From Aequorivita vitellina (GTDB lineage Bacteria > Bacteroidota > Bacteroidia > Flavobacteriales > Flavobacteriaceae): a stretch of DNA of 45,548 bases. The notes beneath the pieces were generated by a model. The model did no database searches. It was not told the DNA's origin and saw only the letters and a program-made list of their open reading frames with translations. Within the stretch, counting starts at the first letter, position 1. Every line of letters starts with the position of its first letter. The stretch lies in assembly GCF_022008365.1 (NCBI RefSeq), contig NZ_JAIRBA010000031.1:1-45548 (forward strand), given 5' to 3'. A program made the position numbers and the translations under genes. Positions 1 to 45,548 of the stretch are shown here, piece after piece.

Positions 1-2110
1 CAGCGTTTCCGCCAGAATCTGTTGCAGTTAAAGTTTCACCTACTACACTGTCACCACAAGAAAGGGCTATTGCACCAGCGCAATCATCATAAGTCACTAC
101 CGGTCCGCCACAGCTAGCTGTACCCACACCTGTAATTGTATTTTCAAAGTCACCGAAGTCACCAGCGCTAAAACCAGTTGTAATCAAATAATATTCAGTA
201 CCTGCAGTTAAGTTTACATCTAATATTTGAGAAGTTCCTAAACCACCTGGACCGTCATCATCTCCAGCTACATAATTTGTAGTTTGATCTAATGGATCAA
301 AACAAGTTTCATATAAGAAAATATAACCATCCCAAGCACCGCCATCTTGATCACTGTCAATAGTGTAAAGACCAGTAACATCAACGGTAAATGGACCGTA
401 AACGTCATAAGATACAGGGCCTAAACCTGAGCAGCACGTACCATCTGCAAAAGGTCTGTCCCAAATATCAGGACTTGTTGCGTCGTCTGGAGTGGAGTCT
501 ATTAAGTTACAGTCGCTAACTATTGGACAGCCGCCTCCGCCGCCGCACACGAGACCAGGGAAGGTATTATCTGTACCGCCAGCAACTGTACCAGTAATTA
601 TTACATTACCTCCACAAGAAACAGTATATGTAGGTGTATTATCACCAAAAGTTCCTATGGACTCTATATAAAATTCTAATGGCTCATTTGAAGTCATTAC
701 CATTTGAGTATCTGAATAAGGGGGCGCACCATAGGGACCGCCACTTAAAATTACCGCTCCCAGATTGTCTCTCAATTCCCAAGATACCTCATCACCAAAA
801 TTAATAGCATCTTCTACGGTAACGGTCCAATTATTACCACCGCCACTATCACAACTATAAGTTCTAAAGGTATAATCAAAGTCTGGAAATGGATTATAAC
901 CTGCATTTGCAAAAACATTACCACCAGGGTATGGGTTAGTAGTGTCTCCCGCAACACAAGGTAACGTTGGATCTCCTTCAATAACAATATAATATGTATC
1001 TCCTACCGTTACGTCTACAACGGGATCCCAATATACATCGGCCCATACAGTTCCATCGGTTTGCGATGTTCCGCTCGCTAGCATAGTTCCGCCAGCATTC
1101 GGAAGTCCATCCCACAATGATAAATTAACATCCAATCCAGTGGAAGGATCTGTAAACATAATACCAGCTCCAGCAGATTGGTCTTCTAAAGCAATATAAG
1201 ATTGTGCCAAACCTCCTTGAGTAATGTTAGCCATACAAGTATTGGTAGCATCTTGATTTACTTCGAGGATGGGAGTGCCACAAACTCCGCCGCCACCGCC
1301 GCCAGTACCTTCTTCAATTGTTAAAGTATCAATACCTATATAATCTGAATTACTGCCCGCAGGACCTCCATTGGTTACCCAATATCTAAATGCAACGCGC
1401 GTATCTGTTGCTCCTGTAAGGCCAGTAATTGCAACAGTGAATTGAGTCCATGTCTCAGGATAACCGCCCACAGTTAAACTCGGGTTTATCTCTAATAACA
1501 ACTCAGTGTAAGACCCAACATCTGCCGGCCCGGTTGGATCCACATTAGCTCCATCTGGGCTAATACGCACTTCCAATCTATCTGGAAACGTACTTCCCGT
1601 AGGAACACGTGTCCAGAAAATAATTTCGTCTCCGTTTTCTAAATTGAGAACTGGTGTAATCATAAAGTTATTAATAACACTTCCCGCAGTATTATTATAA
1701 TTGGCTCCAATATATGCGGTTGAAGCTCCAGATTGTGCCGGAAAAACCGCATCGTTACCTTGAAACCAATCAGTGGAGCCTACCACATCACTTGCATTCA
1801 CAAAAGTAAAGCCTGCTCCCGGCAATGTTGTAATGTCGTCAAAATCTTCAGTAAGTAAAGTTGCCTGTGGACCCCGAGCACCAGCTCTTTGGTTGCTCAA
1901 TATGGGGGTTTCTGAATTGAGGTTCTGCGCATCAAAAGTGGCAGACCGTGTTTCATTATTCAATACTACAGAAGGCATCGTTTCTTGCTGTCTGTTTTCC
2001 ACACCAGATGTTTTCGATCCGTAAATCGAAGTATTCTGTTGAATAAATTGCGCTTCTACGGTAGCCATTATACCGATGAAAGCAAAAATAAACATTGTAA
2101 TTTTTTTCAT
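1..2110 (-). CDS. Large secreted modular surface protein, N-terminal part (choice-of-anchor J type); partial at left edge
   Basis: The frame is open from the ATG at 2110 to the window edge, giving 703 codons without the C-terminus. The N-terminus (MKKITMFIFAFIGIMATVEAQ) is a Sec signal peptide. Residues about 65-250 resemble the choice-of-anchor J / cleaved-adhesin beta-sandwich, with segments such as LLTEDFDD, FWTRVP and VAFRYWVTNGG. A Gly-rich linker near residues 267-274 leads to Ig/fibronectin-like modules up to about 520. A second Gly-rich linker is followed by a Cys-rich pre-peptidase-C-like module (DCNLIDSTPDD, WDGYIFLYETC). The visible part ends in another Cys-containing repeat (DCAGAIALSCGDSVVGE). 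Such proteins in Flavobacteriaceae usually end in a T9SS sorting domain, which would lie outside the window, so T9SS export is inferred. No enzymatic motif is visible; an adhesin or matrix role is likely but unproven. Confidence 0.8.
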   Translation of the reverse strand, partial: MKKITMFIFAFIGIMATVEAQFIQQNTSIYGSKTSGVENRQQETMPSVVLNNETRSATFDAQNLNSETPILSNQRAGARGPQATLLTEDFDDITTLPGAGFTFVNASDVVGSTDWFQGNDAVFPAQSGASTAYIGANYNNTAGSVINNFMITPVLNLENGDEIIFWTRVPTGSTFPDRLEVRISPDGANVDPTGPADVGSYTELLLEINPSLTVGGYPETWTQFTVAITGLTGATDTRVAFRYWVTNGGPAGSNSDYIGIDTLTIEEGTGGGGGGVCGTPILEVNQDATNTCMANITQGGLAQSYIALEDQSAGAGIMFTDPSTGLDVNLSLWDGLPNAGGTMLASGTSQTDGTVWADVYWDPVVDVTVGDTYYIVIEGDPTLPCVAGDTTNPYPGGNVFANAGYNPFPDFDYTFRTYSCDSGGGNNWTVTVEDAINFGDEVSWELRDNLGAVILSGGPYGAPPYSDTQMVMTSNEPLEFYIESIGTFGDNTPTYTVSCGGNVIITGTVAGGTDNTFPGLVCGGGGGCPIVSDCNLIDSTPDDATSPDIWDRPFADGTCCSGLGPVSYDVYGPFTVDVTGLYTIDSDQDGGAWDGYIFLYETCFDPLDQTTNYVAGDDDGPGGLGTSQILDVNLTAGTEYYLITTGFSAGDFGDFENTITGVGTASCGGPVVTYDDCAGAIALSCGDSVVGETLTATDSGGNA

Positions 2111-2201
2111 AATTGCTATGAGTTTAGTTAATAAGTCCCTAAATGTACCTAAAAAATGTTTAAAAAAATGATTTTTAGCCCACACATTATCTGTATTAAC
2201 G

Positions 2202-2238
2202 AAAAAATCCTGCCTCAGAGAATGGGACAGGATTTTTT
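2202..2238 (-). terminator. Rho-independent terminator of fabI
   Basis: The arms AAAAAATCCTG (2202-2212) and CAGGATTTTTT (2228-2238) form an 11-bp stem that supplies a U-run on the minus-strand transcript. It sits 20 bp past the fabI stop and upstream of the left-edge gene, separating the two minus-strand units. Confidence 0.8.
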
Positions 2239-2258
2239 AATATTTATTCTCTAGAAAA

Positions 2259-3077
2259 TTACTTGCCTTCTACAAAAGCCTCCATGACACCATCACTCAC
2301 GCCCATATTAGAAAAACCGCCGTCGTTATATAAATTTTGAAGGGTTACGCGTTTTGTTAAATCGCTAAACATCGCTACCGTATAATTAGCACAGTCTAAG
2401 GCTGTTGCGTTACCTAATGGCGACATTTTATCTGCATAACTAATAAAGCCATCAAACCCTTTAACACCTTGTCCGGCCGTAGTTGGTGTTGGCGATTGCG
2501 AAATAGTATTTACTCGAACCTTTTTATCTCTTCCAAAGAAATAACCAAAACTACGCGCTATACTCTCCAAATATGCCTTATTATCTGCCATATCGTTGTA
2601 ATCCGGAAAAACACGCTGCGAAGCCATATAGGTAAGCGCTATAATACTTCCCCATTCATTCATGGCATCTTTTTGGTAAAGCACTTGCATTGTTTTATGA
2701 AACGAACCCGCAGAAATATCCCAACCTTTGTGGGTAAAGTCATAATTCTGATTGGTATAATGATTGCCTTTTCGCACGTTAACAGACATACCAATAGAGT
2801 GCAAAACAAAATCTATTTTTCCACCCAAAATTTCAGTTGCCTTTGCTACCAAGTTTTCCAGATCTTCAATGCTTGTGGCATCAGCAGGAATAACTTCTGA
2901 GTTAGTTTTCTCCGCAAGTTCATTAATGGTTCCCATGCGCAGTGCAATTGGCGCATTTGTAAGTACAAATTTTCCGCCTTCTTCGTGAACGCGTTCCGCG
3001 GTTTTCCAAGCTATTGAATTTGCATCCAATGCGCCAAAAATAATTCCTCGTTTTCCTTTTAATAAGTTATACGACAT
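2259..3077 (-). CDS. fabI: Enoyl-[acyl-carrier-protein] reductase (NADH), FabI
   Basis: FabI catalyses the last reduction of each type II fatty-acid elongation cycle, converting trans-2-enoyl-ACP to acyl-ACP in the cytoplasm. The 272-residue protein is a short-chain dehydrogenase-like Rossmann fold opening with GKRGIIFGALDANSIAW, the FabI form of the nucleotide-binding loop. The active site is visible as Y150 (LTY) and Y160-x6-K167 (DYNDMADNK), matching the Tyr/Tyr/Lys arrangement of E. coli FabI. VLHSIGMS at 91-98 is the usual central motif. It is the last gene of the bamD-to-fabI minus-strand block and has its own terminator. The 72-bp gap from recN contains TATCTTTA (minus strand, 3138-3145), a possible weak promoter. 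FabI is the target of triclosan-type inhibitors in other bacteria. Confidence 0.96.
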   Translation of the reverse strand: MSYNLLKGKRGIIFGALDANSIAWKTAERVHEEGGKFVLTNAPIALRMGTINELAEKTNSEVIPADATSIEDLENLVAKATEILGGKIDFVLHSIGMSVNVRKGNHYTNQNYDFTHKGWDISAGSFHKTMQVLYQKDAMNEWGSIIALTYMASQRVFPDYNDMADNKAYLESIARSFGYFFGRDKKVRVNTISQSPTPTTAGQGVKGFDGFISYADKMSPLGNATALDCANYTVAMFSDLTKRVTLQNLYNDGGFSNMGVSDGVMEAFVEGK

Positions 3078-3149
3078 GTTTTAAGTATTTTATTAGTTGA
3101 ATAGATTTTCGTTTTATCTTAGTTTTAAACCGATGAGTAAAGATACATT

Positions 3150-4802
3150 TTAATTCAATAATTCCTTCGCATTTGCAATGGCGGCTTCCGAAACATTTTT
3201 ACCACCCAGCATTTGCGCAATCTCTACAATTCGTTCCTCGGTGTCCAAAATCTTGAGATGAGTTGCAGTAATTTCGTTCACGTCGTCTTTGTAAACTTTT
3301 AAATGATGGTCGCCTTTTGCGGCTATTTGCGGTAAGTGCGTAATGCTCAGTAACTGCATCGACGTACTCATTTTATGCATAATTACCGCCATTTTATTAG
3401 CCACTTCGCCCGAAACTCCTGTATCAATTTCGTCAAAAACAATGGTTGGTAGTTTTTTGTATTCGGCTAAAACAGCTTTTATGGCAAGCATAATACGGCT
3501 CATTTCGCCACCCGAAGCCACTTTTTTTATCGGACCAAAAGCCAATCCCTTATTTGCAGTAAATAGCAATTGTAACGTATCTGTTCCGTTGCTTTTAAAA
3601 GTTTCCGAAGCAGTAAGTTCAAACTGAAACCGTGCATTTGGCAGTCCCAAAGGAAAAAGCGTTTCTTCCAGTTTTTTCTTAAGAACGGGAATAGCATCTA
3701 CTCGCTTCTTATGAAGCTTTTCCCCAGTTTTTAACGCCTTTTCGCGCAAGTCGCTTTTTTGTTTTTCTAATTTTTCAATTTGCTCGTCCAATCCAAGTGT
3801 GGTATTCACTTTTTCTTCCAGTTCCTCTTCAATTGCAATCAATTCGGCAACGGTGGCTACTGAGTGTTTCTGCTGAAGTTTATAAAGCGTTTGTAACTTT
3901 TCATTAATCTGTGAAAGTGTTTCGGGGTCCGCTTCAATTGTTTCGGCAGTGTTGGCTACTTCGGTCGAAATATCTTCTAATTCAATAATTACGCTGTTTA
4001 AACGCTGCCAAAAATCTTCAAATATTTTTGAAAAATCTTTAATTTTCCCCAAAACAATGCGCGCTTCTTTTGCAGTTTGTAAAGCACCAATTTGTTCTTC
4101 TTCAAAAAGACCGTTAACACTGCTCAATGCTTCTTGTATTGCTTCAGCATTGTTAAGCGTTTCGTATGTTTCTTCGAGCTCTTCTTGGTTTAGTTTTTTT
4201 AAACCCGCAAGCTGCAGTTCATTAAAAAGAAATGTATTGTAATCCAGCTCTTTGGAAGCATTTTCCTTTTGTAATTTTAAAGCCGAAAGTTTATCCGAAA
4301 TCTTTTTGAAATCTTCAAATTGAAGTTGATACAATTTTAAAACTTCAGCATTTCCTGCAAGCGCATCTATTACTTCCATCTGAAATGTTTCCGAAACAAT
4401 TTCTAAGGTTTCGTGCTGGCTGTGAACATCTACCAAATACGGCGCCAACGCTTGCAGTTGCGCTAAAGCCACCGGCGTATCGTTTACAAAGGCTCGCGAT
4501 TTTCCACTGGGCAAAATTTCGCGACGAATAATGGTGTGGTCTTCGTAGTCTAATTCATTTTCGGTGAAAACTTGGTGTAAACTGTAATTTTTTATTTGAA
4601 AATGTCCTTCAATTACACATTTAACAGCTTCATTTTTTATGCTACTTAAATCGGCTCGTTTTCCTAACAAAAGCGCCAAAGCTCCTAAAATAATAGATTT
4701 TCCAGCACCCGTTTCGCCTGTAATTATGGTTAAACCCTCGTTTAAATCCACACGAATATCTTCAATAAGCGCATAGTTTTTTATGGCGAGGCTGGTTATC
4801 AT
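3150..4802 (-). CDS. recN: DNA repair ATPase RecN
   Basis: RecN is an SMC-like ATPase acting early in recombinational repair of double-strand breaks. At 550 aa it matches the usual length (E. coli 553). The Walker A loop GETGAGKS is at residues 29-36. The ABC signature VASGGEMSR lies near 428-436 and Walker B (IVFDEIDTG) near 454-462, followed by the conserved ITHLPQIAAKGDHH. The middle (about 150-380) is rich in Glu, Lys and Leu, as expected for the coiled-coil arms. The start MITSLAIKNYALIE aligns with the family N-terminus. A TAATTTTG box on the minus strand (4843-4850) may give it its own promoter, so it need not depend on porD transcription. Confidence 0.97.
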   Translation of the reverse strand: MITSLAIKNYALIEDIRVDLNEGLTIITGETGAGKSIILGALALLLGKRADLSSIKNEAVKCVIEGHFQIKNYSLHQVFTENELDYEDHTIIRREILPSGKSRAFVNDTPVALAQLQALAPYLVDVHSQHETLEIVSETFQMEVIDALAGNAEVLKLYQLQFEDFKKISDKLSALKLQKENASKELDYNTFLFNELQLAGLKKLNQEELEETYETLNNAEAIQEALSSVNGLFEEEQIGALQTAKEARIVLGKIKDFSKIFEDFWQRLNSVIIELEDISTEVANTAETIEADPETLSQINEKLQTLYKLQQKHSVATVAELIAIEEELEEKVNTTLGLDEQIEKLEKQKSDLREKALKTGEKLHKKRVDAIPVLKKKLEETLFPLGLPNARFQFELTASETFKSNGTDTLQLLFTANKGLAFGPIKKVASGGEMSRIMLAIKAVLAEYKKLPTIVFDEIDTGVSGEVANKMAVIMHKMSTSMQLLSITHLPQIAAKGDHHLKVYKDDVNEITATHLKILDTEERIVEIAQMLGGKNVSEAAIANAKELLN

Positions 4803-4842
4803 TTTTCGATGTTAGATTTTAATCGTGAGACGCTAGATTTTT

Positions 4843-4850
4843 CAAAATTA
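4843..4850 (-). promoter_or_regulatory. Candidate -7 box upstream of recN
   Basis: The minus strand reads TAATTTTG, matching the Bacteroidota -7 consensus TAnnTTTG about 40 bp before the recN ATG. No convincing -33 TTTG is found at the expected 19-20 bp spacing, so confidence is limited. The rest of the 144-bp recN-porD gap shows no terminator. Confidence 0.4.
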
Positions 4851-4946
4851 ATATTTCAAAGTTGCGTTTTTGAATATTTAACCCTGAATCTATTTTAAAC
4901 CTATAAATTTAAAGGAAAGATACTAATTGGTATAATCTTGCTAAAA

Positions 4947-5837
4947 TTAAAATTTAATTTCGGCCCAGTTGCTGCGTTTTGTGGGCGCCAATCTATTCAG
5001 GTTTTCAACAAGTCTTGTAATATCAACCTGCGGGCCGCCGCTGAAAATGGCTTGTATTTCGTCGCTTTTTGCATCAAAAAACGTACGAACCAAAAAAGAA
5101 TTTGGTCGGCGATCGTTAATACCTTTTAGCTTATTGATGGCTTCGGCAATGGTTTGTTTGGCTCCTTTTTGATCTGCAGCCATTTTATCCATTCCTTCGC
5201 GGTGATATTGATACATTACATCGTGGAATTCCTTATAAACCGAAGACAACAACGCATCGTTATAGCGGTATCTTGACTGGTTACCATCTGTAGCTTTCCA
5301 ACCTTGATAATTACTTGGTGCAGCCGTATTTGTTATTTGTTTGGCAATTTCAAAATAAGGCGTACCTCCGTTTAGGGTAAAAGTATCGGCATCTAAACCA
5401 ATCACGGTGTAAACGTGGTAGGCAATCACCGATACAAGGTTAGAATCAAAGCTGTTTATATTAAATGATAACGGCTCAAATTCCTTATAACTAAACTTTA
5501 CTTGCCTGTCAAAATAGTTGTAAACTGGCGTATCATAAGTAGATTGAAAAACGGGTCGCGAAGACTGAACTTGCAGTGTAGCAGTAAATGAATCGCCGTC
5601 AAACTGACTTATAACAAGCGTCATATTACAATCTATTCGCTCTTGGTTTTTGTATTCTTTATCGGTCCATTTTGTGTTGTTTACAAACTCTCGCAACTGC
5701 GTTTCCAGGGTGCGGAAAATTTGCAAATTGGGTTGACCGGTTTGTTCGGCATCAATAGAAACGGTACAATTAAGTTCTTGGGCTTCTGCAGTAAATACAG
5801 CTACAGTCGCTAATATAAAAAGTAAAATTTTACGCAT
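4947..5837 (-). CDS. porD: Type IX secretion system protein PorD (DUF4835 family)
   Basis: This 296-aa periplasmic protein has a cleavable signal peptide (MRKILLFILATVAVFTAEAQ). The sequence is typical of DUF4835/PorD, with the early ELNCTVSID strand, ERIDCNMTLVISQF, then YFDRQVKFSYKEFEPL and a helical C-terminal half (DALLSSVYKEFHDVMYQYHREGMD). PorD was identified genetically in Porphyromonas as required for T9SS gingipain secretion; its exact role is unclear. Its start overlaps the coaBC stop by 8 bp, so the two are probably translationally coupled. Co-location of coaBC and porD is common in Flavobacteriaceae. It indicates that the host has a T9SS, consistent with the sorting-domain protein at 19278-20657. 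Confidence 0.88.
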   Translation of the reverse strand: MRKILLFILATVAVFTAEAQELNCTVSIDAEQTGQPNLQIFRTLETQLREFVNNTKWTDKEYKNQERIDCNMTLVISQFDGDSFTATLQVQSSRPVFQSTYDTPVYNYFDRQVKFSYKEFEPLSFNINSFDSNLVSVIAYHVYTVIGLDADTFTLNGGTPYFEIAKQITNTAAPSNYQGWKATDGNQSRYRYNDALLSSVYKEFHDVMYQYHREGMDKMAADQKGAKQTIAEAINKLKGINDRRPNSFLVRTFFDAKSDEIQAIFSGGPQVDITRLVENLNRLAPTKRSNWAEIKF

Positions 5838-7053
5838 TTGTCTGTTCTATAATATATTCTAAAATATCTTTTGCTACTTCCGTTTTAGGTTTAACAGGAA
5901 AAGGAAGCGTTTTATTGTCTTTGCTAATTAAAGTTATTTTATTGGTGTCAGATTTAAAACCGGCACCTTCGTCTCGAAGCGAATTTAACACAATTAAATC
6001 TAAATTCTTTTTTTTCAGTTTCAATTTTGCATTTTCTTCTTCGTTTTGAGTTTCCAACGCAAAACCAACCAAAAATTGTTGTTTCTTAATTTCGCCTAAC
6101 GAAGCCAATATATCCTTAGTTTTTGTAAGGTGAAGCGTGAAGTTATCTGTTTTCTTTTTTATTTTTTCTGAAACAACTTCCGTCGGGCGATAATCGGCTA
6201 CAGCAGCGCTTAAAATGGCTACGTCGCTACTATCGAAATATTCGTGCGCCGCATTATACATTTCTTCGGCGGAAGTAACGCGAATAATTTTAATAAAATC
6301 GTTTTCAAGTTTTAGAACTGAAGGGCCTGAAATTAAAACAACCTCAGCGCCAAATTCGGCTGCTGTTTCGGCAATTGCATAACCCATTTTCCCGCTGGAA
6401 TGATTTCCTATAAATCGAACCGGGTCAATTGCTTCGTACGTGGGGCCGGCGGTTACTAAAAACTTCTTCCCGCGTAGTGGTAGTTTCGATAAAATATTAT
6501 TTTCCAAAAATGAAACAATCTCTTCGGGTTCCGCCATTCTGCCCTGCCCTACCAAACCGCTTGCAAGTTCACCAAAAGCCGCGGGAATTTGAATATTTCC
6601 GAAGCTGTTTAGTTTTTCAAAAGTTGCAGCAGTACTTGGGTGTTGGTACATGTCTAAATCCATTGCGGGCGCGTAATACACTGGGCATTTCGCTGAAAGA
6701 TAGCAGGCAAGCAATAAGTTGTTGCAAGTGCCATTGGCCATTTTGGAAAGTGTGTTTGCAGTAGCCGGAGCTATCAAAAACAAATCAGCCCAAAGGGCCA
6801 ATTCTACGTGATTGTTCCATTTGGGCTCTTTAAAAGCATTTTCATCTTTTTCATCTGTAAAAGAAGAAAACACTTCGTTTTTTGAAAGTGTTGCAAGAGT
6901 AAGTGGGGTAACAAATTCCTTTGCAGAATCCGTCATAACCACTTTTACATTAGCTCCTTTTTTCACTAAAAGCCGAACCAAAAAAGCTGTTTTGTATGCG
7001 GCAATCCCGCCAGTTACGCCAAGCAAGATATTTTTCCCGTTCAAAACAGACAT
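5830..7053 (-). CDS. coaBC: Bifunctional phosphopantothenoylcysteine decarboxylase / phosphopantothenate-cysteine ligase
   Basis: CoaBC performs two consecutive steps of coenzyme A synthesis: joining cysteine to 4'-phosphopantothenate (CoaB), then FMN-dependent decarboxylation to 4'-phosphopantetheine (CoaC). The CoaC domain (1-185) has the flavoprotein start ILLGVTGGIAAYK, active-site H82 in NNHVELALWAD, and PAMDLDMY at 128-135, with Asp in place of the usual Asn of PAMN. The substrate clamp reads GELASGLVGQGRM, with Ser where E. coli has Cys. The CoaB domain begins near residue 192 with FLVTAGPTYEAIDPVRFIGN and HSSGKMG, and carries AAVADYRP and KIKK. Length 407 aa is normal. It is coupled to porD downstream, and a repeat-rich 97-bp gap separates it from rpoZ. 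Confidence 0.96.
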   Translation of the reverse strand: MSVLNGKNILLGVTGGIAAYKTAFLVRLLVKKGANVKVVMTDSAKEFVTPLTLATLSKNEVFSSFTDEKDENAFKEPKWNNHVELALWADLFLIAPATANTLSKMANGTCNNLLLACYLSAKCPVYYAPAMDLDMYQHPSTAATFEKLNSFGNIQIPAAFGELASGLVGQGRMAEPEEIVSFLENNILSKLPLRGKKFLVTAGPTYEAIDPVRFIGNHSSGKMGYAIAETAAEFGAEVVLISGPSVLKLENDFIKIIRVTSAEEMYNAAHEYFDSSDVAILSAAVADYRPTEVVSEKIKKKTDNFTLHLTKTKDILASLGEIKKQQFLVGFALETQNEEENAKLKLKKKNLDLIVLNSLRDEGAGFKSDTNKITLISKDNKTLPFPVKPKTEVAKDILEYIIEQTNA

Positions 7054-7092
7054 AGTTCAGTGTTCAGTAATCAAAGTTCAGTAATCAATCAA
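7054..7092 (-). repeat. Short imperfect direct repeats abutting the coaBC start
   Basis: On the minus strand the motif ATTACTGAAC appears twice, followed by ACTGAACTATG, the last ATG being the coaBC start. The same TGAACACTGAA core also lies directly before murQ (44279-44292). Confidence 0.6.
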
Positions 7093-7093
7093 C

Positions 7094-7126
7094 ACACAGC
7101 TTTAAGCGTTTGTATACGCTCTGTGT
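7094..7126 (-). other. Two-part hairpin in the rpoZ-coaBC gap
   Basis: ACACAG (7094-7099) pairs with CTGTGT (7121-7126). Inside it AGCGT (7105-7109) pairs with ACGCT (7116-7120). A GC-rich mini-hairpin CCCGC-AGCG-GCGGG (7129-7142) lies next to it, just past the rpoZ stop. There is no good U-tract, so this may be an attenuator or RNA-stability element rather than a full terminator. Confidence 0.35.
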
Positions 7127-7150
7127 TCCCCGCAGCGGCGGGTAAGGGGC

Positions 7151-7483
7151 CTACTCCTCTACTACTTCGTCAGCAGTATTGCGGTAGTATATTTTGTTTT
7201 CCAACCATTCCTGCACCGCCAAAGCGTGTGGTTTAGGAAGTCTTTCGTAAAATTTTGAAACCTCTATTTGTTCTTTGTTTTCAAAAATCTCTTCCAAACT
7301 ATCGTTGTAAGTAGCGAACTCATCAAGCTTTTCAAGCAATTCTTTTTTGATGTCACCATTTATTTGTGTCGCTCTTTTCGAAATAATTGAAATAGCTTCA
7401 TAAATGTTATTTGTTGGTGCATCAATTAAGTTCTTGTCTAGTGTAACCGTATTGATGGGTGCGTCTGAATTTTTAATATCCAT
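7151..7483 (-). CDS. rpoZ: RNA polymerase omega subunit (Bacteroidota Rpb6-type)
   Basis: A 110-aa protein resembling the Bacteroidota omega/Rpb6-like subunit, which aids assembly of the beta' subunit into RNA polymerase. The diagnostic helix is NIYEAISIISKRATQIN at about 26-42, the counterpart of the classical omega motif around NRFELVLVAARRARQ. The C-terminal half (HALAVQEWLENKIYYR) matches lineage-specific homologs. It lies 12 bp after bamD, in the order bamD-rpoZ-coaBC typical of Flavobacteriaceae, and is presumably cotranscribed from the bamD promoter. The very acidic tail (ADEVVEE) is unremarkable. Confidence 0.85.
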   Translation of the reverse strand: MDIKNSDAPINTVTLDKNLIDAPTNNIYEAISIISKRATQINGDIKKELLEKLDEFATYNDSLEEIFENKEQIEVSKFYERLPKPHALAVQEWLENKIYYRNTADEVVEE

Positions 7484-7495
7484 AGTAAAAATTAA

Positions 7496-8305
7496 TTAAA
7501 TAGTGGGTTCTGTTTCTAAAGGAACGAGCTTGCTCTCAATGTCCTGATAATATTCTAATGCTTGGGGAGCCAAGTCTGTATCCTTGTAATATTTTATAAA
7601 ATTATTGTAGTGCCCTTTCGCATCACGTAAACGCTCTTGCACCAAAACAGGTATACTGTTAATGGCTAATTTATAAGCGGATACGAATCTTCCGTAAAAG
7701 GCATCTTTCCTATAAATTGAACCTGGATTGTCTGTTATAAAATTATCAAAAGCTTCAATTGCAGCTTTGTAATCTTCAACACGTAAATATTGTTTTGCTA
7801 CTTCAAACTCTTTCTTTTCCAGCTTGTTTCTTAGCTCTGCAACCAAAGCGTTTGCTTCGGGGCGTTTATCTGAGTTGGGGTAATCATTTATAAACTCCTG
7901 CAATTTCTCAAGCCCTTTGTAGGTATCTCTTTGATCTAACGAATATCTTGGAGAAAGCTGATAGAAGCTTTTTGCAGATTTAAACGATGCAACTTCAATG
8001 CTATCACTCATTGGATAGGCTTGCGTAAATCTTTCAAATTGATACCCGGCAAGATAGTAATCTTCTAAATTGTAATAGGTATTTGCGTAGATATACATTA
8101 GTTTTTCGCCTTGCGGCTTTCCTCTGTACGCGGGCACTAACTGCTCCATTAATTTAAGTCCTTTTTTGAACTTTCCCGTTCTATAAAGCGAATCGGCTAA
8201 CGCGTATTTTTTACCCATATCATCCTTTCGCAAAACCTCTTGATATTGACTACAAGAAGTAAGAAGAATGGTAAGGCAGAGTATTAAAAAAAGTGGTAAT
8301 CGCAT
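7496..8305 (-). CDS. bamD: Outer membrane assembly lipoprotein BamD
   Basis: BamD is the essential TPR lipoprotein of the BAM complex that inserts beta-barrel proteins into the outer membrane. The precursor starts MRLPLFLILCLTILLTSCSQ with lipobox LTSC. TPR-like helical pairs follow throughout (ALADSLYRTGKFKKGLKLME, EDYYLAGYQFERFTQAYP, EDYKAAIEAFDNFI). An upstream in-frame ATG at 8320 would add MFFKP, but a TATTTTTG box at 8325-8332 places the predicted transcription start at about 8320, so the ATG at 8305 (269 aa) is preferred. It heads the minus-strand cluster bamD-rpoZ-coaBC-porD. Length fits the family (about 240-270 aa). Confidence 0.92.
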   Translation of the reverse strand: MRLPLFLILCLTILLTSCSQYQEVLRKDDMGKKYALADSLYRTGKFKKGLKLMEQLVPAYRGKPQGEKLMYIYANTYYNLEDYYLAGYQFERFTQAYPMSDSIEVASFKSAKSFYQLSPRYSLDQRDTYKGLEKLQEFINDYPNSDKRPEANALVAELRNKLEKKEFEVAKQYLRVEDYKAAIEAFDNFITDNPGSIYRKDAFYGRFVSAYKLAINSIPVLVQERLRDAKGHYNNFIKYYKDTDLAPQALEYYQDIESKLVPLETEPTI

Positions 8306-8324
8306 GGGCTTAAAAAACATCGTG

Positions 8325-8356
8325 CAAAAATAGGGAATTAAACGTGATTGAACAAA
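8325..8356 (-). promoter_or_regulatory. bamD promoter (-33 TTTG, -7 TATTTTTG)
   Basis: On the minus strand TTTG (8353-8356) is followed after 20 bp by TATTTTTG (8325-8332), a near-perfect Bacteroidota promoter. The implied start site is within a few bases of 8320, giving a very short leader. The remaining dapA-bamD intergenic bases (8357-8443) show no other feature. Confidence 0.75.
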
Positions 8357-8443
8357 CTTATTATTTGGCTAAAATATTGCGCCGAAGGCTATTATTTGCA
8401 AGCCTTTTGAAATATTTAACTTCTAAATTAAATGAAGTGGTTT

Positions 8444-9319
8444 CTAAAACTTTTCAACAAAGGCGTCAATTTTAGATTGCAAACCCTCGCTAACTCCCAC
8501 TAACGGAAGCCGTACGGTATCGCCGCAAACACCTAATTTCTTGAAAACTGCCTTAATTCCGGCCGGATTTCCTTCGGCAAAAATATAATCAATCGCCGGG
8601 GCAATTTTATGGTGAATTTTATAGGCTTCATCTACTTTTTTCTCCAAACCTAGTTTTACCATTTGTGAGAATTCCTTCGGGAAACCTTCGCCAATAACCG
8701 AAATTACGCCTGCACCTCCAGCAAGCACCATCGGCAATGTAATCATATCGTCACCCGAAATTATTAAGAAATCTTTTGGGCAACCAGCAATTAACTTCAT
8801 TGCTTGCACAATATCGCCCGCCGCCTCTTTTATTGCCACAATTTTTTCGAAATCGTTTGCTAATCTAATCACTGTTTCAGGCAACATATTTGAAGCCGTT
8901 CTCCCCGGAACATTATACAAAATAACAGGTAACGGAGCCGCTTTTGCAATGGCTGCAAAATGTTGGTAAATTCCTTCTTGTGTAGGTTTGTTGTAATATG
9001 GCGAAACCGAAAGAATAGCCGTGAAAGCTGATAAATCGCGGGTTTTCATTTCTTCAATAACTTCTTGCGTATTATTGCCACCAATACCTAAAACCAAGGG
9101 CAAACGTCCGTTATTTGCCGTAATTACCGTATCGATAACAACTTGCTTTTCTTCTTTTGAAAGCGTTGCGTTTTCGGCGGTGGTGCCTAAAACTACCAAG
9201 TAATTAATTCCGTTTTCAATATTGAAATTCACCACATTTTTAAGCCCATCCACATCTACTGAAAAGTCGCTTTTAAATGGGGTGATGAGCGCTACGCCCG
9301 TTCCAATTAATTCTTTCAT
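8444..9319 (-). CDS. dapA: 4-hydroxy-tetrahydrodipicolinate synthase
   Basis: DapA condenses pyruvate with aspartate semialdehyde, the first committed step to diaminopimelate and lysine. The 291-aa TIM barrel shows the whole active site: GTTAE (45-49, the Thr pair), Y109, Y135 and R140 in LYNVPGRT, and Schiff-base K164 in AIKEAAGD. The glycine-rich GGAGVISV follows. It lies 22 bp after the DUF6913 gene and is probably cotranscribed from the promoter at 9880-9887. dapF in the same window acts later in the same pathway, and the product feeds peptidoglycan crosslinks. Confidence 0.96.
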
Positions 9320-9341
9320 AACAATCTATATTTTTTTAATT

Positions 9342-9857
9342 TCAAATCTTTTTAAAGATTTTCAAATATTTTATCACTTCACTTTTAAAATCATCTAGTT
9401 TTAGAGGCGCCACGGCTAAAAGCAAATCGTATAATCGTTCGTCAGCACCTTTAAAACCAATGGTAAATTTTGCTTTGCTCTGTACAACCATTGCACTTAA
9501 ATACTCGTGTTTACCTGGGTAAAAACCTATTAAAACATCAAAAGGCAATTCTAAAAATTCTAATGCATTCTGACTTTTAATTTCACCGCGCCACGTAAAT
9601 TCTTTGTTGGTTATTTGGTTTTGTCGTAGCGAAGGTAACTTCTTCCGCGTTTCAATAAAGCTGAAAATTTTTACGTCTTTTGGTTGTAATCCGAGCGCTG
9701 CTCCAAATTCATACAGTTTTTCAAAATCGTTAAAAAAAGCTTCATCTACCACAAATCCCAAACTTTTTAAAGGCTCGTTTCGCTTCGAAAAATCCCGCTT
9801 CGACAGGTTTTTATCGATATGTTTTTTTAGTGATTTTTGTTTTACTTTCTTCAACAT
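9342..9857 (-). CDS. DUF6913 family protein, function unknown
   Basis: A 171-aa soluble protein with a very basic N-terminus (MLKKVKQKSLKKHIDKNLSKR), followed by an alpha/beta segment including LGFVVDEAFFNDFEKL, VKIFSFIETR, LPFDVLIGFYPG and FTIGFKGADERLYDLLLA. I recognise it as the small Bacteroidota family DUF6913, usually found beside dapA or ligA in Flavobacteriaceae. No catalytic motif is evident. The basic N-terminus could contact nucleic acid or the membrane surface, which is speculation. It has its own TATTTTTG promoter box and reads straight into dapA. Confidence 0.72.
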   Translation of the reverse strand: MLKKVKQKSLKKHIDKNLSKRDFSKRNEPLKSLGFVVDEAFFNDFEKLYEFGAALGLQPKDVKIFSFIETRKKLPSLRQNQITNKEFTWRGEIKSQNALEFLELPFDVLIGFYPGKHEYLSAMVVQSKAKFTIGFKGADERLYDLLLAVAPLKLDDFKSEVIKYLKIFKKI

Positions 9858-9879
9858 AAAATGGGCAATGCTTGAGTGG

Positions 9880-9887
9880 CAAAAATA
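9880..9887 (-). promoter_or_regulatory. -7 box for the DUF6913-dapA unit
   Basis: The minus strand reads TATTTTTG, a consensus -7 box 22 bp before the ATG at 9857. A good -33 at 19-20 bp is not apparent. Confidence 0.55.
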
Positions 9888-9912
9888 GTTTTTTTCAATG
9901 CTATTTCTATTT

Positions 9913-11964
<2,052 letters not shown>

Positions 11965-12555
11965 TTACGCTCTATCCTCATTCAGCCATTTGGGAACATC
12001 TGGGCGTTTAAATTCATTCATTTTCTTTAAAAGATTCACGGGATTGGTATCTACCAAAAGCAAACTGTAATTATCCATAGAAAGAAAGCCTTTGCGCACC
12101 ATGGTTTCGAGCATTTTAATAAGATCGTTGTAAAACCCGTTAATATTCAACAGACCGATTGGTTTTTGATGCAGCCCTAATTGAAGCCAAGTTATTATTT
12201 CAAAAAGTTCTTCCAAAGTACCCATGCCGCCCGGAAGTGCGATAAAACCGTCGCTTTCTTCTTGCATTTTCAGTTTACGTTCGTGCATGTTTTCAGTTGT
12301 AATTAATTCGGTAAGGCCCAAATGAACAACTTCTTTCTTCTTTAAAAAATTAGGAATTATCCCAATAACCTTTCCTTTGTTCTCCAAAACACTTTTGGCA
12401 ATAACGCCCATCACGCCAATCTTCGCGGCGCCATAAACTAAAGTAATGTTGCGTTTAGCGAAAATCTGTCCTAAATTCTTTGCAGCATCAGAAATAGCCA
12501 AATCGTTGCCATCACTGCTCCCGCAAAAAATGCATATTTTTTCAAGTTTATTCAT
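11965..12555 (-). CDS. LOG-family (TIGR00730) protein, putative cytokinin riboside 5'-monophosphate phosphoribohydrolase
   Basis: LOG-family enzymes cleave ribose 5-phosphate from nucleotide monophosphates; many bacterial members also resemble the nucleotide hydrolase PpnN or lysine-decarboxylase-like proteins. The signature PGGMGTLEE is intact, as is the N-terminal ICIFCGSSDGND. The phosphate-binding segment reads VYGAAKIGVMG, with Ala-Ala where most members have Gly-Gly. The ATG at 12555 (196 aa) matches family length; an in-frame ATG at 12603 would add an unconserved 16-residue Ser/Thr/Asn-rich leader. It lies downstream of prmC in the same direction and is followed by a hairpin terminator. 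The physiological substrate cannot be read from sequence. Confidence 0.88.
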   Translation of the reverse strand: MNKLEKICIFCGSSDGNDLAISDAAKNLGQIFAKRNITLVYGAAKIGVMGVIAKSVLENKGKVIGIIPNFLKKKEVVHLGLTELITTENMHERKLKMQEESDGFIALPGGMGTLEELFEIITWLQLGLHQKPIGLLNINGFYNDLIKMLETMVRKGFLSMDNYSLLLVDTNPVNLLKKMNEFKRPDVPKWLNEDRA

Positions 12556-12625
12556 ATTTCCTGTTCTAGTGGAACTTTGCGTATTTGGCTTATTCTTCAC
12601 CATAAAAACACAGAGAACACGGCGG

Positions 12626-13483
12626 TTATAAATTACATTTTACCATTCGGTCTTTTCCAAAAATGTCTTTTTTTACTTCAATATTTCTGAAACCTTCACT
12701 CGTTAAAAGCGCAGATAATTCTTCACTAAGGTACTCATTAATCTCGAAAAAAAGTTTTCCATCGGGTTTTAAATGACTTTTTGCCAACGTAGAAATTGCT
12801 CGGTAAAACAGCAACGGATCGACATCTTTAACGTACAAAGCCGTGTTTGGCTCATATTTTAAAACGTTTTGCTGCATCTTTTCCATTTCCAATTCGCGCA
12901 CATAGGGCGGATTTGAAACAATTATATTATATTGCGTCGGAAGGGTTTCAGCCTTTAAAATGTCTGTTTGAAAAAAAGTTACTTCAGCAGAATTTAGTTT
13001 GGCATTTTCCCGCGCAATTTGTAAAGCCTCCTCTGAAATATCCAAAGCAGCAACTTCAGCGTTTTGAAGATTTTTGGCAAGTGAAATAGCAATGCAACCA
13101 CTCCCGGTTCCAATATCTAAAATAGTATTGAAGTTTGAGATTTGAGTAGGGAGAGCTTTTTCAGATAATATCCATTCAACCAACTCCTCGGTTTCGGGAC
13201 GCGGAATTAGAGTGTGTTTATTCACTTTAAAAGGAAGACCGTAAAATTCAGTTTCACCTATTATATATTGAATGGGTTCGTGTTTTTTAAGCCGAAGTAG
13301 CGCCTTTTCAAATTTTTCTGAATCTTTTTCAGTTACTTCAACTTTGGGGTCGAGTGCAATTTGCAATCGGGTGAATCCTAAGTATTTTTCAGAAAGTATA
13401 TTAAAAAACGACTGTATTTCTTCCGAAGGATAAATTCCTGAAAGTTGGTTTTTAAAATGTTCCTTTTGTTCTAAAATTTTCAA
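12626..13483 (-). CDS. prmC: Peptide chain release factor N5-glutamine methyltransferase PrmC
   Basis: PrmC methylates the Gln of the GGQ motif in release factors RF1 and RF2, raising termination efficiency. The N-terminal helical domain (SEEIQSFFNIL, FTRLQIALDP) is followed by the SAM-binding motif LDIGTGSGCIAIS and the catalytic NPPY in IIVSNPPYVRE. The open frame extends upstream to a TTG at 13531, but that extension (IWDSISISFEYK) is not family-like. A second TTG at 13483 begins MKILEQKEHFKNQLSGIYP, which aligns with the usual start and gives 285 aa, so I favour it. No in-frame ATG is present near either position. The gene after it (LOG family) is probably cotranscribed. Confidence 0.9.
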   Translation of the reverse strand: MKILEQKEHFKNQLSGIYPSEEIQSFFNILSEKYLGFTRLQIALDPKVEVTEKDSEKFEKALLRLKKHEPIQYIIGETEFYGLPFKVNKHTLIPRPETEELVEWILSEKALPTQISNFNTILDIGTGSGCIAISLAKNLQNAEVAALDISEEALQIARENAKLNSAEVTFFQTDILKAETLPTQYNIIVSNPPYVRELEMEKMQQNVLKYEPNTALYVKDVDPLLFYRAISTLAKSHLKPDGKLFFEINEYLSEELSALLTSEGFRNIEVKKDIFGKDRMVKCNL

Positions 13484-13574
13484 GTGATCGTGTTTATATT
13501 CAAATGAAATTGAAATTGAATCCCAAATCAACGTTTGAAATTTTGGATTTTGTTATTTGAGGTTTATTTGAAAT

Positions 13575-14060
13575 TTACAAATGTTTAACCATATGCACGG
13601 GACACGAATAATGACCCGTATCGCCCAGTGCACCGGCAATATATTCAAAGCCCGATTGTTTGTAAAGTTTTTGGGCGTGCGTCATATATTCCATGGTTTC
13701 AAGGTATATTTTTTCATATTCAAATTCGCGTGCTTTTGCCAAACAAAATTCCATCATTTGCGCGCCAAGACCTGTGCCACGGGCTTCGGTAAGAAAATAC
13801 ATTTTTTGAAGTTCGCAGACATTACCTTCATAATTGTCTAATTGGGCAATGCCCGCACCGCCAATAATTTTATTGTTTGCTTCAACTACAAAATAAGCCG
13901 CTTTTGGTTTTTGGTAGGTTTCAAACATACAATCTAACGCGGCATCTGCATAAGCCGTACCCACTTTTGGCACATTAAAATCTATTAAAACACTGCGTAT
14001 TACTTTGGCGATTTGCGGATTGTCTTTCTTTTCAATAAGACGAATAAATGGTGCACTCAT
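13575..14060 (-). CDS. GNAT family N-acetyltransferase
   Basis: A 161-aa GNAT fold protein. The acetyl-CoA-binding motif A is ARGTGLGAQMMEFCLAKA (about 93-110), preceded by the strand ELQKMYFLTEA and followed by the Tyr-containing motif B region AQKLYKQSGFEYIAG. It is a stand-alone acetyltransferase whose substrate (small molecule, amino group or protein N-terminus) is not predictable. The last residues (YSCPVHMVKHL) are typical of flavobacterial homologs. It is divergent from ribD, with only 28 bp between the two start codons, so their promoters must overlap the neighbouring coding ends. Confidence 0.87.
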   Translation of the reverse strand: MSAPFIRLIEKKDNPQIAKVIRSVLIDFNVPKVGTAYADAALDCMFETYQKPKAAYFVVEANNKIIGGAGIAQLDNYEGNVCELQKMYFLTEARGTGLGAQMMEFCLAKAREFEYEKIYLETMEYMTHAQKLYKQSGFEYIAGALGDTGHYSCPVHMVKHL

Positions 14061-14076
14061 TCTAATTAAAACCTTG

Positions 14077-14084
14077 TATTTTTA
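14077..14084 (+). promoter_or_regulatory. Candidate -7 box for ribD
   Basis: TATTTTTA differs from TAnnTTTG only in the last base and lies 5 bp before the proposed GTG start of ribD, implying little or no 5' leader. It sits in the 28-bp gap between divergent start codons. Confidence 0.35.
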
Positions 14085-14088
14085 CGCG

Positions 14089-15138
14089 GTGAAGATACAC
14101 GAAAAATATATTACCCGCTGCATTCAACTGGCTAAAAACGGACTGGGAACCACCTATCCAAATCCGTTAGTTGGCAGCGTCATTGTTCATAAAAATGAAA
14201 TTATTGGCGAAGGTTGGCACTACAAAGCTGGGCAACCGCACGCCGAAGTAAATGCTATTTCCAGCGTAAGCAACACCAAGGTTTTAAAGGAAGCAACCAT
14301 TTATGTGAGCTTGGAACCGTGCAGCCATTTTGGCAAAACACCGCCCTGTGCAAATTTGATAATTGACACCGGAATTAAAAAAGTGGTTCTAGGTAGTTTA
14401 GATCCAAATCCACAAGTAGCTGGTCGGGGAATAAAAAGATTAATGGAAGCCGGCTGCCAAGTAATCGTGGGCGTTTTAGAAAACGAATGCAACCAATTAA
14501 ACAAACGGTTTTTTACATTTTATCAAAAAAAACGGCCTTATATTTTCTTGAAATGGGCGCAGACTGCAGACGGTTTTATCGCTCCCAAAAGCGAAACCCG
14601 CAACGAGACCAAACCTGTGTGGATTACAAATGAATTTTCACGACAATTAGTGCATAAAATGCGAGCCGAAGAGCAAGCTATTTTAGTGGGAACGAACACG
14701 GTTTTGCAGGACAATCCATCGCTTACGGTTCGGGAATGGACGGGTGAAAATCCAACGCGGATTGTTATTGATAAAGAGCTGAAAATTGCGCAAGACTTTT
14801 CAGTTTTTGATACAAGTTCAAAAACGATTGTTTTCACTGAAAAAGAAGGCAAAACTTCGGAAAATATAACTTTTGAGAAAATTGATTTTTCTGAAGAAAT
14901 TCCGAAGCAAATTTGCGAAGCTCTTTTCCGAAGTAATATTCAATCCATTATAATTGAAGGCGGTGCGAAAACGCTTCAAACTTTTATTGATGCCAATCTT
15001 TGGGATGAGGCTTTCGTGTTTTATGGAAACAACACATTTATTGAAGGTGTGAAAGCTCCTGTTTTTAAAGGTGAAATGATTTCCGAAAAAAACATAAAAG
15101 ACGACACTTTCCGAAACTTTAAAAACCCCAACTCTTGA
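14089..15138 (+). CDS. ribD: Bifunctional riboflavin deaminase/reductase RibD
   Basis: RibD deaminates the pyrimidine intermediate of riboflavin synthesis and then reduces its ribosyl side chain. The cytidine-deaminase-like zinc site is complete: H51 and E53 in HAEVNAI, and C78 and C87 in PCSHFGKTPPC. The reductase domain follows from about residue 150 (PYIFLKWAQTADGFIAP, ILVGTNTVLQDNPSLTVR, IIIEGGAKTLQTFID). The open frame extends upstream to 14005, but family alignment begins at KIHEKYITRCIQLA. The GTG at 14089 gives 349 aa and is the likely start; the upstream extension would overlap the divergent GNAT gene. The stop overlaps the next start by 4 bp (TTGA). Confidence 0.94.
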   Translation: MKIHEKYITRCIQLAKNGLGTTYPNPLVGSVIVHKNEIIGEGWHYKAGQPHAEVNAISSVSNTKVLKEATIYVSLEPCSHFGKTPPCANLIIDTGIKKVVLGSLDPNPQVAGRGIKRLMEAGCQVIVGVLENECNQLNKRFFTFYQKKRPYIFLKWAQTADGFIAPKSETRNETKPVWITNEFSRQLVHKMRAEEQAILVGTNTVLQDNPSLTVREWTGENPTRIVIDKELKIAQDFSVFDTSSKTIVFTEKEGKTSENITFEKIDFSEEIPKQICEALFRSNIQSIIIEGGAKTLQTFIDANLWDEAFVFYGNNTFIEGVKAPVFKGEMISEKNIKDDTFRNFKNPNS

Positions 15139-16007
15139 TAGCACTCGCGCTTAGCATCCTCTCTTCCACAATGATTTTTGTGGTTTTTAAACTATTTTCA
15201 AAGTTTAAAATTAACACCCTTCACGGACTTACCTTTAATTATGTAACGGCCTGTTTTTGTGGAATTATTTTTCAAAAAGAAACTGTAGATTTTCTTGCCA
15301 TTCCAAGTTTTAGTTGGTTTCCATTTGCGTTGGTTTTAGGAGCATTGTTTATAATTGTTTTTAATTTAATGGCAATAACCACGCAGCGCAGCGGACTTTC
15401 AGTGGTTTCGGTTGCGACAAAAATGAGCGTTGTAATTCCTATTATTTTTGGCTTAGTTTATTATAACGAAAGTTTGGGGTTTTTAAAAATTACAGGTATT
15501 ATTTTAGCATTAATCGCTGTGTATTTAGCTTCAATAAAAACGAAGGACGGCATAAAAATAAAACGCTCCAATTTCATCTTTCCTATTTTGGTATTTTTAG
15601 GAAGTGGAATAATAGATACCACCGTAAAATATTTGGAAGGAGAATTTATAGCTAAACACGACATCCCTATATTTTCGGCCACTATTTATGCCATGGCCGG
15701 CGTAATTGGATTTGTAATTTTAGCATTCCAAGCGAGTAAAGGGAATTTTAAATTTCAGTTTAAAAATGTGCTTGGCGGCATTGCTTTGGGAATTCCAAAT
15801 TATTTCTCCATCTATTTTTTGGTGCAGGCGCTACGCAGTGGTATTTTTGACAGTTCGGGCGTTTTTACAATCAATAATGTGGCGATTGTAATGTTTTCAA
15901 CTTTAGTGGGCATTTTACTATTTAAAGAAAAATTATTAGTGAAAAACTGGATTGGAATCGGGCTTGCCGTAATTAGCATTATTTTAATTGCCTTTGAAAA
16001 ATTTTAG
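15135..16007 (+). CDS. EamA/DMT superfamily membrane transporter
   Basis: A 290-aa integral membrane protein with about ten hydrophobic segments in two homologous halves, the architecture of EamA-type drug/metabolite transporters. Examples are IALALSILSSTMIFVVFKLF at the start, VVSVATKMSVVIPIIFGLVYYNESL in the middle and VAIVMFSTLVGILLFKEKLL near the end, the last two being the typical motifs of DMT halves. It begins with TTG at 15135, overlapping the ribD stop as TTGA, so it is translationally coupled to ribD. This coupling makes a riboflavin-related substrate worth testing, but nothing in the sequence fixes the substrate. Confidence 0.85.
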   Translation: MIALALSILSSTMIFVVFKLFSKFKINTLHGLTFNYVTACFCGIIFQKETVDFLAIPSFSWFPFALVLGALFIIVFNLMAITTQRSGLSVVSVATKMSVVIPIIFGLVYYNESLGFLKITGIILALIAVYLASIKTKDGIKIKRSNFIFPILVFLGSGIIDTTVKYLEGEFIAKHDIPIFSATIYAMAGVIGFVILAFQASKGNFKFQFKNVLGGIALGIPNYFSIYFLVQALRSGIFDSSGVFTINNVAIVMFSTLVGILLFKEKLLVKNWIGIGLAVISIILIAFEKF

Positions 16008-16033
16008 ATCACTGACCAAAAAAACCTTGTTAT

Positions 16034-16651
16034 TTGGAAATTGAAAAAGACACATATAAAACCATTTTAAAACCTGCAACAGAAGTTCTTTTTAAGGAAA
16101 AGGGAAGCAAATTTTTTGGCTACGCATTTCCTGTAAAATCTGAAGACGATGTAAAAGAACATATTGAAGCGCTTAAAAAACAGCACCACAGTGCGCGACA
16201 TTGGTGCTACGCTTGGCAGTTGGGCAAAAGTTACGAACACTATCGCGCCAACGATGATGGCGAACCGTCAAACAGTGCAGGAATGCCCATTTACGGGCAA
16301 CTCCAATCTTTTGACGTTACAAATATTTTAGTGGTGGTTGTGCGTTATTTTGGCGGTACAAAGTTGGGAGTGGGTGGATTAATTCAGGCGTATAAAACCA
16401 CTGCGCAAATGGCGTTGGAAACCTGCAAGATCGTAAAACGAACTATTGACGAAACATTTCTTTTGAAATTTGAATATCCAGAAATGAATACCGTTATGCA
16501 ACTAATAAAAAATGAAAATCTAAAACTGATAAGCCAAAAAATGGAATTGAATTGCGAATTTGAAATTGCGGTTCGAAAAAAAGATGCCGAACGTATTTAT
16601 CAGTTATTCGAAAACACCTATAAAGTTACCATTAAACCAATTGAAGACTAA
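16034..16651 (+). CDS. YigZ/IMPACT family protein (UPF0029)
   Basis: A 205-aa protein of the YigZ/IMPACT family. The N-terminal UPF0029 domain carries the hallmark segments KGSKFFGYAFPV, HWCYAWQLG, NDDGEPSNSAGMPI and VVVVRYFGGTKLGVGGLIQAY. The C-terminal DUF1949-like half follows (about 135-205). Family members are linked to translation and ribosome-associated functions, but the bacterial role is unsettled. The start is TTG at 16034, with no plausible ATG nearby. It follows the DMT gene by 26 bp and its stop codon abuts the stop of the convergent thioesterase gene with no spacer. Confidence 0.9.
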   Translation: MEIEKDTYKTILKPATEVLFKEKGSKFFGYAFPVKSEDDVKEHIEALKKQHHSARHWCYAWQLGKSYEHYRANDDGEPSNSAGMPIYGQLQSFDVTNILVVVVRYFGGTKLGVGGLIQAYKTTAQMALETCKIVKRTIDETFLLKFEYPEMNTVMQLIKNENLKLISQKMELNCEFEIAVRKKDAERIYQLFENTYKVTIKPIED

Positions 16652-17053
16652 TTACTCTTCTTTTAACTTGTCTATTAAATAGTTAGGTGCTTTCATTAAC
16701 TTTTTAGTAGTACTATTTACAAAAACGAGAATAGTAGTTGCGGTTACCAAAAGTTGTTTGGATTCATTATAAATTTCATATTGAAATTCAATTTTCACCG
16801 ATGGCATTTGCTTTAAAGTTGTCTTTATTGTTAATAAATCATCGTAAAAAGCGGGTTGTTTATAATCAATACTCAAGTGCACTACAGGCAAGTGTACATC
16901 ATTGGCTTCCATCCATTTATAGCTAAAACCAAGCTCTCGCAACCATTCAGTCCTACCTTGTTCTAAATACTGTGCATAGTTGCCATAGTAGACCACACCC
17001 ATTTGGTCGGTTTCACCATAACGCACTCTAATTTGTGTAAAAGTATTCTTCAA
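16652..17053 (-). CDS. Acyl-CoA thioesterase (4-hydroxybenzoyl-CoA thioesterase / YbgC type)
   Basis: A 133-aa single hotdog-fold protein. The active-site signature YGETDQMGVVYYGNYAQYLEQGR (residues 12-34) contains the catalytic Asp (D16) and the QMG-V-YYxNY pattern of the 4HBT/YbgC family, which hydrolyses acyl-CoA or acyl-ACP thioesters. The second conserved strand is LPVVHLSIDYKQPAFYDD. The acyl substrate is not predictable. It stops exactly where the convergent YigZ-family gene stops. Its start faces away from dnaA across a 203-bp region. Confidence 0.9.
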   Translation of the reverse strand: MKNTFTQIRVRYGETDQMGVVYYGNYAQYLEQGRTEWLRELGFSYKWMEANDVHLPVVHLSIDYKQPAFYDDLLTIKTTLKQMPSVKIEFQYEIYNESKQLLVTATTILVFVNSTTKKLMKAPNYLIDKLKEE

Positions 17054-17165
17054 GATTTTGTGCCTTTTAAAGAAAGTTTTTTGTAGTTTTATCGAAAGTC
17101 AAGTATGGCGAAAAAAAACTAATAATTCAACCCCAATGTGGTTTTTTTTATAACTTTTTTGTTCA

Positions 17166-17173
17166 CATATTTG
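17166..17173 (+). promoter_or_regulatory. Candidate dnaA promoter -7 box
   Basis: CATATTTG matches TAnnTTTG at seven of eight positions, with a T-rich -33 (TTTT) 19 bp upstream. It would leave an 80-nt leader before the dnaA ATG. The rest of 17054-17256 is AT-rich; I see no DnaA-box cluster and only one weak TTGTTCACA at 17158. Confidence 0.45.
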
Positions 17174-17256
17174 CATTGTTAATAAATAGCCCGGAAATAC
17201 TCCATCCCCTATTTTTTGGCCACACTTAATTAAACAAAAAAACACGACTTTTAACT

Positions 17257-18684
17257 ATGAGCAGAACTGCGGAATCGGTTTGGAACAATTGTTTGGCTTT
17301 TATCGAAGATAATATTACTTCGCAGGCTTTCAAAACTTGGTTCGAGCCAATAAAAGCGGTAAAGCTAACCGATAATGCATTAAGCATACAGGTGCCGAGC
17401 AAATTTTTTTATGAATGGCTCGAAGAACATTACGTTAAAATTTTAAAGGTTGCCCTCACCAAGGAATTGGGCGCTACAGCCAAATTAGTTTACATTATTA
17501 GAATGGAAAACACCTACGGCAACAAACAACCTTTTACCGAAAAAATACCCAGCGCCAACCGTAGCAACCTTACCTCACAAGAGGTTGACGTACCGCTAAA
17601 AAATAAAAGCCCAGAACTTAAAAATCCGTTTGTAATTCCTGGTATTCGCAATGTAAAAATTGAATCGCAACTAAACCCAAATTATAATTTTGAAAGTTTT
17701 TTAGAAGGCGAATCCAACAGATTGGCCCGCTCGGCAGGATTAGCTGTGGCTAATAAACCCGGTGGCACTTCATTCAACCCCTTGCTTATTTTTGGCGGTG
17801 TTGGACTAGGGAAAACACATTTAGGTCACGCAATTGGCGTTGATATAAAAGATAAATATCCAGAAAAAACCGTACTCTATATTTCTGCCGAAAAGTTTAC
17901 GCAGCAATATATTGAATCTGTAAAAAAGAACAACCGTAACGACTTTATTCACTTCTACCAAATTATAGATGTGTTGATAGTTGACGACATACAATTGCTT
18001 TCTGGAAAAGCGGGAACGCAAGATGTTTTCTTTCATATTTTTAATCATTTACACCAAAACGGGAAACAAGTTATTTTAACCAGCGACAAAGCTCCTGTTG
18101 ACATGATTGATATAGAACAGCGACTGCTTTCACGTTTTAAATGGGGACTCTCTGCTGAATTAAATCATCCAGATTACGACACGCGTGTTGCCATCATTAA
18201 AAACAAACTATATCGCGACGGCGTTGAAATGCCCGATGATATTATAGAGTTTTTGGCGAATAATATTAAAACAAACATACGTGAACTTGAAGGCGCCATC
18301 ATTTCGTTGATTGCGCATTCTTCATTCAATAAAAAGGAAATTACAATTGAACTTGCCCGCAAGATTGTTGACAATTATGTTAAGCACACCAAGCGCGAAG
18401 TTTCTATAGATTATATTCAAAAAGTTGTGAGCGATTATTTCCAAATGGATGTAGATACATTACAGTCTAAAACACGAAAAAGACACATCGTTCAGGCACG
18501 CCAATTAGCGATGTTTTTTGCGAAAAAATTCACCAAAGCATCGCTTGCATCAATTGGTTCGCAAATTGGGCAACGCGATCACGCAACCGTACTTCACGCT
18601 TGCAAAACAGTTGATAATCTTTCGAGTACCGACAAGCAATTCCGCAAATACGTAGAAGATTTAAGCAAAAAATTGACGCTTTAA
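17257..18684 (+). CDS. dnaA: Chromosomal replication initiator DnaA
   Basis: DnaA binds origin 9-mers and melts oriC as an ATP-bound filament. All four domains are visible in 475 aa. Domain I is NCLAFIEDNITSQAFKTWF. A variable linker runs to about residue 140. The AAA+ domain III has Walker A GGVGLGKTHLG (180-190), Walker B VLIVDDIQLL (239-248) and sensor/arginine-finger region QRLLSRFKWGL. Domain IV ends with the DnaA signature QRDHATVLHA. The start MSRTAESVWNNC aligns with homologs. A candidate promoter lies 84 bp upstream. The flanking genes are not typical of an origin region, so the chromosomal origin is not obviously here. Confidence 0.98.
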   Translation: MSRTAESVWNNCLAFIEDNITSQAFKTWFEPIKAVKLTDNALSIQVPSKFFYEWLEEHYVKILKVALTKELGATAKLVYIIRMENTYGNKQPFTEKIPSANRSNLTSQEVDVPLKNKSPELKNPFVIPGIRNVKIESQLNPNYNFESFLEGESNRLARSAGLAVANKPGGTSFNPLLIFGGVGLGKTHLGHAIGVDIKDKYPEKTVLYISAEKFTQQYIESVKKNNRNDFIHFYQIIDVLIVDDIQLLSGKAGTQDVFFHIFNHLHQNGKQVILTSDKAPVDMIDIEQRLLSRFKWGLSAELNHPDYDTRVAIIKNKLYRDGVEMPDDIIEFLANNIKTNIRELEGAIISLIAHSSFNKKEITIELARKIVDNYVKHTKREVSIDYIQKVVSDYFQMDVDTLQSKTRKRHIVQARQLAMFFAKKFTKASLASIGSQIGQRDHATVLHACKTVDNLSSTDKQFRKYVEDLSKKLTL

Positions 18685-18768
18685 ATTAAGTTGGCAGTAA
18701 TCTGTTGGAGCATGTTGCAATATAGCTCCTTAATGATGCTAACCTTCTAAACTTACAGAAAATTGGTT

Positions 18769-19224
18769 ATGAAAAAACACAAAATCCTTATGGTCTGCCT
18801 TGGCAATATTTGCCGTTCGCCTTTGGCTGAAGGCATTTTAAAATCTAAGGTAGATTCATCAAAAGTTTACGTAGATTCAGCTGGGACAGGGCATTGGCAC
18901 GTGGGTGATGAACCCGACAAACGAAGTATTGCCGTTGGCAAAAAATACAATATAGATATAACACAACAACGCGGAAGACAGTTTAGCACCAGCGATTTTG
19001 AAAATTTCGATGAAATTTATGTGATGGACAATAGCAACAAAGAAAACGTTTTGGCACTGGCCGAAAATGATTCACATAAAGAAAAAGTGAAGCTAATTCT
19101 CGATGAAATCTTCCCCAATGAAAATGTAGATGTTCCCGACCCCTATTTTGGCGGAGACGCTGGGTTTGAAAATGTGTATAAAATGCTCGATGAGGCTTGC
19201 GAGCAAATAGCACAAAGGTTTTAA
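18769..19224 (+). CDS. Low-molecular-weight protein-tyrosine phosphatase
   Basis: A 151-aa cytoplasmic phosphatase. The P-loop CLGNICRS spans residues 10-17 (C10-x5-R16), with the nucleophilic Cys and phosphate-binding Arg in place. The general-acid Asp is in VPDPYFGG (about residue 124). KYNIDITQQRGRQ is the usual family helix. The ATG at 18769 (MKKHKILMVC) is preferred over an upstream TTG. In Gram-negatives these enzymes often dephosphorylate tyrosine kinases for polysaccharide export or act on small aryl phosphates; no kinase partner lies nearby. It sits 84 bp after dnaA without a recognisable promoter or terminator between. Confidence 0.93.
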   Translation: MKKHKILMVCLGNICRSPLAEGILKSKVDSSKVYVDSAGTGHWHVGDEPDKRSIAVGKKYNIDITQQRGRQFSTSDFENFDEIYVMDNSNKENVLALAENDSHKEKVKLILDEIFPNENVDVPDPYFGGDAGFENVYKMLDEACEQIAQRF

Positions 19225-19235
19225 CCAATTTTACG

Positions 19236-19276
19236 GTTGATTTTCTTATATTTAATATTTCACATAAAAAATCAAC
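19236..19276 (+). other. Inverted repeat ending at the start codon of the next gene
   Basis: GTTGATTTT (19236-19244) and AAAATCAAC (19268-19276) are perfect 9-bp inverted arms with a 23-nt AT-rich loop. The distal arm ends 1 bp before the ATG at 19278, so a hairpin in mRNA would close off the translation start. Confidence 0.45.
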
Positions 19277-19277
19277 T

Positions 19278-20657
19278 ATGAAAAATCTATTACTCCCGCT
19301 CTGCTTTTTTATATTTTCAACATTGGTCTTCTCTCAAGATGTAAGTATCGAATTGTTTAAAGATAATTTCAACCAACCTTTGAGCTTGCAACATGCGAAT
19401 GATGACCGATTATTTGTTGTTGAAAAAGGTGGAAAAGTAAAAATAATTCAAGTTAATGGCACCGTTAACACTACCCCGTATTTAGATATTTCGGCACAAA
19501 TTACAACGAATGGTGAACGCGGCTTGCTCGGCCTCGCATTTCATCCCAATTATGCCAACAATGGCTTCTTTTATGTGAATTATACCGACACCAACGGCGA
19601 TACGCAGATTTCTAGATTTTCAGTAGATAGCAACAATCCCGATTTGGCCGACTTCAATTCAGAATTACCTCTTATAAGCTACGATCAACCCGCCTCAAAC
19701 CATAATGGCGGTAATCTGGCATTCGGCCCAGATGGTTATCTCTATATTGCTTCTGGCGATGGTGGCGGTAGTGGCGACCCAAACGACAGAGGTCAAGACT
19801 TAATTTATCCGTTGGGGAAAATACTGCGGATAGATGTTGATAACCCCACTGGTGGGAATAATTACGGCATTCCGGCTACTAATCCATTTGTAGGAGATCC
19901 AAATGCCTTAGATGAAATTTGGGCATACGGCTTGCGAAACCCGTGGCGTTTTTCATTCGATTTTACCGAGAATAATATTTGGATTGCCGATGTGGGGCAA
20001 ACTAGCAGAGAAGAAATAAACCGAGCGAACATAACTGAAGCAGGCTTAAATTACGGCTGGAGATGCTACGAAGGCACCCAACCGTTTAACACACAAAATT
20101 GTCCACCTCAATCTGAAATGACTTTTCCGCTGGCCGAATATACTCACACTAGTGGCAATTGTTCCATTTCGGGCGGCTTTGTTTATCGCGGTTCAATTTA
20201 TACAGATATTTATGGCCTTTACTTTTTTGCAGACTTTTGCAGCGGATTAATTGGCACAGTTGACGATGCCGGAAACTTAGTGGAACACGGCACTTTTACA
20301 GGAAGTTGGGTTTCCTTTGGCGAAGACGTTACTAAAGAACTATACCTACTTGATCTTGGTGGTTCTATTTATAAAATTAAAGGCGACGAAATCGCAAGCA
20401 CTGAAGATTTTTCAATTGAAAATACGCTGAGTATGCTTCCAAATCCGGCTTCGGAAAATGTTTCTTTTAGTTTAAATAATGAACAACTTAACAGCATTTC
20501 ACTATTCGATGTTCGCGGACGTTTGATTATTTCCGAAGAAAATATTTTTAACAGTGAAAAAACAATTTCCATTTCAAACTTGAAGTCAGGAATTTATTTC
20601 GCTAAAATTACTTCAACGAAAGCGCAAAACATTATTAAAAAACTAATTGTTCAATAG
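19278..20657 (+). CDS. Secreted PQQ-dependent sugar dehydrogenase-like protein with T9SS sorting domain
   Basis: The 459-aa precursor has a signal peptide (MKNLLLPLCFFIFSTLVFSQ), a six-bladed beta-propeller of the glucose/sorbosone dehydrogenase family, and a C-terminal type A T9SS sorting domain. Propeller landmarks are ERGLLGLAFHPNYANNGFFY, NHNGGNLAFGPDGYLYIASG, LGKILRIDVDNP and EIWAYGLRNPWRFSFD. The last ~70 residues (LSMLPNPASENVSFSL to KKLIVQ) carry the NP-x-x-x motif and GIYFAKI pattern of sorting domains, so the protein should cross the outer membrane through the T9SS that PorD serves. It likely oxidises sugars outside the cell if PQQ is available; substrate unknown. The ATG at 19278 is chosen because the signal peptide begins there. 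Confidence 0.9.
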   Translation: MKNLLLPLCFFIFSTLVFSQDVSIELFKDNFNQPLSLQHANDDRLFVVEKGGKVKIIQVNGTVNTTPYLDISAQITTNGERGLLGLAFHPNYANNGFFYVNYTDTNGDTQISRFSVDSNNPDLADFNSELPLISYDQPASNHNGGNLAFGPDGYLYIASGDGGGSGDPNDRGQDLIYPLGKILRIDVDNPTGGNNYGIPATNPFVGDPNALDEIWAYGLRNPWRFSFDFTENNIWIADVGQTSREEINRANITEAGLNYGWRCYEGTQPFNTQNCPPQSEMTFPLAEYTHTSGNCSISGGFVYRGSIYTDIYGLYFFADFCSGLIGTVDDAGNLVEHGTFTGSWVSFGEDVTKELYLLDLGGSIYKIKGDEIASTEDFSIENTLSMLPNPASENVSFSLNNEQLNSISLFDVRGRLIISEENIFNSEKTISISNLKSGIYFAKITSTKAQNIIKKLIVQ

Positions 20658-20663
20658 TATTTA

Positions 20664-21377
20664 ATGACTTCAAAAAAGGGAAATTTATACCTAATTCCGT
20701 GCCCCATGGGCAATGTGCCACCTTTGGTCGTACTTCCTATTTCAGTAAAAAATGCAGTTGAAAAAATAGATTACTACATTGTTGAGCACGAAAAGAATGC
20801 GCGTCGTTTTATAAAAAGCATTGTACCAGAAAAGCAGCAACCCAAGCTAAAACTTAAGGAAATAAATAAATTTACCCTTCCAGAAGAAATTCCAGCTATG
20901 CTCAATCCGTGTTTGGAAGGGTTTGACGTTGGTGTGATAAGTGATGCCGGTTGCCCCGGGATTGCAGATCCTGGCGCTCGTGCTGTGCATTATGCGCATG
21001 AACTTGAAATTAAAGTGGTTCCGTTGGTAGGGCCATCTTCAATTTTACTGGCCATGATGGCGAGTGGTTTTAATGGGCAGAATTTTGCTTTTAACGGGTA
21101 TTTACCCATTGATAAAGGCGAACGAAAAAGAGAATTAAAACGTTTGGAAAAACTATCAAAAGACCTAGACCAATCGCAACTCTTTATTGAAACCCCCTAT
21201 CGCAACAACCAAATGTTGCAAAGTTTGACCGAGAACCTCAACCCACAAACAAGAATATGTGTGGCCTGCGATATTACGTTGCCTTCAGAATACATAAAAA
21301 CGGCACCTGTGAGCTTGTGGAAAAAAATAAAGGTGGACCTTCATAAAAGACCCACCTTATTTATTATTCAAGGATAA
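20664..21377 (+). CDS. RsmI-like SAM-dependent methyltransferase (tetrapyrrole methylase fold)
   Basis: A 237-aa protein of the tetrapyrrole-methylase superfamily related to RsmI, which 2'-O-methylates 16S rRNA C1402. Visible motifs are GNLYLIPCPMGN (start), DYYIVEHEKNARRFI, the SAM-binding region VGVISDAGCPGIADPGA, and PLVGPSSILLAMMASGFNGQNFAFNGYLP. The C-terminal half is shorter than in canonical RsmI (about 280 aa) and lacks a clear C-terminal wing, so the target RNA site should be treated as unproven. Bacteroidota commonly carry both this short form and a true RsmI. It follows the dehydrogenase by 6 bp. Its final codons include a hairpin that may act as terminator before the convergent gene. 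Confidence 0.85.
   Translation: MTSKKGNLYLIPCPMGNVPPLVVLPISVKNAVEKIDYYIVEHEKNARRFIKSIVPEKQQPKLKLKEINKFTLPEEIPAMLNPCLEGFDVGVISDAGCPGIADPGARAVHYAHELEIKVVPLVGPSSILLAMMASGFNGQNFAFNGYLPIDKGERKRELKRLEKLSKDLDQSQLFIETPYRNNQMLQSLTENLNPQTRICVACDITLPSEYIKTAPVSLWKKIKVDLHKRPTLFIIQG
21330..21368 (+). terminator. Putative terminator hairpin within the 3' end of the RsmI-like gene
   Basis: AAGGTGG (21330-21336) and CCACCTT (21352-21358) form a 7-bp stem with a 15-nt loop, followed by ATTTATTATT. It lies inside the coding sequence. Only 6 bp separate this gene from the convergent gene, so no intergenic room exists for a terminator. Confidence 0.4.
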
Positions 21378-21383
21378 TAAATA

Positions 21384-22031
21384 TTAGATTATTCTCGGTT
21401 TTTTATTCGCCACTATATGCGAAGTATCATATCCCGAAAACTTGCGCAAGTAGTAACGGATTGAAGTACCGTTAGCATCTTCAAATCGATTTGTTCCTGC
21501 ACTTCTAAGGAATTTTTTTACATTTCCAGCACCAGCTAAATGGGCAGCGGCTAAAATTCCAGATTCGGTAATTTTAACACCAGCCATTGTTTTACCAACG
21601 GAACGCTTAATGTCTTTGCGTAAAATCCACTTATTTAATGATGTGTAAGCCATAAATGCAGCTTCTTGCTGGCGGGTATCGAAAAGAAAATTATCGGCAT
21701 TCTTAAGCCCCATCATTCTAAGAGTTGCTCGTGAAAACTGATATTTCCCCATATAACCATAATCGTTAACGATTTGGTAATCCCCTCTCGATTCTTTAAA
21801 ACCAAGCGCTTCTTTAAATCCTAAATAGGTTTTTCCCAAAAATAAATTAAATTGTGGGTTCACAGGAACTAATAATGGAGTAAGCTCAGCTTCTGTGGGA
21901 ACGTGATAGAATAACTCTAATCCTTCTGTGCTAAAGGCAGAAAAATCGTGGTTTTCCTTTGTATTGAAACCTGTCCCTACTAGTACGGTAACAACAAGTA
22001 AAACTGCAATTACAAATATTCTTTTTTTCAT
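21384..22031 (-). CDS. Lysozyme-like (SLT-type) secreted protein, paralog A
   Basis: The 215-aa protein has an N-terminal signal or anchor (MKKRIFVIAVLLVVTVLVGTG). Its lysozyme-like core is GFKESRGDYQIVNDYGYMGKYQFSRATL, listed here by its key points: Glu in ESRG (about residue 79), the YGYMGKYQF motif, and a later AAAHLAGAGNVKKFL. This combination resembles the SLT/GH23-type fold, with the Glu in ESxGxY as the likely catalytic acid, so peptidoglycan cleavage is inferred. Similar flavobacterial proteins are often annotated as peptidoglycan-binding. The neighbouring gene (22172-22813) is a clear paralog sharing every listed motif. It has a separate promoter box (22078-22085) behind the neighbour's terminator. 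Confidence 0.75.
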   Translation of the reverse strand: MKKRIFVIAVLLVVTVLVGTGFNTKENHDFSAFSTEGLELFYHVPTEAELTPLLVPVNPQFNLFLGKTYLGFKEALGFKESRGDYQIVNDYGYMGKYQFSRATLRMMGLKNADNFLFDTRQQEAAFMAYTSLNKWILRKDIKRSVGKTMAGVKITESGILAAAHLAGAGNVKKFLRSAGTNRFEDANGTSIRYYLRKFSGYDTSHIVANKKPRII

Positions 22032-22077
22032 TGAGTTTTAAAATTCGAACGTATAATTACGTCTTCGTTTCAGCCGG

Positions 22078-22085
22078 CAAAGATA
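22078..22085 (-). promoter_or_regulatory. -7 box for lysozyme-like paralog A
   Basis: The minus strand reads TATCTTTG, an exact TAnnTTTG match 46 bp before the ATG at 22031 and downstream of the paralog B terminator. The -33 element is weak. Confidence 0.5.
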
Positions 22086-22134
22086 ATACTTTTTTTAATA
22101 ATCTGATTTGTAGGCTGTTAAATAAATATTAAAT

Positions 22135-22166
22135 AAAAAAACCAGGCTTGTCAACCTGGTTTTTTC
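22135..22166 (-). terminator. Terminator of lysozyme-like paralog B
   Basis: The stem AAACCAGG / CCTGGTTT with loop CTTGTCAA (22147-22154) is flanked by A- and T-runs on both sides, so it can work in either direction. It lies just past the stop of the gene at 22172. Confidence 0.8.
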
Positions 22167-22171
22167 AATAA

Positions 22172-22813
22172 TTATAATGTCGCTCTGGCGTTGTTATCAG
22201 GGAGGATTTGTGAAATATCGTAACCTACAAAGCGTTTCATGTATTTTGTAATTGGTACATGATTGGCATCTTTGAATACGATTTCACCATTGCTATCCAG
22301 AAATTTTTTCACATTTCCGGCTCCTCCTAAATGTGCCGCCGCCACTAGGCCCGATTCGGTTATTTTTATACCATTAATTGTTTGACCAACAAATTCATCA
22401 ATATAATCTCTAAGTACCCATTTGTTTTTAGAAATTAAAGCTTCAAAAGCTTTTTCTTGTAACAAAGGGCTATTTAAAAATTGAGATGTATTGTAAATTC
22501 CTACCCAATTAAGAGTAGAACGGCCAAACTGGTATTTGCCTAAATAACCCAATCTGTTTACGGCTTTGTAATTACCACTGCTTTCACTAAAGCCGAGGTC
22601 ATAACTAAAGCCATGGAACGACTTCCCAAGATAGGGAATACCCGCTTGGGAATTCAAATTCACTTCATACTCGTAAGGAACATTGGCAACGCTCCCTACG
22701 GGATTTGTAATGAATATAGAACTGCTGTAATCTACTTTCTTTGAAGAGAATGCCATTGCAACAAAAACTGCAACAGCCAGCAGCGCAGACAATTTCATAA
22801 AACGTTTTGTCAT
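22172..22813 (-). CDS. Lysozyme-like (SLT-type) secreted protein, paralog B
   Basis: This 213-aa protein has a signal peptide (MTKRFMKLSALLAVAVFVAMAFS) and the same core as paralog A: FSESSGNYKAVNRLGYLGKYQFGRSTL (seen as ESSGNY, LGYLGKYQFG), GLVAAAHLGGAGNVKKFL, then FKDANHVPITKYMKRFVGYDIS. The ESxGNY Glu is the probable catalytic residue; cell-wall lytic activity is inferred. The two paralogs have diverged widely outside the motifs, so the duplication is old. It is preceded by a 270-bp gene-free region containing a palindromic site (22946-22973). Genes nearby (mltG, dapF) also concern the cell wall. Confidence 0.75.
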   Translation of the reverse strand: MTKRFMKLSALLAVAVFVAMAFSSKKVDYSSSIFITNPVGSVANVPYEYEVNLNSQAGIPYLGKSFHGFSYDLGFSESSGNYKAVNRLGYLGKYQFGRSTLNWVGIYNTSQFLNSPLLQEKAFEALISKNKWVLRDYIDEFVGQTINGIKITESGLVAAAHLGGAGNVKKFLDSNGEIVFKDANHVPITKYMKRFVGYDISQILPDNNARATL

Positions 22814-22945
22814 GTTTTACTTAGTTTAAATTATAATTATCGCGTCATCGCTTTGTGCGAGACGAAATAAATCTTTAATACAAACACGCATTACGGCAAA
22901 CGCATGTTCGCCGCGCTGTATGAAAAAATCGTGCCAAAGAACGTG

Positions 22946-22973
22946 TGATCATCAATATTACACTTGATAATCA
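22946..22973. promoter_or_regulatory. Operator-like inverted repeat upstream of lysozyme-like paralog B
   Basis: TGATCATCAA (22946-22955) and TTGATAATCA (22964-22973) are 10-bp inverted arms with one mismatch around an 8-bp spacer TATTACAC, the size and symmetry of a dimeric regulator site. It is 133 bp before the paralog B start. No matching regulator gene is in the window. Confidence 0.45.
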
Positions 22974-23021
22974 ATTGCTTATGAAAAATAAGATACTATA
23001 AAAGGGAAGAATAACCATAGC

Positions 23022-23047
23022 GTTAACACAATTTAACCTGTGATAAC
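23022..23047. other. Hairpin downstream of mltG
   Basis: GTTAACACA and TGTGATAAC pair with one mismatch across an 8-nt loop, 37 bp past the mltG stop. There is no U-run, so it may be a weak terminator or an RNA end-protecting stem. The remaining part of 22814-23083 holds no gene. Confidence 0.35.
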
Positions 23048-23083
23048 AAGTGGTTTTAACAAATTAAAAAAAATATGCGTAGT

Positions 23084-24127
23084 TTATCTTTTTAAGCCTT
23101 GCTTATTTACCCACCGCACATATTCGGCTTTGTTTACGTTGTGCTGCGCTAAGTTTTTGGCGAACTTGTGATAACCAAAATTTGTAACATCGGCTACAAA
23201 GTAGTAATAATCGTGCTTTTCGGGATTTAGCACTGCATCTATCGAAGAAATATCGGGCATTGTGATTGGCCCCGGAGGAACGCCAGCATATTTATAGGTA
23301 TTGTACGGCGAATCTAATTCTAAATCTGCATAAAGAACTCTTTTTATAATCTGATTGTAATCGCCACTTTCACGTTTTAACGCGTAAATAACCGTTGGAT
23401 CTGCCTGTAGCAACATTCCAACTTTCAACCTATTAATGTACACCCCTGCCACTCGCGGCCGTTCATCAACCTTTGCTGTTTCCTTCTGAACAATAGAAGC
23501 CAAAGCCATTACCTGTTCTTTTGAAAGGTTTAATTTTTTTGCCTTTTGGGTTCTAGATTCATTCCAAAAACGTTCGTATTCGGTTTTCATTCGGTCGCGG
23601 AAAGTTTCGGCAGCGCTATTCCAATAAAATTCATACGTATTTGGAATATACATGGATAATCCCGTTTCTTTATCTAAGTCAACTTCCTTTAAAAATTCGG
23701 GGTCGGTCATTGCTTTTAAAAGTGAAATGCTATCTGCTTCAATTTGATTTGCAATATGGCCCGCCAAATCTTCCAAACGTTCTTGATTGTTAAATTTCAC
23801 ATTAATCGGAATATTTCTACTGCGAAGCGTATTCACAATATCATTATTGGTCATTCCTTTTTTTATAATGAAATGACCCGGTTTAATGTTTTCAGAATAT
23901 TGCTTTTGGTCTGCAATTGTTCGAAACGATTTGGCATCTTTTAACAGGGGCTCCAACTCGTCAATTACATTATTTATACTCGCATTGGTAGGTATATAAA
24001 CGTGCGCTTCTTTATTATTAAAAGCGGTGTTTCCCGTAAAGGCAGTATCGTAAACATACCACGCAAATGCACCCATACCAACGGCTCCGAGCAAAAAGAC
24101 AATTATTAATATTTTTTTTATATACAT
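23084..24127 (-). CDS. mltG: Endolytic transglycosylase MltG
   Basis: MltG is an inner-membrane lytic transglycosylase that cuts nascent glycan strands and so helps terminate glycan polymerisation. The 347-aa protein has one N-terminal transmembrane helix (KKILIIVFLLGAVGMGAFAW), a LysM-like region (IPTNASINNVIDEL, IKPGHFIIKKGMT), and the YceG catalytic domain. Catalytic E216 lies in ASIVQKETAKVDERPRVAGV, followed by INRLKVGMLLQADPTVIYAL, SPYNTYKYAGVPPGPI and the final HDYYYFVAD. The order dapF-GNAT-mltG on the minus strand with gaps of -4 and 25 bp indicates one operon, pairing diaminopimelate synthesis with glycan processing. Confidence 0.95.
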   Translation of the reverse strand: MYIKKILIIVFLLGAVGMGAFAWYVYDTAFTGNTAFNNKEAHVYIPTNASINNVIDELEPLLKDAKSFRTIADQKQYSENIKPGHFIIKKGMTNNDIVNTLRSRNIPINVKFNNQERLEDLAGHIANQIEADSISLLKAMTDPEFLKEVDLDKETGLSMYIPNTYEFYWNSAAETFRDRMKTEYERFWNESRTQKAKKLNLSKEQVMALASIVQKETAKVDERPRVAGVYINRLKVGMLLQADPTVIYALKRESGDYNQIIKRVLYADLELDSPYNTYKYAGVPPGPITMPDISSIDAVLNPEKHDYYYFVADVTNFGYHKFAKNLAQHNVNKAEYVRWVNKQGLKR

Positions 24128-24152
24128 TTTTTAGAGTATGAATTCAGGATTT

Positions 24153-24680
24153 TCAATTTTGAAATAGTTGATAAAAATATTCACTTTTATATTTCCCTTC
24201 GGAAAAAATCCAATCCTTTTTTAAACCACTTCGTTCAAAACCTGCTTTTTCGAATAATTTAATGCTGCCTTCATTTTCTTCGGTAATACCCGCGAAAATT
24301 TGATGCACTTTTAAATGTTTAAAAGCGTAATTACAGGTGAGTTTTAAAGCTTCGGAAGCAAAGCCTTTCCGTTTATCTTTTTCAGAAAAAATTACAATGC
24401 CAACCCCTACTCTGCTGTGTTTTGGATCGAAGTCGAAAAGATCGATAAACCCAACTTGATCTTCATTTTCACTGTTACAAATTACGAGTCGCAATTGTTG
24501 TACATCGTAAATATCGCGATGGCTGTTTTCTAAATATTGCTGCAGCATGTATTTTGAATAGGGCGTTGTGGTATTGCTCACTTCCCAAAGCGATTCGGTA
24601 TTTTCTAAATTGTACAGAAAATCCAGGTCTGAAAGTTCCAATGCGCGTAAAAAAATATTTTCTCCCTTTAGTGTGTTCAT
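24153..24680 (-). CDS. GNAT family N-acetyltransferase (RimJ/RimL-like)
   Basis: A 175-aa acetyltransferase of the RimJ/RimL/SpeG-like branch: it begins with the typical LKGENIFLRALELSDLDFLY, then GFIDLFDFDPKHSRVGVGIVI, a motif A region KDKRKGFASEALKLTCNYAF and motif B NEGSIKLFEKAGFER. Proteins of this branch acetylate ribosomal or other amino groups, or polyamines; the substrate here is unknown. The ATG at 24680 overlaps the dapF stop as ATGA, a classic coupled arrangement, and is preferred over an ATG two codons earlier. It is the middle gene of dapF-GNAT-mltG. Confidence 0.87.
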   Translation of the reverse strand: MNTLKGENIFLRALELSDLDFLYNLENTESLWEVSNTTTPYSKYMLQQYLENSHRDIYDVQQLRLVICNSENEDQVGFIDLFDFDPKHSRVGVGIVIFSEKDKRKGFASEALKLTCNYAFKHLKVHQIFAGITEENEGSIKLFEKAGFERSGLKKDWIFSEGKYKSEYFYQLFQN

Positions 24681-25450
24681 TTCCAAATTCCTTTAAAAAC
24701 CTGTATTGCTGGTCCTTCCAAATATACATTTTTATAATGCGAACCTTTCTTCTTAAAACGCACTTGCAGTTTGCCGCCGGGGGTTTTTAGCGTGATTGTA
24801 TTTTCTGAAGTTTTACCCGCTTCAAACATTGCAATTGCAACGGCCGTAACCCCCGTGCCGCACGAAAGTGTTTCGTCTTCCACACCGCGTTCATAAGTTC
24901 GAACTGAAAATTTGGCAGTATCAAGCTTTTCAACAAAATTTACATTCGCGCCTTCCTTTCCGTAGATTTTATTTCGAATACTTCTGCCATTGTTGAACAC
25001 ATCAAAATTTTCCAAATCTGAAACTATTTCAATGTGATGCGGCGAACCCGTATTTAAAAAAGTATGGTTTTCAGAAGCATTGATTTTTTCAACATCGTTC
25101 ATTTTTAATGAAACCCAATTATTATTAATCGTCGCTTCGTGCATTCCGTCAACGGCTTCAAAAGTTGTATTATCAGAAATAATTCCCAGAAACTTTGCAA
25201 AATGGACAATACACCTTCCGCCGTTACCGCACATTGTGCTTAGGTTTCCGTCGCTATTGAAATAAACCATTTTAAAATCTGCAGTTGCGTGATTCTCCAA
25301 TAAAAGCAAACCATCAGCGCCTACGCCAAAACGACGATCGCAAATTTTGGCTACGAGCGCGATGTCTTCCTTTGGAAAAAATGTTTCGCGATTATCAATA
25401 ATCACAAAATCGTTGCCCGTGCCCTGGTATTTGTAAAAGGTGAATTCCAT
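24677..25450 (-). CDS. dapF: Diaminopimelate epimerase
   Basis: DapF interconverts LL- and meso-diaminopimelate, the precursor of lysine and of peptidoglycan crosslinks, with two cysteines acting as acid and base. Both are present: C74 in MCGNGGRC and C197 in SCGTGVTA. The start YKYQGTGNDFVIIDN and the central FNSDGNLSTMCGNG are typical. Length 257 aa is normal. It begins the dapF-GNAT-mltG operon, and a TATCTTTG box ends 7 bp before its ATG, so its message should be nearly leaderless. DapA in this window supplies the same pathway. Confidence 0.97.
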   Translation of the reverse strand: MEFTFYKYQGTGNDFVIIDNRETFFPKEDIALVAKICDRRFGVGADGLLLLENHATADFKMVYFNSDGNLSTMCGNGGRCIVHFAKFLGIISDNTTFEAVDGMHEATINNNWVSLKMNDVEKINASENHTFLNTGSPHHIEIVSDLENFDVFNNGRSIRNKIYGKEGANVNFVEKLDTAKFSVRTYERGVEDETLSCGTGVTAVAIAMFEAGKTSENTITLKTPGGKLQVRFKKKGSHYKNVYLEGPAIQVFKGIWK

Positions 25451-25457
25451 AGAAGCG

Positions 25458-25465
25458 CAAAGATA
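25458..25465 (-). promoter_or_regulatory. -7 box immediately upstream of dapF
   Basis: The minus strand reads TATCTTTG, an exact TAnnTTTG match ending 7 bp before the dapF ATG. No good -33 is seen. Confidence 0.5.
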
Positions 25466-25554
25466 TAAAAAGCCACCACGTGTAAGGCTGAAGTTTAGAC
25501 GTTAAATGCAAGTTAAAACTTAAATCTTGGCATACTATTTTCAAGCTATCTTGG

Positions 25555-25674
25555 TTAAATTTGTAGAGGTATTATTAGAATATTTCTTCCAAAGTACAGT
25601 TTTTCATCTCCATCTTCGTAGGATTGAAAAGCTAAAACCGTTAAAAATGCAAAACTTGAGAACAAAGTTTTCAT
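25555..25674 (-). CDS. Possible small secreted peptide, 39 aa
   Basis: An ATG-started frame in the dapF-htrA gap encodes a peptide opening MKTLFSSFAFLTVLAFQS, a plausible signal sequence, then the hydrophilic YEDGDEKLYFG and a hydrophobic end. I do not recognise it. It could be a genuine small exported peptide, the remnant of a longer gene, or chance: the gap is AT-rich and the frame is short. It is divergent from htrA, with 37 bp between starts. No promoter box was found for it. Confidence 0.3.
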   Translation of the reverse strand: MKTLFSSFAFLTVLAFQSYEDGDEKLYFGRNILIIPLQI

Positions 25675-25711
25675 ATAACATAAATGTAGTACTAATTAAA
25701 AAACTTGTACA

Positions 25712-27100
25712 ATGAAACAAACAATCCGTTTATTTCTGGTTGCGCTCTTTGCTGGCGCTATAACACTTGGGGGTTATAAATATTTTGAAGAAGAGAACAC
25801 GATTCGTTTTGAAACCCCGCAGCAATCAAAATTTATACCTACAAGCCTTTCGGCTACGGCTGCCGAAATGACAACCGATTTTACCGAAGCAGCTGAAAAA
25901 ACAGTGCATGCCGTGGTTCACGTAAAAAACACGACGGTAAGCAGGCAACCCACCAATATTTTTGAATATTTACAAGGCGGCGGGCAACCCAGAGCGATGG
26001 TTGGCAGTGGTAGTGGCGTAATAATTTCGCCCGACGGTTATATTGTAACCAACAATCACGTAATTGCAAATGCCACAAATCTTGAAGTTACGCTGAATAA
26101 CAACAAAACCTATAAAGCCGAATTGATAGGTACAGATCCAAATACAGATATTGCCCTGATAAAAATTAAAGACGATAGTGATTTTCCATATATCCCCTTT
26201 GGCGATTCAAACAATGTGAAAATTGGCGAATGGGTACTCGCGGTAGGAAATCCTTTCAATTTAACCTCAACGGTTACCGCAGGTATTATAAGCGCCAAAG
26301 CCCGTGATTTAAATCAATTTGATGGAAATACGCAATCCTTTCTTCAAACCGATGCCGCTGTAAACCGTGGAAACAGTGGTGGTGCGTTGGTTAATACGCG
26401 TGGGGAATTAATTGGTATCAACACGGCTATTACTTCGGAAACTGGGAGTTATGTGGGGTATTCCTTTGCAGTGCCTTCAAACAACGCCCGAAAAGTAATT
26501 GAAGATATACTTGAATACGGAAATGTGCAACGCGGAATTTTAGGCATACAGGTTGGGAATTTAAATCCGCAGCTTATTGAAAAGTATGGAATTAACGTAA
26601 CCCAAGGTGTTTTTGTAGGCGGCATTGAAAAAGGAAGTGGTGCCGATAAGGCGGGTATAAAAAAAGGCGACATCATAAAACAATTGGATGGGTATAAGGT
26701 TACAAAATTTGCCGATCTTTCTGGCTATCTAGGTTCCAAACGCCCAAAAGATGTGGTTGAAGTAACTGTGCTTCGCGATGGTACGGAGCGGAAATTTCCG
26801 GTTGAACTTATAAAGTTAGAAACTTTTGCTATCGACGATTTGGGAGTAGAAGTTAAAAATATTACACCAGAAGAGCTAAAGGCACGAGGCTTAAAAAACG
26901 GTGTAGAAGTAACCCGCGCATTATCGCCCGAAATTGCTCGTTATAAACTGGAAGGCATTATTATAACCCATATAAATGATGAACCCATTAATAATATAAA
27001 CGATGCAAAACGAATTATGAGCCAGCGCGATTATCACACCCCAATAAAAATGACTTTTATGGATGGAAGCGGAAACATCAATTCGTTTATTTTTAGATAG
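25712..27100 (+). CDS. Periplasmic serine protease, HtrA/DegP family (Do)
   Basis: HtrA proteases degrade or refold damaged envelope proteins. The 462-aa protein has a signal/anchor (RLFLVALFAGAITLGGY), a trypsin-like domain with H116 (VTNNHVI), D146 (NTDIALIKI) and S222 (NRGNSGGALVN), and two PDZ domains. PDZ1 spans about 270-365 (RGILGIQVGNL, GADKAGIKKGDIIKQLDG). PDZ2 spans about 375-460 (EVKNITPEEL, EGIIITHINDEPINNINDAK). All catalytic residues are intact. The gene stands alone, with a strong terminator downstream. No promoter of the TAnnTTTG type is obvious, so an alternative sigma factor, for example an ECF envelope-stress type, is possible but not shown. Confidence 0.95.
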   Translation: MKQTIRLFLVALFAGAITLGGYKYFEEENTIRFETPQQSKFIPTSLSATAAEMTTDFTEAAEKTVHAVVHVKNTTVSRQPTNIFEYLQGGGQPRAMVGSGSGVIISPDGYIVTNNHVIANATNLEVTLNNNKTYKAELIGTDPNTDIALIKIKDDSDFPYIPFGDSNNVKIGEWVLAVGNPFNLTSTVTAGIISAKARDLNQFDGNTQSFLQTDAAVNRGNSGGALVNTRGELIGINTAITSETGSYVGYSFAVPSNNARKVIEDILEYGNVQRGILGIQVGNLNPQLIEKYGINVTQGVFVGGIEKGSGADKAGIKKGDIIKQLDGYKVTKFADLSGYLGSKRPKDVVEVTVLRDGTERKFPVELIKLETFAIDDLGVEVKNITPEELKARGLKNGVEVTRALSPEIARYKLEGIIITHINDEPINNINDAKRIMSQRDYHTPIKMTFMDGSGNINSFIFR

Positions 27101-27120
27101 AAACTCGAATATACTTAATA

Positions 27121-27157
27121 AACACCGCTGAAAACCCAAATTTACAGCGGTGTTTTT
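27121..27157 (+). terminator. Terminator of the htrA-family gene
   Basis: AACACCGCTG (27121-27130) pairs with CAGCGGTGTT (27145-27154), a 10-bp GC-rich stem followed by a T-run. It begins 20 bp after the stop codon. Confidence 0.9.
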
Positions 27158-27171
27158 ATTATGCGTTTTTA

Positions 27172-27203
27172 TTTCCCCAAGCCGATGAAAATAAGTAGTT
27201 TTG
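27172..27203 (+). promoter_or_regulatory. gapA promoter
   Basis: TTTC (27172-27175), a 20-bp spacer, then TAGTTTTG (27196-27203), an exact -7 match. The start site would fall near 27208, leaving a leader of about 75 nt before the ATG at 27283. Confidence 0.65.
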
Positions 27204-27282
27204 CACAAAATTTTAACGCGCTCCACGTTCTTCGTTTTTGCACGGCATTAAAAAAGACGCGGACCTAAAAAAATGTATCCTT

Positions 27283-28731
27283 ATGAGTTTTGATGACGTT
27301 TATGAAAAAGAACTGTCTTTTCAAACTGACCGCCGAAAAGCATCAGTAGAATTTATTAAAATCATTAGCGACCTTTGGTACGATAAGTCCATAGAATTGG
27401 TACTTTTCCGCAACCAACTTATAGACCGCAATGTGAGTGAAATTTTAAACCTGCACGAATATGCAGGCGAATTTGTTCAAAAGCCTATTTCAATTTTCGA
27501 CTCAGTTGAAATTGCACAGGCTATTAAAACATTAGATCTTCCCCCAGCAAAATTAGACATTGGTAAACTTACGTACGAATTTCATTTAGAAGACGATAAA
27601 TATTCCAATGCTTTAGCTTTCGTTTCAGATAAATTGAAAAATGCTAAAGAAGCCAAAGCACTAGTTCCAAAAGACGTAGTGCTGTATGGTTTTGGACGTA
27701 TTGGTCGTTTGTTGGCTCGTGAGCTTATGACCAAAACAGGACAAGGAAACCAGCTTCGTCTTCGCGCTATTGTTGTTCGTGGCAAAATGGACCAAACTGT
27801 TTTAGACAAACGTGCTTCACTTCTTCAATATGACTCTGTACACGGAGATTTTCCTGGAACCGTAAAAACAGATCTTGAAAATAGCGCATTGATAATTAAC
27901 GGCTCCACCGTCCACATAATTAATGCAAACAATCCAGAAGATATTGATTACACCAAATACGGAATTGAAGATGCTTTAATTATAGACAACACTGGTGCAT
28001 TCCGCGACGATAAAGAGCTAGGCCGTCATTTAAAAGCGAAAGGCGCCGCAAAGGTTTTACTTACCGCACCTGGCAAAGGCGTTCCAAATATAGTTCACGG
28101 AGTAAACCAGAAAGAGCACGACCCACACACGGTCGATATTTTTTCGGCAGCGTCGTGTACTACCAATGCCATCACTCCAATCTTAAAAGCAGTTGAAGAT
28201 TCTTTCGGTGTAGTTCGCGGGCATTTAGAAACCATTCACGCTTATACAAACGACCAAAATTTGGTTGATAATATGCACGGTAAATACCGTCGTGGGCGCG
28301 CTGCAGCACTAAATATGGTAATTACAGAAACTGGCGCCGGAAGTGCAGTTGCAAAAGCCTTACCCGTTTTAGCTGGCAAACTTACTTCCAATGCAATTCG
28401 TGTTCCTGTGCCTAATGGTTCTTTGGTAGTTTTAAATCTTGAAGTTGCAAAACCTACTTCAAAAGACGACATAAACGCTACTATGAAGAAATACGCTCTG
28501 GAAGGCGATTTGGTTGAGCAAATTAAATATTCAATGAATAACGAGTTGGTTTCCAGCGACATTGTTGGCTCTTGCTCCCCTGCAATTTATGACAGCAACG
28601 CAACTATTGTAACTGACGATGGTAAAAATGTAGTACTATATGTATGGTATGATAACGAGTATGGATATAGTCACCAAGTAATTCGCTTGGCGAAGTATAT
28701 TGCACAAGTTAGAAGATTTACTTACTATTAG
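27283..28731 (+). CDS. gap: Glyceraldehyde-3-phosphate dehydrogenase, long flavobacterial form
   Basis: The enzyme oxidises glyceraldehyde 3-phosphate with NAD(P)+ in glycolysis/gluconeogenesis. The catalytic domain starts at about residue 132 (VLYGFGRIGRLLAREL). Nucleophile C292 sits in SAASCTTNAITPI, H319 in ETIHAYTNDQN, and the C-terminal WYDNEYGYSHQVIRLAKY is canonical. Unlike the ~335-aa classical enzyme, this one is 482 aa with a ~130-residue N-terminal extension (YEKELSFQTDRRKASVEFI onward), a form common in Flavobacteriia. The ATG at 27283 is chosen over an in-frame TTG at 27238 because it gives the usual length. The extension has no motif I recognise. Confidence 0.94.
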   Translation: MSFDDVYEKELSFQTDRRKASVEFIKIISDLWYDKSIELVLFRNQLIDRNVSEILNLHEYAGEFVQKPISIFDSVEIAQAIKTLDLPPAKLDIGKLTYEFHLEDDKYSNALAFVSDKLKNAKEAKALVPKDVVLYGFGRIGRLLARELMTKTGQGNQLRLRAIVVRGKMDQTVLDKRASLLQYDSVHGDFPGTVKTDLENSALIINGSTVHIINANNPEDIDYTKYGIEDALIIDNTGAFRDDKELGRHLKAKGAAKVLLTAPGKGVPNIVHGVNQKEHDPHTVDIFSAASCTTNAITPILKAVEDSFGVVRGHLETIHAYTNDQNLVDNMHGKYRRGRAAALNMVITETGAGSAVAKALPVLAGKLTSNAIRVPVPNGSLVVLNLEVAKPTSKDDINATMKKYALEGDLVEQIKYSMNNELVSSDIVGSCSPAIYDSNATIVTDDGKNVVLYVWYDNEYGYSHQVIRLAKYIAQVRRFTYY

Positions 28732-28754
28732 TATTAAGTAATTTATGAAATAGG

Positions 28755-28788
28755 AAAAATCCTGTTGCCAACGCAGCAGGATTTTTTT
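28755..28788 (+). terminator. gapA terminator
   Basis: AAAAATCCTGTTGC pairs with GCAGCAGGATTTTT, apart from one T/G wobble, around CAAC, with a T-run following. It lies 24 bp after the stop codon. Confidence 0.9.
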
Positions 28789-28824
28789 TATATTTGAGAC
28801 CTCACTTTTAACATTTCTTTAATA

Positions 28825-30258
28825 ATGCGATTCTTATCTCACAATTCAATTCCTTTTCTTTTGTCAATCTTCTTATTTACATCCTGCTCAAAAGACAGCG
28901 ATGATCCAGTGCCCCAAGAAACTGTAATAACCGTTTCAACCAGTGATTTTTCCATAACAATAGATGAAAACCCAACAAACGGGCAAGTAATTGGAATTGT
29001 TCAAGGAAGCACAAATGACGGAGCAGTTGCTTTCTCAATTACTGAACAAACACCTGAGGGCGCGTTTTCTATTGATGCGGCTTCGGGAGAATTGAAAGTT
29101 GCTGATGAAACGCTCTTTGATTTTGAAACAAATCCTACAATTACCGGGATCGTGAATGTAGCCAATGGCGCTGTTTCAGAAAATGCTTCGGTTGTAATTA
29201 CGTTGAATGATTTGGTGGAGGAGACTGTTTATGAAGGGGATTTAATTTTAAGATCACAGCAAGAAGTAAACGATTTTGGAGCTAATAATTACATGGCAAT
29301 AATTGGAAACTTATATATTGGTGATCCAGAAGAAGGTACCACTACAGATATTTACGATTTAACTCCACTTCAAAGTTTAAGATCGATAAATGGAGATTTA
29401 AGTATTTCTAACAACCCTTCATTGATCTCTACGGTAGGTTTAAATATTCAAAATTTAAATGGCGCACTTGTCATTTTTTCTAATGAAACTTTAGAAATGT
29501 TAGAAGGGCTTAACGATTTAACCTCAGTTCATGATCTGGTTTTATCATTTAATGCTGGCTTGTTGGACCTTTCTGGATTAAATCAACTTACTTCCATAGA
29601 GGATAGATTGATATTGATTTCTTGCCCACTAATATCAAATCTTGATTGGCTAAGCAATTTAACATCGTTTGGAGGAGACTTAACTATTATAAATTGTAAT
29701 TCGCTAACAAATATTGATGGTCTCAGCAATCTAACCACTGCGAACGGTGAATATAATTATTTTAGAATAACACATAATAGTTCTCTTTTAAATCTGAATG
29801 GAATTGAAAATTTAAATACTGAAATATATCACTTGGAAATAACAATGAACTCTTCGCTTACGAGTATTGAAGGCTTGCAAAATAAAAGAGTGACTACTAC
29901 ATTAAGTATTATAGAAAATCCCTTTTTAGAAAATCTTCATGGTTTAGAATCAACCACTAATATTTCTAATGAACTTAACATACAGAACAATAATTCTCTA
30001 ATAAATATTCAAGGATTAAGGAATTTAGAAACTGCTGAAACACTTCAAATATTTAATAATGAAAAGCTACCAAATTTGGTTGGCTTAAACAATTTAGAAA
30101 TATGTCGTAATTTAGATATAAGAGGCAATAATGAACTTGCAGATTTTTGTGACTTACAAAACCTCTTCATAAATGGTAGTAATAATAGCTACATTGCAAT
30201 ATACAACGCCTACAATCCAACAAAACAAGACATAATAGACGGCAATTGCAGCCTTTAA
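28825..30258 (+). CDS. Surface lipoprotein with cadherin-like and receptor-L-like repeats, copy 1
   Basis: The 477-aa lipoprotein has signal MRFLSHNSIPFLLSIFLFTSC. The residues after the acylated Cys (SKDSDD) are acidic, resembling the Bacteroidota lipoprotein export signal for surface exposure. A cadherin-like domain follows at about 38-130 (DENPTNGQVIGIVQGS, GAFSIDAASGELKVADE, LFDFETNP). The remainder is a right-handed repeat array resembling receptor L domains (LYIGDPEEGTTTDIYDL, LSISNNPSLIST, GLNDLTSVHDLVLS). It ends in NAYNPTKQDIIDGNCSL. Copies 2 and 3 follow, sharing near-identical 5' DNA and the same ending. Likely a surface recognition or adhesion protein; ligand unknown. Only this copy has a different signal peptide. 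Confidence 0.85.
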   Translation: MRFLSHNSIPFLLSIFLFTSCSKDSDDPVPQETVITVSTSDFSITIDENPTNGQVIGIVQGSTNDGAVAFSITEQTPEGAFSIDAASGELKVADETLFDFETNPTITGIVNVANGAVSENASVVITLNDLVEETVYEGDLILRSQQEVNDFGANNYMAIIGNLYIGDPEEGTTTDIYDLTPLQSLRSINGDLSISNNPSLISTVGLNIQNLNGALVIFSNETLEMLEGLNDLTSVHDLVLSFNAGLLDLSGLNQLTSIEDRLILISCPLISNLDWLSNLTSFGGDLTIINCNSLTNIDGLSNLTTANGEYNYFRITHNSSLLNLNGIENLNTEIYHLEITMNSSLTSIEGLQNKRVTTTLSIIENPFLENLHGLESTTNISNELNIQNNNSLINIQGLRNLETAETLQIFNNEKLPNLVGLNNLEICRNLDIRGNNELADFCDLQNLFINGSNNSYIAIYNAYNPTKQDIIDGNCSL

Positions 30259-30268
30259 AAACGAAATA

Positions 30269-31705
30269 ATGAATAGACTTTTAACTTTCAGAATAATTGC
30301 AGCAGCTATTATTCTCAGCTTCATTTCTTGCTCAAAAGACAGCGATGATCCAGTGCCCCAAGAAATTGAAATAACAGTTTCAACCAGTGATTTTTCCATA
30401 ACAATGGATGAAAACCCAACAAACGGGCAAATAATTGGAAGCGTTCAAGGAAGCACAAATGATGGAGCAGTTGCTTTCTCAATTACTGAACAAACACCTT
30501 CGGGCGCCTTTTCTATTGATTCGGCTTCGGGAGAATTGAAAGTTGCTAATGAAACGCTCTTTGATTTTGAAACAAATCCTACAATTACCGGGATCGTGAA
30601 TGTAGCCAATGGCGCTGTTTCTGAAAATGCTTCGGTTGAAATTACTTTGAATGATTTGGTTGAGGAGAATGTTTATGAGGGGGATGTAATTTTAAAAACA
30701 CAAGAAGAAGTTAATGATTTTGGAGCAAATCAATATACACAAATTAACGGCCTACTCCTTATTGGTCATCCTGAAGAAAACGGAACAACAGATATTATTG
30801 ATTTATCACCGCTTCATAGTATTAAAATTGTGAACAATAGCCTACAAATTAAAAACAATACCATATTAACATCAACTGTAGGGCTCAATGTAAATTTTAT
30901 TTTAGGGCAAATAGCAATTCTTAATAATCCCTCTTTAGAGAGCATTAAAGGGTTTGAGAGCATTAATTCCACCCTCGGAATTTTCCTTTCTAACAATCAA
31001 GTACTCACCGATGTTTCAGGTTTGAGTCAAATTACCCATATCGAACTTAATTTTAGTATAATTTCATGTCCATCATTGCCCGATATTGATTGGCTCCAAA
31101 ACCTTTCGGAAATTGGAAATGGAATTAAATTAATAGGCCTCAATTCAATTAGAAATATAAACGCTTTAAGTAATTTAAGAAATTTTACTGATGCCTATGG
31201 ATCCATATATATTGCAAATAACACTTCTTTAGAAAATCTAGATGGACTTCAAAATTTTTCTGATGATATTACTTTTTTAGATATCATTGGCAATACGGCA
31301 CTTCAAAATATTCAAGGTTTGGAAAATATTGGTGTATTTCAAGAATTGAAAATAAAAAACAATGAATCGCTACAGAGTTTAAACGGGCTTGGAGCAATTA
31401 CGGCTGTTAACAACAGAATTGAAATTAGAAACAACAACTCTCTTATTGATCTACAAGGCCTCAATAACTTGGAAAGAGCCAGCAACTCATTTTTGATTCA
31501 AGATAATGAAAGTCTCACAAGTTTAAATGGGTTGGATGGAATTGAAAGTTTTACATTAATCCGATGCTATAACAATACGGTACTTTCAGATTTTTGTGCT
31601 TTACGCAGCGCTTTAATCTTAAATAGCAATTTCGGTTTTAGTGCAGAAAACAACGCCTACAATCCAACAAAACAAGACATCATAGACGGCAATTGTAGCC
31701 TTTAA
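30269..31705 (+). CDS. Surface lipoprotein with cadherin-like and receptor-L-like repeats, copy 2
   Basis: The 478-aa protein has signal MNRLLTFRIIAAAIILSFISC and the same SKDSDDPVPQE start as copy 1. The cadherin-like domain is nearly identical to copy 1 (GAFSIDSASGELKVANE, LFDFETNPTITGIV). From about residue 135 the receptor-L-like repeats diverge strongly (IDLSPLHSIKIVNNSL, LESIKGFESINSTL, NINALSNLRNF). The final 17 residues equal those of copy 1. It is 10 bp downstream of copy 1 and should be cotranscribed. The signal peptide and 5' DNA are shared with copy 3 but not copy 1, so copies 2 and 3 arose from a more recent duplication or were homogenised by gene conversion. Confidence 0.85.
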   Translation: MNRLLTFRIIAAAIILSFISCSKDSDDPVPQEIEITVSTSDFSITMDENPTNGQIIGSVQGSTNDGAVAFSITEQTPSGAFSIDSASGELKVANETLFDFETNPTITGIVNVANGAVSENASVEITLNDLVEENVYEGDVILKTQEEVNDFGANQYTQINGLLLIGHPEENGTTDIIDLSPLHSIKIVNNSLQIKNNTILTSTVGLNVNFILGQIAILNNPSLESIKGFESINSTLGIFLSNNQVLTDVSGLSQITHIELNFSIISCPSLPDIDWLQNLSEIGNGIKLIGLNSIRNINALSNLRNFTDAYGSIYIANNTSLENLDGLQNFSDDITFLDIIGNTALQNIQGLENIGVFQELKIKNNESLQSLNGLGAITAVNNRIEIRNNNSLIDLQGLNNLERASNSFLIQDNESLTSLNGLDGIESFTLIRCYNNTVLSDFCALRSALILNSNFGFSAENNAYNPTKQDIIDGNCSL

Positions 31706-31715
31706 AAACGAAATA

Positions 31716-33146
31716 ATGAATAGACTTTTAACTTTCAGAATAATAGCAGCAGCTATTATTCTCACCTTCATTTCTTGCTCAAAAGACAGCGATGATCCAG
31801 TGCCCCAAGAAATTGAAATAACAGTTTCAACAGAAGACTTTTCAACCACAATGGATGAAAACCCAACCAACGGGCAAATAATCGGAACCGTTCAAGGAAG
31901 CACTAATGAAGGCGCCATTACTTTTTCAATTAGAGCACAAAACCCTGCGGGGGCGTTTTCTATTGATTCCGCTTCGGGAGAACTGAAAGTTGCTGATGAA
32001 GCGCTTTTTGAATTTGAAACTAATCCAACTATTTCCGGGACAGTGCAAGTTTCAAATGGAGCTGTTTCGGAAAATGCTTCGGTTACCATTTCTTTGAATG
32101 AGCAAAATATCTATGAATTACCTTATATCCGTTTATGGACACAAGAAGATGTAAACCTTTTTGGAGCTAATCAATATACAAGAATTATGGGTACACTATA
32201 TATCGGAACTCCATATGAAGGCTATACAACAGATATTTCTGATTTATCTCCACTTGGAAGCATAAAAACGGTTGATGCTAATTTAAAAATACGTAACAAC
32301 CCCGACTTAATATCCACGACAGGACTGGGTGTTACTCACATTGGAGAAGGACTCATCGTTTCTGAGAATAAAAATTTGGAAAACCTAGATGGACTCGAAG
32401 GTTTAACTTACGTTCAGTATTTACAATTAATTCATAATTTTGCATTGTCCGATTTCTCAAGTTTAAGTCAATTAACTTCCCTTGACAATGGGCTTTATCT
32501 AAGTGGTTGTTATTTATTGACGGATGTAGACTGGTTAAGTAACGTGGCTTCTATCGGCAATGTCATTGATATTACCAATAATCCCAATTTAACAAATATA
32601 AATGGGCTTTCTAATTTAAGAAATTTTACAGGGGAACCCGACTATATTAGCTTTAATACCAATATAAACCTAACAAATTTGAACGGTCTCCGAAATTTAA
32701 CTGCCAACGTATCTAATTTGTCGCTATTCCAGAACTATTCATTAGTAAATATTGATGGTTTGGCAAATATACAGGTGACTAAGTCAATTAATATACGTTA
32801 TAATCACGCATTAGAAAATATTGATGGACTCGAGTCAACCATCGGTCTCGAGGATGAACTTTTTATATTTCATAACATTTCTTTGAGAAATTTATTCGGC
32901 TTACAACAAATTACTAACATAGGAAAAGTAACTATCGATGAAAATGAAAATCTGCTAAGTCTAAATGGATTAGAAAACCTTTTACGAGTTTCTCAATCAT
33001 TTAGAGCAAGGCAAAATTCTAATCTTTCAGATTTCTGTGCTTTAACTAATTTATGCGTCAATGGAGATTTAAACATTTTGCAAGCAGAAAACAACGCCTA
33101 CAACCCCACAAAACAAGACATTATAGATGGCAATTGCAGCTTATAA
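31716..33146 (+). CDS. Surface lipoprotein with cadherin-like and receptor-L-like repeats, copy 3
   Basis: The 476-aa protein has signal MNRLLTFRIIAAAIILTFISC, differing from copy 2 at one residue. Its cadherin-like domain is more diverged (TEDFSTTMDENP, SIRAQNPAGAFSID, FEFETNPTISGTV), and the linker lacks the acidic EENVYEGD segment of the other two. The receptor-L-like repeats run from about 130 to 455 (GLGVTHIGEGLIVSENKN, GLESTIGLEDELFIFHN). The tail NAYNPTKQDIIDGNCSL is invariant. A strong terminator follows 30 bp later, closing the three-gene unit that presumably starts before copy 1. Confidence 0.85.
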   Translation: MNRLLTFRIIAAAIILTFISCSKDSDDPVPQEIEITVSTEDFSTTMDENPTNGQIIGTVQGSTNEGAITFSIRAQNPAGAFSIDSASGELKVADEALFEFETNPTISGTVQVSNGAVSENASVTISLNEQNIYELPYIRLWTQEDVNLFGANQYTRIMGTLYIGTPYEGYTTDISDLSPLGSIKTVDANLKIRNNPDLISTTGLGVTHIGEGLIVSENKNLENLDGLEGLTYVQYLQLIHNFALSDFSSLSQLTSLDNGLYLSGCYLLTDVDWLSNVASIGNVIDITNNPNLTNINGLSNLRNFTGEPDYISFNTNINLTNLNGLRNLTANVSNLSLFQNYSLVNIDGLANIQVTKSINIRYNHALENIDGLESTIGLEDELFIFHNISLRNLFGLQQITNIGKVTIDENENLLSLNGLENLLRVSQSFRARQNSNLSDFCALTNLCVNGDLNILQAENNAYNPTKQDIIDGNCSL

Positions 33147-33176
33147 AGCTATTTTCAATGATTTTTAAATATTGAG

Positions 33177-33202
33177 ATTCCCGCCTTCGCGGGAATTTTT
33201 TT
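33177..33202 (+). terminator. Terminator of the lipoprotein triplet
   Basis: ATTCCCGC (33177-33184), a CTTC loop and GCGGGAAT (33189-33196), followed by a T-run. This is a strong 8-bp stem 30 bp after copy 3. Confidence 0.92.
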
Positions 33203-33268
33203 ATGACTTCATTAACTGAAACTCTCCCTGCTTTAAATCACATTTGTTAAACCAATTTAGCTTTAAAA

Positions 33269-34432
33269 ATGTCTGAAACCAAAAAGAAAAGAGGCTTCAA
33301 AAAGAAACGCTACACTGTTCCAATTATAATTTTAGTAGTGCTAATAGCATTTCGAATTTACCTTCCAACGCTCGTAAAAAACAATATAAACAAAGTCTTG
33401 GCAAACATTCCTGGCTATTACGGACAGGTGGATGATGTTGATATATCGCTTTATCGCGGCGCTTACGTAATCAACGGAATGTATTTAAACAAAGGCACGG
33501 CAGAATCGCAAATCCCTTTTTTAAGTTTTCCAAAAAACGATATCTCCATCGAATGGAAATCGCTCTTTAAAGGCAAAATTGTAAGCGAAATAATAATGAC
33601 GCGCCCAGAAGTTATCTACGTTTTTGAAGACCAAAAAGAAAAAAGTGGCGATGCAAACGTGGACGATTGGACCAAAGCGCTTACCTATATAGTACCCATA
33701 GACATCAACCATTTTGAAGTTCACGACGGCAAAGTAGCATTTGTGCAACTTTCCGCAGAACCAAATATCGATTTACAAATTGCCAAGCTTGAACTCACCG
33801 CAGACAACCTTCGCAATGTAGTTGAAAAAGAACGCATCCTTCCCTCCCGCCTTCGCGCAACGGGTGTTTCAATTGGTAATGGGAACGTTTCCTTGGAAGC
33901 AAATATGAATTTGATGAAAGAAATTCCAGATATGGATTTGTCTTTTTCGCTCGAAAATGCAGAGGCTACTGCTTTAAACGATTTCACAAATTATTACGCA
34001 GGCCTCGATTTTAATAAAGGCACCTTCGGTCTTTATAGCGAAATTGCCATTGCCGACGGTCATTTAATTGGCTATGTAAAACCACTTTTAACCAACACCA
34101 AATTGATTGGAAAAGACGATGGTTTTCTCGAAATTTTATGGGAAGGTTTCGCAGGGTTCTTCAAATTCATTCTAAAAAACCAAAGCACAGATACGCTCGC
34201 CACTAAAGTTCCTTTTGAAGGTTACCTTAATAATGTTGAAGCTGGCGTTTGGCCCACCGTTATTAACATTTTTGGAAATGCCTGGATAAAAGCGTTTACA
34301 GGCAACGTGGACAACGAAATTGAATACAAAGATGCTTTCAAACAAAAAAATCTAACCCGAGAACAAAAGAGTGAGCTTCGTAAAAAAGAGCGCGAACAAC
34401 GAAAAAAAGAACGCCAAATTAAGAAGGGTTAG
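33269..34432 (+). CDS. DUF748 (AsmA-like) membrane-anchored protein
   Basis: A 387-aa protein with a basic N-terminus (KKKRGFKKKRY), one transmembrane helix (VPIIILVVLIAFRIYLPTLV) and a large periplasmic part typical of the DUF748/AsmA-like group (INKVLANIPGYYGQVDDVDISLYRGAYVINGMYLNK, seen as its GYYGQVDDVDISLYRG core). It ends in a highly charged Lys/Arg/Glu tail (about 355-387). AsmA-like proteins are linked to lipid transport between membranes and outer-membrane homeostasis in Proteobacteria; the role of this shorter version is not known. A TAGCTTTA box at 33258-33265 lies 3 bp before the ATG and might be its promoter. The charged tail is unusual for the periplasmic end of such a protein. 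Confidence 0.75.
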   Translation: MSETKKKRGFKKKRYTVPIIILVVLIAFRIYLPTLVKNNINKVLANIPGYYGQVDDVDISLYRGAYVINGMYLNKGTAESQIPFLSFPKNDISIEWKSLFKGKIVSEIIMTRPEVIYVFEDQKEKSGDANVDDWTKALTYIVPIDINHFEVHDGKVAFVQLSAEPNIDLQIAKLELTADNLRNVVEKERILPSRLRATGVSIGNGNVSLEANMNLMKEIPDMDLSFSLENAEATALNDFTNYYAGLDFNKGTFGLYSEIAIADGHLIGYVKPLLTNTKLIGKDDGFLEILWEGFAGFFKFILKNQSTDTLATKVPFEGYLNNVEAGVWPTVINIFGNAWIKAFTGNVDNEIEYKDAFKQKNLTREQKSELRKKEREQRKKERQIKKG

Positions 34433-34503
34433 TTTTATGAGGCAATTCCGTACTTTTACCGTTTATTTCCGCTAATTATTCAAAAGAATTAAGAATTTTT
34501 ATA

Positions 34504-35178
34504 ATGCGAATAGACATCATAACCGTAGTACCCGAATTACTCCAAAGTCCTTTTGAAGTTTCAATATTAAAACGCGCCATTGAAAAAGGAATCGTGGAAG
34601 TACATACCCACAACCTTCGCGATTGGTCAACAAACGCCTACAGGCAAATTGACGATTATCAATTTGGTGGTGGCGCCGGAATGGTGATGATGATTGAACC
34701 TATAGACAAGTGTATTACCGAACTAAAAGCCGAAAGAGATTATGACGAAATAATCTATATGACACCCGACGGTAAAACTTTTAACCAACACACGGCCAAC
34801 GAACTTTCGTTGAAAGAAAACATAATCATCCTCTGCGGACATTATAAAGGCGTGGACCAACGTGTGCGCGACCATTTTATAACACGTGAAATCTCTGTGG
34901 GCGATTTCGTTTTAAGCGGTGGCGAACTTGCTGCAGCTTTAGTTTGCGACGCCATCATTCGTTTGATTCCCGGTGTTTTGGGCAATGAAACCAGTGCATT
35001 GACAGATTCTTTTCAAGATAATTTATTGGCGCCACCAATTTACACACGCCCTGCGGAATATAAAGGTTGGACCGTTCCCGAAATACTAACAAGCGGCAAC
35101 ACAGGAAAAATAGAGGAATGGCGCGAAGATCAGGCTTATAAGCGCACAAAAGAACGCAGACCAGATTTGTTGGAGTAA
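34504..35178 (+). CDS. trmD: tRNA (guanine37-N1)-methyltransferase TrmD
   Basis: TrmD makes m1G37 next to the anticodon, preventing +1 frameshifts. The 224-aa SPOUT protein shows [27 protein letters not shown], the knotted SAM site [13 protein letters not shown]153 and general-base D168 (spaced as R154/D169 of E. coli) in [16 protein letters not shown], and the C-terminal [11 protein letters not shown]. All key residues are present. In many bacteria trmD and rplS are in one operon; here they are separated by the frameshifted gene and the DUF885 peptidase and do not appear to be co-regulated. Confidence 0.97.
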
Positions 35179-35282
35179 TCTCTAAAAGAGTGATTTTAAG
35201 AATTCAAAAATTCCCGTTTTAACGGCCAAAGAGTTTTTGGCAAAAAAATAATTTCAGAAGCTCTTAATTTAGAATAAACCTT

Positions 35283-35668
35283 ATGACTAAAATAAGCTAT
35301 ATATTTATTCTCATCTTTTTATTTCCAGTTGCTCCCAAGATTATTGTCAATTAAAAGACGGAACATATAAAGTGGAATTTGATAAGGAGTTTTTTTCCTT
35401 TCAATACAAAGTCAACGCTGATACAATTGAAGAAATGTACGATGACGCGAGAGTAACCTCAGTTATAGAATGGATTTCAAATAAGGAATATTTTCTAAGC
35501 GATCTTCCTTCTCATATAACTTATAAAGATGATTTGGATAAATCTACCTATACATTTGGCAAACCATTTTATCGATTGATTAAATGTAGCAAAGACACTT
35601 TTTATTTTAATTTAATGCGAAATGAAAATAATGTTGTCAATGCAGGAAAACTAATTAAAATAGATTGA
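35283..35668 (+). pseudogene. Small lipoprotein gene interrupted by a one-base frameshift in the signal peptide
   Basis: The ATG at 35283 opens a lipoprotein signal (MTKISYIFILIF), but the frame runs to a stop at 35352. In another frame the downstream DNA encodes ISSCSQDYCQLKDGTYKVEF and then 98 residues to the stop at 35668. Adding one T to the run at 35316-35320 joins them as a 128-aa lipoprotein with lipobox ISSC. Translation of the lower part alone could only begin at a GTG (35372), without export signal. I do not recognise the mature domain; it is hydrophilic, with YKVNADTIEEMYDDARV and a Cys at the RLIKCSKD site. Could be a true pseudogene, phase variation at the T-run, or a sequencing error. 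Confidence 0.7.
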
Positions 35669-35706
35669 AAAACTATTGAATTTTGAAACGCAAAAACTAA
35701 AATAAA

Positions 35707-37506
35707 ATGAATAGCAAACAAATTGTAGCAATACTACTAACAGTCGTTCTTTTCGCAGCTTGTAAAAACGAAACCGAAGAAAAGACGGACGCTAAAATAA
35801 ACAATAACGTGAGCGCAGATTTCAGCACCCTACTAGACAATTATTACGAAGACGGTCTAAAGCTCAACCCTCTGAGCGCTACATTTTCTGGAGATACGCG
35901 CTACAACGATAGTTTTCCAAATATCCTTTCGGATGAATATGTTGCTCAATTAAAAAACTATTACACAAGCTATAAAAATGAGGTTTCAAAGTTTAATGAC
36001 GAAGATTTAAACGAAACTGAAAAGATGAGCAAAGACGTGCTTTTGTGGGAATGCAACATCAACTTGGATGAGTTTTCATTTAAAAACAGCCTCTATTTTC
36101 CAATCAATCAAATGTGGACTGTAAATTTAGTGATGGGCCAATTGGCGAGTGGAAGCAGTGCACAACCTTTTAAAACCGTTGAAGATTACACCAATTGGTT
36201 GAAACGAGTGGACCAATATGTTGTTTGGTTGCATACCGCGGAAGCAAGAATGAAAGAAGGAATGGCGGCCGGCTACGTGTTGCCAAAATCGTTAATTGTA
36301 AAAGTAACACCGCAGTTAAAGGCAATGACCGAGCCAAACCTAGATAAAAATCTATTCTATTCGCCGGTAAAAAACTTTCCCGATTCCTTTTCAGAAATAC
36401 AGAAGAAAGAGCTTACCAAAGCGTATTCAAAAATGGTATCAGGAAAAATAATTCCTGCGTATCAAAGTCTTTACGATTTTATGGCTGGCGATTATTTAAA
36501 AGCAGGAAGAACAACTACCGGAATTGCAGACACTCCCAATGGTGAAGCCTATTACAATCACCAAATAAAAAAATACACCACCACCGAAATGAATGCTGAT
36601 GAAATCCATCAATTAGGTTTAAGTGAAGTGGCGCGTATTTCTTCGGAAATGGAGAAAGTAAAGGAACAGATTGGTTTTAAAGGCGATTTAAAAGCGTTCT
36701 TCAATTTTGTTCGTACCAATAAAGAACTTATGCCGTACAATGAACCACAGCAAATTATCGACCATTTTTACGCTATTTACGACACAATGAAACCAAAACT
36801 GGAGCTGCTTTTCGATAAAAAACCGAAAACCGCCTTTGAAGTAAAACAGACCGAAAAGTTTCGTGAAAACTCTGCAAGTGCCGAATACAATCCCGGTAGT
36901 TTGGACGGCACACGTCCCGGAATTTTTTATGTTCCAATTCCAAATGCTTCAAAATATAATATTTACAGTGACGAATCGCTCTTTTTGCACGAAGCCATTC
37001 CTGGCCATCATTATCAAATTTCATTAACCCAAGAAAATGACGAATTGCCAATGTTTCGCAAAACCCTATTTTACAGCGGTTACGGCGAAGGTTGGGCACT
37101 TTACAGCGAATCGCTCGGCAAAGAGCTCGGACTCTATACAGATCCGTATCAATACTTTGGAATGTTGGGTGCCGAAATGCACAGAGCAGTCCGTTTGGTT
37201 GTAGATACCGGAATGCACGCCAAAGGCTGGACACGTGAACAAGCCATTCAATATTGTTTGGAAAACGAAGCCGAACCCGAAGCAGGAATTATTTCAGAAA
37301 TAGAACGCTATATGGCTAACCCCGGGCAAGCATTGGCTTACAAAATAGGGCAATTAAAGATATTAGAGCTTCGTCATAAAGCAGAAAAAGAGCTGGGCGA
37401 CAAGTTTAAAATAGGTCAATTCCACAATCAAGTTTTAGAAACAGGTTGTATTCCTTTAAAATTGCTTGAAAGCAAGATTGACAAATGGATAACAGATTCT
37501 AAATAG
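35707..37506 (+). CDS. DUF885 family lipoprotein, putative zinc metallopeptidase
   Basis: The 599-aa precursor has signal peptide and lipobox (VVLFAACKN), followed by a Glu/Lys-rich linker. The DUF885 domain has the zinc-binding segment HEAIPGHHY at residues 428-436 (HExxxGH type) and the glutamate motif EGWALYSE from 461. Other family landmarks are GTRPGIFYVPIPN and YMANPGQALAYKIG. DUF885 proteins are helical peptidases of the M2/M3-like group; the substrate is unknown and peptidase activity is inferred. The mature residue after Cys+1 (K-N-E) suggests outer-membrane location. It starts 38 bp after the frameshifted gene. Confidence 0.88.
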   Translation: MNSKQIVAILLTVVLFAACKNETEEKTDAKINNNVSADFSTLLDNYYEDGLKLNPLSATFSGDTRYNDSFPNILSDEYVAQLKNYYTSYKNEVSKFNDEDLNETEKMSKDVLLWECNINLDEFSFKNSLYFPINQMWTVNLVMGQLASGSSAQPFKTVEDYTNWLKRVDQYVVWLHTAEARMKEGMAAGYVLPKSLIVKVTPQLKAMTEPNLDKNLFYSPVKNFPDSFSEIQKKELTKAYSKMVSGKIIPAYQSLYDFMAGDYLKAGRTTTGIADTPNGEAYYNHQIKKYTTTEMNADEIHQLGLSEVARISSEMEKVKEQIGFKGDLKAFFNFVRTNKELMPYNEPQQIIDHFYAIYDTMKPKLELLFDKKPKTAFEVKQTEKFRENSASAEYNPGSLDGTRPGIFYVPIPNASKYNIYSDESLFLHEAIPGHHYQISLTQENDELPMFRKTLFYSGYGEGWALYSESLGKELGLYTDPYQYFGMLGAEMHRAVRLVVDTGMHAKGWTREQAIQYCLENEAEPEAGIISEIERYMANPGQALAYKIGQLKILELRHKAEKELGDKFKIGQFHNQVLETGCIPLKLLESKIDKWITDSK

Positions 37507-37544
37507 AAATTTAAAAAACACAGATTAAAAAAAGGAACAAAATC

Positions 37545-37574
37545 TTGTTCAATAACTTAATTTCCTTACTTTTG
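37545..37574 (+). promoter_or_regulatory. rplS promoter
   Basis: TTG (37545-37547), 19-bp spacer, then TACTTTTG (37567-37574), an excellent Bacteroidota promoter. Predicted start is near 37580, giving a leader of about 65 nt. Confidence 0.8.
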
Positions 37575-37645
37575 CACCCACTTAATTCAACCTCTGGCGA
37601 AAACCGTGAATGTTGTTTTAATTTAAACCTTATCAAGCTAACAAA

Positions 37646-37996
37646 ATGGAAGCATTAATAAAATTTGTAGAAGACGAATTCGTTACAAAAAAAGAATTTC
37701 CTGAATTCGGAACTGGTGATACCATTACCGTTTACTACGAAATTCGCGAAGGCGAAAAAACAAGAACCCAATTCTTTAGAGGAGTAGTAATTCAAGTTAA
37801 AGGAACAGGTACAACTAAAACTTTTACAATTAGAAAAATGAGTGGTACTGTTGGTGTGGAACGTATCTTCCCACTTAATATGCCAGCACTTCAAAAAATT
37901 GAGATCAATAAAAAAGGTAGTGTGCGTAGAGCCCGTATCTTTTACTTTAGAGGTCTTACCGGAAGAAAAGCCCGTATCAAAGAAAAACGTTCATAG
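37646..37996 (+). CDS. rplS: 50S ribosomal protein L19
   Basis: L19 sits at the 30S-50S interface. The 116-aa sequence is canonical: KKEFPEFGTGDTITVYYEI, the central RTQFFRGVVIQVKGTG, FTIRKMSGTVGVERIFPL and the basic tail VRRARIFYFRGLTGRKARIKEK. It is transcribed alone, from its own promoter to its own terminator, rather than with trmD, rimM and rpsP as in many other bacteria. Confidence 0.98.
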   Translation: MEALIKFVEDEFVTKKEFPEFGTGDTITVYYEIREGEKTRTQFFRGVVIQVKGTGTTKTFTIRKMSGTVGVERIFPLNMPALQKIEINKKGSVRRARIFYFRGLTGRKARIKEKRS

Positions 37997-38019
37997 TTTA
38001 TTTTTTGTTGAAAACTCTC

Positions 38020-38047
38020 AAAAGCCCTGTATTTACAGGGCTTTTTT
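38020..38047 (+). terminator. rplS terminator
   Basis: AAAAGCCCTGT (38020-38030) pairs with ACAGGGCTTTT (38035-38045) around ATTT, followed by T residues. Strong stem 24 bp after the stop codon. Confidence 0.95.
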
Positions 38048-38149
38048 TATGAACAATTGTTAACATGCACTGTTTGTAAACTGTGGATTTTTAATGGGTT
38101 ACAAACACTTGCGCATTCCAATTTCCGTATTATATTAGCAATATCAAAA

Positions 38150-38548
38150 ACGGCCTAACAGCCCAATTGAAAACCTAAAGTAACGTTCTTTTACATATTT
38201 TTTCAAAATTATAAATGAAGCTAACGCTCGCAAGAATGTTAGTTTCCAGATTTTGAATTAATAAAAAGCAACACACTTTACAAGCTTTTTTTGATTGCTT
38301 GAGGTACTCACGATCTTTAGATTATTAGTACTGAGATCAAAAAAGTTTATGAGTCGCTTTTTTAAAAGACGCATTTGTCTTACAGCAATGCGAAACTAGA
38401 AAAATTCGAACTCGTGTAAGTAAATCACATTTGCAAGTGGATAATAAACTTGCCTTGTTTCCGCCTTGACGGATAGATGGTAACGATTTACTTTACAAGG
38501 AGCCATATCACAATGTATTTATACAGTGATATGGCTTTTCTTGTTTTT
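38150..38548 (+). ncRNA. Candidate structured non-coding RNA between rplS and icd
   Basis: The 640-bp rplS-icd gap has no credible reading frame yet ends in a strong plus-strand terminator (38501-38548), so something between the two terminators must be transcribed. Internal pairing supports a folded RNA. A rod has TTCAAAAT (38202-38209) with ATTTTGAA (38250-38257), enclosing CTAAC (38221-38225) with GTTAG (38238-38242). A three-way junction is closed by GTAAGTAAATC (38416-38426) with GATTTACTT(T)AC (38485-38496). It holds GCAAGT/ACTTGC (38433-38453) and TCCG/CGGA (38460-38473). The 5' end is not determined; I found no convincing promoter. It lacks RNase P, tmRNA and SRP signatures. Other options: a 6S-type RNA or a lineage-specific RNA. 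Confidence 0.55.
38501..38548 (+). terminator. Strong terminator of the candidate ncRNA
   Basis: AGCCATATCAC (38501-38511) and GTGATATGGCT (38526-38536) form a perfect 11-bp stem with a 14-nt loop, followed by TTTTCTTGTTTTT. The T-run is only on the plus strand, so it ends plus-strand RNA made downstream of the rplS terminator. Confidence 0.93.
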
Positions 38549-38644
38549 AGAAGTTGCATTTTTAAGTAAAGTTAACGCGATTTTAAATCTAAGTTTCTTC
38601 GGTGTGTTTCAAGTCTTACTTGAGCAATTATGCTGCTACTTCTC

Positions 38645-38675
38645 TTTCAAAAACGCCGCCAAATCGCTATCTTTG
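38645..38675 (+). promoter_or_regulatory. icd promoter
   Basis: TTTC (38645-38648), 19-bp spacer, then TATCTTTG (38668-38675), an exact -7 match. The start would be near 38680. Confidence 0.7.
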
Positions 38676-38684
38676 CAACTTTAA

Positions 38685-40940
<2,256 letters not shown>

Positions 40941-40957
40941 ACGCCAAGCGCTCAATA

Positions 40958-40986
40958 AACCTTCGGCCTCGCTGAAGGTTTTTTTA
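40958..40986 (+). terminator. icd terminator
   Basis: AACCTTCGGC pairs with GCTGAAGGTT (one mismatch) around CTC, followed by a run of seven T. It lies 18 bp after the icd stop and only 18 bp before the next start codon. Confidence 0.9.
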
Positions 40987-41004
40987 TACCTAATAAAATA
41001 ACCT

Positions 41005-43383
41005 TTGAAAAAAATATTCACCTTCCTACTTTTCTTCGGATGCATTGCCGCTTTCGCACAGGAAAAATTTACAATCAGCGGCACCATTTCCGAAGCAGAT
41101 TCAGGAGAAACCTTGTTCGGGGTAAACGTAATTATTCCTTCAATACAAACGGGAACAGTGACCAATCAATACGGATATTACTCAATTACACTCCCAAAAG
41201 GCGATTACGAAATCTATTACAGCAGCATCGGTTTTGCAACTCAAACATTTAATATTTCGCTAACCGAAAACATCAAAAAAGATTTGGCACTGGCAACAGA
41301 TACAGAAAGTTTAGACGAAGTGGTTATTGAAGCAAACGGCGAAAGGCTCAACGTGCGAAGTTCGCAAATGAGTAAAAACACACTTTCTACAAACACCATT
41401 AAAAAAATTCCTGTGGTTTTGGGCGAAGTAGATGTTATAAAAGCAATAACGCTACTTCCCGGAGTTACAAGTGCGGGCGAAGGCGCTAGCGGTTTCAACG
41501 TTCGCGGCGGTGCGGCAGATCAAAATTTAATTTTGTTAGACGAGGCTACACTTTATAATTCGTCGCATTTATTTGGTTTCTTTTCGGTTTTTAATCCGGA
41601 TGCCATCAAAGATTTAACGCTTTATAAAGGAGGAGTTCCCGCCCGTTACGGCGGACGTATTTCTTCAGTTTTAGACATTTACCAAAAAGATGGCAACAAT
41701 CGCGAATATCGTGCAAGCGGCGGCATTGGTCTGGTTGCGAGCCGTTTGCTTTTGGAAGGGCCTATTAAAAAAGACACTGCTTCATTTTTGATTGGCGGGC
41801 GCAGTAGTTACGCACATTTATTTCTTCCGTTATTTAACAATGACAACATCGCTTATTTTTACGATTTAAACACAAAACTAAGTTATAATTTCAATGAAAA
41901 TAACCGCCTATTTTTATCGGGGTACTTCGGAAGAGACGTTTTTGAAATCTCTGACAGCTTCGCGAATAGCTTCGGAAACACAACTTTAAACCTTCGGTGG
42001 AACCATCTCTTTTCAGATAAATTGTTTTCAAATCTATCACTAATTTATTCCGACTACTATTACGGTTTGGAACTGAAATTTGTAGAATTCGATTTTGACA
42101 GTGGCATCCGAAATTTCAATTTGAAGTATGATTTCACAAATTATATTTCAAACAACATAGATTTACGCTACGGAATAAACAGTATTTACTACAAATTTAA
42201 TCCCGGAAATGTATCGCCAACCACCGAAGATTCGGGTGTAAATCGCTTTAAACTCACCGATAAATACGCTTGGGAAAATGCTGCTTATGTTGATGCCGAT
42301 ATTGAAGTTTCTGATAAAATATCTATTCAAGCCGGACTCCGATTGTCAACTTTTAACCGTTTGGGGCAGGATGAATTATTTTTATACGCAAATGACAACC
42401 CAATATTTTACAACGAAAGTTTAGATATTTATCAAAAAGCGAAACCAACAGACACCGTCTCATTTAGTAGAAGTGAAACCATAAAATCCTTCGCCAATTT
42501 AGAACCGCGCTTTGCAATTTCATATTTATTAAATGACGATTCATCCATCAAAGCAAGTTACAACAGGATGGCGCAATATGTACATTTAATTAGCAACACT
42601 ACGTCTCCCACTCCTTTTGATATTTATGCGCCCAGCGGAAAATATATTGACCCACAATTAGCAGATCAAGTTGCCTTTGGCTATTTCAGAAATTTCAAAA
42701 ATTATTCTTTGGAAGTAGAATCCTTTTACAAAGTAGTGAAAAACAGATTAGACTACGTAGACGATGCAGATTTGATTGCCAACAACGCCATTGAGCAAAT
42801 TTTATTAAAAGGCGAAGCCCGGGCGTACGGATTGGAAATGCTTTTCAGAAAAAATACAGGAAAATTGCAAGGTTGGTTGGCATACACCCTTTCTAAAAGT
42901 GAACAACGCACCCCCGGAAGAACGGAAGTAGAAACCGGTATAAATAATGGTGAATGGTATAATAGCGCTTGGGATAAAACGCACGACATTTCAGTTACTG
43001 GCCAATATGAACTTACAAAAAAATGGTCTTTTGGCGCCAATTTTATCTTTCAAACTGGAATTCCCACCACCTATCCCGAAGGACAATACAATTACAATGG
43101 CGTAGTGGTTCCTGTTTACGGAGCACGTAACAGTAGTCGTCTTTCAACATTTAACCGTTTAGATTTGTCTGCCACTTGGACTCCAAAAGGTGAAAGAGAT
43201 TCCGGCCTTCGCGGAAATTCACGCTGGAAAGGCGAATGGGTTTTCAGTATTTATAACGTGTATAATCGTAAGAATGCCGCGTCTATCAGTTTTAGGGAAA
43301 ATACAGATATTGATCAAAATGAAGCAGTAAAGCTCTCTATTTTTGGGATAATCCCTTCGGTAACCTATAATTTTAAATTTTAA
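41005..43383 (+). CDS. TonB-dependent receptor with carboxypeptidase-like regulatory domain
   Basis: A 792-aa outer-membrane receptor. The signal peptide (KKIFTFLLFFGCIAAFAQ) is followed by a CarboxypepD_reg-like beta-sandwich (20-100: FTISGTISEADSGETLFGVNV, GYYSITLPKGDYEIYYSSIGF). The plug domain follows at about 115-225 (VDVIKAITLLPGV, GFNVRGGAADQNLILLDEA, VPARYGGRISSVLDI), then a 22-strand-type barrel to the C-terminal YNFKF. The start is TTG at 41005, directly giving the signal peptide. It is followed after 4 bp by a DUF4249 lipoprotein, the usual partner of this receptor type. The substrate is unknown. It lies just past the icd terminator with no clear promoter. Confidence 0.92.
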   Translation: MKKIFTFLLFFGCIAAFAQEKFTISGTISEADSGETLFGVNVIIPSIQTGTVTNQYGYYSITLPKGDYEIYYSSIGFATQTFNISLTENIKKDLALATDTESLDEVVIEANGERLNVRSSQMSKNTLSTNTIKKIPVVLGEVDVIKAITLLPGVTSAGEGASGFNVRGGAADQNLILLDEATLYNSSHLFGFFSVFNPDAIKDLTLYKGGVPARYGGRISSVLDIYQKDGNNREYRASGGIGLVASRLLLEGPIKKDTASFLIGGRSSYAHLFLPLFNNDNIAYFYDLNTKLSYNFNENNRLFLSGYFGRDVFEISDSFANSFGNTTLNLRWNHLFSDKLFSNLSLIYSDYYYGLELKFVEFDFDSGIRNFNLKYDFTNYISNNIDLRYGINSIYYKFNPGNVSPTTEDSGVNRFKLTDKYAWENAAYVDADIEVSDKISIQAGLRLSTFNRLGQDELFLYANDNPIFYNESLDIYQKAKPTDTVSFSRSETIKSFANLEPRFAISYLLNDDSSIKASYNRMAQYVHLISNTTSPTPFDIYAPSGKYIDPQLADQVAFGYFRNFKNYSLEVESFYKVVKNRLDYVDDADLIANNAIEQILLKGEARAYGLEMLFRKNTGKLQGWLAYTLSKSEQRTPGRTEVETGINNGEWYNSAWDKTHDISVTGQYELTKKWSFGANFIFQTGIPTTYPEGQYNYNGVVVPVYGARNSSRLSTFNRLDLSATWTPKGERDSGLRGNSRWKGEWVFSIYNVYNRKNAASISFRENTDIDQNEAVKLSIFGIIPSVTYNFKF

Positions 43384-43387
43384 GATT

Positions 43388-44185
43388 ATGAAACAGCTAT
43401 TATTTTTAGTGATTTTCTTCGGGATACTAACTTCCTGCGAAGACGTTATTGAAGTAGAATTAAATGAAGCTGATCCCCGACTCGTCGTAGAAGCAAATTT
43501 AAATTTATTGCAGGGCGGTAGCGCTAGTTCTGTTGTTCGGTTAACCACAACAACACCTTTTTTCGATAATAATGTGCCATACGTTACTAATGCAAACGTC
43601 GCCGTTACAGATGCAAACGGCAGGGTTTATCCATTCAATTATACCCAAGATGGCTTTTACGTGAGTAACATTAACCTCCAATTAAACATAGCTTATACTT
43701 TAACAATCGTTTATAATGATGAAACTTACACCGCCACTGAACAGCTTTACCCGGTCGTTCCGTTGGAATATGTTGAACAACGCGATGATGGAGGTTTTTC
43801 AGGAGAAGATATTGAGCTAAAAGCATTTTTTACAGATCCTGCCGGCGAAGGGAATTTTTATCTTTTTGAAGGACTTTCTGATAGAGGCGATTTGCTCGAT
43901 GTTTACAAGGATGAATTTTTTGACGGCAATCCTATTTTTGGATATTATTTAGTAGACGACCTGGCTCCTGGCGATGAAGTACAATTTAATCTGTATGGAA
44001 CGAGCGAAGCGTATTATAATTTTATGTTCACGCTTTTGCAACAAACTGGGGGAGGCGGTGGACCTTTTGAAACACAGCCCGCTACAGTTCGCGGCAATAT
44101 TGTGAACCAAACAAACCCAGATAATTTCCCACTGGGCTATTATAGAATTTCTGAAGTTTCTACACTTATTTATACTGTTCAGTAA
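43388..44185 (+). CDS. DUF4249 domain-containing lipoprotein
   Basis: A 265-aa lipoprotein with signal MKQLLFLVIFFGILTSCED (lipobox LTSC). The acidic stretch after Cys (EDVIEVELNEADPRLVVEA) is typical of DUF4249. The body has VTNANVAVTDANGRVYPF, Ig-like strands, and a Gly-rich segment (QQTGGGGGPFE). It ends in YYRISEVSTLIYTVQ, resembling the barrel-capping C-terminus of DUF4249. Members are coded next to TonB receptors and are thought to act as surface partners, analogous to SusD. The 4-bp gap to the receptor indicates one operon. The ligand is unknown. Confidence 0.87.
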   Translation: MKQLLFLVIFFGILTSCEDVIEVELNEADPRLVVEANLNLLQGGSASSVVRLTTTTPFFDNNVPYVTNANVAVTDANGRVYPFNYTQDGFYVSNINLQLNIAYTLTIVYNDETYTATEQLYPVVPLEYVEQRDDGGFSGEDIELKAFFTDPAGEGNFYLFEGLSDRGDLLDVYKDEFFDGNPIFGYYLVDDLAPGDEVQFNLYGTSEAYYNFMFTLLQQTGGGGGPFETQPATVRGNIVNQTNPDNFPLGYYRISEVSTLIYTVQ

Positions 44186-44216
44186 AATGTTTTAACTTCG
44201 CAATTTACTCTTTGAA

Positions 44217-44258
44217 GAAATCGAAATCGAAATCGAAATCGAAATCAAAATCGAAACT
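44217..44258 (+). repeat. Hexanucleotide microsatellite GAAATC upstream of murQ
   Basis: Five perfect GAAATC units (44217-44246) are followed by the degenerate units AAAATC and GAAACT. They end 34 bp before the murQ ATG and merge into TGAACA-type repeats (44257-44288). Slippage could vary the spacing between promoter and gene. Confidence 0.85.
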
Positions 44259-44292
44259 GAACACTGATCGTTGAACATTGAACACTGAAAAA

Positions 44293-45108
44293 ATGTCTTT
44301 TATAAAAACTACGGAATCGGATTCAAAATACAATCATTTAGAAGAAATGAGCGTTTCTGAATTGCTTAAAAATATAAATGATGAAGATAAAAGCGTTGCG
44401 TTTTCTGTTGAAAAAGCGCTTCCGCAGATAGAAAAACTTACCGAAAAAGTAATTGAAAAATTAAAAGCAGGCGGTAGGTTATTTTACATCGGCGCTGGCA
44501 CGAGTGGCCGTTTGGGTATTTTGGATGCTAGTGAATGCCCGCCAACCTTCGGCGTACCACACGAATTGATCATTGGTTTAATTGCTGGTGGCGATTCCGC
44601 CATTCGCAAAGCCGTAGAATTTGCCGAAGATTCCGAAAACCAAGGCTGGAAGGATCTTCAGCAAGAAAATATCTCAGAAAAAGACATAGTAATTGGCATT
44701 GCCGCTTCCGGAACCACACCCTACGTAATTGGAGCCTTGAAAAAGTGTAATGAAAACAATATTGTAACTGGTTGCATAACTTGTAACGAAGGAAGTCCGT
44801 TGGCCTTAACCGCACAATTTCCAGTGGCGGTAGTTGTAGGTTCAGAATTTGTTACAGGAAGCTCGCGAATGAAAGCCGGTACCGCACAAAAGTTAGTTTT
44901 AAATATGATTTCAACCGCCGCCATGATTCAATTAGGACGCGTTAAAGGAAACAAAATGGTAGATATGCAGTTAAGCAATAATAAGCTTGTGGATCGCGGC
45001 GTACGAATGATTATGACTGAATTGAATATTTCTGAAAGAGAAGCACAAACACTGTTGGAAAAACATAAAAATGTTCGAAACGCAATAAACAATTTTCAAG
45101 ATGAGTAA
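44293..45108 (+). CDS. murQ: N-acetylmuramic acid 6-phosphate etherase
   Basis: MurQ splits the lactyl ether of MurNAc 6-phosphate to GlcNAc 6-phosphate and D-lactate during cell-wall recycling. The 271-aa SIS-domain protein has LFYIGAGTSGRLGILDASECPPTFG (core GAGTSGRLG), IAASGTTPYVIGAL, and the conserved EFVTGSSRMKAGTAQKLVLNM (core GSSRMKAGTAQK). The proposed catalytic Glu equivalents are in ASECPPT and the helix near EGSPLA. The ATG at 44293 is preferred over an in-frame TTG at 44278 embedded in repeats. It overlaps the next gene by 8 bp. No murK or nagA sits near, so the rest of recycling is elsewhere. Confidence 0.95.
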   Translation: MSFIKTTESDSKYNHLEEMSVSELLKNINDEDKSVAFSVEKALPQIEKLTEKVIEKLKAGGRLFYIGAGTSGRLGILDASECPPTFGVPHELIIGLIAGGDSAIRKAVEFAEDSENQGWKDLQQENISEKDIVIGIAASGTTPYVIGALKKCNENNIVTGCITCNEGSPLALTAQFPVAVVVGSEFVTGSSRMKAGTAQKLVLNMISTAAMIQLGRVKGNKMVDMQLSNNKLVDRGVRMIMTELNISEREAQTLLEKHKNVRNAINNFQDE

Positions 45109-45331
45109 CAAACACACAAACTTCGATCTATTAAAAAAAGGTATAAAATTTTTAGCCTTTGCTTTACCGTTACTTTTCTTAAGTCCGTATTTACTTACTT
45201 TATCTTTTTTGAATAAAGAAACATTTATGCTATTCGTGTTTCTTTTCTTCGGAATTATTGCGGGTGCTGGAGCTATTTTTCTTTTATTCAAAGGCATCAA
45301 CACAATTATGAGTGCTATTTTTTACAAATAA
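45101..45331 (+). CDS. DUF6095 family small membrane protein
   Basis: A 76-aa protein with two strong transmembrane helices (FLAFALPLLFLSPYLLTLSF and LFVFLFFGIIAGAGAIFLLF) and short polar ends. It matches the small Bacteroidota family DUF6095. Its ATG overlaps the end of murQ by 8 bp, so translation should be coupled. This conserved overlap suggests a role near cell-wall recycling or simple operon economy; no function is known. Confidence 0.8.
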   Translation: MSNKHTNFDLLKKGIKFLAFALPLLFLSPYLLTLSFLNKETFMLFVFLFFGIIAGAGAIFLLFKGINTIMSAIFYK

Positions 45332-45457
45332 CGGAAGGTTGTTTAGTTGAAAAAATTGCCTCACTTTATTATTTCGGAACTTACTTGACTTTCGGGGTCC
45401 ATTTGTTGTATCTTGTGTCAATATTGTTCTTCCATACTCATATTTCTACTCCCAAAT
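45332..45457. other. Gene-free stretch with a possible gene remnant
   Basis: No intact gene is seen. On the minus strand a 27-codon frame (45361-45441) reads MSMEEQY, an in-frame TGA, then HKIQQMDPESQVSSEIIK before a second stop. This could be a decayed gene end or chance. Confidence 0.35.
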
Positions 45458-45534
45458 GGCGACTCAAAGCCGACTTAATGCCGATAAAATGCCGACGTAA
45501 TGCCGACTCCTAGCCGACTCAATGCCGACTCTAC
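45458..45534 (+). repeat. 11-bp tandem repeat, seven units
   Basis: Seven consecutive 11-bp units with consensus GCCGACTyAAT run from 45458 to 45534 without gaps. Units such as GCCGACTTAAT, GCCGACGTAAT and GCCGACTCAAT differ mainly in the last four bases. The GC-rich GCCGA core stands out from the AT-rich surroundings. The array may continue beyond the window edge. Confidence 0.93.
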
Positions 45535-45548
45535 TCCATAGATACTCC

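Follow-up and report, generated by a model that had tools for sequence, protein, structure and literature searches.

A predicted structured noncoding RNA with its own promoter-like site and terminator beside rplS in Flavobacteriaceae

Introduction

6S-Flavo (RF01685) has been described as a stand-alone RNA of Bacteroidetes in the material of PMC2864571, and in Flavobacterium psychrophilum the Rfp sRNAs have been described as independent transcripts, several of them strongly structured, with one, Rfp18, reported to affect protease mRNAs (PMC9723704). On a larger scale, OLE, GOLLD, and ROOL are presented in PMC12286853 as large ornate conserved bacterial RNAs known from structure.

The window considered here is a stretch of 45,548 nucleotides from Aequorivita vitellina (contig NZ_JAIRBA010000031.1), for which the original prediction, made from the letters of the sequence, placed a candidate structured RNA in an orphan transcription unit between rplS and icd. 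The analysis described below indicates that this locus almost certainly contains a real structured RNA gene.

Gene Neighborhood and Borders of the Unit

The genes named on the two sides by the original prediction were confirmed by NCBIfam as rplS upstream (37646-37996; TIGR01024) and icd downstream (38691-40940; TIGR00178). The stretch of about 450 bp said to hold no credible gene is indeed devoid of one, with no ORF of at least 60 amino acids (ATG, GTG, or TTG starts) overlapping 38064-38680 on either strand, and both of the strong plus-strand terminators said to flank it are present as sequence. The first, an intrinsic terminator after rplS at 38019-38048, forms the upstream border of the unit (predicted fold of -16.0 kcal/mol, z -5.2, equaled by 0 of 200 shuffles). 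The second, at 38495-38545, is the RNA's own terminator hairpin (-22.8 kcal/mol, z -6.9, equaled by 0 of 200 shuffles), and its sequence is strongly conserved. A generic terminator scanner listed three terminator-like sites, all on the minus strand, and neither plus-strand hairpin, probably because each stem runs into its T tract. The conservation of the terminator sequence in the window and its homologues (AGCCATATCA...TGATATGGCT) exceeds what a terminator would seem to need.

Elsewhere in the window, dnaA was located at 17257-18681 (TIGR00362, 505.9 bits), 19 kb upstream of the RNA; the ORFs run leftward before about 14 kb and mostly rightward beyond. Three tandem ORFs of about 486 codons each occupy 28798-33143 and are alike in their first 60 residues, with lipoprotein-like starts; the first two have no NCBIfam match.

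Comparison with Known RNA Families

No Rfam 15 family reaches its gathering score within 38048-38548, the only match in the window being the L19-Flavobacteria ribosomal protein leader (RF03130) upstream of rplS at 37588-37615 (43.5 bits). For 20 loci of other genera, the equivalent interval again gave no gathering match, the 19 RF03130 matches and one Flavo-1 match all falling outside the unit. The top sub-threshold match, to STnc150 on the minus strand, had 28.7 bits where 60 are required (E 4.6e-4 for 801 bases searched). The original prediction had offered a 6S-like or an undescribed RNA and had pointed to 6S-Flavo and Flavo-1 as the Rfam families to look for; neither occurs in the interval at cut-off. 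On the Rfam evidence, identity with 6S-Flavo was rejected, as the interval has no match and the genome's copy lies on another contig (G000:C22:79647-79754, 104.5 bits), whereas the undescribed alternative is favored by the lack of any Rfam family at gathering together with strong covariation. A second 6S-like RNA or another known RNA too diverged for Rfam would agree with the size and the rod-like 5′ part, but is very improbable given the 6S-Flavo copy elsewhere and the lack of a gathering match both in this interval and in the 20 other loci.

Y RNA was also considered and rejected: TROVE (PF05731), the partner family of Y RNAs, is present in 1 of 199 family genomes, and its absence from the other 198 rules it out as the partner. 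In the open-licence literature searched, no report of the window RNA was found; it may coincide with an RNA that is already catalogued, for example a member of the Rfp set of F. psychrophilum described in PMC9723704. On the sequence comparisons made here, the window RNA is predicted to be a new family of structured bacterial noncoding RNA.

Conservation and Covariation

Blastn matches to the stretch running from the first terminator through the second were obtained in 26 of the 27 other genomes of the genus, the sole exception (G007, with an assembly 69% complete) being left out of the alignment. The resulting 27 Aequorivita sequences, own genome included (alignment A1), are conserved through the upstream element, the promoter-like TTG-19-TATATTAG, the RNA, and the second terminator, and are divergent beyond. 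Over 38140-38545 of the plus strand, the predicted fold of -103.9 compares with a shuffled mean of -72.8 (z -6.1), with 0 of 100 shuffles as good.

Covarying stems in relatives, the comparative check named in the original prediction, were found in all three alignments that were examined. Across 38130-38546 in A1, 44 of 137 predicted pairs change on both sides, a number reached in 0 of 500 shuffles, and 94.4% of cells are paired, versus 90.6% in shuffles. The second alignment (A5) covers the 3′ domain in 30 sequences, that is, 13 of the 27 from Aequorivita and 17 from other genera, aligned regardless of structure. Here both partners vary in 27 of 42 pairs, and 93.1% of cells are paired, versus 84.3% in shuffles; on each of five measures, none of 500 shuffles reached the value of the alignment. 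The third (A6) consists of 17 sequences passing a filter of CGTTCTTT, the terminator, and CAATCA..GGTTG, and hence chosen partly by sequence; this group (Zobellia, Maribacter, Eudoraea, Kriegella, and others) has the same arrangement, with a closing stem and two hairpins followed by the terminator. In A6, two-sided changes were counted at 15 of 41 pairs, a number that none of 500 shuffles reached; both hairpin A and the greater part of the terminator are invariant and so uninformative there. When partners were slid by 1-3 columns, pairing in A5 fell to 34-44%, and it likewise fell in A1 and A6, a comparison that favors the unslid structures in that all three were predicted from the same alignments in which they were counted.

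The two strands were also compared with the terminator left out; 27 sequences were named, the window RNA among them, and 25 passed, two of the sequences (L057 and L235) being from one genome. The sense z was lower than the antisense z in 21 of the 25 (medians -2.4 versus -1.1), with the antisense lower in four; the sense z exceeds -1.4 in four sequences, and the antisense strands of L199 and L062 also fold well.

Anatomy of the RNA

The RNA is predicted to be about 400 nt long and to span approximately 38144-38545 on the plus strand, with its 5′ end inferred from the promoter-like site. The interval originally put forward as the unit, 38048-38548, accordingly stands as RNA for about 38144-38545, but its first part, 38048-38130, consists of the upstream DNA element and the promoter-like site. 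All of the parts described below lie on the plus strand.

The conserved 5′ segment AAAGUAACGUUCUUUUACA occupies 38177-38195, and its AAAGU can pair with ACUUU at 38275-38279, a helix that hardly varies in A1 and so is conserved rather than covarying. The rod hairpin of the 5′ domain (38204-38258) folds well on its own (z -4.9, 0 of 200 shuffles), and 5 of its 11 pairs (helix 7 of A1) change on both sides; it was not seen by eye in L041 and L043. In the central hairpin domain (38281-38349), 8 of 21 pairs (helices 8 and 9 of A1) change on both sides, and the domain alone has a z of -2.9, with 3 of 200 shuffles equal. A covariance model built on 38274-38352 (R2) has matches in 9 of 199 family genomes.

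The three-way junction (38416-38496) comprises a closing stem (38416-38428/38480-38496), hairpin A (38433-38453), which has a loop with UAAUAA, and hairpin B (38458-38475). The junction alone (38416-38494) has a z of just -2.05, with 4 of 200 shuffles as good, and despite this weak stand-alone score it is the part with the best covariation support, 21 of its 23 pairs (helices 1-4 of A5) changing on both sides. Of the rod and three-way junction originally described before the terminator, both fold, but the rod is found to be lineage-specific; the junction, by contrast, is seen again in other genera, as is the terminator. Two further interactions, a pseudoknot joining the UAAUAA loop to UUAUUA and a long-range CGUU/AACG pair, were weighed by eye alone and dropped.

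The distance from GTTCTTT to the terminator was 255-590 nt in 68 regions, some of them sharing one genome, indicating that RNA length varies. One locus (L064, in genome G167) carries a G+C-richer form of 480 nt with a fold of -155 kcal/mol and many short hairpins.

Distribution among Flavobacteriaceae

Two covariance models were used in the survey of 199 Flavobacteriaceae genomes, one (R1) built from Aequorivita only and counted at E<=1e-3, and the other (R3) built without any Aequorivita sequence and counted at E<=1e-4. R1 has matches in 86 of the genomes, 84 of them outside Aequorivita, and R3 in 74, with a union of 106. In reading these numbers, it should be noted that the covariance-model E-values are rough and that, below about 45 bits, much of a match's score is due to the terminator hairpin, a part that gives matches on the opposite strand too. 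Although built from different genera, each of the two models finds the other's RNAs; indeed, R3 recovers the window RNA at 38409-38542 (41.6 bits, E 3.5e-6). For one genome (G226), the plus-strand R3 match was taken, the minus-strand match scoring slightly better.

Over 296 genomes of the order, with 10 candidates per genome scored, R1 gave 5 matches at E<=1e-4, all within the family; the R3 run was confined to family genomes. A terminator pattern, which misses the window's own terminator, was found in 13 of the 296 genomes, 12 of them in the family. When 500 bp after rplS were inspected by eye in hand-picked loci, the unit was recognized in 8 of 17 from the family and in none of 13 from outside it, one of the latter (L169) offering only 126 bp. 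The nine family loci without it include all five of the large genus g146, which, judging from its size, may be Flavobacterium. The unit is not universal in Flavobacteriaceae. It had no match in a plasmid collection, and in this genome the RNA reads as single-copy.

The Upstream Element and the Promoter-Like Site

A conserved DNA element precedes the RNA at 38052-38095 on the plus strand, with the consensus AACAAtTGTTaAtAAc....GTT.aTAA..tGTTgAT, that is, three boxes with GTT units 13 and 11 bp apart, the third unit being GTG in this genome. The consensus derives from 101 of 122 intergenic regions passing a score that rewards these boxes and is therefore partly so by construction; the 122 include duplicates, loci that had been retrieved with the pattern itself, and loci lacking the RNA. 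The first two boxes match once in this genome, even when 3 mismatches are allowed, versus 0 matches for the control. With at most 2 mismatches, they occur in 133 of 199 family genomes, and since the reversed-pattern control also occurs in 38 of 199, as counted among the matches listed, some of the 133 are due to chance.

Downstream of the element, at 38109-38138 on the plus strand, lies a promoter-like site composed of TTG (38109-38111), 19 bp, and TATATTAG (38131-38138); it is conserved in the Aequorivita alignment and resembles the Bacteroidetes promoter consensus. The best -7-like box falls 34-35 bp past the element in 76 of the 101 regions. Among the 86 R1 genomes, 71 carry the element upstream of the RNA on the same strand, 394-727 bp from the end of the RNA match, and among the 106 genomes of the union this order and strand are kept in 92. 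Furthermore, among the GTDB matches listed, 61 of 80 loci have GTTCTTT no more than 420 bp from the element. As far as sequence can tell, the RNA has both a promoter and a terminator of its own.

The three boxes are close to the DnaA-box consensus, and the array suggests either DnaA or a dedicated activator as a candidate regulator. That resemblance, the single occurrence of the boxes in the genome, and the position of dnaA 19 kb upstream in the window would also suit a DNA-level element, such as a replication origin or DnaA-binding locus, with transcription merely incidental. We consider this highly improbable: the nearly fixed distance from the boxes to the -7-like box and the covariation of the RNA point instead to a promoter and an RNA, and paired consensus DnaA boxes, present in 2 of 6 genomes, were in neither case at the RNA locus. 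GC skew also argues against it: in 20-point samples of four genomes (G016, G081, G247, and G002, the last too noisy), the locus lies well away from the minus-to-plus switch in G016 and G081, and in G247 it coincides with no switch. An oriC at the unit was rejected on the same coarse samples from these three genomes. The unit does lie near the plus-to-minus switch in G081, and perhaps in G002, a location that is terminus-like rather than origin-like.

Independence from rplS and icd

The unit is usually found beside rplS, which lies upstream in all 30 loci fetched with R1, two of them from Aequorivita. A GTDB scan for the element yielded at least 119 stretches; among the matches listed, rplS is directly upstream in 91 of 119 and about 0.5 kb further up in 2 (L236 and L290), icd is downstream with no adjoining rplS in 14, 4 are at a contig edge, and 7 have neither gene. 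Four of the 14 without adjoining rplS (L209, L228, L242, and L264) belong to the covarying A6-group sequence set, and one of the 119 listed stretches (L206) has GTTCTTT and no matched neighbor. As for icd, it lies about 1.5 kb from the unit in G150 and G125; no icd was seen in the flanking sequence retrieved for G103 and G123. In L041 and L055, a similar gene with a signal-peptide-like start was seen by eye between the RNA and icd.

The usual position beside rplS might be read as that of a cis-regulatory element, either an rplS 3′ UTR or an icd leader. Terminators on both sides, the RNA's own promoter-like site, the retention of the unit without adjacent icd in the four genomes just named, and the retention of the element and icd without rplS in the 14 of 119 listed stretches make such a reading barely credible. 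Since the unit persists without icd or rplS as its direct neighbor, it is not cis-regulatory for either, and the RNA is highly likely to act in trans.

Proposed Mode of Action

The gene anatomy, the conserved fold, the spread, and the independence from neighboring genes are, at the level of comparative sequence data, well established. Taken as a whole, a single-copy family of structured noncoding RNA with its own promoter and terminator, trans-acting and working most likely in an RNA-protein complex, is the reading that we moderately favor. The RNA would be transcribed from its own promoter, beneath the upstream element at a nearly fixed position, with the boxes binding an activator (DnaA or a dedicated regulator), and transcription would stop at the intrinsic terminator that belongs to the RNA. 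The 3′ domain, folded and bearing conserved loops, would then constitute a protein-binding or otherwise structural module, and the RNA would work within an RNA-protein complex, not by simple antisense regulation.

A trans-acting RNA might alternatively act by base pairing, with the conserved 5′ CGUUCUUU as a seed for A-rich translation starts. This segment is kept between sequence groups, GTTCTTT recurs in the 61 of 80 listed loci, and the effect reported for Rfp18 of F. psychrophilum on protease mRNAs (PMC9723704) provides a flavobacterial precedent. However, in three sets of predicted translation starts from sampled stretches, AAAGAAC is not enriched, ranking 31, 12, and 22 among 42 permutations, and in Aequorivita the segment is predicted to be largely paired (helices 4 and 5 of A1), leaving pairing with mRNA starts a possible but rather doubtful function. 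In our judgement, a protein-bound RNA is somewhat likelier than a base-pairing regulator, given a fold that is large and has several domains, the conserved loops, and a seed complement that is not enriched at predicted starts, although for the RNA-protein mechanism taken by itself we hold the chances to be evenly balanced. More speculatively, the RNA could be of a housekeeping class and form the core of a putative RNA-protein complex, its synthesis from a promoter unique in kind being tied by the box array (possibly through DnaA) to growth or to the replication cycle; this extension we regard as unlikely.

Overall, a large structured RNA is predicted in 106 of the 199 sampled Flavobacteriaceae genomes, without an Rfam match at cut-offs, and to our knowledge few such large structured RNAs have been described in Bacteroidetes. 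As the conserved promoter-linked element matches once in the genome, the regulator and the partner of the RNA could both be fished for directly.

Comparison with Described Systems

The Rfp sRNAs are, like the window RNA as predicted here, independent transcripts of a flavobacterium (Flavobacterium psychrophilum), and rplS is named 0 times in the main text that describes them (PMC9723704). 6S-Flavo resembles the window RNA in being a stand-alone RNA of Bacteroidetes, as far as it is described in PMC2864571, but differs from it in having a model of 108 positions, which has no match here. Flavo-1 (RF01705) is likewise a Flavobacteriaceae RNA motif without known function, but has 76 positions and no gathering match in the window, its one match, in L156, being upstream of rplS. 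The L19-Flavobacteria leader (RF03130) shares the neighborhood and differs in being a leader of 29 positions upstream of rplS. Finally, OLE, GOLLD, and ROOL, none of which has an Rfam match here, are like the window RNA in being large conserved bacterial RNAs, and are unlike it in their hosts and in their larger size.
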